A stretch of 64,000 nt of DNA from Thiobacillus denitrificans (lineage in GTDB: Bacteria > Pseudomonadota > Gammaproteobacteria > Burkholderiales > Thiobacillaceae). Positions 1 to 64,000 of this stretch are shown piece by piece; position 1 is the stretch's first letter, and each line of letters opens with the position of its first letter. The position numbers and the translations under genes were made by a program. The DNA is taken from contig DYIY01000001.1 of the NCBI GenBank assembly GCA_020723405.1, positions 124,001-188,000 on the forward strand. The letters are read 5' to 3'. The notes under the pieces are model-generated. The model searched no databases and was not told the origin of the DNA. It saw only the letters and a list, made by a program, of their open reading frames with translations.

Positions 1-1
1 C

Positions 2-154
2 ATCTCCCTCTTCATGCTCCAGGATGAACCGCCCGCTGTGGGCGACTACGTCATGGTCAGTCTGGGCCAGGCCGTGCGGGTGGTGAGCGAGGAGGACGCC
101 CGCCTGTCCTGGGAGCTTTACGACCAGATTCTGGCGGAGACCCCCAATGCTTGA
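2..154 (+). CDS. HypC/HupF-family hydrogenase maturation chaperone (3' end only)
   Basis: Only the last 50 codons lie in the window; the start is off the left edge. The segment VGDYVMVSLGQAV followed by an EEDARLSWELYDQIL helix matches the C-terminal half of HypC/HybG/HupF, small chaperones that carry the Fe(CN)2CO unit to [NiFe] hydrogenase large subunits. The diagnostic N-terminal MC motif is not visible. The stop overlaps the following mscS start by 8 bases, so the two are probably cotranscribed. The family call is fairly secure from the tail, but the exact paralogue cannot be told. Confidence 0.7.
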   Translation: MSLFMLQDEPPAVGDYVMVSLGQAVRVVSEEDARLSWELYDQILAETPNA

Positions 155-989
155 GCCGGCTGCCCTGGTGGGGGAACAGATCGCCACCCTGGATCAGGTG
201 CGGGTCACCCTCATCGACCAGGCCATTCATTTCGGCCCCAAGCTGGTGGTGGCCCTGGTGATCCTGGTGGCGGGCTTCTTCGTGGGCCGCTGGCTGGGCC
301 GCCTGGCGGATCGGGGGCTGGAGCAACTGGCCATCGAGGATCCCATGCGCCAGTTGCTGGTCCGGCTGGTGCGCCTGTTCGTGCTGGGGCTGTTCCTCAT
401 CCTGGCCCTGCAGAACCTGGGCGTGGAACTGCTGCCCCTCATCGCCGGCCTGGGGGTGGCGGGCGCCGGCATCGCCCTGGCCATGCAGGGGGTGCTGAGC
501 AACCTGGCGGCGGGCCTCACCATCATCTTCACCCGCCCCTTCCGCATCGGCGAATACATTGCCATCGTGGGGGAGGAGGGCACGGTCCAGGAGATCAGCC
601 TGTTCAACACCATCCTGGGCCATGCGGATTGCTCCCGGGTGGTGATACCCAACCGGCGCATCGTCGGGGAGATCCTGCACAACCATGGCGACATCCGCCA
701 ACTGGATCTGGCCGTGGGTGTGGCCTACGACACGGATCTGGAGGCCGCCCTGGCCACCCTGCGCGGCGTCCTGACCGCCAATCCCCGGGTGTTGCGGACA
801 CCGGAAGCCGTGTTGAACGTCGCCACCCTGGCCGATTCCAGCGTCACGATCGCCATGAAACCCTGGGTGAAGGTGGTGGATTACCAGGCTGCCGGCGGGG
901 AATTGAACCAGGCCATGCTGGCCGCCCTGCGTGCCCAGGGGATCGCCATCCCCTTCCCCCAGCGGGAAATCCGCCTGCTGGGGCCTTGA
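147..989 (+). CDS. mscS: Small-conductance mechanosensitive channel, MscS family
   Basis: 280 residues, the usual length for a compact MscS. An N-terminal stretch is followed by hydrophobic segments near residues 28-50, 70-90 and 95-120. The third is a Gly/Ala-rich pore helix (VAGAGIALAMQGVLSNLAAG), as in the TM3 of MscS. A beta domain (RPFRIGEYIAIVGEEGTV) and an alpha/beta C-terminal domain ending FPQREIRL follow. The family gates ion efflux on hypo-osmotic shock in the inner membrane. The ATG at 147 overlaps the hypC stop; other than cotranscription I see no functional link. Confidence 0.9.
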   Translation: MLEPAALVGEQIATLDQVRVTLIDQAIHFGPKLVVALVILVAGFFVGRWLGRLADRGLEQLAIEDPMRQLLVRLVRLFVLGLFLILALQNLGVELLPLIAGLGVAGAGIALAMQGVLSNLAAGLTIIFTRPFRIGEYIAIVGEEGTVQEISLFNTILGHADCSRVVIPNRRIVGEILHNHGDIRQLDLAVGVAYDTDLEAALATLRGVLTANPRVLRTPEAVLNVATLADSSVTIAMKPWVKVVDYQAAGGELNQAMLAALRAQGIAIPFPQREIRLLGP

Positions 990-996
990 ACACGGC

Positions 997-1284
997 TCAG
1001 ACGGCCCGGCTTTCCTCCTGCTGGGCGGTCGGGTCGAACTCGGCCCGCACCGCTTCCAGGGCATCCTTCAGGCTTTCCTCCGACAGGTTGTTCAGGCTTT
1101 CCGCCAGCACTTCGGCGGCATCGATGGTGTCCTGGTCCTGGGGCAGGGCGTCGGAGTCCAGGTTGGCTACCAGCACGGCGGCCGCGCCCACCACCTGCAG
1201 GAGTTTCTGCCGCTCGGCCATGAGCATTTCGATCTCATCGCGCAGAAGGCGGACTTCCTGGTCGTTCAAGGCATGGACGGTCAT
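997..1284 (-). CDS. Small acidic coiled-coil protein of unknown function
   Basis: 95 residues. The ATG at 1284 is chosen because AGGAG lies 7 bases upstream; an in-frame extension to 1335 lacks such support. The protein is predominantly helical, with heptad-like runs (LRDEIEMLMAERQKLLQVV, then LAESLNNLSEESLKDALEAVRAEF), acidic, and has no signal peptide or membrane segment. I do not recognise the family. It converges with mscS (7-base gap) and is divergent from the HD-GYP-like gene. Confidence 0.6.
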   Translation of the reverse strand: MTVHALNDQEVRLLRDEIEMLMAERQKLLQVVGAAAVLVANLDSDALPQDQDTIDAAEVLAESLNNLSEESLKDALEAVRAEFDPTAQQEESRAV

Positions 1285-1352
1285 GATGGGGCTCCTGCGT
1301 GCTGGAGCGGTGGATAATACTCCCGTCACCCCCATCCGCTGAACACCGCCGC

Positions 1353-2435
1353 GTGCTGCGCCCCGCCCATCTCGACCTCTCCCTCATCGGCCAGCCCCTG
1401 CCCTGGGATCTGTTCACCGAATCCGGCGTGCTGGTGGCCGGCCAGGGCCTGGTCATCGCCGATGAGAACCACTTCCTGCGCCTGGCGGGCCGCGCCCTCT
1501 TCGTGAAGAGCGAACCTGGCCCCAACCTGGGGGGCTTGCCGGAACGCCTGACGGAATTGGTCGCCCAGGCCGACGCCCTGCTCTCTGCCCCGCCCGAAGC
1601 CTTGGACGTGGTGGCCCTGGATCACACGGCCCGGGACCTGTCCGCCCTCTGGCAGGTGGATGCCGACGCCTGCCTGGGTTTCACCCGCCGGGCCGGCCGG
1701 GTCCGTCCCGCCGTGACCCATAGCGTGCAGGTCCTGTTCGTCAGCCTGCTGCTGGCCGACCAACTGGAAATCGGCGCTGCCGAACGGGACAGCCTGGCCG
1801 GTGCCGCCCTTTCCATGAACCTGGGGGACCTGGAACTCCACGACCGGCTGGCGGAACCGCACCCCAGCCTCACCGCCGAGGATCGCCGCCGCTTGCGGGA
1901 ACCCCCCCGCCGTGCCGCCGAACTGCTGGCGGCGGCCGGTCTGGCCGACCCGGTCTGGCTGGCCTGCGTACTCCAGCACCACGAGAGCATGGATGGCAGC
2001 GGCTATCCGGCTGGCCTCGCCGGACCCGACCTGGGGCTGGGTGCCCGCATCTTGCGGGTGGCCGACATCTACTGCGGCAAGACCGGTGCCCGGGAATACC
2101 ACCCGACCCATTCCACCCGCCTGGCCGTGCAGGAGATCTTCGGCCGGGAAAGGACCGGCCTGGACAGCCAACTGGCCATCCTGCTGCTGCGCCGCCTGGG
2201 GGTCTATCCGCCAGGCACCCTGGTGCGCCTGGCCAGCCGGGAAATCGCCTGCATCACCCGGCGGGGGCGGGGGGGGCTGGTTCGCTTCGCCGTCAGTTTT
2301 CTGGATGCCCGGGGCCGGCCCCTGGATCCGCCCCGGGAACGGGACCTGGACACCCGCCAGTACCAGTTGCGCGGCGTGGTGGATACCGAGCCCCACTGGC
2401 CCGCCATCGACTGGAAATGCCTCTGGGGATACTGA
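1353..2435 (+). CDS. HD-GYP-like domain protein with degenerate HD motif
   Basis: 360 residues from the GTG at 1353; an in-frame GTG at 1299 would add 18 residues and the start is unresolved. The N-terminal part resembles the strand-rich domain preceding many HD-GYP proteins (DLFTESGVLVAGQGLVI). The C-terminal half carries HHESMDGSGYP and RILRVADIY, hallmarks of the HD-GYP c-di-GMP phosphodiesterase fold. The position of the canonical HDIGK metal-binding pair reads MNLGD, so the HD pair is lost. The protein is probably cytoplasmic. It may bind rather than hydrolyse c-di-GMP (inference). One base separates it from the downstream cnoX-like gene. Confidence 0.75.
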   Translation: MLRPAHLDLSLIGQPLPWDLFTESGVLVAGQGLVIADENHFLRLAGRALFVKSEPGPNLGGLPERLTELVAQADALLSAPPEALDVVALDHTARDLSALWQVDADACLGFTRRAGRVRPAVTHSVQVLFVSLLLADQLEIGAAERDSLAGAALSMNLGDLELHDRLAEPHPSLTAEDRRRLREPPRRAAELLAAAGLADPVWLACVLQHHESMDGSGYPAGLAGPDLGLGARILRVADIYCGKTGAREYHPTHSTRLAVQEIFGRERTGLDSQLAILLLRRLGVYPPGTLVRLASREIACITRRGRGGLVRFAVSFLDARGRPLDPPRERDLDTRQYQLRGVVDTEPHWPAIDWKCLWGY

Positions 2436-2436
2436 C

Positions 2437-3315
2437 ATGGCCCATCCTGGTGACACCCCCCTGCCCTCCCCCTTCGTGCTGGACGCCACCGCGGAGAATT
2501 TCGACGCCCTGGTGCTGGGCAACTCCCGCAGGGGTCTGGTGCTGGTCCACTTCTGGTCGCCCCGGGCCGGCCCCTGCCTGGTGCTCATGCCCCGCCTGGC
2601 CACCCTGGCCCGGGACTACGGCGGACGCTTCCTCATGGTCATGGCCAACACCGACGAACTGGGCCGCCAGGCCCGGGCCCTGGGGGTGACCAGCGTGCCC
2701 ACGGTGAAATTCTTCCTGGGCGGGGAAGCGGTCCACACCATCCATGGCGCCGAGCCGGACAGCACCTTCCACGAAGCCCTGGGCCGCTTCCTGGCCAATG
2801 AGGACGAACAGGAACGGCAGGCCGCCCTGGCCCTGCACCAGGCAGGCCGCAGCGACGAAGCCATCGCCCGGCTGGCAAGGCTGGCCGTGGAACGGCCCGA
2901 CGATCTGGCCGTGGCCACGGACCTGGCCAAGCTGCTCACCTTGGCGGGCCGCCCGGGGGAAGCCCTGGATCTCCTCTCGGCCCTGCCGTCCGCGGCCCGG
3001 GGGGCGGAGCCGGTGGCCACCTTGCTGGCCCACCTGGAGCTCATCCAGATTGCCGCCAGCGGCCCCGAGGACGCGCAAGACCGCCTGGCGGCCGATCCAC
3101 AGGACCTGGAGGCGCGACTGACCCTGGCCGCCCGGGCCCTCTTCGACGACCAGCCCGAGGCGGCCATGGAAGGTCTGCTGGAACTGGCCCGGCAGGCCCC
3201 GGACTACCGCCGGGACGTGGGCCGCCGGGCTCTGCTGGCCCTGTTTGCCATGCTGGGGGCGGAGCACGAACTGGTGCGCCGCTTCCGCAACCGCCTGGCG
3301 GCACTCCACTCATGA
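2437..3315 (+). CDS. CnoX/YbbN-like thioredoxin-TPR co-chaperone
   Basis: 292 residues: a thioredoxin fold (about 20-120) followed by helical TPR-like repeats (about 125-290). The active-site loop reads SPRAGPC instead of WCGPC, so one cysteine is missing, as in CnoX proteins that act as redox-switched holdases rather than reductases. The cis-proline region TSVPTVKFF is intact. It starts one base after the HD-GYP-like gene and overlaps the following DUF3025 gene by 4 bases (ATGA), giving a tight three-gene unit. Family members hand clients to GroEL/ES and DnaK. Confidence 0.8.
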   Translation: MAHPGDTPLPSPFVLDATAENFDALVLGNSRRGLVLVHFWSPRAGPCLVLMPRLATLARDYGGRFLMVMANTDELGRQARALGVTSVPTVKFFLGGEAVHTIHGAEPDSTFHEALGRFLANEDEQERQAALALHQAGRSDEAIARLARLAVERPDDLAVATDLAKLLTLAGRPGEALDLLSALPSAARGAEPVATLLAHLELIQIAASGPEDAQDRLAADPQDLEARLTLAARALFDDQPEAAMEGLLELARQAPDYRRDVGRRALLALFAMLGAEHELVRRFRNRLAALHS

Positions 3316-4130
3316 CCGACACCTGGCGGCCGGATTTCGCTGCTACTCCGCCCTTTGCCCCCTATCGGCCCCTGGCTGACCGGCTGGCGGGCCCCGGATG
3401 GCCCACCCTGGCCCAACTTGAGAGACTGGCCCGGGCCGGGGACCTGCGCAACGCCCGGGGCCTGCCCCTGGCGTTCACGGCCCAGACCCAGCGCTGCGGG
3501 CAACGGGATTACGAGGCCACCATCCTGGAAACCGGCCGGGTGCCCACCCGGGAAGGCAACTGGCACGACCTGTGCAACGCCCTGGTGTGGCTGGCCTGGC
3601 CCCGCACGAAAGCGGCCCTCAACGCCTTCCAGTGCCGGCAACTGCACCCGGGCGCCCCCCGCAACCCGGCCTCCGATGCCGCCACCCTGTTCGACGAAAG
3701 CGGTCTGCTGCTGGCCGGGCCCCACCCGGAACTGGTCCGCCTGCTGGCTGAAGGCCAGTGGCGGGAAGCCCTGGTGGAACGGCGGGAGGCATGGCGGGAC
3801 ATGAGCGTGGTGGTGCTGGGCCATGCGCTGCTGGAAAAGCTTCTCGCCCCCTGGCCGGCCATCACCGCCAAGTGCCTCTATCTGCCCGTGGAACGGACCG
3901 AACCGGCCTCCCTGGACCGGGCCCTGGCGGCCTTCTGGGAGCGCGGGGACGACGCCATGCGGCCCGCCCGGCTATTCCCCCTGCCCGTGCTGGGCGTGCC
4001 CGGCTGGTGGGCGGACAACGAAAACCCCGATTTCTACGCCGACCGGAACATATTCCGCTCCAGGAATCAGGCGTGCACGCTCACCGGCGGGGTGTTGCAG
4101 GCTTCACCGGGGGCGGTGGGCACGTCGTAG
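3312..4130 (+). CDS. DUF3025 family protein
   Basis: 272 residues, soluble, no signal peptide. It contains the recognisable segment WHDLCNALVWLAWPRTKAALN and the C-terminal WWADNENPDFYADRNIF block typical of DUF3025, a proteobacterial family of unknown function. The ATG overlaps the preceding gene's stop (ATGA). The last about 20 residues after DRNIFR run through the 3' end of the convergent phosphoesterase gene, a 64-base antisense overlap, and look unconserved. Confidence 0.8.
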   Translation: MTDTWRPDFAATPPFAPYRPLADRLAGPGWPTLAQLERLARAGDLRNARGLPLAFTAQTQRCGQRDYEATILETGRVPTREGNWHDLCNALVWLAWPRTKAALNAFQCRQLHPGAPRNPASDAATLFDESGLLLAGPHPELVRLLAEGQWREALVERREAWRDMSVVVLGHALLEKLLAPWPAITAKCLYLPVERTEPASLDRALAAFWERGDDAMRPARLFPLPVLGVPGWWADNENPDFYADRNIFRSRNQACTLTGGVLQASPGAVGTS

Positions 4131-4624
4131 ACCTCGAAGCTCAGCTTGTCGAGATCGGCCAGCACGTAGGTGGGCCCCTTGCCCACCCCGCCCACGGTGC
4201 CCGGATTCACCAGCCAGGTGGAGCCGCCCTTGACGTTGGCCACCGGCTCGATGCTCACCCGGTGGTCGTGTCCGCAGCAGACCAGGTCATAGTCGCCGGT
4301 CAGGGCCAGGCCCCGGGCGTAATGGGGATAATGGACCAGGAACAGGCTGCGCCCCCCCAGGTGGATGGCCGCGTCCTGGCCGTGGTAGCGCACCACGCTG
4401 TCCGGCTCATGGGCCAACTGGTGCATGGCGAAGAGATCGCCGGTGTTGTTGCCGTGGATGGCGTGGACCGGCAACTCGAACTTCTTCAGCACCCGCAGGG
4501 TGGTGGGGGCCACCACGTCGCCGCAGTGGAGCACCGCTTCGGCCCCCCGGGCCTTGGCGTCCTCCACCGCGTGTTCCAGCAGCCGCCGGTTGTCGTGGCT
4601 GTCGGACAGGATGCAGACCCGCAT
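4067..4624 (-). CDS. YfcE/MJ0936-type metallophosphoesterase
   Basis: 185 residues. Metal-binding motifs are in order: LSDSHDN (N-terminus), HCGDVV, GNNTGD, then HYP and CCGHDH near the C-terminus, i.e. the calcineurin-like phosphoesterase set. The protein is soluble; family members hydrolyse phosphodiesters or nucleotides with Mn or Ni. The substrate cannot be read from sequence. The ATG overlaps the ppa stop (TGATG), so it is translationally coupled to pyrophosphatase, which suggests a phosphate-metabolism role. The 3' end overlaps DUF3025 antisense. Confidence 0.88.
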   Translation of the reverse strand: MRVCILSDSHDNRRLLEHAVEDAKARGAEAVLHCGDVVAPTTLRVLKKFELPVHAIHGNNTGDLFAMHQLAHEPDSVVRYHGQDAAIHLGGRSLFLVHYPHYARGLALTGDYDLVCCGHDHRVSIEPVANVKGGSTWLVNPGTVGGVGKGPTYVLADLDKLSFEVYDVPTAPGEACNTPPVSVHA

Positions 4625-5172
4625 CAGAAGCCGGGCTTTTCCGGAGAGGCCTGGTAGCGCTGCACCCCGGCCATGATCTCGGCCTTGGCTTCCTCGGCGC
4701 CCACCCAGCCTTGAACCTTCACCCATTTGCCCGCCTCCAGGTCCTTGTAGTGTTCGAAGAAGTGGGAAATCTGGTTGAGGATGGACTCGGGTAGATCCCG
4801 GGGCGACTCGATGTCGCGATACAGATTGGTGAGCTTGTCCACGGGGACGGCCAGGAGCTTGGCATCCACCCCGGCCTCGTCGGCCATCTTCAGCATGCCC
4901 ACCGGACGGCAGCGCACCACCACGCCGGTGATCAGGGGAATGGGGGTGATGACCAGCACGTCCACCGGGTCCCCGTCCTCGGACAGGGTGTGGGGGATGT
5001 AGCCGTAATTGCAGGGATAGTGCATGGCGGTGGACATGAAGCGGTCCACGAACATGGAGCCGCTTTCCTTGTCCACTTCGTACTTGATGGGCTCGCCGTG
5101 GGCGGGGATTTCGATGATGACGTTGAAGTCGTTGGGAAGATCCTTACCGGCGGGGACGCGATCCAGGCTCAT
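4624..5172 (-). CDS. ppa: Inorganic pyrophosphatase (family I)
   Basis: 182 residues, close to the usual 175-180. Soluble cytoplasmic enzyme converting PPi to 2 Pi. Signature features: the substrate lysine in [26 protein letters not shown], and the acidic Mg site in [10 protein letters not shown]. It is the first gene of a two-gene unit with the phosphoesterase and divergent from the DUF3579 gene. Confidence 0.97.
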
Positions 5173-5264
5173 TCGTTTCTCCAGTTCTTGATGACGATGC
5201 CGATTATAGGCGGGTAATCTTGACGCAATTCATCGTGACAACCAGCAGGAGTCCGGCTCCAGCC

Positions 5265-5588
5265 ATGGAAACCTTGTTCCTGGGCGAGATCGTCATCCGC
5301 GGGGTGACGAGCCACGGCCGCCCCTTCCGACCCAGCGACTGGGCTGAGCGACTGGCCAGCGTGGCTTCCCACGTGGGCCGGGACAACCGTCTCAACTATT
5401 CGCCCCACGTGCGCCCGGTGACCCGGGATGGGGTGCGCTGCGTGGTCATCGACCGGGCCCTGGAGCGCCGGGACTCCCGGCTCTACCGTTTCCTGCTGGA
5501 TTTCGCCCGGGAAAACGACCTGCAGATCTGCACCGGACGCCAGGAAGAACGGGACTGCGGTCCCGGGCAGGGTGAGTCCGGCAGCTGA
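5265..5588 (+). CDS. DUF3579 family protein
   Basis: 107 residues from the ATG at 5265; a TTG at 5220 would add 15 residues. The core GVTSHGRPFRPSDWAERLA and SPHVRPVTRDGVRCVVIDRAL match DUF3579, a family largely confined to Betaproteobacteria with no assigned function. A weak AGGAG lies 13 bases upstream. The tail after GRQEERD is low-complexity. Divergent from ppa, convergent with rpsT. Confidence 0.72.
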   Translation: METLFLGEIVIRGVTSHGRPFRPSDWAERLASVASHVGRDNRLNYSPHVRPVTRDGVRCVVIDRALERRDSRLYRFLLDFARENDLQICTGRQEERDCGPGQGESGS

Positions 5589-5590
5589 AA

Positions 5591-5619
5591 AAGCAAAACC
5601 GCCCGGCGAACCGGGCGGT
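5591..5619 (-). terminator. Rho-independent terminator of rpsT
   Basis: Nine-base-pair GC stem ACCGCCCGG/CCGGGCGGT at 5598-5606 and 5611-5619 with a CGAA (+ strand) tetraloop. Read on the minus strand it is followed by TTTTGCTTTTT, so it serves rpsT. The plus-strand side has no T-tract. Confidence 0.85.
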
Positions 5620-5645
5620 CTTCACGAAAACAGCAGGCGTGCCGT

Positions 5646-5909
5646 TCAGGCCATGGCCTTGATGGCACCAGCCAGACGGCTCTTGTGCCGGGCGGCCTTG
5701 TTCTTGTGCACGATCTTCTTGTCGGCCAGACTGTCCATGACCGACATGTTCTCGTTCAGGGCGGCCTGGGCGGCAGCCTTGTCGCCAGCCTCGATCGCCT
5801 TGCGAACCTTCTTGACCGCAGTCCGGTAGGCCGAGCGCTGGGCCATGTTGTGCAGCCGCTGGACGGCGCCCTGGCGGGCACGCTTCTTGGCCTGTGCGGT
5901 GTTAGCCAT
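5646..5909 (-). CDS. rpsT: 30S ribosomal protein S20
   Basis: 87 residues, standard length. The N-terminus [13 protein letters not shown] and the Lys/Arg-rich helical composition identify S20, which binds 16S rRNA in the small-subunit body. AAGGAG lies 7 bases before the ATG. It is a monocistronic gene with its own promoter and terminator, divergent from murJ as is common in proteobacteria. Confidence 0.97.
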
Positions 5910-5950
5910 GGAGTAACTCCTTGAATTCTTGACGCAACGGGAAAACGCGC

Positions 5951-5979
5951 ACTATACCGGCCTGAAGGATTCCAGGCAA
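5951..5979 (-). promoter_or_regulatory. Sigma70-type promoter of rpsT
   Basis: On the minus strand TTGCCT (-35) and TATAGT (-10) are separated by exactly 17 bases, about 40 bases upstream of the rpsT start codon. Confidence 0.7.
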
Positions 5980-6058
5980 GCCGTTTTCATGGCTTTCCTA
6001 TGCCGGGGTGCCGGCATCCGCTACCATCCCGGCTCTTTGCCCCCCAGCCGTACCCGCC

Positions 6059-7597
6059 ATGAATCTCCTGCGCGCCCTCGCCGCCGTCAGTTCCATGACC
6101 CTCCTGTCCCGGGTCCTGGGCTTCATGCGCGACGCCATCACCGCCCACGCCTTCGGCGCCGGGGCCGCCACCGACGCCTTCTTCGTCGCCTTCAAGCTGC
6201 CCAACCTGCTGCGCCGCATGTTCGCCGAAGGGGCCTTCTCCCAGGCCTTCGTGCCCATCCTGGCGGAATACAAGAACAAGCGGGGCGAGGAAGCCACCCG
6301 CCTGCTGGTCAGCAAGGTGGCCACCATGCTGTTCCTGGTGCTGGCCGGGGTGGCGGCCCTGGGGGTCCTTGGCGCCCCCCTCATCGTGCTCATCTCCGCC
6401 CCGGGCTTCACCGCCGACCCGGACAAGTTCCAGCTCACCGCCGACCTGACCCGCATCGTCTTTCCCTACATCCTGTTCATATCCCTGGTGTCCCTGGCCG
6501 GGGGCATCCTCAACACCTTCAGCCGCTTCATGGTGCCGGCCTTCACCCCGGTGCTGCTCAACGTGGCCATGATCCTGGCCGCCCTGTTCGCCGCCCCCTG
6601 GTTCGACCCGCCCATCCTGGCCCTGGCCTGGGGCGCCTTCCTGGGGGGCGCGCTGCAACTGGCCCTGCAGGTGCCGGCCCTGATGAAACTTAAGCTGCTG
6701 CCCCGCTGGGACTTCGATCCCCGGGACGAGGGGGTGCGGCGCATCCTCAAGCTCATGGCTCCGGCGGCCCTGGGGGTGTCCATCGCCCAGATCAGCCTAC
6801 TCATCAACACCCTGTTCGCCTCCTTCCTGGATACCGGCAGCGTGTCCTGGCTGTATTACGCCGACCGGCTCATGGAATTCCCCACCGGCCTGCTGGGCGT
6901 GGCCCTGGGCACCATCCTGCTGCCTTCCCTGGCCAAGCACCACGCCGACAACGACACCAGCCAGTATTCCAAATTGCTGGACTGGGGCCTGCGCATGACC
7001 ATCATGCTGGCCGCCCCGGCGGCCCTGGCCCTGGGCCTGGTGGCCGTACCGCTCATCAGCACCCTGTTCTTCTACGGCGAGTTCTCCGCCCAGGACGTGG
7101 AAATGACCCGCCAGGCCCTGCTGGCCTACAGCGTGGGCCTCATGGGCATCATCCTGGTGAAGGTGCTGGCCCCGGGCTTCTACGCCCGGCAGAACGTGAA
7201 GACCCCGGTGAAGATCGCCATCCTCACCCTGGTGGCCACCCAGGCCATGAACCTGGCCTTCATCGGCCCCCTGGGCCACGCCGGCCTGGCCCTGTCCATC
7301 GGCCTGGGAGCCTGCCTGAACGCCGGGGTGTTGTTCTACAAGCTGCGGACCCAGGCCATCTACCAGCCCCAGCCGGGTTGGCGGGTATTCCTGGGCAAAC
7401 TGGCCCTGGCCCTCACCGCCATGGGCCTGTTCCTCTGGTTCGCCATGGCCGGCGAAGCACGCTGGCTGACCTATCCCTTCACCAGCCGCATCCTGCACCT
7501 GGGGGCCCTGGTGGCCGGCGGCGGCCTGGTCTATTTCGGCTGCCTGGCCCTGCTGGGTTTCCGTCCCGCCGACTTCCGCCGCCGGGCGGCGGAATAG
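6059..7597 (+). CDS. murJ: Lipid II flippase MurJ
   Basis: 512 residues with about 14 hydrophobic segments (MOP exporter superfamily). The N-terminus [25 protein letters not shown] is the typical MurJ start, so the ATG at 6059 is preferred over an in-frame codon at 6008. Family motifs [30 protein letters not shown] are present. MurJ flips lipid II across the inner membrane for peptidoglycan synthesis. In many betaproteobacteria it is followed directly by ribF; here a toxin-antitoxin pair lies between. Confidence 0.96.
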
Positions 7598-7663
7598 GCG
7601 GCGCCGTTGGCAGCCAGGCCCCACGGGGCTAAAATGGCCACTCTATAGCCAGATTCCATCACC

Positions 7664-7954
7664 ATGCTGGAAACCCCCATCACGGAAGCCAAGAACACCT
7701 TCACCGCCCTGGTCCACCAGGTGGAGGAAGGGGAAGTGGTGCATCTGACCCGCCACGGCCGGCCCGTGGCCGTCATCCTTTCCGAGGCGGATTACCAGCG
7801 CCTGCGTCGCCAGGAAGGCCCACGGCCCGACATCCTGGGATTCGTGGAAACCTGGCGGGCCGGCCTGCCCGCCGACTGGCAACCCCTGGCCGACGCGGAA
7901 GTGGACGCCTGGCGGGATCGAAGCCCCGGACCGGCCGCACCATGGCAACCCTGA
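7664..7954 (+). CDS. Phd/YefM-family antitoxin
   Basis: 96 residues. The start ITEAKNTFTALVHQVEEGEVVHLTRHGRPVAVIL is the typical Phd/YefM DNA-binding domain, and the C-terminal about 40 residues are a plausible toxin-binding tail. It overlaps the PIN toxin gene by 13 bases, the usual antitoxin-first order. Members neutralise the toxin and autorepress the operon. No clear operator was identified in the 66 bases after murJ. Confidence 0.88.
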   Translation: MLETPITEAKNTFTALVHQVEEGEVVHLTRHGRPVAVILSEADYQRLRRQEGPRPDILGFVETWRAGLPADWQPLADAEVDAWRDRSPGPAAPWQP

Positions 7955-8370
7955 ACTACCTGCTGGACACCAACGTCCTGTCGGAACTGACCAAGCCCGA
8001 GCCCAATCCCGGCGTGCTGCGGGCCCTGGCCCGGCACCGGCACCAGTGCGCCACCAGCGCCGTGGTGCTGCACGAACTGCAATACGGCGTGGCACGCCTG
8101 GCCGACAGCCCGCGCAAGGACCGGCTGCGGGACTTCGTGTCCGGCCTGGCGGATTGCGGCATGGCCATCCTGCCCTATGACCTGGATGCGGCCACCTGGC
8201 ACGCCCGGGAGCGGGCCCGCCTGGAGCAGGCCGGCCTCACCCCTCCATTCCGGGACGGCCAGATCGCCGCCGTGGCGGCCAGCCGCCATCTCACCCTGGT
8301 GACCCGCAACGGGTCGGATTTCGTCCACTTCCAGGCCCTGCAACAGGAAAACTGGTTCGCGGAGACATGA
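7942..8370 (+). CDS. vapC: VapC-type PIN-domain toxin
   Basis: 142 residues. PIN acidic residues are in place: LLDTNVLSELTKP (first Asp), ATSAVVLHELQYG (Glu), PPFRDGQIAAVA (Asp) and LVTRNGSDF near the end. The family cleaves RNA with Mg, often initiator tRNA or rRNA, and is held inactive by the upstream antitoxin. The stop overlaps the ribF start (ATGA), so an essential gene is translationally coupled to a toxin. Confidence 0.9.
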   Translation: MATLNYLLDTNVLSELTKPEPNPGVLRALARHRHQCATSAVVLHELQYGVARLADSPRKDRLRDFVSGLADCGMAILPYDLDAATWHARERARLEQAGLTPPFRDGQIAAVAASRHLTLVTRNGSDFVHFQALQQENWFAET

Positions 8371-9305
8371 ACATGCGCATGACTCACGGCTGGATCGATG
8401 CCCAGCACCGGGAGAACAAGCCCCAGGCCGTGACCATCGGCAACTTCGACGGCGTGCACCTGGGCCACCAGGCCATGCTGGCCCGGCTCACCGCCCGGGC
8501 CGCCTCGGTGGGGGCCTTGCCCACCGTGCTGACCTTCGAGCCCCATCCCCGGGAAATCTTCACCCCCGACGCAGCCCCCACCCGGCTCACCTCCCTGCGC
8601 GAGAAGTTGGAGATCCTGCGCAGCCTGGGGGCAGCCCACGTGCACGTGTGCCGCTTCACCAAGGCCATCGCCGCCGTGTCGGCGGAGGACTTCGTGCGCC
8701 GCATCCTGGTGGAGGGCCTGCAAGCCCGCTACGTGCTGGTGGGCGACGATTTCCGCTTCGGCGCCCGGCGTGCGGGGGATTTCGCCCTGTTGCAGCAACT
8801 GGGACAGCAATACGGTTTCGAGGCGGAAGCCCTGCACACCGTGGAAGCCGCCGGCCAGCGGGCCTCCAGCACCGCCGTGCGCGAGGCCCTGGCCGCCGGC
8901 GACATGGCCACCGCCGCCCAGTTGCTGGGCCGGCCCTATTCCATATCCGGCCGGGTGGTGGGCGGCGACCAGTTGGGCCGCAAGATCGGCTACCCCACCG
9001 CCAACATCCAGTTGAAGCACAACCGTCCGCCCCTGACCGGCATTTTCGCCGTGCGCGTCCAGGGGCTGGATGAGCCGGACTGGCCCGGGGTGGCCAGCCT
9101 GGGCACCCGGCCCACGGTCCACGCCAACGGCCGGCCGACCCTGGAAGTGCATCTGTTCAACTTCGACCGGTCCATCTATCGCCGCCATCTGCGAGTGGAG
9201 TTCCTGCACAAGCTGCGGGACGAGGCGAAGTTTCCCAGTCTGGAGGCGCTGATCGCCCAGATTGGCGAGGATGCGCGGCAGGCGCGGGAGTTGTTGAATG
9301 CGTGA
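8367..9305 (+). CDS. ribF: Bifunctional riboflavin kinase / FAD synthetase
   Basis: 312 residues. The N-terminal FAD-synthetase nucleotidyltransferase motif GNFDGVHLGHQAML is near residue 28, followed by GDDFRFG and SSTAVREAL. The C-terminal flavokinase domain (GYPTANI, about residues 205-305) ends ELLNA. It converts riboflavin to FMN and FAD in the cytoplasm. An alternative ATG lies 6 bases downstream. It is coupled to vapC by a 4-base overlap and separated from ileS by an 842-base repeat-rich gap. Confidence 0.96.
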   Translation: MNMRMTHGWIDAQHRENKPQAVTIGNFDGVHLGHQAMLARLTARAASVGALPTVLTFEPHPREIFTPDAAPTRLTSLREKLEILRSLGAAHVHVCRFTKAIAAVSAEDFVRRILVEGLQARYVLVGDDFRFGARRAGDFALLQQLGQQYGFEAEALHTVEAAGQRASSTAVREALAAGDMATAAQLLGRPYSISGRVVGGDQLGRKIGYPTANIQLKHNRPPLTGIFAVRVQGLDEPDWPGVASLGTRPTVHANGRPTLEVHLFNFDRSIYRRHLRVEFLHKLRDEAKFPSLEALIAQIGEDARQARELLNA

Positions 9306-9320
9306 GGGGGCTTGGCTGCT

Positions 9321-9376
9321 TTTCTCCCCCCTTTGGAAAAGCCCCCTGGCGGGGATAAAGGGGGCGGGGGGGGATT
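9321..9376 (+). repeat. Short G-run/C-run dispersed repeat, copy 1
   Basis: Sequence of the type TTCTCCCCCCTTTGG...AAAGGGGG...GGGGGGGGATT just after ribF. A related copy in the opposite orientation lies at 9971-10013 and a third near 37718-37756. The two here bracket the larger inverted-repeat element, giving a nested palindrome-like layout. Confidence 0.6.
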
Positions 9377-9444
9377 CAACCCTTGGATTTGCCCACGTTC
9401 ATCGCGTAATGGAAGCAGCGTTGGCCGGGAGCGCCCGGCGGCGC

Positions 9445-9476
9445 GTTACTTTCTTTGCTCGTGCAAAGAAAGTAAC
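9445..9476. repeat. Left terminal hairpin, 14-bp stem
   Basis: GTTACTTTCTTTGC, loop TCGT, GCAAAGAAAGTAAC: perfect 14-base arms. Compared with the right copy the third pair is T-A instead of G-C, a compensatory change. Confidence 0.85.
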
Positions 9477-9873
9477 CAAAGAAAACACGCCCTGCTTCCG
9501 CCGAAATCCCCGGCCGGCGACCAGCGCCGAGGGCGGCTCGCAAACTCGCCCCGGCCATGCCGGGGCTCAGACAGCGCTCGCCGAAGGCCCCCTCGCCGCT
9601 GGCCACCGGCCGGCGGCGGCAGAAGGGGGGAAAAGCGGTGGGATGCGAAGGGTCTTGTGCTTTGCAAAGGTCTCCCTAGGCCACAGGGCTGCGCATTCTG
9701 GGGGTTTGGATTTTTGGGTCCCCTTGGCGCCGCCGAGTCTGGGGAAAGGGCTGGGGGGCTTTCGGCGAGTATGTTTGAGTCCCGGCGCAGCCGGGGCGAG
9801 TTACGCAGCCGCCCCAGCCCTTTCCCCAGGCGAGGGAACCCGAAGGGCGGCGACGTGGGGCGTGCTTTCTTTG

Positions 9874-9905
9874 GTGACTTTCTTTGCACGAGCAAAGAAA
9901 GTCAC
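9874..9905. repeat. Right terminal hairpin, 14-bp stem
   Basis: GTGACTTTCTTTGC, loop ACGA, GCAAAGAAAGTCAC: perfect arms. It is the inverted partner of the hairpin at 9445-9476, with the stem preserved by covariation. Confidence 0.85.
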
Positions 9906-9970
9906 GCGCCGCCGGGCGCCTCCCGGCCTATAACCTCAGCCAATCCATCCCGCTTGGGCAAGACCAAAAG

Positions 9971-10013
9971 CAAATCCCCCCCAGCCCCCCTTTTTCAAAG
10001 GGGGGAGAACCCA
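9971..10013 (-). repeat. Short G-run/C-run dispersed repeat, copy 2
   Basis: AAATCCCCCCCAGCCCCCC, TTTTTCAAAGGGGGGAGAAC: inverse orientation of the copy after ribF. The rest of 10014-10147, up to the ileS start, shows no gene; I see no clear promoter there either. Confidence 0.6.
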
Positions 10014-10147
10014 TACCGGCAAGACCCGGACGTACCAACTTCGGCACCGCTATCCGCACAAACAAGAAGCGTGACCACCTCCCGGCCAGCCCCCGCCCCA
10101 CACCCCATCTGATCCAATAAGCCACCATTGCAAGGCAAGGCAAGCAC

Positions 10148-12901
10148 ATGCCCGACTACAAAGACACCCTCAACCTCCCCGACACCCCCTTCCCCATGCG
10201 CGGCGATCTCGCCAAGCGGGAACCCGCCTGGGTCCAGGGCTGGCAGACCAGCAAGCTGTACGAGAAGCTCCGCGCCAACGGCCAGGGCCGGCCCAAGTTC
10301 ATCCTCCACGACGGCCCCCCCTACGCCAACGGCGACATCCACATCGGCCACGCGGTGAACAAGATCCTCAAGGACATCATCGTCAAGGCCAAGACCCTGG
10401 ACGGCTTCGATTCGCCCTACGTGCCGGGCTGGGACTGCCACGGCCTGCCCATCGAATTGCAGGTGGAGAAGACCCATGGCAAGGACACCCCGCCGGCCCG
10501 CTTCCGGGAACTGTGCCGGGAATACGCGGCCGGCCAGGTGGAGCGGCAGAAGGCCGACTTCATCCGCCTGGGGGTGCTGGGGGACTGGGACCGACCCTAC
10601 CTGACCATGGACTTCCGCTTCGAGGCGGACATCATCCGGGAACTGGGCAAGATCCAGGCCAACGGCCACCTCTACCTGGGGGCCAAGCCGGTACACTGGT
10701 GCGTGGACTGCGGTTCCGCCCTGGCCGAGGCCGAGGTGGAATACGAGGACAAGACCTCCCCGGCCATCGACGTGGCCTTCCCGGTGGCCGACTGTGCCGA
10801 CCTGGCCCGCCGGGTGGGCCTGCCGGTGGACGGGGACTGCCCGGCCTATGCGGTGATCTGGACCACCACCCCCTGGACCCTGCCCGCCAACCAGGCGGTG
10901 GCGGTCCACGCCGAGTTCGCCTACGACCTGGTGCGCACCCCCAAGGGCCTGCTCATCCTGGCCCGGGACCTGGCGGAAGCGGCCATCCGGCGCTACGGCT
11001 TCGAGACGGTGGAAACCATCGCCCAGGTGCCCGGCAGCGCCCTGGAAGGCCTGAAGCTGAACCATCCCTTCTACGACCGGGAAGTGCCGGTCATCACTGC
11101 CGACTTCGTCACCCTGGAGGCGGGGGTGGGCCTGGTGCACATCGCCCCGGGCCACGGCCACGACGACTACATCGCCGGCCTGAAATACGGCCTGAAGGTG
11201 GCCAATCCGGTGGGGGACGACGGCAAGTTCTACGCCGACACGCCCCTGCTGGGGGGCCTGTCGGTGTGGGCCGGCAACAAGAAGGTCATGGAGATCCTCG
11301 GCGAGAACGGCCGCCTGCTGGCCCAGGCGCCGCTCAAGCACAGCTACCCCCACTGCTGGCGGCACAAGACCCCCATCATCTTCCGCGCCACCCGCCAGTG
11401 GTTCATCGGCATGGACAAGGCCGGCCTGCGGGACCGGGCCATGAAGGCCGTGGACGAGACCGAGTTCTTCCCCGCCTGGGGCCGGGCCCGCCTGGAAGCC
11501 ATGATGAAGTCCCGGCCGGACTGGTGCGTGTCCCGCCAGCGCAACTGGGGGGTGCCCATGCCCTTCTTCGTGCACAAGTCCAGTGGCGAACTCCACCCCC
11601 GCACGCCGGAGTTGCTGGAAACCATCGCCCAACGGGTGGAACAGGCCGGCATCGAAGCCTGGTTCAGCCTGGACCCGAAGGAACTGCTGGGGGACGAGGC
11701 CGAGGACTACGTGAAGAACCGGGACACCCTGGACGTGTGGTTCGATTCCGGGGTCACCCACGCCTGCCTGCTCAAGGAGCGGGACGGCCTGCAACACCCG
11801 GCGGACCTCTACCTGGAAGGCTCCGACCAGCACCGCGGCTGGTTCCAGTCCTCCCTGCTCACCGGCTGCGCCACCGACGGCCACGCCCCCTACGCCGCCC
11901 TGCTCACCCACGGCTTCGTGGTGGACGGCAAGGGCATGAAGATGTCCAAGTCCAAGGGCAACGTCATCGCCCCGCAAAAGGTCATGGACACCTACGGCGC
12001 CGACATCCTGCGCCTGTGGGTGGCCAGCACCGACTACTCCGGCGAGCTGACCATCTCCGACGAGATTCTCAAGCGCACCGTGGACGGCTACCGGCGCATC
12101 CGCAACACCCTGCGCTTCCTGCTGGCCAACACCGCCGACTTCGACCCGGCCGGTCAATTGGCCCCCGCCGAGTGGCTGGAGATCGACCGCTGCGCCCTGG
12201 CCCTGACCCGGCAGATGCAGGAAGCGGTGCTGGCCGACTACCGGGTCTACAACTTCCACAGCGCCGTGCAGCGCCTGCACAACTTCTGTTCCGAGGACCT
12301 GGGCGCCTTCTACCTGGACATCCTCAAGGACCGGCTCTACACCACGGCCAGGGCCGGCCGTCCCCGGCTGGCGGCGCAAAGCGCCCTGTGGCACATCACC
12401 CACTCCCTGACCCGGCTGCTGGCGCCCATCCTGTCCTTCACCGCCGAAGAGGTATGGAGCCTGATCTGCAAATCGGACAGCGTCTTCCTCTCGGTCTGGC
12501 ACGATCTGCCCGCCCAGGCCGATGCAGGGGACCTGCTGGCCCGCTGGGGCCGCCTGCGGGAACTGCGCGGCCAGGCCCTCAAGCGCATCGAGGAACTGCG
12601 GGTGGCGGGCCAGGTGGGTTCCTCCCTCCAGGCCAGCGTCACCTTCAAGGCCGAAGGCCGGGATCTGGACCTCCTCTCCGCCCTGGGAGACGACCTGCGT
12701 TTCCTGCTCATCACCTCGGCCGCCCGGGTGGAGGCCGGCAGCGGCGAGACCACGGTGGAAGTGGCGGCCCTGGGCCACGAGAAGTGCGAGCGCTGCTGGC
12801 ACGTGCGCCCCGACGTCAACGCCGACCCGGCCCACCCGGGCCTGTGCGGCCGCTGCGTGAGCAACCTCCACGGCGAGGGCGAGCCCCGTGAGCATGCCTG
12901 A
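10148..12901 (+). CDS. ileS: Isoleucyl-tRNA synthetase
   Basis: 917 residues, class Ia synthetase. HIGH motif in [15 protein letters not shown] (about residue 65), KMSKS in [11 protein letters not shown] (about 597), editing domain between, anticodon-binding domain after. A C-terminal zinc finger has CERCW and CGRC cysteine pairs. It charges tRNA-Ile with isoleucine and clears mischarged valine. It heads ileS-lspA-fkpB-ispH; the 3' end overlaps lspA by 14 bases. Confidence 0.98.
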
Positions 12902-13397
12902 CCGGCCCACCCCGGGGGGGGAGGAAAAGTCCGGCCTCTCCTGGCTGTGGCTGGCCCTGGTGGTCCTGGCCCTGGACCAGCTCACCAAGCTGGCGGTCAC
13001 GGCCAATCTGGCCCCCTACCAGGACGTGATCCCCCTCACCGGCTTCTTCAACCTGGTCCACGTGCACAACACCGGCGCCGCCTTCTCCCTGTTCGCCGAC
13101 CAGCCGGGCTGGCAGCGGGGTTTCTTCCTGGCGGTGGCCCTGGCCGCCTCGGCCTTCATCCTCCACCTGCTGCGCAAGACCCGGGGCAAGCCCCTGTTCT
13201 GCGGCGCCCTGGCCCTGGTGCTGGGGGGCGCGGTCGGCAACGTCATCGACCGGCTGCTCTACGGCCACGTCATCGACTTTCTGGATGTCCACGCCCTGGG
13301 CTGGCACTGGCCCGCCTTCAACGTGGCCGACTCGGGCATCACCGTGGGCGCCGTGCTGCTGGTGCTGGACAGCCTGCGCAAGGAGCCCGGCCGGTGA
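12888..13397 (+). CDS. lspA: Lipoprotein signal peptidase (signal peptidase II)
   Basis: 169 residues from the GTG at 12888; an ATG two codons later is an alternative. Four hydrophobic segments. Catalytic aspartates lie in [18 protein letters not shown] and [11 protein letters not shown], with the conserved [14 protein letters not shown] before them. It cleaves prolipoprotein signal peptides in the inner membrane after diacylation. It overlaps ileS upstream and fkpB downstream (GTGA), so all three are coupled. Confidence 0.97.
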
Positions 13398-13822
13398 GCG
13401 GCATCCGTCCCGGCAGCCGGGTGACCCTGCACTACCGCCTGGCCTGCCAGGACCAGGTCCTGGTGGATACCTTCGCGGACCAGGAAGCGGAAACCTTCAT
13501 CCTGGGCGGCGGCGACATCGACCCGCGCCTGGAAGCCCTGCTCCTGGACCTGGTGGCCGGGGACCGGCGCACCTGGAACCTGGACCCGGGCGAGGCCTTC
13601 GGCCACCTGGACCCGGCCCTGGTCCACGACCTGCCCCGCCAGGATTTCGCCCCGGATACCGAACTTCGCGAGGGCCTGCAGATGGCCTTCCATCTGCCCA
13701 ACGGCCAGAGCCTGAACGGCATCGTCCGGGAGATCAGCCCGGACACGGTGCGGGTGGACTTCAACCACCCCCTGGCCAGCCTGCCCGTGGACTTCGAAGT
13801 CCAGATCCTGGCCGTGGAATGA
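13394..13822 (+). CDS. fkpB: FKBP-type peptidyl-prolyl isomerase FkpB (SlpA)
   Basis: 142 residues with a GTG start overlapping the lspA stop. It has the FKBP core ([12 protein letters not shown]...[20 protein letters not shown]) with an inserted flap ([19 protein letters not shown]) as in SlyD-like proteins, but no His-rich tail. It catalyses prolyl cis-trans isomerisation and acts as a chaperone in the cytoplasm. The lspA-fkpB-ispH order is widespread in proteobacteria. It is one of two SlyD-type proteins in the window (see slyD). Confidence 0.92.
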
Positions 13823-13841
13823 CCCCATAGGACGTCCCCTC

Positions 13842-14768
13842 ATGCCCCAGACCATCCTCCTCGCCAACCCCCGGGGCTTCTGCGCCGGCGTGGACCGGGC
13901 CATCGCCATCGTCGAGCAGGCCCTGAAGAAATTCGGCCCGCCCATCTACGTGCGCCACGAAGTGGTGCACAACAGGTTCGTGGTGGACAACCTGAAAGCC
14001 CAGGGGGCCCGCTTCATCGAGGATCTGGCCGAGGTACCGGCCGGCGCCACCCTCATCTACAGCGCCCACGGCGTGCCCCTGTCGGTGCGCCGGGAGGCGG
14101 AAGCCCGGGGCCTGCGGGTGTTCGACGCCACCTGTCCCCTGGTCACCAAGGTCCACGTGGAAGTGAAGAAGATGCGCGAAGCGGGCCTGGAGATCGTGAT
14201 GATCGGCCACAAGGGCCACCCGGAAGTGGAAGGCACCATGGGCCAGTCCACCACCGGCATGTATCTGGTGGACAAACCCGAAGACGTGGATGCCCTGCAG
14301 GTCGCCGACCCGGACAACCTGGCCTACGTGACCCAGACCACCCTGTCGGTGGACGACGCGGCGCGCATGGTGGCGGCCCTGAAGGCCCGTTTTCCCGCCA
14401 TTCGCGGGCCCAAGAAGGACGATATCTGCTACGCCACCCAGAACCGCCAGGACGCTGTAAAGAAACTGGCGGCCGACTGCGATCTGGTCATCGTGGTGGG
14501 CTCCCCCAACTCCTCCAACTCCAACCGGCTGCGGGAAGTGGCCCGCAACCTGGGGCGGGACGCCTACATGGTGGACGACGCCGGGCAGATCGACCCGGCC
14601 TGGCTGGTCGGCAAGACCCGGGTGGGCATCACCGCCGGGGCCTCGGCGCCGGAAGTCCTGGTGGAAGGCGTCATCCAGCGTCTGGGGGAACTGGGGGTGA
14701 CCCAGGTACGGGCCCTGGAGGGGATCGAGGAGACAGTGAACTTCCCTCTGCCCAAGGGCCTGGCTTAG
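13842..14768 (+). CDS. ispH: 4-hydroxy-3-methylbut-2-enyl diphosphate reductase
   Basis: 308 residues. The N-terminal iron-sulfur cysteine is in [14 protein letters not shown]; further conserved blocks are [29 protein letters not shown] and [10 protein letters not shown]. It carries out the last MEP-pathway step, HMBPP to IPP/DMAPP. The pathway partner ispG lies at 50-51.6 kb. It begins 19 bases after fkpB and ends the ileS operon. Confidence 0.98.
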
Positions 14769-14799
14769 CCCTTCGTGACCTTCCCTGGCGCGTCGCCGC

Positions 14800-16308
14800 C
14801 TACTCCAGCACCGGCAACTGCAGTTCCAGGCTGAAGCGGCTGCCCCGGCCCGGCTCGCTGTCCAGTTGCAGCACCCCGTCCAGGGCTTCACTCAGGCGTC
14901 GGGCCAGGCTGAGCCCCATGCCCGTGCCGCCATGGCGGCGGGTGATGCTGCCGTCGCCCTGGGTGAAGGGCCGGTAGATGCGTTCCCGCTGGGCTTCGGG
15001 GATGCCGGGTCCCGTGTCCGCGACGGCGAAGCGCAGTCGCCGCCCCTCCGGTGCATCCCCCAGGTCCTCGCCGGACAGGACCACGGCCCCCCGGTCGGTG
15101 AACTTCACCGCATTGTCCAGCAGGGCTGTCAGGATCCGTTGCAGGGCATCCATGTCGCCGCTCACCAGCAGGGGCAGGTCCCCCATCTCGCAGCGCAAGT
15201 CCAGGCCCTTGGCCGCACAGGCCTTGGCGTGGCGGGCTAGCAGACTGTCCAGCAGCATGGCCGGGCAGAACTCCTGCTCCTGGCGCACGTAGCGGCCTGC
15301 TTCGAGGCTGGCGAAATCCAGGATGTCGTTGAGGATGACGAGCAACTGCCGGGCCGAATCCAGGATGGTCCGGGCGAAGTCGGCCTGTTCCGCGTCCAGG
15401 TCCGTGCCCAGCAGCAGTTCCCCCATGCCGATGATGCCGTTCATGGGTGTGCGCAACTCGTGGCTCATGTTGGTGATGAACTCGCTCTTCAACCGGCTGG
15501 CTTCCTCGGCCAGGGTCTTGGCCTCGAGCAGGGAAGCTTCGTGGGCCTTGCGCCGGGTGATGTCGAACACCATGGCCAGGACTGCCTCCTTGCCGAAATA
15601 GTTGGCCGGGTACAGCCGCAGTTCGGCGGGGAACGGCGTGGGGGTGCCCGCCTGGTCACGCCGCAGCGCGGCGAATTCCAGACGTTTGGTCCGGCCTTGC
15701 AGGGCCTCGTGGAGAGGGGTGGCCAAGTCCAGCCCCTGGCCTTCGGCCGCCAGGCTGTCCAGAGTCTTGCCGAGGAAATGGGGGGGTGGATGGCCGAACA
15801 CCCGCTGGGCTCCCTGGTTGGCGTCCAGCACCTTGCCGTTGCCCCCGAGGAAGAGGATGGCATCGCTGACCCCGTCCAGCAGGGAGCGGAAACTGCGCAC
15901 GCTGGCATTGAAGGCCTTGGCCTGGCGGTTGCGCTCCGTGGCATCGGCCACCAGCACCGCCACTGCATCCTGTCCCACGCCCCGCACCACTACCTGGGCG
16001 GGAAAGGTCAGGCCGTCGCTGCGCAGGAAGACTTCCTGTTCAGAACGCAGCACGGCGGAGGGATCGGCCTTCACCCGGGCCAGCACCTGGTCCCAGGGCG
16101 GCAGGCCGAGCATGGCACCCCGGCGCAACACCTCCCCCACCGGCTGGCCCAGCAGTCTGGCCGGCTCGGCGCGCAGGAGACGGGCCAGGGTGTCGTTGAC
16201 GTGCAGGCAACGGCCCCGCTCGTCCAGGCCCAGCACCCCCTGGCCCAGGGTTTCCAGCAGTACGAAGCCATCCGTGGCGAAGGCCATGCCAGCCGGGCGG
16301 GAATCCAT
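14800..16308 (-). CDS. PAS-domain sensor histidine kinase (soluble)
   Basis: 502 residues; the ATG at 16308 is chosen for its AGGAGGT ribosome site. Two PAS-like domains (about 15-123 and 138-252), a short helix, then HisKA with the phospho-accepting His in NMSHELRTPMNG (about residue 283). The HATPase has DNAVKF, DTGPGIP and GTGMGLSLA. There are no membrane segments and no receiver domain, so it is probably a cytosolic sensor signalling to an unlinked regulator. Ligand unknown. Convergent with ispH. Confidence 0.88.
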   Translation of the reverse strand: MDSRPAGMAFATDGFVLLETLGQGVLGLDERGRCLHVNDTLARLLRAEPARLLGQPVGEVLRRGAMLGLPPWDQVLARVKADPSAVLRSEQEVFLRSDGLTFPAQVVVRGVGQDAVAVLVADATERNRQAKAFNASVRSFRSLLDGVSDAILFLGGNGKVLDANQGAQRVFGHPPPHFLGKTLDSLAAEGQGLDLATPLHEALQGRTKRLEFAALRRDQAGTPTPFPAELRLYPANYFGKEAVLAMVFDITRRKAHEASLLEAKTLAEEASRLKSEFITNMSHELRTPMNGIIGMGELLLGTDLDAEQADFARTILDSARQLLVILNDILDFASLEAGRYVRQEQEFCPAMLLDSLLARHAKACAAKGLDLRCEMGDLPLLVSGDMDALQRILTALLDNAVKFTDRGAVVLSGEDLGDAPEGRRLRFAVADTGPGIPEAQRERIYRPFTQGDGSITRRHGGTGMGLSLARRLSEALDGVLQLDSEPGRGSRFSLELQLPVLE

Positions 16309-16414
16309 GGCTACCTCCTGCGACAGGGTGGGTGTAGAGCCCTGTAGATCGGCTTGCCGGAGTAATCCTTGAGGGTAAATGTCCAGCCGGGCCCCTCTGG
16401 ATACACTCGGGCCC

Positions 16415-16705
16415 ATGATCACCCAGCCCAGCCAGCCCTTCGACATCGTTGCCGGCCACTTCTACAGCAACGGCGCCTATGGCCGTTCCTGGGGGGTCCG
16501 CCAGGTGGTGGCGTTCTCCCTGGACGACGAGAGCGGCGAGGAAACCGTGACCTTCCGCGGCATGGCCGGCACCTGCCGACGCAAGCAGGGCAGTTGCACC
16601 CTGGACGAGTTCCGCCGCTGGGCCCGCTACCAGGTGGCCCTCAACGAGAACAGTTGGCAGCGGGTCGGTTACTTCGAAGAAGCCTGGCCGGAAGAAGAGG
16701 ACTGA
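16415..16705 (+). CDS. Hypothetical protein, 96 aa
   Basis: From the ATG at 16415, soluble, no signal peptide. Features: FDIVAGHFYSNGAYGRSWGVRQV, two cysteines (GTCRRKQGSC) and an acidic tail EEAWPEEED. I do not recognise the family. An in-frame upstream ATG at 16379 is less likely because it lies within the kinase leader. It overlaps the convergent znuB-like gene by 37 bases. Confidence 0.55.
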   Translation: MITQPSQPFDIVAGHFYSNGAYGRSWGVRQVVAFSLDDESGEETVTFRGMAGTCRRKQGSCTLDEFRRWARYQVALNENSWQRVGYFEEAWPEEED

Positions 16706-17424
16706 GCCAACAGGCTGACGGCCACCAGGGCCAGCACGATGGCCGCCCCGGCGGGCAGGTCGAACAGGGCGGACGCGAGCAGGCCCAGGCCATAGCCCGC
16801 CAGCCCCGCCAGCCAGCCCCGGAGCAGGCCCCGGCCGGCGGCCAGGGCCGGCACCACCAGGCTGGCGAACACCAGATAGACCCCCACCACCTGCACCGAG
16901 GCGGTGATGCACAGGGCGAACAGCAGGTAGAAACCCCGTCCCGAATGGCGCCAGCCCAGGCCGAACCAGGCCCCCAGCATGATTCCGGTGATGCTGGCCA
17001 GGGGCAGCAGGCTGTCCCAGGTGCTCCAGAGGATCTGGCCCACCAGCAGGTCCTGCAGATGTTCCGCCCCGTGGGGATCGTGGCTCATGACCAGCAGGGC
17101 GGCACAGGCGGCCACCACGAAACTTACGCCGATGACCGCTTCCTGGCGGGCCGGTTGGCGAGCTTCCCGCCAGTGCAGGAAAGCGGCCCCCAGCAGGGCG
17201 GCGGCCACGGCCCCGGCCTGGACCAGCCAGGGGCCCGCCTCCTCGCCCCCGATGGCGCGGACCAGGATGGCCCCCAGGCCGGCCATCTGGGCGATGGCCA
17301 GGTCCAGAAACAGGATGCCCCGGGCCAGCACCGTGAGCCCCAGGGGCACGTGGCTGGCCAGCACCAGGGCGCCGGCCGCCAGGGCGGGCAGCAGCAGGAC
17401 CGGGTCCAGGCCGTCCAGGGTCAC
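16669..17424 (-). CDS. Zinc/manganese-type ABC transporter permease (ZnuB-like)
   Basis: 251 residues with 7-8 hydrophobic segments. It shows the ABC-3 family blocks GILFLDLAIAQMAGLGAI and QDLLVGQILWSTW, and VYLVFASLVVPALAAGR. It imports divalent metal in partnership with the binding protein directly upstream, whose stop overlaps this GTG start by 4 bases. No ATPase gene is adjacent. The C-terminus (SSSSGQASSK) is disordered and overlaps the convergent small gene. Confidence 0.85.
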   Translation of the reverse strand: MTLDGLDPVLLLPALAAGALVLASHVPLGLTVLARGILFLDLAIAQMAGLGAILVRAIGGEEAGPWLVQAGAVAAALLGAAFLHWREARQPARQEAVIGVSFVVAACAALLVMSHDPHGAEHLQDLLVGQILWSTWDSLLPLASITGIMLGAWFGLGWRHSGRGFYLLFALCITASVQVVGVYLVFASLVVPALAAGRGLLRGWLAGLAGYGLGLLASALFDLPAGAAIVLALVAVSLLAQSSSSGQASSK

Positions 17425-18329
17425 TGGAGGCCGGCCTTCAACTGGGCCACCAGGCTGTCGAACAGCCCGAACAGATCGGCGCTGGCCGGGGAATCCCCGA
17501 CGCTGTAAGGCAGGGTCAGGGCCGGCACTCCGGCCTTCTCGGCCAGCCAGTCGCCCGCCCGGGGCGACAGATAGGCCGCCCGCAGGATGCCCCGGGCCGG
17601 CTGGGCCTTGAGGGTCTCCAGCAAGCGGGCGAGATGGGCGGCGGAAGGCTCCACACCCGGCTTGGGTTCCAGGTCGGCCACCACCCGCAGCCCCAGCCAG
17701 TCGGCCAGATAGGTCCAGCTCCTGTGCTGGACCACTACCGGCAGGCCGCGCAGGCTCGCCGCCTCCTTCTCCCAGCGGGCGATGGCGGTCTGCATGCGGC
17801 TGGCGAAGGCGGCCCGCCGGGCGGCATAGTCGGCGGCGCCGGCCGGATCCAGTTCCGCCAGGCGGCGGGCCAGGGCCTCGGACACGAGCAGCAGATTGCG
17901 CGGGTCCAGATGCACGTGGGGATTGCCGGCGGCATGCACGTCCCCCATGGAACGATCCACCCGGGCCGGCTTTTCCAGGAGGCGCAGATGGCGGGTGGCC
18001 TCGAAGTGGCCGGGCTGGCCCGCCTGCACCCGGGGGTTGCCCGACTCCCGCAGCAGCAGGGGCAGCCAGCCCACTTCCAGGTCGGCCCCGCTGCACACCA
18101 CCAGGTCCGCGTTGCGGGTCCGGGCGATCAGGGAGGGACGGGCCTCGATGTGGTGGGGATCCTGGCGGGCCGTGGTGGCACTGGTGACCTTCGCCCGATC
18201 CCCGGCCACCTCCGCAACCAGGGCCGCCCATTCCGGCTCGCAGGCCAGCACGTTGAGGGCCGCCCGGGACGGCTGGGCGGTAAGCAGCAGCCCCATCAGA
18301 ACAACCGCGAACAGATTTCGCATCAGCAT
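17421..18329 (-). CDS. Periplasmic zinc-type metal-binding protein (ZnuA-like)
   Basis: 302 residues. Signal peptide MLMRNLFAVVLMGLLLTAQPSRA, AAGGAG six bases before the ATG. Candidate metal ligands: DPHHIEARP, GNPHVHLDPRN and QHRSW. The cluster-9 solute-binding helix follows the DPRN motif. It lacks the long His-rich loop of E. coli ZnuA. It delivers zinc (or manganese) to the downstream permease. Cluster order is small CxxC protein, porin, this gene, permease. Confidence 0.85.
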   Translation of the reverse strand: MLMRNLFAVVLMGLLLTAQPSRAALNVLACEPEWAALVAEVAGDRAKVTSATTARQDPHHIEARPSLIARTRNADLVVCSGADLEVGWLPLLLRESGNPRVQAGQPGHFEATRHLRLLEKPARVDRSMGDVHAAGNPHVHLDPRNLLLVSEALARRLAELDPAGAADYAARRAAFASRMQTAIARWEKEAASLRGLPVVVQHRSWTYLADWLGLRVVADLEPKPGVEPSAAHLARLLETLKAQPARGILRAAYLSPRAGDWLAEKAGVPALTLPYSVGDSPASADLFGLFDSLVAQLKAGLQ

Positions 18330-18352
18330 GTCACGCTCCTTTCCGAGCAGGC

Positions 18353-19693
18353 TCAGTACCTGTGGGCGCCATGGGCACCCAGGCTGTGGACGTACTGGAG
18401 GGTCACCTGGCCGTTGTCCGGATTGCCTGCCATGGCATGGTCCCGGGCCAGTTGCAGACGCAGCAGGGAGAATTCGCTGGGGGCGTAGTCCACCATGAAA
18501 CTCCACTTGTTGGGGTGATAGTCGGCCACCGGCAGGTTGGCGTTGTTCGCCCCGAAGTCCACGCTGCCCGTGTCCAGCCGGTCGTAGCGCAGGCCCAGCC
18601 GCCAGCGGGGCATGAACTGGTAGACCGTCTGGGCATACCAGCCCGACTGGCGGGAGCGGTAGGCGTCGGTCAGGCCGCTGCACAGGCCACCGTCAGCCGT
18701 ATTGTCCGCGCAGGTGAGGTCGCCCCGCTCCCGGCGGTGGAAGTACTCCGCCTGGACTTTCAGGCTGCGCGCCCTGGGGTTGCCGTCCGGCGCCCATTTC
18801 CAGACGAAGTCCGCCAGCCAGGTACGGGAATGGCCGCTCATCAGGGTCTCGGCCTCCACATCGTTCAGGTCCTCCATTCCGCTGTCCCGATCCACCGGTT
18901 TGGCATGCAGATAGGACAGGCCGGCCCGCCAGGAAGCGTTGGCGCCCACGTCGCCGCCCGCGTGGGCGAAGGCCGCCCAGGCGCCGGGCCCGTTGCGGTC
19001 ACCGCCGGCAGCAGAGCCGGGAAAATTGCCCCCCCGCCCCATCTCCAGGCCCAGTTCCAGGAAGGTCTCGACGGGAGCCAGCCATTTGGCCTGGACCCCG
19101 TCCTGGCCCAGATGCTCGCCGAACAGGGCCCGGTACATGAGACTGTTGTCGGCGAAGTCCCAGGCGTGGGGATGCTGTTCGTTGGCGTAGCCGATGCCGG
19201 ACAGGAATCGGCCGGCCTTCAGCGTGAAACCCTTGCCCAGGCCCAGGGTCTGGAACCAGGCCTCCTCCACTTCCGCCGCGTCATCGACGAAGGCGATGTT
19301 GGCGTAACCGCGGAACTGGGTGTCGATGTTGGCCGCCAGGGTCAGCTCGGTGTGATCCAGGTTGAAGCCCCGGGAACTGCCATGATCGTGGCCGCCGGTG
19401 AGATAACCGGTCAGGTGGTGTTCGCCTCCCTCGCGGCGGGCGTAGCTGCCTTGCAGCACCAGACCGATCTCCGGGTTTATGTCGTTGCCCGAGGGGGCAG
19501 CAGCCGCCTCGGCCGCCGGAGCAGGCCGGGCTTCAGCCTGCTTCAGGCGGGCTTCCAACTCGGCCAGCCGGGTCTCATAGTGGTCGCGCATCTGGCGGAT
19601 CTCGGCGCGCAGTTCATCCAGGCTGCTGTCGGCCTGGGCCGTACCGGCCCCCAGGGCGAGGAGGGCGGCCGGCAAAAGGGCATGTTTGGGCAT
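18353..19693 (-). CDS. Outer-membrane beta-barrel porin linked to metal uptake
   Basis: 446 residues. A signal peptide (about 1-21) is followed by a short coiled coil (LDELRAEIRQMRDHYETRLAELEARL), a Pro/Ala linker, and a barrel rich in alternating strands ending in an aromatic Tyr. The coiled-coil-plus-barrel layout recalls OprO/P-type porins. Because it sits between the small CxxC protein and the binding protein it probably admits zinc or a zinc complex (inference). Histidine-rich loop residues (GHDHGSS, EQHPHAW) would fit. Confidence 0.7.
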   Translation of the reverse strand: MPKHALLPAALLALGAGTAQADSSLDELRAEIRQMRDHYETRLAELEARLKQAEARPAPAAEAAAAPSGNDINPEIGLVLQGSYARREGGEHHLTGYLTGGHDHGSSRGFNLDHTELTLAANIDTQFRGYANIAFVDDAAEVEEAWFQTLGLGKGFTLKAGRFLSGIGYANEQHPHAWDFADNSLMYRALFGEHLGQDGVQAKWLAPVETFLELGLEMGRGGNFPGSAAGGDRNGPGAWAAFAHAGGDVGANASWRAGLSYLHAKPVDRDSGMEDLNDVEAETLMSGHSRTWLADFVWKWAPDGNPRARSLKVQAEYFHRRERGDLTCADNTADGGLCSGLTDAYRSRQSGWYAQTVYQFMPRWRLGLRYDRLDTGSVDFGANNANLPVADYHPNKWSFMVDYAPSEFSLLRLQLARDHAMAGNPDNGQVTLQYVHSLGAHGAHRY

Positions 19694-19767
19694 GGCGATT
19701 CTCGTCTGCAAAAGTCCAGGGTGCCGCCGCCGGGGTCGGGCCGGCGCGGCGCATCGGGGGGGGTGGA

Positions 19768-20055
19768 TCAGACGAGGGCGGGAGGATCCCGCGACCGGGT
19801 GGCGGGCGGACTGAGCGTCAGGCGCAGGGCCGGCGGCGTCCGGTACCCGGCGTGCGTCGGCGGCCATGCCTTGAACGGCGGGGGCAGCACGGCAAGGCCA
19901 TGCCCCAGGGAAGCCTGGATGCCGCACCATTCGCAGGCGGCATGGGGCTCCCCGTCATCCTGGGCGTGCTCGCCCAGCACGTGGGCAAAGCCGGCCGCCT
20001 GCCCGAACAACAGGGCAAGCGACAGCAACAGGATGCGGACGATGGCGGCAGGCAT
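19768..20055 (-). CDS. Small secreted or membrane protein with CEWC motif
   Basis: 95 residues. Hydrophobic N-terminal segment (RILLLSLALLFGQAAGFAHVL), then H-A-A-CEWC, a short helix and a Pro-rich tail. The arrangement resembles small DUF2946-like proteins found beside metal transporters (family name uncertain). It is the first gene after the palindromic operator at 20073-20095. It is probably periplasmic, binding metal through the His/Cys cluster. No clear Shine-Dalgarno. Confidence 0.55.
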   Translation of the reverse strand: MPAAIVRILLLSLALLFGQAAGFAHVLGEHAQDDGEPHAACEWCGIQASLGHGLAVLPPPFKAWPPTHAGYRTPPALRLTLSPPATRSRDPPALV

Positions 20056-20072
20056 GCCGGCATTCTAACTTC

Positions 20073-20095
20073 TAAACGCAACATGATTGCGTTTA
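20073..20095. promoter_or_regulatory. Putative Zur/Fur-family operator
   Basis: Perfect 9-base arms TAAACGCAA and TTGCGTTTA around CATGA, 23 bases in all, the size of Fur-family operators, 17 bases upstream of the zinc-type cluster. It lies in the only AT-rich patch of the region. The assignment to Zur is inference from the genes it heads. Confidence 0.6.
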
Positions 20096-20218
20096 TGACT
20101 TCGCCGCCGGACATCAAATTTGCACCTCGGAGGGCAAGCGGTTCAAGCAAGGGGTTGAGACGAAAGGGGCGCCGGCCAGGGTGGGCGGCTGGGGTCGCCC
20201 CAGATGAGGCCCGTCCCA

Positions 20219-20478
20219 TCCTGGCGGCGCCCTTCGGCTTCCCTCGCCTGGGGGAAGGGTTTGGGCGGCCGTGTAACCCGCCTCGGCTGCGGGTCGATGC
20301 GGTTCGCTGCGCTCACCACATCCTACTGCGGGGTCGTAGTCGTAGGATGTGGTGAGGATCGAACCGCATCGTGCTTGTCAGTGAGGGCGTCTGCAAAGCA
20401 CGGCACCCTCTGCCCCCCACCGTCTTGCCCCCTCCTGCCCACGCCGGCGCGGGTCACCGGGCGCCTCCCGGCCAACGA
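20219..20478. repeat. Degenerate copy of the 510-bp inverted-repeat element
   Basis: CCCTTCGGCTTCCCTCGCC through GGCTGCGGG matches, in reverse orientation, the arm at 9793-9856. CGGGCGCCTCCCGGCC at about 20458-20473 matches the outer edge at 9913-9928. The central part is replaced by the palindrome at 20296-20370. No gene is seen between 20096 and 20637. Confidence 0.5.
20296..20370. repeat. Long palindromic repeat (GTAGGATGTGG type)
   Basis: GATGCGGTTCG...CTCACCACATCCTAC at 20296-20326 is mirrored by GTAGGATGTGGTGAGG...CGAACCGCATC at 20342-20370 with a 15-base loop. The sequence type (GTAGGATGYG...) is a familiar dispersed palindrome of proteobacterial intergenic DNA. Confidence 0.75.
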
Positions 20479-20551
20479 CCCTGGCCCAGGACCGCCGCCC
20501 CTGTCGGGTGTGCTCTGGATTGGGACGAAACCCCCCTGACGCGCCAATGCA

Positions 20552-20577
20552 AAGGGGCGCTGGTGACAGCGCCCCTT
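20552..20577 (-). terminator. Terminator of the OmpA-like gene
   Basis: Ten-base-pair stem AAGGGGCGCT/AGCGCCCCTT with a six-base loop, followed on the minus strand by TTGCATT. A second small hairpin (CCGCCC-TCAA-GGGCGG, 20600-20615) lies between it and the stop codon. Confidence 0.6.
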
Positions 20578-20637
20578 CCGTTACAACAGCCTGTTTGAAC
20601 CGCCCTCAAGGGCGGCTTGACGGTCAGAACCGCGGGC

Positions 20638-22014
20638 TTACTTGGCCTTGCCGATGATCTCGATCTCGACCCGGCGGTTGGGCGCGTGGCATTCCTTCAG
20701 CTGCTCGCTGGGCAGGGCCTTGTCGCACTGGACCACGGTCTGGGTGTCGCCCACGCCGCTGCTGATGATGACGGTGGGCTTCACCCCCTTGGCCACCAGG
20801 TAGGACTTGACGGACTTGGCCCGGGCCTCGGAAAGCTTCAGGTTGGCGTCGGTCTTGCCGGTGGGATCGGCGTGGCCCACCACCTTGATCTGCTCGATCT
20901 CGCCCATGCCCTTCAGCTTGGCCACCACTTCATCCAGCCGGGCCTTGCCGTCCTTGGACAGATCCTTGATGCCCGACTTGCCGGACTTGAACAAGGCGTC
21001 ACCGGCCAGGATCACCTTGTTGGGGGCGGGCACCGGGGCGGGCGCCACGACGGGGGCCGGGGCGGGAGCGGGCGTGGCGACGGGGGTCGGAGCGGGCTGG
21101 GCTTCCACTTTGGCTGGCTCCGGGGCCTTCACGGGCTCGGGGGCCGGGACCGGCTTGGCTTCCACCTTGGGAGCCGCAGGAGCCGCCGGGGCGGCGGCGG
21201 GGGCCGGGGTGCCGAAGGTGGGCAGGCCGATGTTGGGCAGGCTGGGCATGGCGAACTGGTTGAAACCGGGGATGAAGCCGGCCAGGTTGCCCAGCATGGC
21301 GACGGGATCCCACATGGCGAAGCTGCCGGCGCCTTGGACCGGGGCGGCGGGGGCCCAGGTCAGCCAGGCGTTGGTGCCCTGGCCGTAGGAATTGGGGTTC
21401 ACCAGGGCGCCGGCCATGCCGGTGTAGAGGGCCGGGTTGGCCACGGTGCCGGCCAGGTTCCAGGCCCGGGGATCCATGGGGGACATGCCCCAGCGGATGT
21501 AGGTGTTGGGGTTCAGCATGCTGAGCATGAAGTTCCACATCTTGGGATCCACCGGCACCATGGCCCAGCGCATCATCTTGCCCGGGTCGGACAACTGGGT
21601 GAGCAGGGCGGTGTAGAAGGCGGGATCCAGGGTGGCGGCGGACCATTTCATGTACACGTTGGGGTCGGCGAACTGGGCCAGGTTGCGCACGGCGTCGGGA
21701 TGGGCGGCGCTGTTCATCATGTTGAGCCAGCCGCCGGGGTCCATCATGCCGCTCATCATGGCCAGGTAGAAGCTGGGTTCGGTGACGGCGTTGGTCCAGG
21801 GCACGAAGGTCTTGGGATCCTTGAAGGCGGAGGCGTTGCGGGTGAAGTCGGTCATGCGGGCCAGCCACTCCTCGGGCGTCTTGGGCGTGGTGGTCTTGGC
21901 GGCTTCCCGGGCGGCAGCCTGGCCGGCGAAAGTCGGGATCTCGGTGGTGCCCATGGCGGCATAGGCGGGCACGGTGGCAAAGGCCAGGGCCAGGGTGACG
22001 AACTTCAGTTTCAT
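20638..22014 (-). CDS. OmpA-family protein with 12-copy [D/N]Pxx[aromatic] repeat domain
   Basis: 458 residues. Signal peptide 1-20. Residues 66-210 contain twelve [DNEH]-P-x-x-[FYWMV] motifs spaced 12 or 13 residues apart, which I do not recognise as a named domain. Pro/Ala-rich linker about 265-335. C-terminal OmpA peptidoglycan-binding domain about 345-458 (VVGHADPTGKTDANLKLSEARA, NRRVEI). It is presumably periplasmic, tethered to the cell wall by the OmpA domain. The repeat part may bind a partner protein or polymer. It is monocistronic with its own promoter and terminator. Confidence 0.85.
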   Translation of the reverse strand: MKLKFVTLALAFATVPAYAAMGTTEIPTFAGQAAAREAAKTTTPKTPEEWLARMTDFTRNASAFKDPKTFVPWTNAVTEPSFYLAMMSGMMDPGGWLNMMNSAAHPDAVRNLAQFADPNVYMKWSAATLDPAFYTALLTQLSDPGKMMRWAMVPVDPKMWNFMLSMLNPNTYIRWGMSPMDPRAWNLAGTVANPALYTGMAGALVNPNSYGQGTNAWLTWAPAAPVQGAGSFAMWDPVAMLGNLAGFIPGFNQFAMPSLPNIGLPTFGTPAPAAAPAAPAAPKVEAKPVPAPEPVKAPEPAKVEAQPAPTPVATPAPAPAPVVAPAPVPAPNKVILAGDALFKSGKSGIKDLSKDGKARLDEVVAKLKGMGEIEQIKVVGHADPTGKTDANLKLSEARAKSVKSYLVAKGVKPTVIISSGVGDTQTVVQCDKALPSEQLKECHAPNRRVEIEIIGKAK

Positions 22015-22069
22015 GGTGATCCCTTTCGTTGAATGACCGGTGAGGACTGCTGCATCAGCAAACCCTGAA

Positions 22070-22099
22070 ATTCTAGGGGTGTGGCCCCGGCCTGGTAAA
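22070..22099 (-). promoter_or_regulatory. Candidate sigma70 promoter of the OmpA-like gene
   Basis: Minus strand TTTACC, 18 bases, TAGAAT; about 55 bases upstream of the start codon, which has AAAGGGA as ribosome site. Confidence 0.45.
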
Positions 22100-22142
22100 C
22101 CTCGCCGTGGTTTCCCGGGTCATTCCGCTGCGCCCTTGTGGC

Positions 22143-22946
22143 TCAGTTGCCGGCAGCGGGTCGCTCCAGGTGGCGCAGATCGTCGGGCAGGGGATGGTCC
22201 GGGTAGCGTTGCCGAAGGATGGCCAGGGCCCTCCCGGCTTCGTCCAGCCGGCCCTCCCGCAGCAGGCGGCGGATGGTTTCCACCCAGTGTTCCGGCCCTT
22301 CGGACGACGGCTGGCTGCGTGCCTTGGCCAGCCCGGCCGCAGCCCCCCGTTCCGCCACTCCAGGCCCGGCACCGTTCCGTTCCACCGCTTCCCCGGGAGG
22401 AGCCGCCAGGATGGCGGAGGGATGGGCCCGGACGGCCGGAGCAGGGGGGACTGTGGAGGAGACCTCCGCGCCGGGCTGCCCCATGGCCGGGGCGGTAGGC
22501 GCTGCCTGGGGGGTGGACGCCTCGACGGCATCCTCAGTGCGCGGCGGGGCCGGCGGCGGGACGACGGCCACCGGGGGTGACGGGAGGTGCGCAGCCGGGC
22601 TCCGCTGAGGAACAGGCATAGCCCCCTCTTCGGGCGGGCGCGTGGCCGGAACCGGTACAGCCGTCTGGGGCTGTGCCCCGGGAAGCGCGGGTGGAGAGGA
22701 AGGCTGGGCTTCCCGCAGGGTTTCCGGCGCTTCGTCCTGAATGCGCAGGAGCAGGGCCAGGGCCAGCACCAGCACCGCCGTGCCGGACAGGGGCGCGGCC
22801 CAGGCCAGCCAGCCGTGCCCCTTGCGCCGGACCGGCGCCACGGCGCTTCGGGCGGCGTCACGGATGGCTTGGTCCAGTCCGGCGGGCGGTTCGGGGTGGT
22901 CGGCCTGCCGGTAGGCTTCGCTCAGCAGGGGATCGCGCTCTTCCAT
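22143..22946 (-). CDS. Probable anti-sigma factor, membrane-anchored
   Basis: 267 residues. A short cytosolic N-terminal helix region (1-42), one membrane segment (about 46-67, WLAWAAPLSGTAVLVLALALLL), then about 130 residues of Pro/Ala/Val-rich low complexity. A C-terminal helical domain carries a TPR-like pair (HWVETIRRLLREGRLDEAGRALAIL). The start overlaps the ECF sigma stop (TGATG), the usual sigma/anti-sigma arrangement. No zinc (ZAS) HxxxCxxC motif is present. The role is inferred from topology and position. Confidence 0.6.
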   Translation of the reverse strand: MEERDPLLSEAYRQADHPEPPAGLDQAIRDAARSAVAPVRRKGHGWLAWAAPLSGTAVLVLALALLLRIQDEAPETLREAQPSSPPALPGAQPQTAVPVPATRPPEEGAMPVPQRSPAAHLPSPPVAVVPPPAPPRTEDAVEASTPQAAPTAPAMGQPGAEVSSTVPPAPAVRAHPSAILAAPPGEAVERNGAGPGVAERGAAAGLAKARSQPSSEGPEHWVETIRRLLREGRLDEAGRALAILRQRYPDHPLPDDLRHLERPAAGN

Positions 22947-23518
22947 CACGGGCTCCCGTATTCCAGTCCGCCCAGGCAGCGGCGCAGCCGCGCCAGGGCG
23001 TAGCGCAGGCGGCTCTTGGCGGTCTCCCGCCCCACCCCGGCGGCCCGGGCGATGTCTTCCAGGCCCATGCCCCCTTCTTCCGCCATGAGGAAGGCTTCCC
23101 GCTGGGGCGGGGGCAGGGCCGCCAGGCAGTCCAGGATGCGCCGGGCCGCTTCCCGCCGTTCCAGCAGGGCGGGGGGCGTGTCCCGTTCCGGCGCCGGCAG
23201 CTGGGCGGCCGGGTCTTCCTCCGCATCGTCCCAGGGGTCCACCGGGGTACGGCGCCGGGAGCGGAAATGGTCCATGAGCCGGTTGTGGGCGATGCGGAAC
23301 AACCAGGTGGAAAACCGGGCCGTGACTTCGTAGCCGGCCCGGGCACCGATCACCTTCAGCCACACGTCCTGGAACAGTTCATCCGCCCGCTCCGGCGCCT
23401 GGTGGGCCAGGTAGCGGTAGAGGCGGCCCCGCCAGCGGCCGTACAGGGCGTCGAAGGCCGCCCCGTCGCCGTCGCGGTAGGCCAGCATGAGGGCTTCGTC
23501 GGTGCGGATTTCATCCAT
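22946..23518 (-). CDS. ECF-family RNA polymerase sigma factor
   Basis: 190 residues. Region 2: DELFQDVWLKVI...FSTWLFRIAHNRLMDHFR. Region 4 is a helix-turn-helix: ALPPPQREAFLMAEEGGMGLEDIARAAGVGRETAKSRLRYALARLR. It directs RNA polymerase to a stress or envelope regulon and is probably held by the coupled membrane protein. The target promoter is not known; no matching motif was identified in the window. Confidence 0.93.
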   Translation of the reverse strand: MDEIRTDEALMLAYRDGDGAAFDALYGRWRGRLYRYLAHQAPERADELFQDVWLKVIGARAGYEVTARFSTWLFRIAHNRLMDHFRSRRRTPVDPWDDAEEDPAAQLPAPERDTPPALLERREAARRILDCLAALPPPQREAFLMAEEGGMGLEDIARAAGVGRETAKSRLRYALARLRRCLGGLEYGSP

Positions 23519-23588
23519 GGGCGGAAGATTAAACGCCCGGGGCCGGGAAATGGGGTTCCCCCCCGGCCGTCCGGGGGGCCGGACCGTT

Positions 23589-24929
23589 TCAGAAGCGCTG
23601 GTTGTAGTTCACCCGCAGGGTGGCCTGGCTGTGGCTGGAGGTGATGCCCTGGGCGTTGGTCTCGCTGACTTCCGGGGCATAGGCCACGGAGGCGGCCAGG
23701 CTGCGCGCGGCGTCCAGACGCCAGCCGACCCCCAGGGTGTAGTGGGTTTCGACGATGGCCGGGAACAAGGGATTGAGGGTGGCGTTGGGCACCGGGTTGC
23801 TGGCGTGGTTCACGCCGGCCCGCAGGGCCACGCCGGGCGTCAGCTTGTATTGCACGCCCAGGGCCAGCACGGTCTGGTCCTCCCAGTTCTGGGGCATGGT
23901 GACGTTGATGTCCAGACCGGAGGCGGAATCCACGAAACGCATGCGGAAGTCGGCCATGGCGTCGGACCAGCGGATGCGTTTCACGTCGGCCGCCCAGGAC
24001 CAGGCGCCGCCCCCGTCCCAGGCCAGGCCCAGGCCGTAGGTTTCCGGCCACTGGAAGTCGAGGACCTTGAGGGTACCGTTCATGGGTCCGCCGTTCACCG
24101 AGAGGGTGGCGTCGTCGGTCTTCATGTCGCCCATGCGGGTCTTGGCATGGTAAGCCGCCCCCAGACTCAACTGCTCGTTCACCTTCCAGTGGGCGCCCAG
24201 CTTGAAGCCCCAGCCGTAGGATTTGGCCTGGCCGGTGACGGCGCTGTCGTCGCTGAAATCGAAACGGGCATAGTTGATGGTGGCCGGCAGGAAACCCGTC
24301 AGGGCACCGCTCACCAGGCCCTGGCCCATCATGCCGGCCAGGGTCTGGCCGTCCACGTCCATGCGCAGGTCCATGCTGGCCCAGGCCAGGTCCACCTGGC
24401 CGGCCAGGGTGAGGCGATCGCTGGCATTCCAGGCCAGGGGGAACATGAGGCGGCCGAAACCCACCTCGGAGCGGATCTCATCGCCGCTCATGGGCACCAC
24501 CGTCACGTTGTCGGAGGCGGTTCCAAAAGCGAACAGGGGGGAACCCGAGCCGTATTCCGTCCCCATGCCCCCCTGGGCCAGCATGGCCACGCCGAAACTC
24601 AGGTCGTTCTTGCGGCGAATGTAGGACAGGGTGGGCATCCAGTAGGCGGTGCCGTCGGAGTCCTGGCCGCCTGCCACCGGGTGGCTGGAGCGCACGTCGG
24701 GCATCAGCAGGGTGAGGCCGAACCCCAGGTCGCCCTGGCCGGCCGGGCGCAGGCCCAGGGTGGCGGGGTTGTTCATCACTGCGGAATTGCCGTTGTCATA
24801 GGCGAAAGCCGCGCCGCCCATGCCGCCGGACTTGGCGCCCCAGGCTTCCATGTTCATGCCGTTGGTGGCCTGGGCATTCATCGCCCAGCCGGAGAGGGCC
24901 AGGGCCCCCAGCTTCCAGTACCGCTTCAT
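23589..24929 (-). CDS. FadL/OmpP1-family outer-membrane transporter
   Basis: 446 residues; GAGGAG seven bases before the ATG at 24929. Signal peptide 1-22 (cut after NAQA), then TNGMNMEAWGAKSGGMGGAAFAYDNGNSAVMNNPATL, the hatch/plug segment with NPA typical of FadL. A beta barrel follows, ending in RVNYNQRF with terminal Phe. The family carries fatty acids or hydrophobic aromatics across the outer membrane. The gene is divergent from the polyamine transporter. Confidence 0.88.
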   Translation of the reverse strand: MKRYWKLGALALSGWAMNAQATNGMNMEAWGAKSGGMGGAAFAYDNGNSAVMNNPATLGLRPAGQGDLGFGLTLLMPDVRSSHPVAGGQDSDGTAYWMPTLSYIRRKNDLSFGVAMLAQGGMGTEYGSGSPLFAFGTASDNVTVVPMSGDEIRSEVGFGRLMFPLAWNASDRLTLAGQVDLAWASMDLRMDVDGQTLAGMMGQGLVSGALTGFLPATINYARFDFSDDSAVTGQAKSYGWGFKLGAHWKVNEQLSLGAAYHAKTRMGDMKTDDATLSVNGGPMNGTLKVLDFQWPETYGLGLAWDGGGAWSWAADVKRIRWSDAMADFRMRFVDSASGLDINVTMPQNWEDQTVLALGVQYKLTPGVALRAGVNHASNPVPNATLNPLFPAIVETHYTLGVGWRLDAARSLAASVAYAPEVSETNAQGITSSHSQATLRVNYNQRF

Positions 24930-25071
24930 GTTGTCTCCTCGGGTGGAAAGGCGGCGGAGCCGCTCGTAAATCCGATTATTAGAATTTATTAATGTAATTA
25001 TTGATAGTGATTTCTGTACTGTTGGCCAATACTGTGATTGGAAGGAGGGACACTTCTCCCCCAAAGCCATC
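24930..25071. promoter_or_regulatory. AT-rich divergent promoter region (fadL-like / potA)
   Basis: The segment 24968-25035 is strikingly AT-rich against the local background. On the minus strand TTGGCC-17-TATCAA is a possible promoter for the FadL gene. The plus-strand promoter for potA is not clear. AAGGAGGG lies at 25041-25048. Confidence 0.4.
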
Positions 25072-26154
25072 ATGGCCCTGCTCGAGTTGCACGACGTCAC
25101 CCGCCGATTCGGCGATTTCGAAGCCGTCAAGGACGTCAGCTTCGCGGTGGAGAGCGGCGAGTTCTTCACCCTGCTGGGTCCATCCGGCTGCGGCAAGACC
25201 ACCATCCTGCGCATGGTGGCCGGCTTCGACCGGCCCGATGGAGGGCGGATCCTGCTGGACGGCCGGGATCTGGCCGCCACGCCGCCGGAGAAGCGGCCCA
25301 TCCATACCGTGTTCCAGAGCTACGCCCTGTTCCCCCACCTGAGCGTGGGCCGCAACGTGGCCTTTCCCCTGCGCATGGCGGGCTTGCCGGAGGGCGAGAT
25401 CCGCCGCCGGGTGGGCGAGACCCTGGAACAGGTGCACCTGGCGGAACTGGCCGACCACTATCCCCACGAGATCTCCGGCGGCCAGAAGCAGCGGGTGGCC
25501 CTGGCCCGGGGTCTGGTGAACCGGCCCCGGCTGCTGCTCCTGGACGAGCCCCTGGGGGCCCTGGACCTGAAGCTCAGGGAGGAGATGCAGCTGGAACTCA
25601 TCAAGTTGCAACGGGAGGTGGGGGTGACCTTCGTCTTCGTCACCCACGCCCAGAACGAGGCCCTGGCCCTGTCCCACCGCATCGCCGTGATGAACCGGGG
25701 ACGCATCGAGCAACTGGACGTGCCCTCGCGCATCTACGGCTTCCCGCAGAACCGCTTCGTGGCGGACTTCATCGGCAACTGCAACCTGCTGGAAGCCCGG
25801 GTAGTGGACCGGCGGGACGGGGAACTGGGCCTGGAAGCGGAGGGCCTGGGGGAGATCCGGGCCCCGGCCACGGACCGGCCGGGAAGCACGGGCGTCCTGG
25901 CCCTGCGGCCGGAACAGGTGCGCATCCACGCCGGCGGGGACGGTGAAAACGACCAGGACAACCGCTTTCCCGGCACGGTGCGCGACTTCCTCTACGTGGG
26001 CGACGTGACCACCTACCAGGTGGTGCTGGACAACGGCTTCCGGCTTTCGGCCCTGCGGGCCAACGACGCGCCGGGCCGGGCCCGTTTCTTCGAGATCGGC
26101 GACCGGGTGACCGTGAGCTGGGCCCGGCAGGCGGGCCACTATGTCCCGGACTGA
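25072..26154 (+). CDS. potA: Spermidine/putrescine-type ABC transporter ATP-binding protein
   Basis: 360 residues. Walker A GPSGCGKTT, Q-loop VFQSYALFPH, signature ISGGQKQRVALARGL, Walker B LLLLDEPLGALD, switch His in VTHAQNEA. A C-terminal TOBE domain (about 285-360) follows. It energises polyamine import. First of potABCD; overlaps potB by 14 bases. Other CUT1-like or Fe/thiosulfate ATPases are similar, but the partners support PotA. Confidence 0.9.
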   Translation: MALLELHDVTRRFGDFEAVKDVSFAVESGEFFTLLGPSGCGKTTILRMVAGFDRPDGGRILLDGRDLAATPPEKRPIHTVFQSYALFPHLSVGRNVAFPLRMAGLPEGEIRRRVGETLEQVHLAELADHYPHEISGGQKQRVALARGLVNRPRLLLLDEPLGALDLKLREEMQLELIKLQREVGVTFVFVTHAQNEALALSHRIAVMNRGRIEQLDVPSRIYGFPQNRFVADFIGNCNLLEARVVDRRDGELGLEAEGLGEIRAPATDRPGSTGVLALRPEQVRIHAGGDGENDQDNRFPGTVRDFLYVGDVTTYQVVLDNGFRLSALRANDAPGRARFFEIGDRVTVSWARQAGHYVPD

Positions 26155-27031
26155 GGACCGGCTCAGCCGCTGGGCGGTGACCGCCCCGCCCACCCTGTTC
26201 CTGCTGGCCTTCTTCCTGGTGCCGGCCCTCATCGTGGTGCTGGCCTCCTTCCAGTATCCCGGGGAGTTCGGCGGCCTGGCGCCCCTGGCGGACCCGGGGG
26301 ACGGCAGCGAGCACGGCCTGACCCTGGAGAACTATCGCTTCTACTTCAGCGACTTCCTGTTCACGGAAATCCTGCTGCGTTCCTTCCTGGTGGCGGCGGC
26401 TTCCACCCTCATCTGCCTGGTGCTGGCCTACCCGGTGGCCTGGCTCATCGCCCGCAGCCCGAAGCAGCACCGGGACCTGCTGGTGCTGCTGGTGATCCTG
26501 CCCTTCGCCAGCAACTTCCTCATCCGGGTCTACGCCTGGATGATCATCCTGGGCCCCCAGGCGGGCCTGGCCCAAGCGGTGAACGGCCTGCTGGGGGCCT
26601 TCGGCCTGGCGCCGGTGAGCCTGCTCTTTTCCCCCTTCGCGGTGCTGGTGGGCATGGTCTACGTGCACCTGCCCTTCATGATCCTGCCCCTCTACACCAA
26701 CCTGGAAAAGCACGACCCGGTGCTGCTGGACGCGGCCCAGGACCTGGGGGCCAACGCCTGGCAACGTTTCTGGCGGGTGACCTGGCCCCTGTCCCTGCCC
26801 GGGGTGTTCTCCGGCTCGGCCCTGGTGTTCATCCCGGTACTGGGCATGTTCGCCATTCCCGACATCCTGGGGGGTACCCGGGACATGCTCATCGGCAACC
26901 TGATCAAGGACCAGTTCCTGGGGGTGCGGGACTGGCCCTTCGGCGCCACCCTGTCCATCGTGCTGACCCTGTGCGTGCTGGGTCTCGCAGGGCTGGCGGC
27001 CTGGGCGGGGAAAGGGGGACGTCATGGCTAG
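26141..27031 (+). CDS. potB: Polyamine ABC transporter permease (PotB)
   Basis: 296 residues with six hydrophobic segments. The EAA-type loop LLDAAQDLGANAWQRFWRVTWPLSLPG contacts the ATPase, and the C-terminal part reads FAIPDILGGTRDMLIGNLI as in PotB. Inner membrane. It overlaps potA by 14 and potC by 8 bases. Confidence 0.9.
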   Translation: MSRTEDRLSRWAVTAPPTLFLLAFFLVPALIVVLASFQYPGEFGGLAPLADPGDGSEHGLTLENYRFYFSDFLFTEILLRSFLVAAASTLICLVLAYPVAWLIARSPKQHRDLLVLLVILPFASNFLIRVYAWMIILGPQAGLAQAVNGLLGAFGLAPVSLLFSPFAVLVGMVYVHLPFMILPLYTNLEKHDPVLLDAAQDLGANAWQRFWRVTWPLSLPGVFSGSALVFIPVLGMFAIPDILGGTRDMLIGNLIKDQFLGVRDWPFGATLSIVLTLCVLGLAGLAAWAGKGGRHG

Positions 27032-27803
27032 GCTCCCCATCTGGTTAAGACTGGCGGCGGGGGCCACCTTCGCCTTCCTCTACGTGCCCCTGGCGGTGGT
27101 GGTGGCCTATTCCTTCAACGACTCCCGCCTCAACGCCGAATGGGTGGGCTTCACGCTGGACTGGTACCGGGTGCTGTTCGCCGACCAGGAAATGCTGCTG
27201 GCGGCGCGCAACTCCCTGTTCATCGCCCTGGTATCCAGCCTGGCGGCCACCGGCCTGGGCACCCTGGCCGGGCTGGCCATGCACCGCTACCGGCCGCCCT
27301 GGCTGCCCCTGCTGGTGATCACCCCGGTGGCCATGCCGGAAATCCTGCTGGGGGTGTCCCTGCTGGTGTTCTTCATCCAGGTGCTGCACCTGACCCTGGG
27401 CCTGCTCTCCGTGGTGCTGGCCCACATCACCTTTTCCATCGGCTTCGTGGCCATCATCGTCCGGGCCCGCCTGGCGGGCATGGACGAGTCCATCTTCGAG
27501 GCGGCCCGGGACCTGGGCGCCAACCCCTGGCAGACCTTCCGGCTGGTCACCTTCCCCCTCATCCTGCCGGCGGTGGTGGCGGGCTTCCTCATGGCCTTCA
27601 CCCTGTCCATCGACGATTTCGTCATCACCTTCTTCACCGCCGGGGTGGGGGTGTCCACCCTGCCCCTGCAGATCTATTCCATGATCAAGATCGCCGTGAC
27701 GCCGGAGGTCAACGCCGTGTCCACCCTGCTCATGCTGCTCACCCTGGTGCTGGTGGCGGCGGCGTCCCGCATGGACCGCAGCTTCATGAAAGGCGGCGCC
27801 TGA
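27024..27803 (+). CDS. potC: Polyamine ABC transporter permease (PotC)
   Basis: 259 residues, six membrane segments. N-terminal YVPLAVVVAYSFNDSRL and the EAA loop FEAARDLGANPWQTFRLVTFPLILP are typical of PotC, as is SIDDFVITFFTAGVGVSTLPLQIYSM. It pairs with PotB in the inner membrane. The stop overlaps the potD start (TGATG). Confidence 0.9.
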   Translation: MARLPIWLRLAAGATFAFLYVPLAVVVAYSFNDSRLNAEWVGFTLDWYRVLFADQEMLLAARNSLFIALVSSLAATGLGTLAGLAMHRYRPPWLPLLVITPVAMPEILLGVSLLVFFIQVLHLTLGLLSVVLAHITFSIGFVAIIVRARLAGMDESIFEAARDLGANPWQTFRLVTFPLILPAVVAGFLMAFTLSIDDFVITFFTAGVGVSTLPLQIYSMIKIAVTPEVNAVSTLLMLLTLVLVAAASRMDRSFMKGGA

Positions 27804-28855
27804 TGCTGCGGCTGCTGGCCCTGGTCCTGGCCCTGGCCCTGCCCGCCCAGGCCGCCACCCTCTACCTCTACAACTGGAACAACTACATCTCCGACCGGAC
27901 CATCGCCCGCTTCGAGGCCCGCTGCGCCTGCCGGGTAGTCCAGGACTATTACTCGGACAACGAGGAGATGCTGGCCAAGCTGGCGGCCGGGGCCTCGGGC
28001 TACGACCTCATCGTGCCCACCGGCAACGCGGTGGAGGCCCTGCTCCGCTCCAAGCAACTACGCCCCCTGGACAAGGCCAGGCTGCCCCATTTCGGCAACC
28101 TGAAAGCGGAATTCCTGAACGGCTTCTTCGACCCGGGCAACCGCTACTCCGTGCCCTACGCCTACACGGTGACCCTGCTGGGTTACAACATGGAGAAGCT
28201 CCAGGCCCTGGGCCTGCCCGCCGACACCTGGGCCCTGGTGTTCGAGCCCCGCTACCTGGCCAAACTGAAGGGACGGGTCACGGTGCTCGATTCGCAAAGG
28301 GAACTCATGGCCGCCGCCCTACGCTACCTGGGCCATTCCGCCAACGACAGCGACGAGAAGCACTGGAAGGCGGCCCGGGACCTGATCCTGCGCGCCAAGC
28401 CCTACTGGGCGGCCTTCAACGCCTCCAGCTACATCAAGGAACTGACGGTGGGCAACATCTGGGTGGCCCACGGCTATTCCAACGACATGTTCCAGGCCCG
28501 GGCCGACGCGGCGGCGGCCGGCCGGCCCTTCCGCATCGGCTATGCCATCCCCCGGGAGGGCGCCGTCCTGGCCCTGGATTCCCTGGTGCTGCACAACACC
28601 GGCAGGCAGCCGGACCTGGCCCACCGCTTCATGGACTTCATGCTGGAAGGGGAAAATTCGGCGGAACTGTCCAACCTGATCGGTTCCGGCAACCCCAACC
28701 GGGCCGCCATGGCCTACATCCGCCCGGAAATCGCCGATAATCCCGCCGTCTTTCCCGATGGGGCGAACATGGGCCGGCTGGAAATGCTGCGCGACCTGGA
28801 CCGCAGGCAGCGGCGCGTGCTGAACCGCATCTGGACGGAAATCAAACTGCGTTGA
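27803..28855 (+). CDS. potD: Periplasmic polyamine-binding protein (PotD/PotF type)
   Basis: 350 residues. Short signal peptide MLRLLALVLALALPAQA, mature start ATLYLYNWNNYISD as in PotD/PotF. Conserved YDLIVPTGNAVEALL and VPYAYTVTLLGYN line the polyamine pocket. It captures putrescine or spermidine for PotABC; which polyamine is preferred cannot be read. Coupled to potC. Confidence 0.9.
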   Translation: MLRLLALVLALALPAQAATLYLYNWNNYISDRTIARFEARCACRVVQDYYSDNEEMLAKLAAGASGYDLIVPTGNAVEALLRSKQLRPLDKARLPHFGNLKAEFLNGFFDPGNRYSVPYAYTVTLLGYNMEKLQALGLPADTWALVFEPRYLAKLKGRVTVLDSQRELMAAALRYLGHSANDSDEKHWKAARDLILRAKPYWAAFNASSYIKELTVGNIWVAHGYSNDMFQARADAAAAGRPFRIGYAIPREGAVLALDSLVLHNTGRQPDLAHRFMDFMLEGENSAELSNLIGSGNPNRAAMAYIRPEIADNPAVFPDGANMGRLEMLRDLDRRQRRVLNRIWTEIKLR

Positions 28856-28904
28856 CGGCGCCAGGCCCGGGCCCGGTGCCGGAAAAAGAAAAAGGAACCC
28901 GCCC

Positions 28905-30359
28905 ATGTTGCTTGGCTTCGTCATCCTCTATCTGGTCATTTCCCTGGGCATCGGCATGTATGCCGCCACCAAGGTGCACAACGCCCGGGACTACATCGCC
29001 GCCGGCCGGGCCCTGCCCATGGTCATCGTCACAGCCATGGTGTTCGCCACCTGGTTCGGGGCGGAAACGGTGCTGGGCATTCCCGCCACCTTCATGGAGG
29101 AAGACCTGGCGGGCCTCATCTCCGACCCCTTCGGCGCCTCCCTCTGCCTGGTGCTGTTCGGCCTGTTCTTCGCCCGCAAGCTGTACCGCATGAACCTGCT
29201 GACCATCGGCGATTTCTACCGGGAACGTTACGACCGCAAGGTGGAAGTCGTCACCGGCATCGCCATCGCCCTGTCCTACCTGGGCTGGGTGTCGGCCCAG
29301 GTGACGGCCCTGGGCCTGGTGTTCAACGTGCTCTCCGACGGAGCCATCAGCCAGTCCCAGGGCATCCTCATCGGCGCGGCGGTGGTGCTCATGTACACCC
29401 TCTACGGCGGCATGTGGTCGGTGGCCCTGACCACCTTCTTCCAGATGATCGTCATCGTCCTGGGCCTGTTCTACATCGCCTGGCTCATCGCCGACCAGAC
29501 CGGCGGGGTGGCCCCGGTCATTGAGCACGCGGCGGCCAACCAGAAGTTCCATTTCTGGCCGGAGATGAATGCCGTGGCCCTGATCGCCTTCATCTCGGGA
29601 TTGATCACCATGGGTTTCGGCTCCATCCCCCAGCAGGACGTGTTCCAGCGGGCCAATTCGTCGAAGAACGAGCAGATCGCCGTGTGGGGCACCGTGCTGG
29701 GCGGCGTGGCCTATTTCCTGTTCGCCGCCGTGCCCCTGTTCCTGGCCTATTCCGCCAACCTGATCGACCCGGATCTGGCGGCCAGGTGGCTGGCCGAGGA
29801 CAGCCAGAAGCTGCTGCCGGAACTGGTGAAGGCCCACCTGCCCCTGCTGGCCCAGGTGATCTTCTACGGCGCCCTGCTGTCGGTGATCATGTCCACCGCC
29901 TCGGGCACCCTGCTGGCCCCGTCGGTGACCATTTCGGAAAACGTCATCAAGGATTTCATCACCCGCCGCAAGCACCTGGGCGACAAGCAGTTGCTGGTCA
30001 TCACCCGCTGGGTGGTGGCGGGCTTCTCCGTGCTGGTCACCCTGTATTCCCTGTGGGCCCTGGACCAGGAGACCGGCATCCACCAGATGGTGGAGAACGC
30101 CTACAAGGTGACCCTGGTGCTGGCCTTCGTGCCCCTGGTGGCGGGCCTGTACTGGCAGCGGGCCACCACCCTGGGGGCCTACCTGGCCATCGGCTTCGGC
30201 GTCTGCACCTGGATTCCCATGGAGATCTGGCTGCCCGAGGGGGAAGGCCTGATGCCGCCCCAGTTCGCCGGCTTCCTCATGGCCAGTCTGGGCATGGTGC
30301 TGGGCTCCCTGCTGCCCGGCCAGGCCCGCCACGGCCACCCGGGCCGACACCCGGCCTGA
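28905..30359 (+). CDS. Sodium:solute symporter (SSS family)
   Basis: 484 residues, about 13 membrane segments. SSS signatures: VHNARDYIAAGRALP near the N-terminus, TWFGAETVLGIPA, YTLYGGMWSVALTTFFQMIVI and GFGSIPQQDVFQRANSSK. The substrate is not determinable. It follows the polyamine operon by 49 bases with its own AAGGAA site, so it may be part of the same transcript. The C-terminus GQARHGHPGRHPA is basic and cytosolic. Confidence 0.88.
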   Translation: MLLGFVILYLVISLGIGMYAATKVHNARDYIAAGRALPMVIVTAMVFATWFGAETVLGIPATFMEEDLAGLISDPFGASLCLVLFGLFFARKLYRMNLLTIGDFYRERYDRKVEVVTGIAIALSYLGWVSAQVTALGLVFNVLSDGAISQSQGILIGAAVVLMYTLYGGMWSVALTTFFQMIVIVLGLFYIAWLIADQTGGVAPVIEHAAANQKFHFWPEMNAVALIAFISGLITMGFGSIPQQDVFQRANSSKNEQIAVWGTVLGGVAYFLFAAVPLFLAYSANLIDPDLAARWLAEDSQKLLPELVKAHLPLLAQVIFYGALLSVIMSTASGTLLAPSVTISENVIKDFITRRKHLGDKQLLVITRWVVAGFSVLVTLYSLWALDQETGIHQMVENAYKVTLVLAFVPLVAGLYWQRATTLGAYLAIGFGVCTWIPMEIWLPEGEGLMPPQFAGFLMASLGMVLGSLLPGQARHGHPGRHPA

Positions 30360-30371
30360 CCCGGCCCGCCC

Positions 30372-31409
30372 ATGGACTGGCTGGGGGACCCGGGGGAGCG
30401 CCGGCTGCGGCTGAAGCTCTTCATCCTGTTCTACGGGGCCTTCCTGGCGGTGGGCAGCCTGCATCCCTTCACGGACTGGCAACCCGTGTCGGCCTGGTCG
30501 GCGGGGTTCCTCTCCGCCCCCTGGCCCCGCTACATCACCCGCACCGATCTTTCCACCAACCTGCTGGTCTATGCCCCCCTGGGCTATGCCCTGGCCCTGT
30601 GGTTCTCGCCCCGGGTCCGCCGCCCCCGGGGGGTGTTCATGGCCGCCCTGGCGGGCAGCCTGCTCAGCTTCGTCCTGGAAAGCACCCAACAACTCCTGCC
30701 CGGGCGCATCGCCTCCAATCTGGACCTGCTGGTCAACAGTCTGGGGGCCCTCACCGGCGCCCTGCTGGCCCTGCACCACGGCCGCTGGCTGCGGGCCCTG
30801 TCGGCGGCGGGCCGCTGGCGGGGCCGCTGGTTCCGCCCCGGCTTCGCCACCAGCCTGGGCCTGGCCCTGCTGGCCCTGTGGTTCCTGGCCCAGTTTTCCT
30901 TGCTGCCCATGCCGGGCATCGGCTGGCTGCACCTGCACCTGCGCCCCTTCGACCGGCTTCCCGACAGCCTGGCCGGGGTGAACATCCCCTGGCTGCTGGC
31001 CCTGTTCCTGGAAATGGTGGCGGTGGGGGCCTTCATGGCCTGCCTGCTGCGGCCGGGCCGTTACGTGGGCGCCGTGGTCCTGCTTCTGCTGTGCGCCTTC
31101 TTCGTGAAACTGCTGGCCGCCACCATCCTGCTCAAGCTGACCATCGTCGGCGGCGTGGTCTCCCTGGAAGCCCTGGCGGCCTTCCTGCTGGCCGTCTGGC
31201 TGCTGCTCCTGCCCGTGGCGTCACGGCACCGCCACGCCCTGGCCCTGGGCGGCGTGGTGGGCAGCATCCTCACCCGACTGGCACTGGCCAGCAGTCCGTT
31301 CCCCGCCACCAGCGCCCTCAACATCACCGGCCTGGCCCTGCACCTGGGCGCCCTCTGGCCACCCCTGGCGCTAGGCTGGCTGCTGTTCGCCGGTCGGTTC
31401 CGCCGCTGA
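30372..31409 (+). CDS. VanZ-like membrane protein
   Basis: 345 residues, 8-10 membrane segments. The VanZ signature lies in the N-terminal half: DLSTNLLVYAPLGYALAL, then SFVLESTQQLLPGRIASNLDLLVNSLGALTGALLA (residues about 95-135). The C-terminal half is an additional set of helices. VanZ proteins are often found beside exopolysaccharide/exosortase genes; function unknown. It overlaps the convergent ligase-like gene by 39 bases. Confidence 0.78.
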   Translation: MDWLGDPGERRLRLKLFILFYGAFLAVGSLHPFTDWQPVSAWSAGFLSAPWPRYITRTDLSTNLLVYAPLGYALALWFSPRVRRPRGVFMAALAGSLLSFVLESTQQLLPGRIASNLDLLVNSLGALTGALLALHHGRWLRALSAAGRWRGRWFRPGFATSLGLALLALWFLAQFSLLPMPGIGWLHLHLRPFDRLPDSLAGVNIPWLLALFLEMVAVGAFMACLLRPGRYVGAVVLLLLCAFFVKLLAATILLKLTIVGGVVSLEALAAFLLAVWLLLLPVASRHRHALALGGVVGSILTRLALASSPFPATSALNITGLALHLGALWPPLALGWLLFAGRFRR

Positions 31410-33773
31410 GCGGCGCCGGCGCGGCCCGGGCCGCTGGCGGCGGATGGGGCCGGACAAGGCGGTGACGAACAGCATCAGGTAGCAGATGAAGATGATGCGC
31501 GGCATGTCCAGCAGGCCGCCGAACAGGCCCACTGCCAGGAAACCGGCCGTGGAGGCGCTCACCGCCAGGCCCCAGGGATCGCCCTGGAGGGCCCGCCGCA
31601 CGGCGGCGGAAAGGATGGTGGCGATGAACCCGCCCAGGGCCAGGACGCCCAGGAGCCCCTGGTCGAAATAGACGTTGACCCACAGGTTCTTCACGTGCCA
31701 GGGCAGGTGGTTGAAGTCGTAGTGGGGAAACCAGCGTTCCAGGCCCCGGGAGAAGTCGCCGTTGGCGATCCACTCCCGGCCCCGGGCATCCTTGAGGCTC
31801 ACGTTGTCGAAATCCAGCACGGTACCGGGCTTGTTCATGTAGGCGTATTTGCGCCAGTTCATGATTTGCAGGACCAGGGGGGTACGTCCGGGCAGCGCCC
31901 CTTCCCCGAGGCTACCGGTGTTGAATGTCCACACCAGGCGCCGCCATTCGCCGCCGGTGCTCTCCAGATGCAGGTCGTATTTCACGTTCTGGCCCGGCCA
32001 CTCGCTGGGCATGATCATGTGCCGGCGATAGAGCATGGCCTGGAGCCAGAGCTTGGGGTCCGAGGTGCGCACGTCCATGGTCAGGGTGAAATCCTCGTGG
32101 GCCGGCAGGGGCACCCGCTGGACGAAGTGCAGGTCCTGGCCCCCGCCCAGGGACAGATAGGGGTTGCCGCCCTCGGAGGGGAAACGATAGGTGCCGATGA
32201 AGTCGTCGGAATGGGCCCACAGGTAGGCGTTGGGGAATCGCCCCACGCCCATGCCCAGCAGGGTGGTGGCCAGATCCGGCTGCATGATGGCAATGGCGTC
32301 CTGCCAGTGGGCCAGGCGGGTCTCCATGTCCTGGTCGGTGGTGGACATGCGGGTCTCCATGCGGGAGCCCAGCAGGGCCGGAGTGACGATGGCCATGGCC
32401 GCGCCGATGACCAGCAGCACCACGGCCACGCCCCGGATGCCGATGACCGGCCCCAGGGAACGCCCCGCCGCGAAGCCCCCCGCCCCCGCGATCAGGGCCA
32501 TGGCCAGGCTGGCCGTGCCGGCCAGGGCGGGGGTGTTGGCCACCCATTTGCTGCCCAGCATGGCCGCAGCCATACCCCCCGCCGCGGCCAGGGAGGCCAA
32601 CAGGGCCAACGCCAGGAAAAGCAGGAAACCCCATCTGGCCGCCCCACGCCCGTAGGCCCGGCCCGCCTGCCAGGCCGCCCCGTGGCCCGCCGCCAGACAG
32701 ACGCCCCAACCGGCCAGGCCCGCCGCCAGGGCGGGAATGCCGCCCCGGGTGAAGGCGTAGGCGAGGACCAGGGGAGTCAGCAGGCCGGGCAAGGCGCGCA
32801 GGGCACCCCACTGCAACTTCTTCTGGGCATCCCGCCGGGACAGGAACCACAGCACGCCCCCGGCCAGGGTGCCCGCCAGGAGGGCCAGATAGGTGGCCCG
32901 GGAGAAGGTGGTCACCCCCGCATAGAGCACGCCGGCCAGCAACATCCCCCCGAGGATCATGGCCGGGCGGGAGCGGTGCAGGGCTGCGGCCATCAGAGCA
33001 AAGGGCCAGGCCAGGGCCACGAAACCGTCAATGGCCTCGCCGCCGGTGTGCATTTCGGAAAACAAGCCCGTGATCCGGTAGGGGGTGGAGAAATCCAGCA
33101 GGCTGCTGGCAATGGCCCAGAGCCCCTGGCCACCCAGCATCGCCTGGAACACTCCCCGCTCCCACATGGCCACCAGGCCCACCGCCCCGCCCGCCACCGC
33201 CAAGCCCCAGACCAGGCTGGCCCGGGCCCGGTCCTGGTCCAGGCGCAGCAGGGCCACCAGGCCGGGAAACAGGGCCAGGGCCCAGAAATAGCCCTTGGCC
33301 AGGCGCAGGGCGTTCCATTGGCTGTAGTAACTGGACAATTCCACCGGATTCCAATCCGGCAGGGGCAGCAGACCACGCATCAGGCCGATGCCGTAGGAGA
33401 GGGTCAAAAGTCCCAGGAACACCCATTCCCCCAGGGTCAGGCGGATGCGGGTGGCATAGAGTCCCCGGGCCAGCAGCACCCCCAGGGTGGTGGCCAGCAT
33501 GAGATCGTAGTCTTCCAGATAAAGACTGCCGCTCCACGGCGCCAGGTTCACCAGGGCCAGCCAGGGCGGCAGCATGAACAGCAACAGGGTGGGCCGCCAG
33601 AAGCCGATCAGGGCATAGGCCGCCAGCCCCAGGCCCAGGCCGAGCTGGCCATAGGGATAGTGGAGCAGACCGGCCACGGCCCCGGCAAAGGCCAGGGGCG
33701 AAAGCAGCCGGGGAAGCCAGTGGAGCGGTCCCGGCGTCGTCTCGGCTTTCAGGGTGAATGCGCCAACGGCCAT
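31371..33773 (-). CDS. O-antigen ligase-like (WaaL/Wzy_C) membrane protein with inserted beta domain
   Basis: 800 residues. About 12 membrane segments, unusually long for the family (about 400-450). The Wzy_C loop opens with LLGMGVGRFPNAY (508-517) and resumes at PWHVKNLWVNVYFDQGLLGVL (691-711). Between them sits a soluble about 160-residue beta-rich segment (about 525-685) ending in FDNVSL...NGDFSRGLERW, which resembles a family 4/9-type carbohydrate-binding module. It probably ligates or polymerises glycan at the periplasmic face. It starts 4 bases after aroK. Confidence 0.75.
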   Translation of the reverse strand: MAVGAFTLKAETTPGPLHWLPRLLSPLAFAGAVAGLLHYPYGQLGLGLGLAAYALIGFWRPTLLLFMLPPWLALVNLAPWSGSLYLEDYDLMLATTLGVLLARGLYATRIRLTLGEWVFLGLLTLSYGIGLMRGLLPLPDWNPVELSSYYSQWNALRLAKGYFWALALFPGLVALLRLDQDRARASLVWGLAVAGGAVGLVAMWERGVFQAMLGGQGLWAIASSLLDFSTPYRITGLFSEMHTGGEAIDGFVALAWPFALMAAALHRSRPAMILGGMLLAGVLYAGVTTFSRATYLALLAGTLAGGVLWFLSRRDAQKKLQWGALRALPGLLTPLVLAYAFTRGGIPALAAGLAGWGVCLAAGHGAAWQAGRAYGRGAARWGFLLFLALALLASLAAAGGMAAAMLGSKWVANTPALAGTASLAMALIAGAGGFAAGRSLGPVIGIRGVAVVLLVIGAAMAIVTPALLGSRMETRMSTTDQDMETRLAHWQDAIAIMQPDLATTLLGMGVGRFPNAYLWAHSDDFIGTYRFPSEGGNPYLSLGGGQDLHFVQRVPLPAHEDFTLTMDVRTSDPKLWLQAMLYRRHMIMPSEWPGQNVKYDLHLESTGGEWRRLVWTFNTGSLGEGALPGRTPLVLQIMNWRKYAYMNKPGTVLDFDNVSLKDARGREWIANGDFSRGLERWFPHYDFNHLPWHVKNLWVNVYFDQGLLGVLALGGFIATILSAAVRRALQGDPWGLAVSASTAGFLAVGLFGGLLDMPRIIFICYLMLFVTALSGPIRRQRPGPRRRRSAAEPTGEQQPA

Positions 33774-33777
33774 GGAT

Positions 33778-34338
33778 TCAGGCCCGCCCCAGGGCCTCGC
33801 AGGGGTCGCCCCGGCCCACGCTGGCCAGGTCCAGGCTGTTCTCCAGGCGCTGCACCAGCAGGCTGGCGCTTTGCCGGCCCGAGTCCAGGACCATGTCGGC
33901 CACCTGCATGTACAAGGGGTGACGGACGGTGAACAAGGACTTCAGCCTGCCCAGGGGATCGTCGGTCTGCAACAGGGGCCGGTTCTTGTCGTGGCGGGTG
34001 CGCAGATAAAGCTCCTGGGGCTGGCAGCGCAGATAGACCACCGTGCCCCGGTCCTTCAGGTGCGCCCGGTTTTCCTCCAGCAGGACGGCACCGCCGCCGG
34101 TGGCCAGGACGATGCCCTGGCGCTGGCTCAGTTCGTCGATCACGGCCGCCTCCCGGCGGCGGAAGCCGGCCTCGCCTTCGATCTCGAAGATGGTGGGGAT
34201 GGACACTCCGCAGCGGGCCACGATCTCGTGGTCGGAGTCGATGAATTCCAGGCCCCGCTGCCGGGCCAGCAGCTTGCCGATGGTGGTCTTGCCGGCCCCC
34301 ATGAGGCCGACCAGGAAAATGTTGCAGCTAGGGATCAT
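33778..34338 (-). CDS. aroK: Shikimate kinase
   Basis: 186 residues. P-loop GLMGAGKTTIGK, shikimate-binding DSD (EFIDSDHEI) and GGGAVL, lid region RCQPQELYLRTRHDKNRPLL. It phosphorylates shikimate at C3 in aromatic amino acid synthesis. Usually followed by aroB; here the next gene is the ligase-like membrane protein, so the common aroKB pair is broken. Confidence 0.96.
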   Translation of the reverse strand: MIPSCNIFLVGLMGAGKTTIGKLLARQRGLEFIDSDHEIVARCGVSIPTIFEIEGEAGFRRREAAVIDELSQRQGIVLATGGGAVLLEENRAHLKDRGTVVYLRCQPQELYLRTRHDKNRPLLQTDDPLGRLKSLFTVRHPLYMQVADMVLDSGRQSASLLVQRLENSLDLASVGRGDPCEALGRA

Positions 34339-34366
34339 GCTGCGATTGTAACCGTGGGTTTATGGC

Positions 34367-34885
34367 TCAAGGCGACCGCCGGCGGGCCAGCAGACGCTCC
34401 ACGGCATCCTTCAGATCTCCCTCCGGCAAGGAGTCTTCCAGTGACTGGAAAGCCGTCAGGGCGGCCGGGGGCATATCCTGTTTTTCCGGGGGTTCGGGCA
34501 AGGCCCAGTCGGCCCGCACCTTGACCTTCACGGCGGCCACCGGCTGGCCGTCCTGGGAGCGCGCCTGGGAAAGGGCCCGGGCCAGGCCCTGGGCCTGGGC
34601 CCGCACCCGGCTGGCGGCGGCCCCGTTGGCGCAGTAGACCAGAGCCGTGTCGCCCTGGATGGCCGCCACCCGGCAGGCCCGGGCCACCGCCTTGGGCACC
34701 GTGGCGGCAAAGCGGCGGTTGAGCTCTGCCAGACGTTCCGCCTCGGGCAGGGCCACGGCCAACAAGCGGTCGGCCTGGAGCAGGCCGCGCAATCGCACCA
34801 GAGGAGAAGGACGATAGGACAAGGCGGAACTTAAGAAGGCCGACAACTTCGGTATGGTAGCATTGCCCGATTTCGCCAATTTCAC
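34367..34885 (-). CDS. DUF721/DciA-like protein
   Basis: 172 residues with a GTG start backed by AAGGAG. The N-terminal DUF721 core ([64 protein letters not shown] is the region) is KH-like. Some DUF721 members (DciA) help load the replicative helicase DnaB. The C-terminal 70 residues are variable. Only 18 bases separate its start codon from that of the divergent secA. Confidence 0.72.
34831..34858 (+). promoter_or_regulatory. Candidate secA promoter inside the DciA-like gene
   Basis: TTAAGA, 16 bases, TATGGT, about 45 bases before the secA ATG. It falls within codons of the divergent DciA-like gene; the only available non-coding gap is 18 bases. Confidence 0.35.
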
Positions 34886-34903
34886 CTATCTCCTTCATTT
34901 TTC

Positions 34904-37642
<2,739 letters not shown>

Positions 37643-37655
37643 GCCCTGCCGTGCC

Positions 37656-37690
37656 CCCTCTCCCCCTGGGAGAGGGCCGGGGTGAGGGAG
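37656..37690. repeat. GGGAGAGGG hairpin dispersed repeat
   Basis: CCCTCTCCC-CCT-GGGAGAGGG (9-bp stem, 37656-37676) followed by CCGGGGTGAGGG. A diverged relative (CCCTCTCCC...TGAGGGGCTGGGGGTGAGGG) lies inside rlmN at 54009-54052. The G-run/C-run repeat copy 3 (37718-37756) follows immediately. Confidence 0.7.
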
Positions 37691-37717
37691 CGCCGCCCCT
37701 CGGAGGCAAGCTCCGAA

Positions 37718-37756
37718 AACCCCCCCCTGCCCCCCCTTTTTCAAAGGGGGGAACAT
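37718..37756 (-). repeat. Short G-run/C-run dispersed repeat, copy 3
   Basis: AAACCCCCCCCTGCCCCCC then TTTTTCAAAGGGGGGAAC, the same family as 9321-9376 and 9971-10013. Confidence 0.6.
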
Positions 37757-37835
37757 GGGTGGCGGACATCGTCCTTGCCCCCGGAACCCCTCCTCCTATA
37801 CCCTACCGTATCCATCAACTATTCTCTCCGCCCCA

Positions 37836-38063
37836 ATGCCCTACTACATCTACAAGATCGGCCCCCTCAACATCCTGGAAAAACAGGGCCAGGCAGACAG
37901 CTTCAAGGAAGCCAAGGCGGCCGCCAACGCACTGCGCAAGCAACTTGACCCCAAGGCCGGCCAGACCATCAAGATGATCTTCGCCGACAACGAGCTCACC
38001 GCCGAGGACACCCTGTCCCAGCCCCGGGAACTGGACCATACCCTCTCCGGCGACGACTACTGA
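37836..38063 (+). CDS. Small conserved-looking protein, 75 aa
   Basis: The ATG at 37836 starts MPYYIYKIGPLNILEKQG; a longer frame upstream runs through repeat sequence and is rejected. Soluble, with a helical middle (DSFKEAKAAANALRKQL), a KMIFADNELTAEDTLSQPRE segment and an acidic end. I do not recognise the family. It lies 17 bases before the next small gene, probably cotranscribed. Confidence 0.65.
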   Translation: MPYYIYKIGPLNILEKQGQADSFKEAKAAANALRKQLDPKAGQTIKMIFADNELTAEDTLSQPRELDHTLSGDDY

Positions 38064-38080
38064 CCGCCCCTCACATCACC

Positions 38081-38530
38081 ATGTCCGGCTACAACGAGGA
38101 CGCCTACCGCCAGGCCCGGGAAACGGCCATCGACCTGCCCTGCCCCTTCGAGCGGGCCCTGCTCTCCCGCTGTGTGGCCTGTTTCAAGGCCCGCCGCCTG
38201 CTACTGGCCGAGCGGGAAGCCGTCACCTGTTCGGAAAGGGAAGCCAACGCCCAGTGCAAGGCCTTCCACACCGCCCTGCACCACAATGCCCGCTTCGCCC
38301 TGCATATGGACTCCAACCAGCCCTGGCCCTTCGGCAAGGAGATCCGCGCCCAGTGCGGCGGCGTGCTGGGCCTGCGGGAAAGTGCCGGCCAGGGCCCGGA
38401 AATCGAAGCCGACGTGGCGGAACTGATGGCCCAGTGCATCGAGAAATTCGGTGCGGTGGAGCGCTTTCCCTATTCGGAAATCATGCGCGCCGTGGTCCAT
38501 TACGAACCCCGCAAACGCCGCGACAAGTAA
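38081..38530 (+). CDS. Cysteine-containing protein of unknown function, 149 aa
   Basis: Soluble. Six cysteines at C21, C31/C34 (a CVAC pair), C50, C59 and C92, plus C118 in AQCIEKFG: a pattern that could hold a metal or Fe-S cluster (inference). Basic C-terminus YEPRKRRDK. The segment AQCKAFHTALHHNARFAL is helical. I do not recognise the family. Paired with the 75-residue protein. Confidence 0.65.
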   Translation: MSGYNEDAYRQARETAIDLPCPFERALLSRCVACFKARRLLLAEREAVTCSEREANAQCKAFHTALHHNARFALHMDSNQPWPFGKEIRAQCGGVLGLRESAGQGPEIEADVAELMAQCIEKFGAVERFPYSEIMRAVVHYEPRKRRDK

Positions 38531-38565
38531 GCCCCTCGCCTCCACCCGGGGGAGACCAAGCGCCC

Positions 38566-39756
38566 CTACAGCGCCCCCCGCCGATCCCCCCGCCGGAATC
38601 CGGGCAGCCCTTCCTCCACCCCCCGCCCCAGGCCGATGACCTTGAACAGCTCCCCCATTTCCGAGGGCTGCAACAGGCGCTGCACCGCCACTGCGGCTCG
38701 CAGGTATTCGGGGCTCATGGGCGTCATTTCCAGCATCAGGTCCAGCAGGCCGGCGTCGGTCAGGAAATGGGCCTGGCTGGTGTAGCCCAGCAGGTCCAGC
38801 CCGGCCTCCTCGCCGGCCCGGGCCACGGCGCTGAAGTCCACGTGGGCGGTCAGGTCGGCCAGGCCGGGCAGGAAGAAGGGATCGTCCAGGCTGCGGTGGC
38901 GGTAGTGGGCCATGAGGGTGCCCGTGCAGCGCTGGGGGTGGTAGTACTCGGCCATGGGATAGCCGTAGTCGATGAACAGCAGGGCGCCGGCCTCCAGGCG
39001 TTCCGCCAGGCTGGCCACCAGGGCGGTGGCCGCCGGGTTCACTTCCGAGACGTAGTCGCCTTCCACGGGCAGGGTGGCGGCCAGGGCAGACAGTTCGGGT
39101 GATGCCGGCCGTTCCGCCCAGACCGGGCCGCCGGACCAGGCCACGCCCCGTTCCATGGGGACTGATTCGGTCCAGTGCAGCACGTGGGGCGGCACGGCGT
39201 CCAGCACCTCGTTGCCCAGGACCAGGCCCCGGATACGTTCTGGCAGAGCGTCGAGCCAGGTGACCCGGGGCAGCAGGTGGGGAACTGCTTCAGCCAGGGT
39301 CTCCGCCTGGCGCTGGCGCAGTTCGCCGCTCAGTTCCAGGATGCAGTAATGCTCAGGCAGGGCCCCGTGGCGTTCCAGTTCCAGGAGCAGATCCGCCGCC
39401 AGGCGGCCGCTGCCGGCCCCCAGTTCCAGGATGTCGCCTCTGCTTTGGTCCAGCACGGCCCGGGCCGTGCTGGCCAGGCTGCGGCCGAACAGGGGCGACA
39501 GCTCCGGGGCGGTGACGAAGTCCCCCGCCGGGCCGAACTTGCGGGCGCCACCGGTGTAGTAGCCCAGGCCCGGGGCGTAGAGCACCCGATCCATGTAGCG
39601 GGCGAAGGAAATCCAGCCGCCGGCCTCTTCGATGTCCCGGCGCAGCAGTTCCAGCACTTGGGCACAACGGGCCTTGGCCTCGGCGTCGGGTTCGGGCAGG
39701 TCGATGACGGGGCGGCCGGCGGAGCGGGGGGGTGGAGCGGGATATGGAGCAGGCAT
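38566..39756 (-). CDS. MidA/NDUFAF7-family SAM-dependent methyltransferase
   Basis: 396 residues. MidA features: GWISFARYMDRVLYAPGLGYYTGG, then the SAM-binding DILELGAGSGRLAADLL, GNEVLDAVPPHVL and LLFIDYGYPMAEYYHPQR. The mitochondrial homologue dimethylates an arginine of complex I subunit NDUFS2; bacterial substrates are unknown. Divergent from the flavoprotein gene, start codons 24 bases apart. Confidence 0.85.
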   Translation of the reverse strand: MPAPYPAPPPRSAGRPVIDLPEPDAEAKARCAQVLELLRRDIEEAGGWISFARYMDRVLYAPGLGYYTGGARKFGPAGDFVTAPELSPLFGRSLASTARAVLDQSRGDILELGAGSGRLAADLLLELERHGALPEHYCILELSGELRQRQAETLAEAVPHLLPRVTWLDALPERIRGLVLGNEVLDAVPPHVLHWTESVPMERGVAWSGGPVWAERPASPELSALAATLPVEGDYVSEVNPAATALVASLAERLEAGALLFIDYGYPMAEYYHPQRCTGTLMAHYRHRSLDDPFFLPGLADLTAHVDFSAVARAGEEAGLDLLGYTSQAHFLTDAGLLDLMLEMTPMSPEYLRAAVAVQRLLQPSEMGELFKVIGLGRGVEEGLPGFRRGDRRGAL

Positions 39757-39780
39757 GGTGGCTGTGCTAGTTTCTCGCCC

Positions 39781-40740
39781 ATGATAACGGAGCCCCGCCC
39801 CACCCCGCCCGTCGTCGCCATCCTGGGCGCAGGCCCCGCCGGCATGTCCTGTGCCAACGCCTGTCTGTCCTTCGGGTTGCGTCCCCTGGTCATCGAACGC
39901 AGCGACCAGGCCGGGGGCGTCCAGCGCCGCAACTTCCATCCCAACCTGTGGATGCTGGGCTGGCCCGGGGAAACCGGCGAATCCCTGACCCGGCGCATGG
40001 TGGAGCACTACGCCAGCCTGCCCATTGAAACCCGTTACCAGACCGAACTGCTGGGCGCCCAGCGGGGTAAATCCGTCTTCCGGCTATCCCTGGCCGAATC
40101 CGGCGGGGAACGGGAGACCATCCAGGCCGATGCCATCGTGCTGGCCACGGGCATGCACCCCTATGCCACCCCGGAACTGGAAGACCTGGCCCGCCGCAGC
40201 CCCAGGGTGATCATCGGCCCCCTCAGCCACACCATCCGCGACGGCATCCAGGACGCCGACGTGCTCATCCTGGGTGGCGGTGACAATGCTCTGGACCACG
40301 CCCTGTTCCTGGCCGAACGGCGAAATCGGGTCCGAGTGCACACCCGGGGCACCTTCGCCGCCCGGGCCACCTTCCGCACCGCCTGCGCCGGACGGGAGGA
40401 CATCCGGCTGGTGGAAAACAGCACGCCGTTGCGCCTGAGTGCCGGGCAGGAAGGCATCCTGGCCGCCTGGCCCGGGGAGGAGTTGCGCTTTGACTGGCTG
40501 CTGGTCATGTATGGCTACCGCCCCAACATCGAGCTGCTGGATCGCTTCAGCCCCAGCCTGCGCCCGGACCTGACCGCCGGTGGTCACGTGCACGTGGACG
40601 ACTGGCAACGCACCTCCACCCCCGGCGTCTACGCTGCCGGGGACCTGACTGCCCCGGCCCAGCCTTCCGTACCCACCGCCATCGCCCAGGGTCTGGCGGC
40701 GGCCCGGGCCATCGAACGGGACATCACCTGGCGACGTTGA
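39781..40740 (+). CDS. Thioredoxin-reductase-fold flavoprotein without the CxxC pair
   Basis: 319 residues. FAD-binding GAGPAGMSCANACLSFG at the N-terminus, NAD(P)-binding LILGGGDNALDHALFLA (about 165-180), C-terminal GVYAAGDLTAPAQPSVPTAIAQGLAAA. The CATC disulfide of thioredoxin reductases is absent. It is therefore closer to TrxR-like ferredoxin/flavodoxin-NADP reductases or a distinct oxidoreductase. Electron partner unknown; it sits near dsrA but on the opposite strand. Confidence 0.8.
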   Translation: MITEPRPTPPVVAILGAGPAGMSCANACLSFGLRPLVIERSDQAGGVQRRNFHPNLWMLGWPGETGESLTRRMVEHYASLPIETRYQTELLGAQRGKSVFRLSLAESGGERETIQADAIVLATGMHPYATPELEDLARRSPRVIIGPLSHTIRDGIQDADVLILGGGDNALDHALFLAERRNRVRVHTRGTFAARATFRTACAGREDIRLVENSTPLRLSAGQEGILAAWPGEELRFDWLLVMYGYRPNIELLDRFSPSLRPDLTAGGHVHVDDWQRTSTPGVYAAGDLTAPAQPSVPTAIAQGLAAARAIERDITWRR

Positions 40741-40834
40741 ACCCCGGGAGGGCTGGGGGCCAACGGCGTTGACCCAGACCGCCGGCCGGTGCACACATGG
40801 GAAAGTCTGCGGAGTCCCTTACACAAAGGGCAAC

Positions 40835-41218
40835 TCAGGCGGGCGAACAGAACCACAGTTTGTTGCCTTCGCTGTCCAGAAAGGCCCCCACCAGGGCTTC
40901 TCCGTAGCGTGCCACCGGGTCGCTGAGCAACACGCCGCGCTGGCGCAAGGCCTGCTCGGTTTCCCGGGCGTTTTCCACTGCCAGGGTGACCCGGGGATTG
41001 GGCGTCTGGGTGGGCGCGCCGTACCAGTCCTCCGCCGCCTTGAACATGAGGATGACCTCCCCCAGGCGGCAACCCACCAGGGCGCCATCCTCCATGGCGG
41101 GCGGCAGCCCCAGGGTCTCCCCATAGAAAGACCGGGCCCGGAGGGGATTGGCCACCGCCAGGGCGATGACCTTGATCCCCTTGAACCCCAGGGCGGGGAG
41201 CGGCAGCAGCTTGTCCAT
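40835..41218 (-). CDS. VOC-superfamily (glyoxalase/bleomycin-resistance fold) protein
   Basis: 127 residues. Start at MDKLLPLPALGFKGIKVIAL; upstream in-frame codons overlap dsrA. Two beta-alpha-beta-beta-beta units with NPLRARSFYGETLGLP and the closing EALVGAFLDSEGNKLWFCSP. Possible metal ligands are not the full glyoxalase I set. It lies 10 bases after dsrA and is likely cotranscribed; function unknown. Confidence 0.78.
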   Translation of the reverse strand: MDKLLPLPALGFKGIKVIALAVANPLRARSFYGETLGLPPAMEDGALVGCRLGEVILMFKAAEDWYGAPTQTPNPRVTLAVENARETEQALRQRGVLLSDPVARYGEALVGAFLDSEGNKLWFCSPA

Positions 41219-41228
41219 GGCGAGGCCT

Positions 41229-42560
41229 TCAGGCTGCCTCGGCGAAGCGGCCCTCAGCGTGGCGGGCCGCGGCTTCCGCCTTGCGGGCATACCACTTCTC
41301 CGCTTCCTCGTCCCAGCCATCCATGCGGATGTAGGGATTGGTGCGGGGATGCACGACCATGTTGGGGTCGATCTCCAGACCGAGTCCTTCCAGGAAGTTG
41401 ACCAGACCGATGCGTTCGATCATCTCGCCGGTACGTTCGTGGTCCAGGGCATTCTCGGCGAAGAAATCCAGCACGCCCCGGGCCAGCTCGTTGAGCCTGT
41501 CGAAGTCCGCGTCGGATTCCAGCTTCATGAAGGGGATGATGACCGTACCCAGGGTGGCACCGATCTTCAGCACCCCCTTGCCGCCCACCAGGATGGTCAC
41601 GCCCTTGTCCCGGCCGGGCAGCAGGGCCCCGGGCATGACGTTCAGGCAGTGCATGCAGCGCACGCAGTTGTGGTTGTCGATGGTCATCTCGGTGGCCTCG
41701 GCCACCCGCAGCACGGTTTCATGGGGTTGCGCCGGCCTGCCGGCATCGCGCAGGGTGATGGCCTTGGTGGGGCACAGGCTCACCACCATGTTCACCAGAT
41801 CGTTCATGGAATGGCTGGCCATCCAGGCGTCGGCGATGGTCTGGTCGGCACGTATGTTGTCCTTCCAGGTGCCGATGGTGGCCATGTCGGAACGCTGGAT
41901 GGCGTTGACGCAGTCGTTGGGGCAGCCGGAGAACTTGAATTTGAATTTGTAGGGCAGGGACGGCCGGTGCATGTCGTCCAGGTTGCCGTTGATGACGGTG
42001 CGCAGGGCCCGGGCCTCGTCGTAGCAGGACATTTCGCAACGGGCCGCCCCCACGCAGGACATGGACGTGCGCAAGGAAGGACCGGCGCCGCCCAGGTCGA
42101 AACCGAGTGCGTTCAGACCATCGAAGGCCTGCTGCACGTTCTCACTGCGGATGCCCTGGAACATGATGTCGCCGGACTGGCCATGGAAGGCGATGAGGCC
42201 GGAGCCCCCGGCCGCCACCCAGGTATCCGCCAGCTTGCGCAGCAGGTCTGCACTGTAGTGCATGCCCGCCGGAGGCTGCACGCGCAGGGTGTGGAACTCG
42301 GCCGCCTCGGGGAAGACGGGCTTGCCCTGGTCGTCCTTGAGTTCGGTAAAGCGGGGAATGATGCCGGCGCCATAACCGATGACTCCCACGGTGCCGCCCT
42401 TCCAGTAGCCGGCCCGGTCCCGATAGGACGTTTCCAACTGGCCCAGCAGGTCGGTCATCATGGGATTTTCCCGGGCCAGGCGTTTGAGGCCGGTAACGAA
42501 GGAAGGCCAGGGGCCCGCTTCCAGTTGGTCCAGGTAGGGAGTGGCAGGCATGGGTTTCAT
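41229..42560 (-). CDS. dsrA: Dissimilatory sulfite reductase alpha subunit, unaccompanied by dsrB
   Basis: 443 residues. Siroheme/[4Fe-4S] cysteines in SCVGAARCEMSC (C169, C175) and SGCPNDC (C213, C217). An inserted ferredoxin domain uses C263 (SLCPT) and C299/C302/C305 (CVRCMHC). GQSGDIMFQG, GFDLGGAG and YKFKFKFSGCPNDC match DsrA rather than DsrB. DsrAB normally forms an alpha2-beta2 enzyme reducing sulfite, or in sulfur oxidisers running in reverse. No dsrB, dsrC or dsrE/F/H lies nearby: downstream is the VOC gene, upstream the subtilase. GGAGA ribosome site 8-9 bases before the ATG. Confidence 0.88.
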   Translation of the reverse strand: MKPMPATPYLDQLEAGPWPSFVTGLKRLARENPMMTDLLGQLETSYRDRAGYWKGGTVGVIGYGAGIIPRFTELKDDQGKPVFPEAAEFHTLRVQPPAGMHYSADLLRKLADTWVAAGGSGLIAFHGQSGDIMFQGIRSENVQQAFDGLNALGFDLGGAGPSLRTSMSCVGAARCEMSCYDEARALRTVINGNLDDMHRPSLPYKFKFKFSGCPNDCVNAIQRSDMATIGTWKDNIRADQTIADAWMASHSMNDLVNMVVSLCPTKAITLRDAGRPAQPHETVLRVAEATEMTIDNHNCVRCMHCLNVMPGALLPGRDKGVTILVGGKGVLKIGATLGTVIIPFMKLESDADFDRLNELARGVLDFFAENALDHERTGEMIERIGLVNFLEGLGLEIDPNMVVHPRTNPYIRMDGWDEEAEKWYARKAEAAARHAEGRFAEAA

Positions 42561-42646
42561 GGGACGCTCTCCGGATGATCAGGCTATTACCATAGCTTTT
42601 TGATCAAGTATTGCCAGGGGAGTTCTCGTCTTGCGGCGGACGCGCC

Positions 42647-42671
42647 GGCCCGGTCAAACGGCTACCGGGCC
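42647..42671 (-). terminator. GC hairpin after the subtilase gene
   Basis: GGCCCGGT/ACCGGGCC with a 9-base loop, about 50 bases past the peptidase stop in its direction. No T-tract, so a weak or Rho-assisted terminator at best. Confidence 0.3.
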
Positions 42672-42718
42672 ACCCCGGGGGCGGTCCGGGCCGTCAGCAA
42701 CCGGCCGGCCAGGCCCGC

Positions 42719-44698
42719 TTAGAAGCGGCGGTTCCAGCCCAGGGTCAGATGGGCGCTTTCCTGGCCCGCCAGGCCGGCGGCGTTGGCCTTGTATTCCAGG
42801 CTCAGGCCGGCCCTGCCCAATTTGCCGGCAGGCCGGGTGTAGTCGAGGGCCAGCACGTATTCCGCTTCACCGCCGGCCAGATCCACCCGCCGGGTGGAAT
42901 AGGTGGCGTTCTGGTTCTGGTCGTAGCTGGCGAGTTCCAGCGTGGCCGAACCGCCGATGGCCTTCAGGGACTGGCTCAGGGACAGGCCCAGGCGGTCATG
43001 GGGGGCGAACAGGTCCCGGCCGTCCAGATTCAGGCTGAAGCCCCATACCGGCATGTCGCTATAGCCCAGGACCAGACCCGAACCCCGGCCACCTTCCACC
43101 AGGCCCAGGGTGGCAGTGGCGCTGGCTTGCCAACGGCCAGCCAGGCTGGCTTGGCGGGTGGCGCTGACGAACATTTCCCGGCCGTCGCCGAAGTGCAGCA
43201 CGCCGCTCTGGGAAGCCCCCATGAACTGCTCGTGTTCCGTGACCAGCCCGGCGTTGATCACCCAGGCACCGGCACCGTAATTGAGGCTCAGGCCGCTGGC
43301 GCCAGGTTGACTGCCGTTGACCGGGACGGCGTCCAGAGGCCGGCTGGAAAACAGCCCCAGCTTCAGGGTGGCGCTGATCCGGTTGCTCATGAACAGGGCG
43401 TCACCGTCCTGGAAGCCCAGAAACGGCACGGCACCGGCACTGACTCCGGAGACCAGGGCATCCGCGCCGGCCCCATAGGCCAGTTGGAAGCGTTCATCAC
43501 CCGCCACGGCCGGCTGGGCAAACAGGGTCTGCAGCCGGTGGTCCAGACTGGGTTCGCTGGCGGGGGCGAGCAAATCCGTGGTGGCGACCGTGAAGTTCCG
43601 CTGGTAGGCATCCAGGCCGGCGAAATCCAGGCGACCGGCGGCGGCCAGGCTGCTGATGGCGGGTGCCAGGCTGGCAGGCAAGGTGGAACTGGCCACGGGC
43701 ACCGACCGGCTGCCGCTGCTGGCGGCGGTTTTCAACTGCCCCACCGGAGCCAGGGCGGCCTTCACGTTGAGCAGGCCATGGCCATAGACGCTGTCCACGC
43801 CCCTCCGGCCCAGGTCGGTGGCGGTGTCGAGCAGGATGTTCGCCGTGTCCTTGGCGCTCAGCTTGGGCCAGTAGCCCATAAGCAGGGCGGCGGCGCCAGA
43901 CACCATGGGCGCCGCCATGGAGGTGCCGGACATGTAGTAGTAATTGCTGTCCATGTAGGTGGAGACGATGTCCACCCCGGGGGCCACCAGGTAGAAATAG
44001 CGGGTATCGCCGGCCCGGTTGGAAAAACTGGCGATTCTGTTGTTTTCGTCCACGGCGCCCACCGCCAGGATCTGCCCCTTGGCCCAGGCCTGGGTGGCAT
44101 GGCGGGCGGGCCAGTCGGGATTGGCGGCACCGTCGTTGCCGGCGGCGAAGACCAGCAGGGCCCCCTTGTTCACCGCCCCCTGGAGATAGGTCTTGTCGCC
44201 TGACCAGGCGGCACCGGTGTAGCCCAGGGAGCCGTTGATGATGCGGGCACCGTCGTTGGCCGCCGTAAGAATGGCCTTGTCCACATCCACCAGACTGCCG
44301 CCGCCGTCACTGTCGAGGGCCTTGTAGATCAGCAGGCTGGCCTTGGGGGCGATCCCCATGGAACCACGGCCGTTGGCCGCCGCGCCGATGATGCCCGCCA
44401 CGTGGGAACCGTGGCCGTTGTCGTCGCCACAGGCGCTTCCCACTACGCCGCCGGACACACTGCGGCATTTGCCGATGCGCCCGCTGAATTCGCTGCTCGA
44501 CAGGTTGATGCCCGTATCCACGATGCCCACCTTCACCCCCTTGCCAAAGAGATTCAAGTCGTAGGCGGACTTGGCCTTGATGGCCTGGTGCCACCAATCG
44601 TCGGCAAAGGTGTAATCGCTGCTGGGAGTCCAGGCGGCAAGGGCGGACCCCGCCAGATTGGCAAGGGCGAGGGCGAGAACGCTGGGCCTGACGCGCAT
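42719..44698 (-). CDS. S8 (subtilisin-like) surface protease with C-terminal beta domain
   Basis: 659 residues; GAGGAG 7 bases before the ATG at 44698. Signal peptide 1-22 (ends SALA). Catalytic triad D61 (GIVDTGIN), H96 (NGHGSHVAG), S260 (SGTSMAAPM). After the about 310-residue protease domain comes a linker and an about 280-residue strand-rich region ending TLGWNRRF, whose terminal Phe suggests an outer-membrane barrel, i.e. an autotransporter-like layout. It is preceded by a c-di-GMP-I riboswitch, so its expression should follow the motile/sessile signal. Confidence 0.88.
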   Translation of the reverse strand: MRVRPSVLALALANLAGSALAAWTPSSDYTFADDWWHQAIKAKSAYDLNLFGKGVKVGIVDTGINLSSSEFSGRIGKCRSVSGGVVGSACGDDNGHGSHVAGIIGAAANGRGSMGIAPKASLLIYKALDSDGGGSLVDVDKAILTAANDGARIINGSLGYTGAAWSGDKTYLQGAVNKGALLVFAAGNDGAANPDWPARHATQAWAKGQILAVGAVDENNRIASFSNRAGDTRYFYLVAPGVDIVSTYMDSNYYYMSGTSMAAPMVSGAAALLMGYWPKLSAKDTANILLDTATDLGRRGVDSVYGHGLLNVKAALAPVGQLKTAASSGSRSVPVASSTLPASLAPAISSLAAAGRLDFAGLDAYQRNFTVATTDLLAPASEPSLDHRLQTLFAQPAVAGDERFQLAYGAGADALVSGVSAGAVPFLGFQDGDALFMSNRISATLKLGLFSSRPLDAVPVNGSQPGASGLSLNYGAGAWVINAGLVTEHEQFMGASQSGVLHFGDGREMFVSATRQASLAGRWQASATATLGLVEGGRGSGLVLGYSDMPVWGFSLNLDGRDLFAPHDRLGLSLSQSLKAIGGSATLELASYDQNQNATYSTRRVDLAGGEAEYVLALDYTRPAGKLGRAGLSLEYKANAAGLAGQESAHLTLGWNRRF

Positions 44699-44739
44699 GT
44701 GCGGCTCCTCGATCTGGCCTGGGGGGCGCACGGCGCTCT

Positions 44740-44836
44740 CCAGCAGCCCCGCTGCCGTGGACCTGATCCAGAAGAATCAGGCCGTTAGGCCGGAAGCTTT
44801 GCGGCCCGCGCTTTCGCGTCGGTGTGCCTTTGTTGG
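44740..44836 (-). ncRNA. Cyclic di-GMP-I (GEMM-I) riboswitch
   Basis: Minus strand, 41 bases before the subtilase ATG. In order: a P2 hairpin closed by a GAAA tetraloop (CGCGAAAGCG), then GGGCCGCAAAGC, TTCCGGCCTAA (tetraloop-receptor side of P3), the P3 stem, and AGCGGGGCTGCTGG. The GCAAAGC, TCCGGCCTAA and AGCGGGG blocks match the c-di-GMP-I consensus (Vc2 aptamer) in order and spacing. Outer P1 pairing CCAAC/GCTGG is short. Whether it switches transcription or translation is not clear; no terminator was seen. Confidence 0.85.
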
Positions 44837-45178
44837 AAACGGCGGAATCGCCACCGGGGGCAATTCCTCAAGCCGCATAACGGCAGGCAGCAACAAAACT
44901 TGAGGGCGGTTTACCGGCTTGCTGATGCGCTTCGACAAGGGCTGCCAGACCGCGACGGCACGGCGGAACTGGCAGGACAGGAGGTTGGGTAATGATCTGT
45001 TCAAGGGGCACCCTCTTGCGGTGAACCCGGTAATCCACCGCTTGCTGGGCATGGGGTAAGCCAATCCATATGGCCGAACACCTGGCCCTCCCCAAATCAC
45101 CGCCTCCTCACCGAATTCCTCCCCCACAATCATCGGTTCCAGAAGCCCTCTCTACCACCCACAGCAAGGAGCCTCCCC
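44837..45178. other. Intergenic region without a recognised gene
   Basis: 342 bases between the riboswitch and the AHSA1-type gene. Open frames here have no ribosome site and unnatural composition. The riboswitch promoter must lie here but no clear -35/-10 pair was found. CAAGGAG at 45167-45173 serves the next gene. Confidence 0.5.
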
Positions 45179-45619
45179 ATGAGCACCGTGCAACTCCATC
45201 GCGTTCTGCGCGCCACTCCGGACAAGCTCTACCGGGCCTTCCTGGACCCGGATGCCTTGGTCAAGTGGCTGCCGCCCAACGGCTTTACGGCGAAGGTCCA
45301 TCACCATGAGGCGCGGGTGGGTGGGGGTTTCAGGATGAGTTTCACCAACTTCGGCAGCGGCCACAGCCACAGTTTCGGTGGGACTTACCTGGAGTTGCGG
45401 CCCGGTGAGTTGCTGCGTTACACGGAAGTCTTCGACGACCCCGGCCTGCCGGGGCAGATGGTCACCACCGTCAGCCTGACGCCCGTGTCCTGCGGGACGG
45501 CCTTGCAGGTGGTCCAGGAAGGCATTCCCGAGGTGATTCCGACGGAGGCTTGCTACCTGGGGTGGCAGGAATCCCTGGTCTTGCTGGCCAAGCTGGTGGA
45601 GGCGGACATTCCGGATTGA
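45179..45619 (+). CDS. SRPBCC/AHSA1-type protein
   Basis: 146 residues. START-like fold of the AHSA1 (activator of Hsp90 ATPase homologue) group: RVLRATPDKLYRAFLDPDALVKWLPPNGF at the N-terminus, GGTYLELRPGELLRYTEVFDDP, and a C-terminal helix CYLGWQESLVLLAKLVEADIPD. These proteins bind hydrophobic ligands or act as accessory factors; ligand unknown. Good ribosome site. Confidence 0.85.
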   Translation: MSTVQLHRVLRATPDKLYRAFLDPDALVKWLPPNGFTAKVHHHEARVGGGFRMSFTNFGSGHSHSFGGTYLELRPGELLRYTEVFDDPGLPGQMVTTVSLTPVSCGTALQVVQEGIPEVIPTEACYLGWQESLVLLAKLVEADIPD

Positions 45620-45661
45620 CGGCCGGCCATGCTGCCAGGGGGGCTGTGCCCCGGTGGGGGG

Positions 45662-47086
45662 TCAGACCTTCGGCTTGCCGGGTTTGCCTTCCCGCAGGTG
45701 GCGGGGCAGGCGCTTCTGTTCCCGTTCTGCGGTACGGGTCTGGCGGGGGGTCAGGCTGGAAGCTTCGCGCTGCTCGAAGGGGTTGTAGTTGGCCTTGAAA
45801 TCCACCCGCAGGGGGGTGCCCTGGAGGTTGAAGGCGGTGCGGAAGACGTTTTCCAGGTAGCGCTTGTAGGCGTCGGGCATGCCTTCCAGGTGGTTGCCGT
45901 GGATGACGATGACCGGCGGGTTGTTGCCCCCCTGGTGGGCGTATTTGGGCTTGGGCCGGAAGTTGCCGGCCCGGGGGGGCTGGTGCTGGGCCACGGCTTC
46001 CTGGAGCACCCGGGTGAGGCGGGGGGTGGAAAGCTTGGCCATGGCGGCGGCGTAGGCTTCGTCCACGGACTTGAGCACGGCGCCCACACCGGTGCCCTTG
46101 AGGGCGGAGATGAAGTGGAAGCGGGCGAAGGTGAGGAAGTCCATCTTGCGGTCCAGTTCCCGCTTGATCTGTTCCCGCTGGTAGTTGTCCAGGTCGTCCC
46201 ACTTGTTGATGGCCACCACCAGGGCCCGCCCGGCTTCCAGGATGAAGCCGGCCAGGTGGGCGTCCTGGTCGGAGATTTCCTGGCGGGCGTCCAGCACCAG
46301 GACCACCACGTTGGCGTCCTCCACGGCCTGGAGGGTCTTGATGACGGAGAACTTTTCGATGGCTTCGGTGACCCGGCCCTTGCGCCGCACCCCGGCGGTG
46401 TCGATGAGGGTGTAGGGGCGGCCGTTGCGCTCGAAATCCACGTAGATGGAATCCCGGGTGGTGCCGGGTTGGTCGAAGGCGATGACCCGCTCTTCGCCGA
46501 CGAAGGTGTTCACCAGGGTGGACTTGCCCACGTTGGGCCGGCCGACGATGGCGATCTTGGGGTGGTCGTTGCCGCCGCCTTCGTCGGGTTCCGCCGGGAA
46601 GGGCTCCAGGGCCAGTTCCACCAGGTCCCGCACACCTTCGCCGTGGGCGCCGGACACGGCCAGGGGCTGGCCCAGGCCCAGTTCGTGGAATTCGGCGGTG
46701 ACCACGCCGGCGTTCATGCCTTCGGTCTTGTTGACCGCCAGGAGCACGGGACGGCCGGTCTGGCGCAGGCGCTGGGCGATGAGCTTGTCCTGGGGGGCGA
46801 GGCCGGTGCGGCCGTCCACCAGGAAGACGATCACGTCCCCTTCGGCAACAGCCTGGAGGGTCTGCTTGGCCATCTCGGCCAGGATGCCGGTGTCCGCCAC
46901 CGGCTCGAAACCGCCCGTGTCCACCACCAGGTAGGGCTTGCCGCCCACCTTGCCGTGGCCGTAATGGCGGTCCCGGGTGAGGCCGGGCAGGTCGTGGACC
47001 AGGGCATCCCGGGTCTTGGTGAGGCGGTTGAAGAGGGTGGACTTGCCGACGTTGGGCCGGCCGACCAGGACGAGGGTGGGTTTCAT
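45662..47086 (-). CDS. der: Ribosome-associated GTPase Der (EngA)
   Basis: 474 residues with two tandem G domains, each with P-loop [10 protein letters not shown] (near residues 9 and 187), DTGGFEP and DTAGVRRKG switches, and NKTEG/NKWDD base motifs. A KH-like C-terminal domain ends with a basic tail. Essential for 50S assembly. Last gene of the ispG-hisS-yfgM-bamB-der run, separated from bamB by an 81-base repeat-rich spacer. Confidence 0.97.
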
Positions 47087-47167
47087 GATGGTGAGGGCTC
47101 AGGGGTGAGGCGTGAGGAGGGGGGTGTGCCGGCGAGGGAGCACCCCTCGCTCATCACTCCTGGCGCC
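47087..47167. repeat. GTGAGGCGTGAGG-type imperfect inverted repeat
   Basis: GGGGTGAGGCGTGAGGAGGGG on one side and CACCCCTCGCTCATCACTCC...GCGCCTCAC on the other, filling the spacer between bamB and der and abutting the bamB stop codon. Confidence 0.5.
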
Positions 47168-48337
47168 TCACTGGATGCGCAGGGCGTAGATGCCGCCGCC
47201 CACGGTCTGCACCACCACGCCGGCCTTGAGGCGCAGCATCACGCCCTTGATGCCGCTGCTGTCGGTGCTGGCCCGGGCGGCAAAGGCGCCGTCTTCTGCA
47301 TTGAGGAGGTGGACGTAGCCCTGGTAGTCGGCCACGGCCACGTATTGGCCGGCCACGGCCACGGGGCTGGAGAGCTTGCGGTCGCGCAGTTTGTCCTGCT
47401 TCCACAGGTTGATGCCCCGGCCCTTGTCGAAGGCGGCCACGGCGTCGTGGTCGTCCACGGCATAGACGTTGCGTTCGTCCAGGTCCACGCCCCCCAGGCT
47501 GGAGTAGTCCCGGGTCCAGGCGGCGTTGCCGTTGTCCCGGTTGAAACAGGCCACCCGACCCTGGTAGGCGGCGGCGCAGATGCGTTTGTCGTCGAGGGCC
47601 AGGGGGCCGGTCACGTCGCTGATCCGCTCCAGTTCGGTGACCCCCTTGGGCAGGGCCACGTTGGCTTCCCAGGCGGGGGCGCCGTTGTTCAGGGCCAGGG
47701 CGGTGAGGCGGCCACCGGCATGGCCGGCGAAGAGGACCTTGTCGGCCAGAATCATGTGGCTTTGTTCCCGCAGGGTCAGGCTGGGCAGTACCCGGCTCTG
47801 CACCCAGCGTGTCTTGCCGGTGGCCGCTTCCAGCAGATAGACCTTGCCGTCGTTGGTGCGGGCGGCCACGTTGCCGTCGGACACGTCCGGGGGCACCAGA
47901 ATCTCCGCCCCCAGCTTGGCGGTCCAGGCCGGGCTGCCGTCGCCGGCCTTGAAGGCCAGCAGTTCACCCTTGGGCGTGCCTACCAGCACCAGGCCATCGC
48001 CGGCTCCGACGCCGGCCGACAGGGTCTGTCCGGCTTCGATGCGCCAGACCTCCCGGCCGCTGGCCGGGTCCAGGCGCACCAGGCGGCCCTCCCGGCCGGC
48101 GGCATAGACGGCTTGGCCGTCGCTGGCCGGGGAGAACACGTAGGGGCCGGCGGCCCCCACGCTGGCGTCCCAGATCCGGGCCAGGCTGGTGGCAGGTTTG
48201 AAGTCCACCAGTTCGGCGGGTTTGATCTCTTTCTTGCCGGAGCCGAACCAGCCGCCCATCCAGGAACAGCCGCCCAGGGAGGCCGCCAGGCCGGCAGCCA
48301 GGAGCAGTGTGCGGGTCTTGCGCAGGGTCTTGGCCAC
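47168..48337 (-). CDS. bamB: Outer-membrane assembly lipoprotein BamB
   Basis: 389 residues, GTG start with GGGAGG six bases upstream. Lipobox LAASLGGC (Cys about residue 24), then an eight-bladed PQQ-like beta propeller with repeated AxDG/W patterns (VYALDVEDG-like blades such as DGQAVYAAGREGRLVRLD, NVYAVDDHDAVAAFD). Part of the BAM complex that inserts outer-membrane proteins. One base after yfgM. Confidence 0.95.
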   Translation of the reverse strand: MAKTLRKTRTLLLAAGLAASLGGCSWMGGWFGSGKKEIKPAELVDFKPATSLARIWDASVGAAGPYVFSPASDGQAVYAAGREGRLVRLDPASGREVWRIEAGQTLSAGVGAGDGLVLVGTPKGELLAFKAGDGSPAWTAKLGAEILVPPDVSDGNVAARTNDGKVYLLEAATGKTRWVQSRVLPSLTLREQSHMILADKVLFAGHAGGRLTALALNNGAPAWEANVALPKGVTELERISDVTGPLALDDKRICAAAYQGRVACFNRDNGNAAWTRDYSSLGGVDLDERNVYAVDDHDAVAAFDKGRGINLWKQDKLRDRKLSSPVAVAGQYVAVADYQGYVHLLNAEDGAFAARASTDSSGIKGVMLRLKAGVVVQTVGGGIYALRIQ

Positions 48338-48338
48338 G

Positions 48339-48983
48339 TCAGCCTCCCAGGCCGTCCAGGCGGATTTCCACCAGGGGTTTCAGAGAACTCTTCTCGCCCA
48401 GTTTTTCCAGGGCCTGTTTGTAGGCGTCCCGGGCCTCGGCGGGTTTGTTCTGGGCCACCAGCACGTCGCCCTTGAGTTGGGCGGCCAGGCCCTGGAAGGC
48501 CGGGTCGAAGGCTTCGTCGAGCAGCTTCAGGGCGCCGGCCGGATCCTTGTCTTCCAGCAGCAGGCCGGCCAGGCGCAGGCGGGCCAGTTGCCGGGCGCCG
48601 GCATCGCCAGCGTTGTCCAGGGCAAACTGGTACTGGGCCCGGGCGCTCTTCAGGTCGCCGGTCTCGTAGTTGATCCGTCCCGCCAGCCAGGCGGCGGGGG
48701 CGGCGTAGGCCTTCCAGCCCGGCTTGTACCAGGCCTGGCTGTCCATGATGCGGGCCGTGGCGTCCTTGGCGGCCTTCAAGTCGTTCATGCCGGCGGCCTG
48801 CACGGCGGTGTCGAACAGCATGGAGGCCTCGGCGGCCTGGTTGCGGCTCCAGCCGTCCCAGGCCCGCCAGCCGGCGGCCACGGCCAGGAAGGCGGTGACC
48901 CCCCAGATGACCTTGTTGCCGTGCTGCTTCCACCAGGCTTTCGCCTCGTCGATCTGTTCCTGTTCTTCCAGGTCGAGTGCCAT
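48339..48983 (-). CDS. yfgM: YfgM-family TPR membrane protein
   Basis: 214 residues. N-terminal EEQEQIDEAKAWWKQHGN motif, one membrane anchor (about 25-41), then periplasmic TPR-like helices (AAEASMLFDTAVQAAG, SARAQYQFALDNAGD, ARDAYKQALEKLG). YfgM is an ancillary SecYEG/chaperone-linked protein. The position between hisS and bamB is the standard context. Confidence 0.92.
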   Translation of the reverse strand: MALDLEEQEQIDEAKAWWKQHGNKVIWGVTAFLAVAAGWRAWDGWSRNQAAEASMLFDTAVQAAGMNDLKAAKDATARIMDSQAWYKPGWKAYAAPAAWLAGRINYETGDLKSARAQYQFALDNAGDAGARQLARLRLAGLLLEDKDPAGALKLLDEAFDPAFQGLAAQLKGDVLVAQNKPAEARDAYKQALEKLGEKSSLKPLVEIRLDGLGG

Positions 48984-48999
48984 GTTCTTGGTCCTGTCT

Positions 49000-50268
<1,269 letters not shown>

Positions 50269-50275
50269 TTTTCCA

Positions 50276-50372
50276 GCGGGTAGTCGGTAGAGGGTAGTCG
50301 GTAGCTCAATGCATCCGCGTCGGAGGCGCGCAAATATTGGCTACGGACTACAGACTACAGACTACCGACTCC
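50276..50372. repeat. GTAGTC/GACTAC repeat cluster between ispG and hisS
   Basis: GTAGTCGGTAGAGGGTAGTCGGTAG on the left and CTACGGACTACAGACTACAGACTACC-type units on the right: tandem heptamers in inverted orientation capable of a hairpin, within the 93-base spacer. Confidence 0.55.
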
Positions 50373-51594
50373 TTCCGTACGTTCGTTGCACATAGTCGTC
50401 CACGATGGCCTGGAATTCCTCGGCGATACGCTCGCCTTTGAGGGTGACGGTCTTTTCGCCGTCCACGTAGACCGGGGCCACCGGGGTTTCATTGCTGCCG
50501 GGCAGGCTGATGCCCACGTTGGCGTGTTTGCTCTCGCCGGGGCCATTGACCACGCAGCCCATGACGGCCACGTTCATGGACTCCACGCCGGGGTACTGGT
50601 CCCGCCACACGGGCATCTGGGCCCGCAGCCAGTCCTGGATGCGCTGGGCCAGTTCCTGGAACACCGTGCTGGTGGTGCGGCCGCAGCCGGGACAGGCGGT
50701 CACCAGGGGGGTGAAGGCGCGCAGTCCCAGGCATTGCAGGATCTCCTGGGCCACCTGGACTTCGGTGGTGCGGGATTCGCCGGGCTGGGGGGTGAGGGAG
50801 ACGCGGATCGTGTCGCCGATGCCTTCCTGGAGCAGGATGGCCAGGGCCGCCGTGGAGGCGACGATGCCCTTGCTGCCCATGCCCGCTTCGGTGAGGCCCA
50901 GGTGCAGGGCATAGTCGGAGCGGGCGGCCAGGTCCCGGTAGACCTTGATCAGGTCCTGCACGCCGGAGAGCTTGCAGGACAGGATGATGCGCTCGGCGGC
51001 CAGACCCAGTTCCTCGGCCCGCCGGGCGGAGTCCAGGGCGGAAGTGATGAGGGCGTGGCGCATGACCTGGTCCGGCTCCAGGGGCTGAGGCTGTCGGCCG
51101 TTCTCGTCCATCATGCGGGCCAGCAGTTCCTGATCCAGACTGCCCCAGTTGACGCCGATGCGCACCGCCTTGCCATGCTGGACGGCGGCCTCGATGAGGG
51201 TGGCGAACTGTTCGTCCTTCTTGGCGCCCCGGCCCACGTTGCCCGGGTTGATGCGCAGCTTGCCCAGGGCGGCCACGCAGTCGGGCACGGCTTTGACCAG
51301 ACGGTGGCCGTTGAAGTGGAAGTCGCCGATGAGGGGCACCGGACAGCCCAGGGCATCCAGCTTTTCCCGGATCACCGGCACGGCCCGGGCGGCTTCTTCG
51401 GTGTTGACGGTGAGGCGCACCAGTTCCGAGCCGGCCCGCCACAGGGCGAACACCTGCTCCACGGTGCCGGCCACGTCGGCGGTGTCGGTGTTGGTCATGG
51501 ACTGGACCACCACCGGGGCGCCGCCGCCCACGGCCACGGTTCCCACCATCACCCGGCGGGTGGGCCGACGCACCACGGGACTGCTCGTGTTCAT
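50362..51594 (-). CDS. ispG: 4-hydroxy-3-methylbut-2-en-1-yl diphosphate synthase (IspG)
   Basis: 410 residues, single-subunit bacterial type. TIM-barrel start [29 protein letters not shown] and IGDFHFN. Fe-S domain cysteines TACPGCGRT and [11 protein letters not shown]. Converts MEcPP to HMBPP; IspH (13.8 kb) does the next step. Seven bases separate it from the rodZ stop. Confidence 0.98.
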
Positions 51595-51601
51595 GGACAG
51601 A

Positions 51602-52549
51602 TCATTCCAGGGTGAGACGGGCCACTTTCTGGCCGATGAAGGGGGTCAGGTCGATGACGTGGCCGTCGTAGGACATGCGCACCTTGGCGGCTTCGCCCAC
51701 CACCAGGCGGAAGGGGGGGTCGCCGCTGAAGGTCTCCACGGTGCCGGTCCGGACCAGCTTGGAGAAGCGGTTGCCCTTGCCGTCCACCACCTGGATCCAG
51801 GCGTCCTGGCTGGGCTCGAAGCGCAAGGCGTGACCGGCGGGTTTGGCGGGCTTTTCCGCAGTCTTCTCCACCGGCTTGTCAGCAGGTTTTTCCGCCACCG
51901 GCTTGTCCGACACGGGCTGGGTGGCTGCCTGGGGCGGGGGAAGGTTGGGCACCGGAAGGGTGCCGGGAGGCGCCGGCTGGCCGGCACTGGCCGGAAGGGT
52001 GCCGGCCGGGCCCGTCAGCGGCGTGGGAGCGGGCGCCGCGTCGGCGGGGCTGCCGTCGGGCACCAACTGGGTGGCGGGTGCCAGAGGCACGGTCTGGGTG
52101 GGCGCGGGCGCCGGCAGGGCCGGCACTTCGGCGGCCGGTTCGCTGGGCAGCAGGGAATCCTCCCCCTGGCGCAACCAGTGATAGAGCACGGCCACCAGCA
52201 CCAGGAAGACGGCGAAGGCCGCCAGGGGCAGCACCACCCAGCGGCGCAGGCCGCTGCTGGCGAAACGCACCCCGGCGCTGGGCGCCGTGATGGTCTCCGA
52301 CACGGTGGCCTGGGCATCCACCGGGGCGATCAGGCTGTCCGGCTCCACGTCCACCAGCCGGGCATAGTTGCGCACGAAACCACGCACGAACACGGGACTG
52401 GGCAAATGGGACAGGTCCTCAGCCTCCAGGGCCTCCACCTGGCGGCCGGTGAGTTTGAGTTTGGCCGCCACCTCGGCGACGGCCAGCCCCTTGGCTTCAC
52501 GCCCCGCCTTGAGCCGGGCGCCGAATCCGCTCTGGAAGGCCTCGCTCAC
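51602..52549 (-). CDS. rodZ: RodZ-like cytoskeletal/cell-shape protein
   Basis: 315 residues with a GTG start overlapping the pilF stop (GTGA). N-terminal Cro-type HTH ([37 protein letters not shown]), membrane segment about 107-126, Pro/Ala/Lys linker, and a C-terminal DUF4115 beta domain (about 230-315, [19 protein letters not shown]). RodZ links MreB to the elongation machinery. Context between pilF and ispG is standard. Confidence 0.9.
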
Positions 52550-53355
52550 AGGAAACTCCCGGGCTGGTCGAACTGGTTGGTGAGCAACCATTGGGTTTGC
52601 ATGGATTCAGGGAAACGCCGCCGCAACTGGGCGGCATAGCTGGCCTCGGATTCACGGTCGGCCATGTTGCGCTCCACCCGCAGGCCCACCCACAGGGCCT
52701 GGGCACCCAGTTCGCCCTGTTCGGCTGCCTGGCGCAACAGGCTGCGGGCGGCCAGCCAGCGACCCTGGCGGAAATTGACGTCGGCCATGCCCACCTGGGC
52801 GCTGACCAGGCCGGGGGCCCGCTTCAGGGCCCGGGCCAGATAGCCTTCGGCCAAGGCCAGCTCCTTGCCGCGCAGGGCGCACAGACCGGCGTTGGCCAAG
52901 GCCTTCTCCGGGGTGGCATAGAGCGGATTGGCCAGGGCGGCCTCGAAGCGCTCCATGGCCTCCTTGGCCCGATCCCGCTGGCAGAGGAACAGGCCGAAGT
53001 TGTTGTTGGCCTCGGAATAGCCCGGCGACAGGGAAATGGCCTTGCGGAAGAATTCCTCCGCCTGGCGGTCCTCCCGCAGTTCGCCATGGACCAGACCCAG
53101 CACGTTGTAGGCGGGCGCGTAGCCGACGTCGGCTTCCCGGGCCTTCTTCAATTCCTGGAGGGCCACGGCGTACTGGCCCCGGGAAAAATAGCCGGCCCCC
53201 AGTTCCGTATGGATGCGGGCCTGGACGTTGATCTCGCTGACCGGCCGGGTCTCGGGGCTGGGCGTGCCCTCTACGGGCATGCCGCCACAGGCGGCCAGGC
53301 CCAGGGCGAGAAGCGGAATCCAGGTTCCACGCCGGGCGTGGAATGCGTGGCTCAT
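52546..53355 (-). CDS. pilF: Type IV pilus biogenesis lipoprotein PilF/PilW
   Basis: 269 residues. Signal peptide with lipobox LGLAACGG, then about six TPRs ([66 protein letters not shown]). The lipoprotein pilots secretin PilQ to the outer membrane. The start overlaps the rlmN stop by 4 bases. Confidence 0.93.
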
Positions 53356-54521
53356 TGCAGCATCTCCATGCGCCGGATCACCCGGCGGGATTTGTCTTCC
53401 ACCTGGCCGGCCAATTGGCCGCAGGCGGCATCGATGTCGTCACCCCGGGTCTTGCGGGTGGTGGCGATCTTGCCCTCCGCCATGAGCCGGCTGGCAAAGC
53501 GCCGCACCGCGTCGGCGGGAGAGCGGCGGAAGCCGGCCATGGGGAAGGGATTGAAGGGAATCAGGTTGAACTTGCAGGGCACGTGGCGGGTGAGTTCCAG
53601 CAACTGCTCGGCATGTTCCGGCTGGTCGTTGACGCCGTCCAGCATGATGTATTCGAAGGTGATGAAATCCCGGGGACCATCCTGGACGTAGCGCCGGCAG
53701 GCGGCCATGAGTTCCTTCAGGGGGTATTTCCGGTTGATGGGCACCAGCCGGTCCCGCAAGGCATCCGTGGGGGCGTGCAGGGACACGGCCAGGGCCACCG
53801 GCATGCGTTCCCGCAGGCGGTCCATGGCCGGCACGATACCCGAGGTGGAAATGGTCACCCGGCGCCGGGACAGGCCGTAGGCATGGTCATCGAGCATGAG
53901 GGACACCGCCGCCACCGTGTTGTCGAAGTTGAGCAGGGGCTCACCCATGCCCATGAGCACCACGTTGGAGATGATGTGCCCCCCATCCTCCCCGCGCAGC
54001 GGCTTGAAGCGCCCCTCTCCCGCAAGCGGTTGAGGGGCTGGGGGTGAGGGCTGGGCAAGCGTACCGGCCGTGGCCTGGTGCGCCAGGGCCCGATTGGCCC
54101 ACCAAAGCTGGCCGACGATCTCGGCCACGGTCAGGTTCCGGTTGAAGCCCTGCTTGCCGGTGGAACAGAAGGCACAGTCCAGGGCGCAGCCCACCTGGGT
54201 GGAGACGCACAGGGTGCCCCGGTCGGTTTCCGGAATGAAGACGGTCTCCACCCGGTTGTTGGGCCCCACCTCCAGCAGCCACTTGCGGGTGCCGTCACTG
54301 GAGGCCTGCTCGTGGCCCAGCACCGGCGGCCGGATCTCGGCCACCTGGGGCAGCTTGGCGCGCAGGGACTTGGCCAGATCGGTCATCGCCTCGAAATCGT
54401 CCGCGCCGTACTGGTGCAGCCAGTGCAGCACCTGGCGGGCGCGGAAGGGCTTCTCGCCGAGGCTTGCAAAGAAAGCGACGAGGCCGGCCTGGTCGAAGTC
54501 GAGGAGGTTGACGCGATTCAA
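53352..54521 (-). CDS. rlmN: 23S rRNA (A2503)/tRNA methyltransferase RlmN with repeat-derived insertion
   Basis: 389 residues, longer than the common about 365. Radical-SAM cysteines C112, C116, C119 (GCALDCAFC), SAM-binding GMGEPLLN, conserved [13 protein letters not shown], and a C-terminal Cys (ACGQLAG). Between [11 protein letters not shown] and [13 protein letters not shown] there are about 37 residues where family members I recall have about 12. The extra part ([15 protein letters not shown], about 157-171) is encoded by a dispersed GGGAGAGGG-type repeat at 54009-54052 read in frame. Operon with pilF-rodZ-ispG. Confidence 0.95.
54009..54052. repeat. Dispersed palindromic repeat inserted in frame in rlmN
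   Basis: Plus strand GCGCCCCTCTCCCGCAAGCGG then TTGAGGGGCTGGGGGTGAGGG, the same family as the intergenic copy at 37656-37690. It is coding here and keeps rlmN open. Confidence 0.7.
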
Positions 54522-54533
54522 GGGGGTGCCGGT

Positions 54534-54959
54534 TCAGCGGGAGAAGACCTGGGAGGCGGGGAAGAAGTAGGCGATCTCCACGGCGGCGGTCTCCGGCGCG
54601 TCGGAACCGTGCACGGCGTTGGCGTCGATACTCTCGGCGAAGTCGGCGCGGATGGTGCCCTTCTCGGCCTTCTTGGGGTCGGTGGCGCCCATCAGTTCGC
54701 GGTTCTTGGCGATGGCGTTCTCGCCTTCCAGGACCTGGATCATCACCGGGCCGGAAGTCATGAAGGACACCAGGTCGTTGAAGAAGGGACGGCCCTTGTG
54801 CACGGCGTAGAAGCCTTCGGCCTCGGCCTGGGACAGGTGGGCCATGCGGGAGGCGACGATCTTCAGGCCATTGGTTTCAAAACGGGAATAGATCTTGCCG
54901 ATGACGTTCTTGGCGACGGCGTCGGGCTTGACGATGGACAGGGTGCGTTCGATGGCCAC
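54534..54959 (-). CDS. ndk: Nucleoside diphosphate kinase
   Basis: 141 residues with a GTG start ([18 protein letters not shown]), the standard Ndk length; an in-frame extension to 55058 is rejected. Catalytic His in [16 protein letters not shown]. Transfers gamma-phosphate between nucleoside di- and triphosphates. First gene of the ndk-rlmN-pilF run, 12 bases from rlmN. Confidence 0.97.
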
Positions 54960-55128
54960 TTGGCGATACTCCGGTTTGCTTTGGGGAAAAGGGGAAGGAA
55001 TGGAAAAACGCGGGGAAATCTTTGAAATTGCGTCAAAAAAGCGCGCGCAAGTTACCACGAAACGCCCCTAAAATAAAGGCGGACAGCCCATAGCGGGCGC
55101 CTTGCCGCGCCCTATCCAGGAGACATTG

Positions 55129-55818
55129 ATGGCCGCCGACAACGGTATGCCGGACAACGAGGATGTGAAGAAAAAAGCCCTGCTGCGCCTGGTGGTGGCA
55201 GGCGCGGTCACCGCCGCCGCCCTGGCTGGCCTGTGGTGGCTGGACCAGGGGGAAAAGAACAAACCGGCGCCCGCCGGCCCCCCCCCCGCGCCGGCCCCCA
55301 TCGTGCCCGCCCCTGCGGTGGACGTGGCACCTCCCCAGAGCGAACCCGCTCCGGCCGATGGCCCCGCCGGAGCCGGGCAACCGGCGGACGCCCCGCCCGA
55401 CGGCGGTGGGACCCCCGCCGAACCGCCGCCACCGCCCCGGGTGACCAATGGACCGGGTGCCGGCCCGGCAGGCAGCCCACCTCCGCCCAGGCTGCCCCCC
55501 CCGGCAGCTCCCCCCGCGCCCGCCTTGAAACCGCCCCCGCCGGCGGCCGCTCCCGCCGGCAAGCCACCCGCCCCCGTCACGTCCCCGCCGCCGCTGGCCG
55601 CCGGCCAGGGCTTCGTGGTGCAACTTGGGGTGTTCAGCAATGCGGACAACGCCCGGGAGATGGTGGACAAACTCCAGCGCCAGGGCATCCGCGCCAGCCT
55701 GGAGGCCCGGGTCCAACTGGGGCCCTTCCTCAACCGCCAGGAGGCGGAGAAAGCCCAGGCGGAGATGCGCAGGCTGGGTTATCCGGCCCTGGTGACCACC
55801 AGCTATCCCACGAAATGA
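55129..55818 (+). CDS. SPOR-domain membrane protein
   Basis: 229 residues from the ATG at 55129 with AGGAGA upstream. A short cytosolic N-terminus, one membrane segment (about 20-38, LRLVVAGAVTAAALAGLWWL), about 110 residues of Pro/Ala-rich linker, and a C-terminal SPOR domain (about 155-229, GFVVQLGVFSNADNAREMVDKLQ). SPOR domains bind denuded glycan at the septum. It converges with tilS, overlapping it by 89 bases. Confidence 0.85.
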   Translation: MAADNGMPDNEDVKKKALLRLVVAGAVTAAALAGLWWLDQGEKNKPAPAGPPPAPAPIVPAPAVDVAPPQSEPAPADGPAGAGQPADAPPDGGGTPAEPPPPPRVTNGPGAGPAGSPPPPRLPPPAAPPAPALKPPPPAAAPAGKPPAPVTSPPPLAAGQGFVVQLGVFSNADNAREMVDKLQRQGIRASLEARVQLGPFLNRQEAEKAQAEMRRLGYPALVTTSYPTK

Positions 55819-57130
55819 GCCAGCCCGGCTGACCGGGACCGGCCAGGGCGTCGGCATCCGGGCCGACACCGGCGGCCCAGACCAGCCGTCCGTCCTGGCA
55901 CAGCAAGGGCAACCCGTGCCTTGACCAGGGCGGCAGACCCGCTTCCCGCAGCAGATCCTTGAGGGGGCGCCGGGGCCGGCCCGGCCCGGGACGCAGGCTT
56001 TCCCCACCCTGGCGGGGGGCCACCCTGACCCGGCCCGGCACCAGGGCGACGCCTCCCGAAGGAACGGGGGTGAAACCCAACACCCCGGACTCACCCATAT
56101 CCAGCCGGGACTCCCCCTGCCAGATCAGGGAGGGCGGGATGGGGGCCGGGGAACGGGGCACGGCGTGAACCCGATCCCGATGGCGGCGCAACTGGATCGA
56201 GCCGAAGGGGACGGCCGGCTGGGCCTCGGCCCGGGCGTCCAGCAATTGCCGCAGGGCTTCCGCCAGGGCGTTGTGCCGCACCCGCCCTCCGGCCAACTCC
56301 ACGAAGCGGCGCAGGACGTTGCGCGCCCGGGCCTCGCCGAGGGCGGCCAGACCGGGCAGCGACAGACCCCGGGCCGGGGCCAGGGCTGCCAGGTCCAGGT
56401 CGGCCAGATCATCCAGCAGGCCCGCCGCTTCGGCGAAGCGTGCCGACGCCCGGGCCAGCCCCTCGGCGGACCCCGGCCAAACACTTTCCAGGACCGGCAC
56501 CACCCGATGGCGCAGGGCATTGCGGGTGAAGCGCTCATCCCGGTTGCTTTCATCCTCGATCCAGGCCAGGTCCCGGGCCCTGGCCCAGGCTTCAAGCCGG
56601 GCCCGGGGCACTCCCAGCAAGGGCCGCCAGAGGAGCAGCGCGGATCCGGCCAGGGGCCGGCTGGCTGGCATGGCCGCAAGTCCGCGAAGATCGCCACCCC
56701 GCAGCAACTGGGCCAGAACCGTTTCCGCCTGGTCGTCCCGCTGCTGGGCCAGGGCCAGCACGTCTCCGTCCAGGCCGGCAAAGGCTGCGTAGCGGGCCCG
56801 GCGGGCAGCCGCCTCGACGCCCTCCCCGGCCGGCATCACCTGCACCCGCTCGACCCTGAGGGGAACATCCAGGGCCGCGCACACGGCGCGGCAATGATCC
56901 GCCCAGGCATCCGCCTGGCGGGACAGGCCGTGGTGAACGTGGATGGCCGCCAGGGAGAAGCCCTCCCGCCGGGCCTGGCCAGCCAGCAGATGAAGCAGGA
57001 CGGTGGAATCGAGTCCGCCGGAGTAACCGACCCACAGGCGCTCCCCGGGGGGTCGCCCTGCCAGGAAATCGGCCAGCCGGTGGTCGAGGGCCTCGGCCTG
57101 GGCGTGGTGTTCTGGAGCGCCCGCCCTCAG
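55730..57130 (-). CDS. tilS: tRNA(Ile)-lysidine synthase, apparent CTG start
   Basis: 466 residues. PP-loop [15 protein letters not shown] (about residue 34), [33 protein letters not shown], then the TilS substrate-binding and C-terminal domains. Makes lysidine at C34 of tRNA-Ile(CAU). Between the accA stop and the PP-loop there is no in-frame ATG, GTG or TTG. The best start is CTG at 57130, overlapping the accA TGA and preceded by AAGGAAGG. The 3' end overlaps the SPOR gene antisense. Confidence 0.88.
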
Positions 57131-58092
57131 GCCCGGCCTTCCTTGAACTTGCCATAGCCCATGAGCCGGGCGTAGCGGGCGTTGAGCAGGGCGTTCAATG
57201 GACGTTCCCGGACCCCGGCCAGCACCTCGGCCAGGGCGGTGCGCATGGTGTCCATGAGCGCTTCCGGGTCCCGGTGGGCGCCCCCCAGGGGTTCGTTGAC
57301 GATGCGATCCACCAGGCCCAGGGTTTTCAGCTTGGGGGCGGTGATACCCAGGGCCTCGGCGGCCACTGAAGCCTTCTCGGCGCTCTTCCAGAGAATGGAG
57401 GCGCACCCTTCCGGGGAAATCACCGAGTAGGTGGCGTACTGCAACATGACCAGGGCATCCCCCACGCCGATGGCCAGGGCGCCGCCGGAGCCCCCCTCGC
57501 CGATCACCGTGCAGATGATGGGGGTCTTCAGCTCCGCCATGACGTAGAGATTGCGGGCGATGGCTTCGGACTGGCCCCGCTCCTCGGCGTCGATGCCCGG
57601 ATAGGCACCGGGGGTGTCGATGAAGGTGAACACCGGCAGGCGGAATTTTTCCGCCAGACGCATGAGGCGCAGGGCCTTGCGGTAGCCCTCGGGACGGGGC
57701 ATGCCGAAATTGCGGTATTGCCGTTCCTTGGTGTCCCGGCCCTTCTGGTGGCCCATGACCACCACGGGTTCGCCCTGGAAGCGGGCCAGGCCGCAGACGA
57801 TGGCCGGGTCGTCGGCAAAGGCCCGGTCGCCATGCAGTTCCTCGAAATCGGTGAACAGGGCCTGGATGTAATCCAGGGTGTAGGGCCGCTGGGGATGACG
57901 GGCCACCTGGGAGATCTGCCAGGCGTTGAGCTTGCCGTAGATCTGCTTGGTCAGCGCCCCGCTCTTCTTGCGCAGACGGTCGATTTCCTCCGAGATGTCC
58001 AGGGCGGGGTCGCTCTGCACCTCGGACAATTCCTCGATCTTCGCCTCCAGTTCGGCGATGGGCTGCTCAAAGTCGAGAAAGGTGACTTTCAT
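57127..58092 (-). CDS. accA: Acetyl-CoA carboxylase carboxyltransferase alpha subunit
   Basis: 321 residues. N-terminal [49 protein letters not shown], oxyanion/CoA loops [15 protein letters not shown] and [14 protein letters not shown]. Forms malonyl-CoA with AccBCD in fatty acid synthesis. Followed immediately by tilS (overlapping stop/start), a common betaproteobacterial pair. Confidence 0.97.
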
Positions 58093-58152
58093 GTTGGGTT
58101 CGGGCTCGGGCAGGGGGCGCGTATTCTACCGGAGCTCCCGGTGCGCCGCTCG

Positions 58153-58644
58153 TCAGTGGTGATGGTGGCCGTGGGGGCCGTGCACGTGGCCGTGGGCCAC
58201 TTCTTCCGGCAGGGCGGCGCGGACTTCGCCCACCAGGCAGCGCAGGCGCAGGCTCTGGCCGGCCAGGGGATGGTTGCCGTCCACCACCACCTGGCCTTCG
58301 GCCACGTCGGTGACGGTGTAGAGCATGACGTGGTGGCCGTCTTCGCTGGCCCCTTCCAGTTGCATGCCCACGTGGACGTTTTCCGGGAACAGGTGGGCGG
58401 GCTCCACCCGCACCAGCTCGGCGTCATACTCGCCGAAGGCGTCCTCGGGTTCCAGCACCAGATCCAGTTCGGCACCGGCCTCCTGGCCCTCCAGGGCCGC
58501 CTCCACCTTGGGGAAGATACCGTCGTAGCCGCCATGCAGATAGACCGCCGGGGACTCGACCGTGGCTTCTTCCAGCGGGTCTCCCGCCAGGGTGGTGAGT
58601 TGGTAGGTCAGGCTGACCACGGTGTCCTTGCCGATGCGCATCAT
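58153..58644 (-). CDS. slyD: FKBP-type peptidyl-prolyl isomerase SlyD
   Basis: 163 residues. FKBP core (VSLTYQL, VYLHGGYDGIFPKVEAALEGQEAG), inserted chaperone flap (GEYDAELVRVEPAHLFPENV) and a short His-rich tail HGHVHGPHGHHHH able to bind nickel. It could assist hydrogenase nickel insertion, fitting the hypC tail at the left edge (inference). ATGATG start, the first ATG overlapping the bcp stop. Confidence 0.93.
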   Translation of the reverse strand: MMRIGKDTVVSLTYQLTTLAGDPLEEATVESPAVYLHGGYDGIFPKVEAALEGQEAGAELDLVLEPEDAFGEYDAELVRVEPAHLFPENVHVGMQLEGASEDGHHVMLYTVTDVAEGQVVVDGNHPLAGQSLRLRCLVGEVRAALPEEVAHGHVHGPHGHHHH

Positions 58645-59102
58645 AGTTCCTTGACGAGTTTGAGAACTTCCGCCGCGTGACCCTTGGGGGTGACGCCGGG
58701 AAGGTGATGGCGGATGACGCCCCGGCCATCGATGATGAAGGTGGTACGGCTCACACCCTCCCGCTGGACCCCGTCCACTTCCCGGGTGGTGAGGACGCCG
58801 TAGGACTGGCAGGCGATGCCATCCTTGTCGGCCAGCAGACGCACGGTGATGCCGTGCTTGTCACGGAAGGCCCCGTGCCGGATGCAGTCGTCCCGGGACA
58901 CCCCCACCACCGCGCTGCCGAGCCTGGAGAAGTCGCCCTCCAGGTCGCTGAACTCAATGGCCTCGGTGGTGCAGCCCGGCGTATCATCACGGACATAGAA
59001 GAACAGCACCAGCGGCTTGCCAAGATAATCCGCCAGCCTGGCGATGGTCATGTCCGCATCGGGCAGTTCGAAATCAGGCGCTTCGTCGCCAATCTTCAGC
59101 AT
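58641..59102 (-). CDS. bcp: Thiol peroxidase BCP / peroxiredoxin Q
   Basis: 153 residues. Peroxidatic Cys in RDDTPGCTTEAIEF, second Cys in SRDDCIRHGAF, and the C-terminal RTTFIIDGRGVIRHHLPGV. Reduces hydroperoxides with thioredoxin. Coupled to slyD (overlapping ATG/TGA). Divergent from the ribosomal oxygenase. Confidence 0.95.
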   Translation of the reverse strand: MLKIGDEAPDFELPDADMTIARLADYLGKPLVLFFYVRDDTPGCTTEAIEFSDLEGDFSRLGSAVVGVSRDDCIRHGAFRDKHGITVRLLADKDGIACQSYGVLTTREVDGVQREGVSRTTFIIDGRGVIRHHLPGVTPKGHAAEVLKLVKEL

Positions 59103-59175
59103 GCTTCCCCCTCTCAGCGGGATATATCGAAAGCATTATATGGGCAAACCCAAGCCGACCACCCGGAGCTTTTCC

Positions 59176-60303
59176 ATGGCCGATTTTTCCCTGGACACCC
59201 TGCTGGGCGGCATCACCCCCGAGCGGTTCCTGGCCGAATATTGGCAAAAAAAGCCCCTGCTGGTGCGCCAGGCCCTGCCCGGCTTCGGCGGCTGGCTGGG
59301 CCGGGAGGGCCTGTCGGAACTGGCCTGCCGGGACGACGCGGAAAGCCGGCTGGTGCGCACCCGGCGCGGACAATGGTTGCTGGACCACGGCCCCTTCGAG
59401 CGGGAAGAACTGGATGCCCTGCCGAAGAAGGGCTGGAGCCTGCTGGTGTCCGGGGTGAACCACCTGCTGCCCCAGGGCGACAGGCTTCTGCACAGCTTCG
59501 ATTTCATCCCCCAGGCCCGCCTGGACGACCTGATGGTCAGCTTCGCCCCGGACGGGGGCGGCGTGGGGCCCCATTTCGACTCCTACGACGTATTCCTCAT
59601 CCAGGGCCTGGGCCGGCGCCGCTGGGAAATCAGCGGCCAGGACGATCTGCAAGTGGTGGACGGCGCCCCCCTGCGCATCCTCCAGCGTTTCCGGGTGGAC
59701 CAGCACTGGGAGCTGGAATCCGGGGACATGCTCTATCTGCCCCCGCGATTCGCCCACAACGGCGTGGCCATCGGCGAATGCATGACCTGGTCGGTGGGTT
59801 TCCGGGCGCCCAAGGCCCAGGAGATCGTCACCCAGTTCCTGACCTATCTCCAGGACACCCTGAATCTGGACGGCATGTATGCCGACCCGGATCTGGCCCG
59901 CCCGGTCCATAGCGGCGAAATCCCCGCCGACCTGGTGGACTGGTCCCGCCGCCAGATCGACGGCCTGCGCTGGAAGCGGGATCACGTGGTGGATTTCCTG
60001 GGCCGCTATCTCAGCGAACCCAAGGCCCACGTATTCTTCGACCCGCCCCGCCGTCCCCTGGCCCTGGCTGCGTTTTCCGCCGGAGCCCGGCGCCGGGGCC
60101 TGCGTCTGGATGCCCGCAGCCAGTTGCTGTTCCGCGGCCGGCAGTTCTTCATGAATGGAGAGACGCTGGAGGTTTCCCCCGCCCTGGCGGGCAAATTGCG
60201 CCGCCTCGCAGATACTCGGGAACTCCCCGGCGACCTCCTGGACGAAAGCCTGCTGGATCTCTGCCATGCCTGGTATCTGGCCGGCTATCTGGCAGTGGGT
60301 TGA
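59176..60303 (+). CDS. JmjC/cupin ribosomal-protein arginine hydroxylase (RoxA/YcfD-like)
   Basis: 375 residues from the ATG at 59176 (GGAG site); an in-frame ATG at 59140 is possible. N-terminal ITPERFLAEYWQKKPLLVRQALPGF, Fe(II) ligands in GPHFDSYDVFLIQG (HxD) and FAHNGVAIGECMTWSVGFR (His), and a C-terminal winged-helix region. E. coli RoxA hydroxylates an arginine of ribosomal protein L16 using 2-oxoglutarate and O2. Confidence 0.9.
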   Translation: MADFSLDTLLGGITPERFLAEYWQKKPLLVRQALPGFGGWLGREGLSELACRDDAESRLVRTRRGQWLLDHGPFEREELDALPKKGWSLLVSGVNHLLPQGDRLLHSFDFIPQARLDDLMVSFAPDGGGVGPHFDSYDVFLIQGLGRRRWEISGQDDLQVVDGAPLRILQRFRVDQHWELESGDMLYLPPRFAHNGVAIGECMTWSVGFRAPKAQEIVTQFLTYLQDTLNLDGMYADPDLARPVHSGEIPADLVDWSRRQIDGLRWKRDHVVDFLGRYLSEPKAHVFFDPPRRPLALAAFSAGARRRGLRLDARSQLLFRGRQFFMNGETLEVSPALAGKLRRLADTRELPGDLLDESLLDLCHAWYLAGYLAVG

Positions 60304-60383
60304 GGGGACCCGACCAGGCGATTGCTGCCCCGCACCAATCGCGAAACCATACGGGTTTACCTGCTGGCATTCATGTTTTTTCT

Positions 60384-60392
60384 TGTTATAAT
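60384..60392 (+). promoter_or_regulatory. Extended -10 promoter of the small lipoprotein
   Basis: TGT-TATAAT (perfect -10 with TGn extension), 82 bases before the lipoprotein ATG; a -35 is weak, as expected of extended -10 promoters. Confidence 0.65.
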
Positions 60393-60473
60393 CCGGCCCG
60401 TCGGTCGGTTCGGTTTAACCCCGGGCCGATTGATCTTTCGACATGTTGATCAACTTCGTAAGGGAAAGCCCAC

Positions 60474-60698
60474 ATGAAATACTCCGTCCTGCTCGCCGCC
60501 CTGATGGCCCTGTCTCTGACCGCCTGTGGCAAGAAAGAAGAAGCCGCTCCTGCCCCCGCTCCTGAAGCCGCTGCTCCCGCCCCGGCTCCCGCTGCTCCGG
60601 CCGATGCCGCTGCTCCCGCTCCCGCCGCTCCCGCCGACGCTGCTGCTCCCGCCGCTCCCGCCGACGCTGCTGCCCCCGCTCCCGCTCCCGCCAAGTAA
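60474..60698 (+). CDS. Small Ala/Pro-rich lipoprotein
   Basis: 74 residues. Signal peptide MKYSVLLAALMALSLTAC with lipobox LTAC (Cys 18), then KKEEAAP and a low-complexity run of AP(A) and PADAAAPA units to the end. No fold expected. A strong promoter and strong terminator flank it, so it is probably abundant. Function unknown. The repeat codons (GCTCCCGCC) make length variation by slippage likely. Confidence 0.8.
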   Translation: MKYSVLLAALMALSLTACGKKEEAAPAPAPEAAAPAPAPAAPADAAAPAPAAPADAAAPAAPADAAAPAPAPAK

Positions 60699-60717
60699 TC
60701 GGCGTCTGCGCAGCAAG

Positions 60718-60747
60718 AAAACCGGCCCTCGCGGGCCGGTTTTTTTT
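60718..60747 (+). terminator. Rho-independent terminator of the lipoprotein gene
   Basis: AAAACCGGCCC-TCGC-GGGCCGGTTTT, 11-bp stem at 60718-60728 and 60733-60743, running into eight T. Confidence 0.93.
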
Positions 60748-60893
60748 CGTCCAGACGCCACGGGTCCTGCCCTGGGGAATTTCCCGTCTCAGCCTGGCAT
60801 TTTTTCGCCAGTCCTGTTCAAAGCTGCGCAACCCCGCTTCCCACCCGGCCGATGCAATGGTCATATGCCATTGTTTCATAAATGATTTTTGAC

Positions 60894-60910
60894 TTGGCAC
60901 GGTTGCTGCA
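60894..60910 (+). promoter_or_regulatory. Sigma54 (-24/-12) promoter of the PEP-CTERM gene
   Basis: TTGGCACGGTTGCTGCA: the -24 GG and -12 GC are separated by exactly 10 bases, matching the RpoN consensus TGGCAC-N5-TTGCA closely. A palindromic CAATGG-TCATATG-CCATTG (60855-60873) lies just upstream and could be an activator site. The start codon is 40 bases downstream. Confidence 0.8.
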
Positions 60911-60949
60911 TGAGACAACCCGACCAAACCACATGGCCGGAGAAGAAAA

Positions 60950-61756
60950 ATGCGCAGCACCCTGTTCACCGCGATCCTGGCAAGCGGATTCCTCAGCACC
61001 ACCGGGGCCCACGCCTACACCATCGATGGCAACCTGAGCGATTGGGGCATCACCCCCAGCAACTTCGCCAGCAGCACCGCCAACAGCACCACCGTCGAGG
61101 ATCAGACGGGCAGCGGCCAGTATTACCTGAACCCCGGCTACGGCGGCCAGGCCTATGACGCCGAAGCCATGTACCTGGCCTGGGACAGCGACAACCTGTA
61201 CATCGCCATCATCACCGGCCACAACCCCAACACGGCCAACACCGGCGGCAACTACGCCACCGGCGACATCGCCATCGATTTCGGCCTGAATGGCACCTGG
61301 GACTACGGCATCGAGCTGAAGGGCGGTAGCGGCCTGACCCAGGGCCACGTGTATGCCAACACCGTCTGGTCCTACGGCCTGTGGACCAGCACCGGCAGCT
61401 ACACCAGCAACCCGGCTCTGGCCGACCCGGCCCATCCCACCTCCCTGGTGTCCGGCACCGACGTGGGCAACGGTACGGTGACCTACACCACCGCAGGCGT
61501 CAGCGGATATGGCAGCAAGACGACGGATCTGCACTACTTCTATGAAATCTCCGTGCCCCTGTCCGCCTTCGGCAGCAGTCTGGACAGCGACGCCGACTTC
61601 GCCGTCCACTGGACCATGAACTGCGCCAACGACGCCATCCTGGCCACCGGCACCATCGACACGGTGACCACCTTCAGCGTCCCCGAGCCGGGCACCCTGG
61701 CCCTGCTGCCCCTGGGCCTGCTGGGCATGCTGGCCTTCCGCCGCAAGTCAGCCTAA
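60950..61756 (+). CDS. PEP-CTERM sorting-domain exported protein
   Basis: 268 residues. Signal peptide 1-22, then YTIDGNLSDWG and AMYLAWDSDNLYIAIITG, which resemble CBM9-like/DOMON domains. C-terminal VPEPGTLALLPLGLLGMLAFRRK, a complete PEP-CTERM signal (PEP, hydrophobic helix, Arg/Lys tail). PEP-CTERM proteins are processed by exosortase in species making an EPS. No exosortase gene is in the window. It overlaps the convergent aminotransferase by 9 bases. Confidence 0.9.
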   Translation: MRSTLFTAILASGFLSTTGAHAYTIDGNLSDWGITPSNFASSTANSTTVEDQTGSGQYYLNPGYGGQAYDAEAMYLAWDSDNLYIAIITGHNPNTANTGGNYATGDIAIDFGLNGTWDYGIELKGGSGLTQGHVYANTVWSYGLWTSTGSYTSNPALADPAHPTSLVSGTDVGNGTVTYTTAGVSGYGSKTTDLHYFYEISVPLSAFGSSLDSDADFAVHWTMNCANDAILATGTIDTVTTFSVPEPGTLALLPLGLLGMLAFRRKSA

Positions 61757-62902
61757 GCAGTTCTCCAGCCGCGCCACCGCTTCCTGGATCCGTGCCAGGG
61801 CGGTGGTGTAGGCGAAGCGCACGTGTCGGCGCCCCTGGTGGGCGCCGAAATCATTTCCGGGGGTGATGGCCACGCCGGCTTCCAGCAGCAGCTTTTCCGC
61901 CAGGGCCTCGGCGTCCATCCCGAAGCGGTCGATGCCGGCGTAGAGATAGAAGGCGCCCTGGGGCACCAGCGGGACGTCGAAGCCCAGCCGGGCCAGGGCC
62001 GCCCCCAGCCAGTCCCGGCGCCGGCGCAGTTCGTCCTTGCGGGCCTCCAGCAGGGGCCGGGTAGCCGGATCCAGGGCGGCCAGGGCGGCGTGCTGGGACA
62101 CGGTGGGAGCCGCCAGGAACACGTTCTGGGCCAGCCGGTCCAGGGCCGGCATGAGGGCCGGCGGGGCAAGCAGCCAGCCCAGGCGCCAGCCGGTCATGAG
62201 CCAGTATTTCGAGAAGCTGTTGAGGACCAGCACGTCCTCCCCCAGGCCGGCGGCACTGGGCGGCGCCCCCTCATAGACCAGCTCGTGGTAGATCTCGTCG
62301 ACGATGAGCCAGCCGCCCTTGTCCCGCACCAGGGCGTGGATGGCGCGCAGTTCCGCATCGGGGACCAGGGTGCCGGTGGGGTTGCCCGGGTTGGCCACCA
62401 GCACCCCCCGGGTGCGGGGCCCCCAGTGGCGGCTCACCAGTTCGGCGCTGAGCTGGTAGCCGGTCTCGGGCCCCACCGGCACGCCCACGCCCCGGGCCTC
62501 CACCAGGCGGGCGAAATGCCGGTTGCAGGGATAGCCCGGGTCGGCCAGCAGCACTTCCTCGCCGGGATCGAACAGGGCGGCCATGGCCAGCAACAGCGCT
62601 CCGGAGGCGCCGGGGGTGACGCACAGCCGCCCGGGGTCCACCTCCACGCCATGCCGCTCCAGGTAGTAGCCGGCGATGGCTTGCCGCAGGGCCGGCAGAC
62701 CCAGTGCCGGGGTGTAGTGGGTATGGCCGGCCTGGAGGGCGGCCATACCCGCCTGGATGATGGGCGCCGGAGTGGGGAAGTCCGGCTCGCCCACTTCCAT
62801 GTGGATGATGTCCCGGCCCTGGGCTTGCAACTCCCGAGCCCGGGCCAGGATGGCCATGACCCGGAAAGGTTCGATCTCCTGGGCGCGGCGGGCGACGGCC
62901 AT
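61748..62902 (-). CDS. Class I/II PLP-dependent aminotransferase
   Basis: 384 residues. N-terminal GRDIIHMEVGEPDFPTPAPI, HTHYTPALGLPALRQAIA, NPGNPTGT, and the PLP lysine in LNSFSKYWLMTGWRLGW; final Arg in RHVRFAYTTAL. Fold-type I aspartate/alanine-type transaminase; the amino acid specificity is not readable. One base after the thioredoxin gene. Confidence 0.92.
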   Translation of the reverse strand: MAVARRAQEIEPFRVMAILARARELQAQGRDIIHMEVGEPDFPTPAPIIQAGMAALQAGHTHYTPALGLPALRQAIAGYYLERHGVEVDPGRLCVTPGASGALLLAMAALFDPGEEVLLADPGYPCNRHFARLVEARGVGVPVGPETGYQLSAELVSRHWGPRTRGVLVANPGNPTGTLVPDAELRAIHALVRDKGGWLIVDEIYHELVYEGAPPSAAGLGEDVLVLNSFSKYWLMTGWRLGWLLAPPALMPALDRLAQNVFLAAPTVSQHAALAALDPATRPLLEARKDELRRRRDWLGAALARLGFDVPLVPQGAFYLYAGIDRFGMDAEALAEKLLLEAGVAITPGNDFGAHQGRRHVRFAYTTALARIQEAVARLENCLG

Positions 62903-62903
62903 C

Positions 62904-63287
62904 TCAGTCCAGGTGCTGCTCGATGAACTCCCGCACGAAGTGCTCCGGCTTGGCGCTGTGGAAGCGGGCCACTTCCTCGCCGTTCTTGAACAGCAGCACC
63001 GTGGGGAAGCCCCGGGCGCCGTAGCGGCCGGCGATCTTCATGTTCTCGTCCTCGTCTACTTCCACCTTGGCCAGTTTCACCTTGCCCTGGTAGGTGGGGA
63101 TCACCTTGGTCAGCACCGGGGTGAGGAAGTGGCAGGGGCCGCACCACTCGGCCCACAGGTCCACCATCACCAGTTGCTGGTGGGAGGCTTCGATCACGTC
63201 CCGCTCGAAGTGGTGAATGTCGGTGTCGATGATGCACTGGCCGGCGCAGGCCTTGTCGTGCTGGTGGTCATGATGTTGCAGGGTCAT
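62904..63287 (-). CDS. Thioredoxin-family protein with His-rich N-terminus
   Basis: 127 residues. The start MTLQHHDHQHDKACAGQCII is His-rich with a CxxxC, followed by a thioredoxin fold with WAEWCGPCHFLTP and cis-Pro RGFPTVLLF. The CGPC active site is intact, so it should reduce disulfides. The His/Cys head could bind metal (inference). No signal peptide. It overlaps the mtfA stop by 20 bases. Confidence 0.85.
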   Translation of the reverse strand: MTLQHHDHQHDKACAGQCIIDTDIHHFERDVIEASHQQLVMVDLWAEWCGPCHFLTPVLTKVIPTYQGKVKLAKVEVDEDENMKIAGRYGARGFPTVLLFKNGEEVARFHSAKPEHFVREFIEQHLD

Positions 63288-64000
63288 GGCTCGTGGGTTC
63301 CAGTCGTGAAAGGGGATCCTGCCGGTAGAAGCGGGCCAGTTGCCCGTGGACGGCGGGATACTCCGCCGCCAGCAGGTGGGGCAGTTCGAAGAAATACTCG
63401 CTGAGCACGGCGAAGAATTCCGCCGGACTTTCGGCCGCATAAGGGTCGATGAGGGGTTCCGGGCCACCGGCGTCGAAGGCGTCGGCCCGCCGGCAGAAAT
63501 CGTCGTAGGCCGGGCCGAAGGCCGCCGCCCAGGCCAGGGGGTCCATGTCGCCGTGCAGGGGCGGCAGGCCGTCCACGGCGCCGTTCTTCATGTCCAGCTT
63601 GTGGGCGAATTCGTGGATGACCACGTTGTAGCCGTCCCGCCAGCCGGAGGCGGCCACGTCGTCCAGGGAGAGGATCAGGGGGCCGCCCTCCCAGGCTTCG
63701 CCGGACAGGGGCTGGCGCACCCGGTGGACGATGCCGAAGTCGTCGGTGATCTCCCGCTCCGGCACGAACTGTTCCGGGTAGAGGATCACCTCGTTCCAGG
63801 TGCCGTACCAGCCGGCCCCCAGGCGCAGCACCGGCAGGGCCGCCTGGGCGGCGATGGCGGCCAGGTCCAGCCCCGTGGGGGCGGCGCCGGAAACGGGGGT
63901 GAAGGTGCGGCTGGCCAGCAGTTCCTCCGCCAGGGCTTTTAGCGCGGCCCGATCGGTATCCGGCAGGCCTACGAACAGGGGCAGACCCAGGGCACCCCGC
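63268..64000 (-). CDS. mtfA: MtfA family zinc peptidase (5' end off window)
   Basis: The frame is open from the right edge of the window through to the stop at 63268 (about 243 residues visible). Zinc motif HEFAHKLD (HExxH) plus downstream ESPAEFFAVLSEYFF. MtfA binds the repressor Mlc and has aminopeptidase activity. N-terminal residues and start lie beyond 64000. Confidence 0.88.
   Translation of the reverse strand, partial: RGALGLPLFVGLPDTDRAALKALAEELLASRTFTPVSGAAPTGLDLAAIAAQAALPVLRLGAGWYGTWNEVILYPEQFVPEREITDDFGIVHRVRQPLSGEAWEGGPLILSLDDVAASGWRDGYNVVIHEFAHKLDMKNGAVDGLPPLHGDMDPLAWAAAFGPAYDDFCRRADAFDAGGPEPLIDPYAAESPAEFFAVLSEYFFELPHLLAAEYPAVHGQLARFYRQDPLSRLEPTSHDPATS

Follow-up and report, generated by a model that had tools for sequence, protein, structure and literature searches.

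The S8 gene and the aptamer in its leader

The window analysed here is a stretch of 64 kb (64,000 nucleotides) of Thiobacillus denitrificans DNA. Its minus strand carries a gene (42719..44698) for an S8 subtilase of 659 aa with a putative signal peptide and a C-terminal beta domain, as judged from the sequence, the reading frame, the PF00082 match and structural models. Between this gene and a plus-strand AHSA1-type gene (45179) lies a c-di-GMP-I (GEMM-I) riboswitch aptamer (44739..44838, minus strand). The aptamer occupies the 5' leader of the S8 gene in the same orientation, an arrangement that recurs in 10 other loci. Its 3' end is separated by 40 nt from the ATG of the S8 gene (44698). This stretch (44699..44738, minus), the presumed expression platform, contains a Shine-Dalgarno-like GAGGAG (44705..44710, minus).

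Both strands of the window were scanned with cmscan against 4227 Rfam families, and a single match exceeded its gathering threshold. This match, to RF01051 (c-di-GMP-I), runs from 44838 to 44739 on the minus strand, spans the full length of the model (1-87 of 87) and scores 60.0 bits, the cut-off being 35 bits (E 3.2e-9). The original prediction had proposed a GEMM-I aptamer at this place and named an Rfam GEMM-I covariance scan as the check; the scan bears the proposal out. The sequence blocks on which it was founded are all present on the minus strand and in the order given: the GAAA tetraloop (44815-44812), GCAAAGC (44802-44796), TCCGGCCTAA (44794-44785) and AGCGGGG (44753-44747). The tetraloop hairpin, the core helices and the G, A and C specificity positions that mark members of RF01051 are found in the window aptamer. 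Outside the Rfam structure line, a P1 helix of six pairs is proposed by eye between a 5' strand UUUCCA (44834..44839, minus) and a 3' strand UGGAGA (44737..44742, minus); an automatic helix pick over seven loci chose a different helix. Elsewhere in the window, a match to the Pseudomonas rnk leader (5587-5681, minus) stays below threshold (31.2 bits, cut-off 55) and is probably due to chance.

Behind the S8 gene lies dsrA (41229-42560, minus; TIGR02064, 497 bits), with no adjoining dsrB. The dsrB of the genome, preceded by another dsrA-like match, is located at G000:C36:106796-108934. An S8-dsrA operon was considered, and the two genes, with 158 bp between them and an AT-rich stretch before dsrA, were judged probably separate.

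The riboswitch-S8 pairing recurs in related genomes

In a set of 101 genomes, comprising the window's own and 100 relatives, 72 contain a c-di-GMP-I match. The 145 sites, one of which (G080) is below the cut-off, were listed with stricter filters at which weak sites are lost. S8 matches occur in 57 of the 101 genomes, with 116 S8 domains in total. Seven of the 145 sites lie within 1 kb upstream of an S8 domain on the same strand, and no site and domain are found within 1 kb in any other arrangement. Uniform placement would give about 0.03 pairs, with 2.5 Mb taken for genomes without an entered size and with genomes that are kin and hence non-independent. Seven pairs against this expectation rule out a chance association of riboswitch and S8 gene.

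Four further pairs are present in named contigs (L061, L069, L071 and L081; 70.5-78.7 bits with the Rfam model), and the S8 domain was confirmed in each. The S8 relatives from named contigs (n=80) were recovered with an alignment query, a protein-only scan having yielded none. Among them, model R1 finds five clear sites, one weak site (L062) and 74 sequences without a site. R1 was built partly from S8-linked sites, and Rfam, with which 20 of the 80 were scanned, also puts its five sites above the cut-off. Many of the 74 belong to distant phyla; the lack of a site in relatives was counted against control of the gene, as was its lack at the other S8 gene of the window's genome. The weak site (L062:2163-2262, plus) precedes a Noviherbaspirillum S8 relative and looks decayed (27.9 bits with R1, no Rfam match).

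With L060, which is the same contig and protein as G011, counted once, there are 11 distinct pairs: the window, L036, L038, L040, L044, L048, L059, L061, L069, L071 and L081. The gap from aptamer to start codon ranges from 40 to 153 nt with the starts chosen, alternatives being possible in L069, L044 and others. The pairing occurs in Rhodocyclaceae (L061), Betaproteobacteria (L071) and Pseudomonadota (L060, L069 and L081).

The aptamer helices are maintained among these sites. In the 11 S8-linked aptamers, 92.9% of the cells are paired, and covariation scores 0.464 compared with 0.180 after shuffling (0 of 500 shuffles as high), scored on a structure derived from an alignment that contains 7 of the 11 sites. 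Two-sided pair changes number 11, compared with 6.8 in shuffled alignments (6 of 500 as high). The helix pairs are likewise kept, with two-sided changes, across a set of 38 sites (97.1% of the cells paired, 0 of 500 shuffles as high).

Two protease architectures carry the riboswitch

The riboswitch-linked proteases fall into different architectures. The window protein, L036, L038, L061, L069, L071 and L081 have S8 as their only Pfam domain, L038 with one additional match below the cut-off. All members of this group end in Phe except L061, which is cut by the contig end. In L040, L044 and L048, a fervidolysin-like prodomain and the S8 domain are combined with Big_7 domains. L059 combines an S8 domain with a sub-threshold prodomain match (15.5 of 21) and further weak matches towards the C-terminus.

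In a tree of 43 S8 domains the two architecture groups stand apart. The riboswitch label requires 5 changes on this tree, at least 3 of which are forced by well-supported branches, and 0 of 500 shuffles are as low. A single origin of the pairing was rejected because of these changes. For the tree, the weak site L062 was scored as lacking a riboswitch, 301 of 1036 columns were kept, and some domain pieces are over-long (up to 583 aa). The label changes fit several gains or losses; the tree does not prove separate gains.

Probable control of the S8 gene by its leader

Because the pairing is conserved in other genomes, control of the S8 protease by c-di-GMP is likely. Read from sequence, it is probable that c-di-GMP controls the S8 gene through its leader, whichever the sign of the response. 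The original prediction had placed the protease directly under c-di-GMP. Of this, the aptamer in the leader is present and its pairing with the gene is kept elsewhere, and the control itself becomes a likely consequence. Counted on the other side, no sigma-70-like promoter was found in 42000-46000.

Binding of c-di-GMP, expected from the aptamer family and the specificity positions, would stabilise the aptamer and the P1 helix. No terminator-like hairpin with a U-run was found in the window leader stretch (44699..44738), and a terminator-like element was found in 0 of 7 S8 leaders compared with 12 of the 141 leaders in the scan, the four named-contig leaders lying outside it. Since these seven S8 leaders have no such hairpin, translational control is the simplest guess. 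The Vc2 riboswitch of Vibrio cholerae, which has a class I aptamer like that of the window, is described as a translational switch in PMC9262584; by this analogy, control of the S8 gene is probably translational. Given Vc2 and the lack of a terminator, the stabilised aptamer and P1 would be expected to alter ribosome access to the Shine-Dalgarno sequence, which lies 28 nt downstream of the aptamer.

Folding of the leader, computed without ligand or tertiary contacts, favours structures other than the aptamer, which was counted against control. For the window leader, the ensemble energy rises from -90.7 to -80.9 when the aptamer is enforced, a penalty of about 10 kcal/mol. The accessibility of the window Shine-Dalgarno sequence is 0.37 in the free leader, 0.19 with the aptamer enforced and 0.18 with P1 enforced. 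With another Shine-Dalgarno window and the other P1 helix, the values are 0.29, 0.22 and 0.21. Over seven loci, the corresponding changes are small and have no common sign; this too was counted against control, and reading the sign of the switch from folding was dropped.

The preferred sign, OFF at high c-di-GMP, is chosen solely by analogy with Vc2 and with the ZmpI switch of Clostridioides (C.) difficile. A real c-di-GMP-I riboswitch may sit in the leader with the opposite sign, an ON switch nested within the same explanation, in which high c-di-GMP raises the protease, for example for adhesin maturation or protein feeding in biofilms. Folding leaves the sign undecided, and according to PMC6200980 the class I site Cdi-1-1 of C. 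difficile raises its gene more than 30-fold. Against an ON switch, the same paper describes the class I switches of C. difficile as generally OFF, PMC9262584 terms Vc2 a translational OFF switch, and in the window the Shine-Dalgarno accessibility drops weakly on enforcement of the aptamer under both settings. We regard an ON switch as a genuine possibility, though not the one we would choose.

A predicted surface protease with a C-terminal beta domain

The S8 domain of the window protein spans residues 52-308 (PF00082 Peptidase_S8, 178.2 bits, cut-off 21.8). Residues D61, H96 and S260, which we take to be the S8 catalytic residues, are invariant in 17 of 17 aligned sequences. The N-terminus reads as a signal peptide when judged by eye. 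Subtilisins are among the top 50 Foldseek matches listed for the full AlphaFold2 model, which has a mean pLDDT of 74.7 and a pTM of 0.72.

A linker and the C-terminal beta domain, which ends in Phe, make up residues 381-659 (42722..43558, minus). The full model contains 14 strand elements in residues 433-657, one of them just four residues long. When residues 381-659 were modelled alone (mean pLDDT 75.0, pTM 0.69), the strand pattern was nearly identical; 10-residue blocks past residue 130 of the piece have pLDDT values of 87-95, and earlier blocks have values of 31-78. Across the two models, the domain thus consists of 12-14 successive strands, of which the earliest are of low confidence. Of the 17 aligned sequences, 16 are complete, the window's included, and all 16 end in Phe (the remaining one, L061, being cut as noted).

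Together, the models suggest that the S8 protein likely has a C-terminal beta barrel and is probably an autotransporter-like protease of the cell surface. The protease would be exported, its barrel would insert into the outer membrane, and the subtilisin-type domain would be displayed, where it could trim or release surface proteins in step with c-di-GMP. The protease of the original prediction is thus recovered with its S8 domain and signal-peptide-like N-terminus, and its probable barrel takes the form of a predicted beta domain ending in Phe that no Pfam autotransporter family recognises.

An enzyme that is secreted or periplasmic without a surface anchor, with a C-terminal domain that is no barrel, is unlikely in view of the successive strands in both models and the conserved terminal Phe. 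Several comparisons nevertheless lean towards it. The S8 protein has no match to a Pfam autotransporter family, and no curated-family match of the kind that defines type V autotransporters was found. For the final 279 residues, the best Pfam hit (14.8 bits against a cut-off of 27) is not credible, and a profile of the C-terminal piece has no match among PDB sequences at E up to 1. Moreover, the second riboswitch-linked S8 group has Ig-like or other C-termini.

Integrity and ligand class of the aptamer

If the riboswitch had decayed and lost its hold on the gene, a low score would be expected; among the five c-di-GMP-I sites of the window's genome (86.7, 81.8, 74.4, 60.0 and 52.1 bits), the window site, at 60.0 bits, is second lowest. 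The decayed-looking site before the Noviherbaspirillum relative and the alternative fold favoured by the ligand-free leader point the same way. Against this, the window aptamer forms a standard pair at each of the 22 pairs of the Rfam structure line, its specificity positions are preserved, and the S8-linked set shows paired changes. A relic is therefore very unlikely.

Alignment to RF01051 identifies G at 44828, A at 44800 and C at 44743 (all minus), which we take to be positions G20, the ligand-selectivity position, A47 and C92 in Vc2 numbering, and presumably the set expected for c-di-GMP. The same three nucleotides occur in 11 of 11 S8-linked sites. In cGAMP (GEMM-Ib) riboswitches position 20 is A, and the window has G at 44828. 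The specificity positions thus fit c-di-GMP, from which we infer that this is the ligand bound. The genome contains 58 GGDEF matches. Sensing of another dinucleotide (3',3'-cGAMP) or membership of the variant family c-di-GMP-I-GGC is highly improbable: RF03167 matches the window site in a permissive scan with 54.1 bits and a better E-value than RF01051, and two S8-linked sites exceed its cut-off of 59 (L048, 67.1 bits; L040, 65.6 bits), but the window site is below that cut-off and higher in bits with RF01051, and G, A and C stand at the three positions, by the numbering assumed here, in the window and all S8-linked sites. One c-di-GMP-I site of the wider set (L020:1501-1586, minus) has A at the G20 position of the alignment and would be of the cGAMP type by the same numbering. 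In PMC9262584, G20 of Vc2 is termed a selectivity factor.

Genes downstream of other c-di-GMP-I sites

The five sites of the window's genome precede a Big_9/cadherin-like secreted protein with four such repeats, two DUF1631 genes, a phytase-like esterase and the S8 gene. Across the genome set, a simple rule assigned a downstream frame to 141 of the 145 sites (for four no frame was assigned, and some assignments are doubtful). The downstream Pfam kinds include DUF1631 (55), Tt1218-like pilins (11), S8 (7) and PilX (6), with N_methyl at 10 of the 141, overlapping with the Tt1218-like kind; among NCBIfam kinds, PacR (52) and PilV (11) are found. DUF1631 (the NCBIfam PacR family) is the commonest neighbour, for example at L002 and L003, and no paper linking it with c-di-GMP was found in a search of open-licence papers. 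Five genomes each contain a pair of c-di-GMP-I sites on the same strand at a spacing of 1.6-1.8 kb, with a small pilin-like gene following each site (L216/L231, L217/L242, L211/L256, L167/L259 and L187/L264); in the two pairs checked, the neighbours are PilX and a Tt1218-like pilin. At L267 (G088:C2), a strong terminator-like hairpin includes the 3' end of the aptamer, which would suit a transcriptional ON switch; the downstream gene has no Pfam match.

Comparison with known systems

The riboswitch is confirmed, its control of the protease is likely, and the arrangement recurs in related proteobacteria, in which c-di-GMP probably controls the cutting of surface proteins, to judge from the gene arrangements. 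A riboswitch-controlled secreted protease is a known kind, whereas searches of open-licence PMC papers turned up no c-di-GMP riboswitch before an S8 protease and no such recurrent surface-protease branch. Should the reading hold, Gram-negatives would have c-di-GMP setting surface-protease levels through the mRNA, a layer apart from LapD/LapG, and the recurrence offers 11 loci at which both the direction of these switches and their substrates could be tested.

SphB1 and NalP are S8 autotransporters. With these, EprS and fusolisin, the window protein shares an S8 domain on the N-terminal side, an apparent signal peptide and a C-terminal beta domain. It differs in scoring far below the curated cut-offs of the EprS and fusolisin models (93.3 of 1700 bits and 17.7 of 999 bits, respectively) and in a beta domain that Pfam does not recognise.

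In the LapD/LapG system, c-di-GMP acts post-translationally by sequestering a periplasmic cysteine protease. The likeness to the window system lies in c-di-GMP control of surface proteolysis; the difference is that control in the window would act on the mRNA, and that the window protease is an S8 enzyme and not a C93 cysteine protease of the LapG type. A LapG-like gene is present in the window's genome (L292:787-1971, G000:C28), in which an AhpC/thioredoxin-like N-terminal part is fused to a C93 domain (45.7 bits), and adjoins a LapD_MoxY_N-GGDEF gene. Because these LapG-like and LapD-like genes adjoin, the LapD/LapG route and the riboswitch route probably coexist in this genome. Their presence weakens the contrast drawn in the original prediction with LapD/LapG as the familiar route.

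That contrast was also overstated, since a class I switch already governs a protease in C. difficile. There, Cdi-1-12 switches off the secreted protease ZmpI/PPEP-1, with a table value for zmpI of -62.61, which we read as a fold change (PMC6200980). The two substrates of ZmpI/PPEP-1 are under class II c-di-GMP switches, and protease and substrates are inversely controlled, according to PMC6200980 and PMC11477304. As an adhesin-like protein and the protease share the c-di-GMP signal in the window's genome, a similar circuit is suggested. In such a scheme, c-di-GMP-I switches would have been recruited repeatedly to differing subtilases in these proteobacteria, and an mRNA-level branch beside LapD/LapG would act on riboswitch-controlled surface proteins, here the cadherin/Ig-like protein with four repeats, so that the adhesin/ZmpI circuit of C. 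difficile would have its counterpart in Gram-negatives. We offer this full scheme as a speculation, and a doubtful one.

Vc2 resembles the window in its aptamer and differs in its target gene. Of the systems compared here, Cdi-1-12/ZmpI of C. difficile is the nearest, the likeness being a class I switch in the leader of a gene for an exported protease directed at surface proteins, in the window by prediction. ZmpI is a zinc metalloprotease of a Gram-positive bacterium, whereas the window encodes an S8 serine protease with a predicted surface location and a probable outer-membrane barrel. With no terminator found in the window leader, the level of control probably differs from that of Cdi-1-12 as well.
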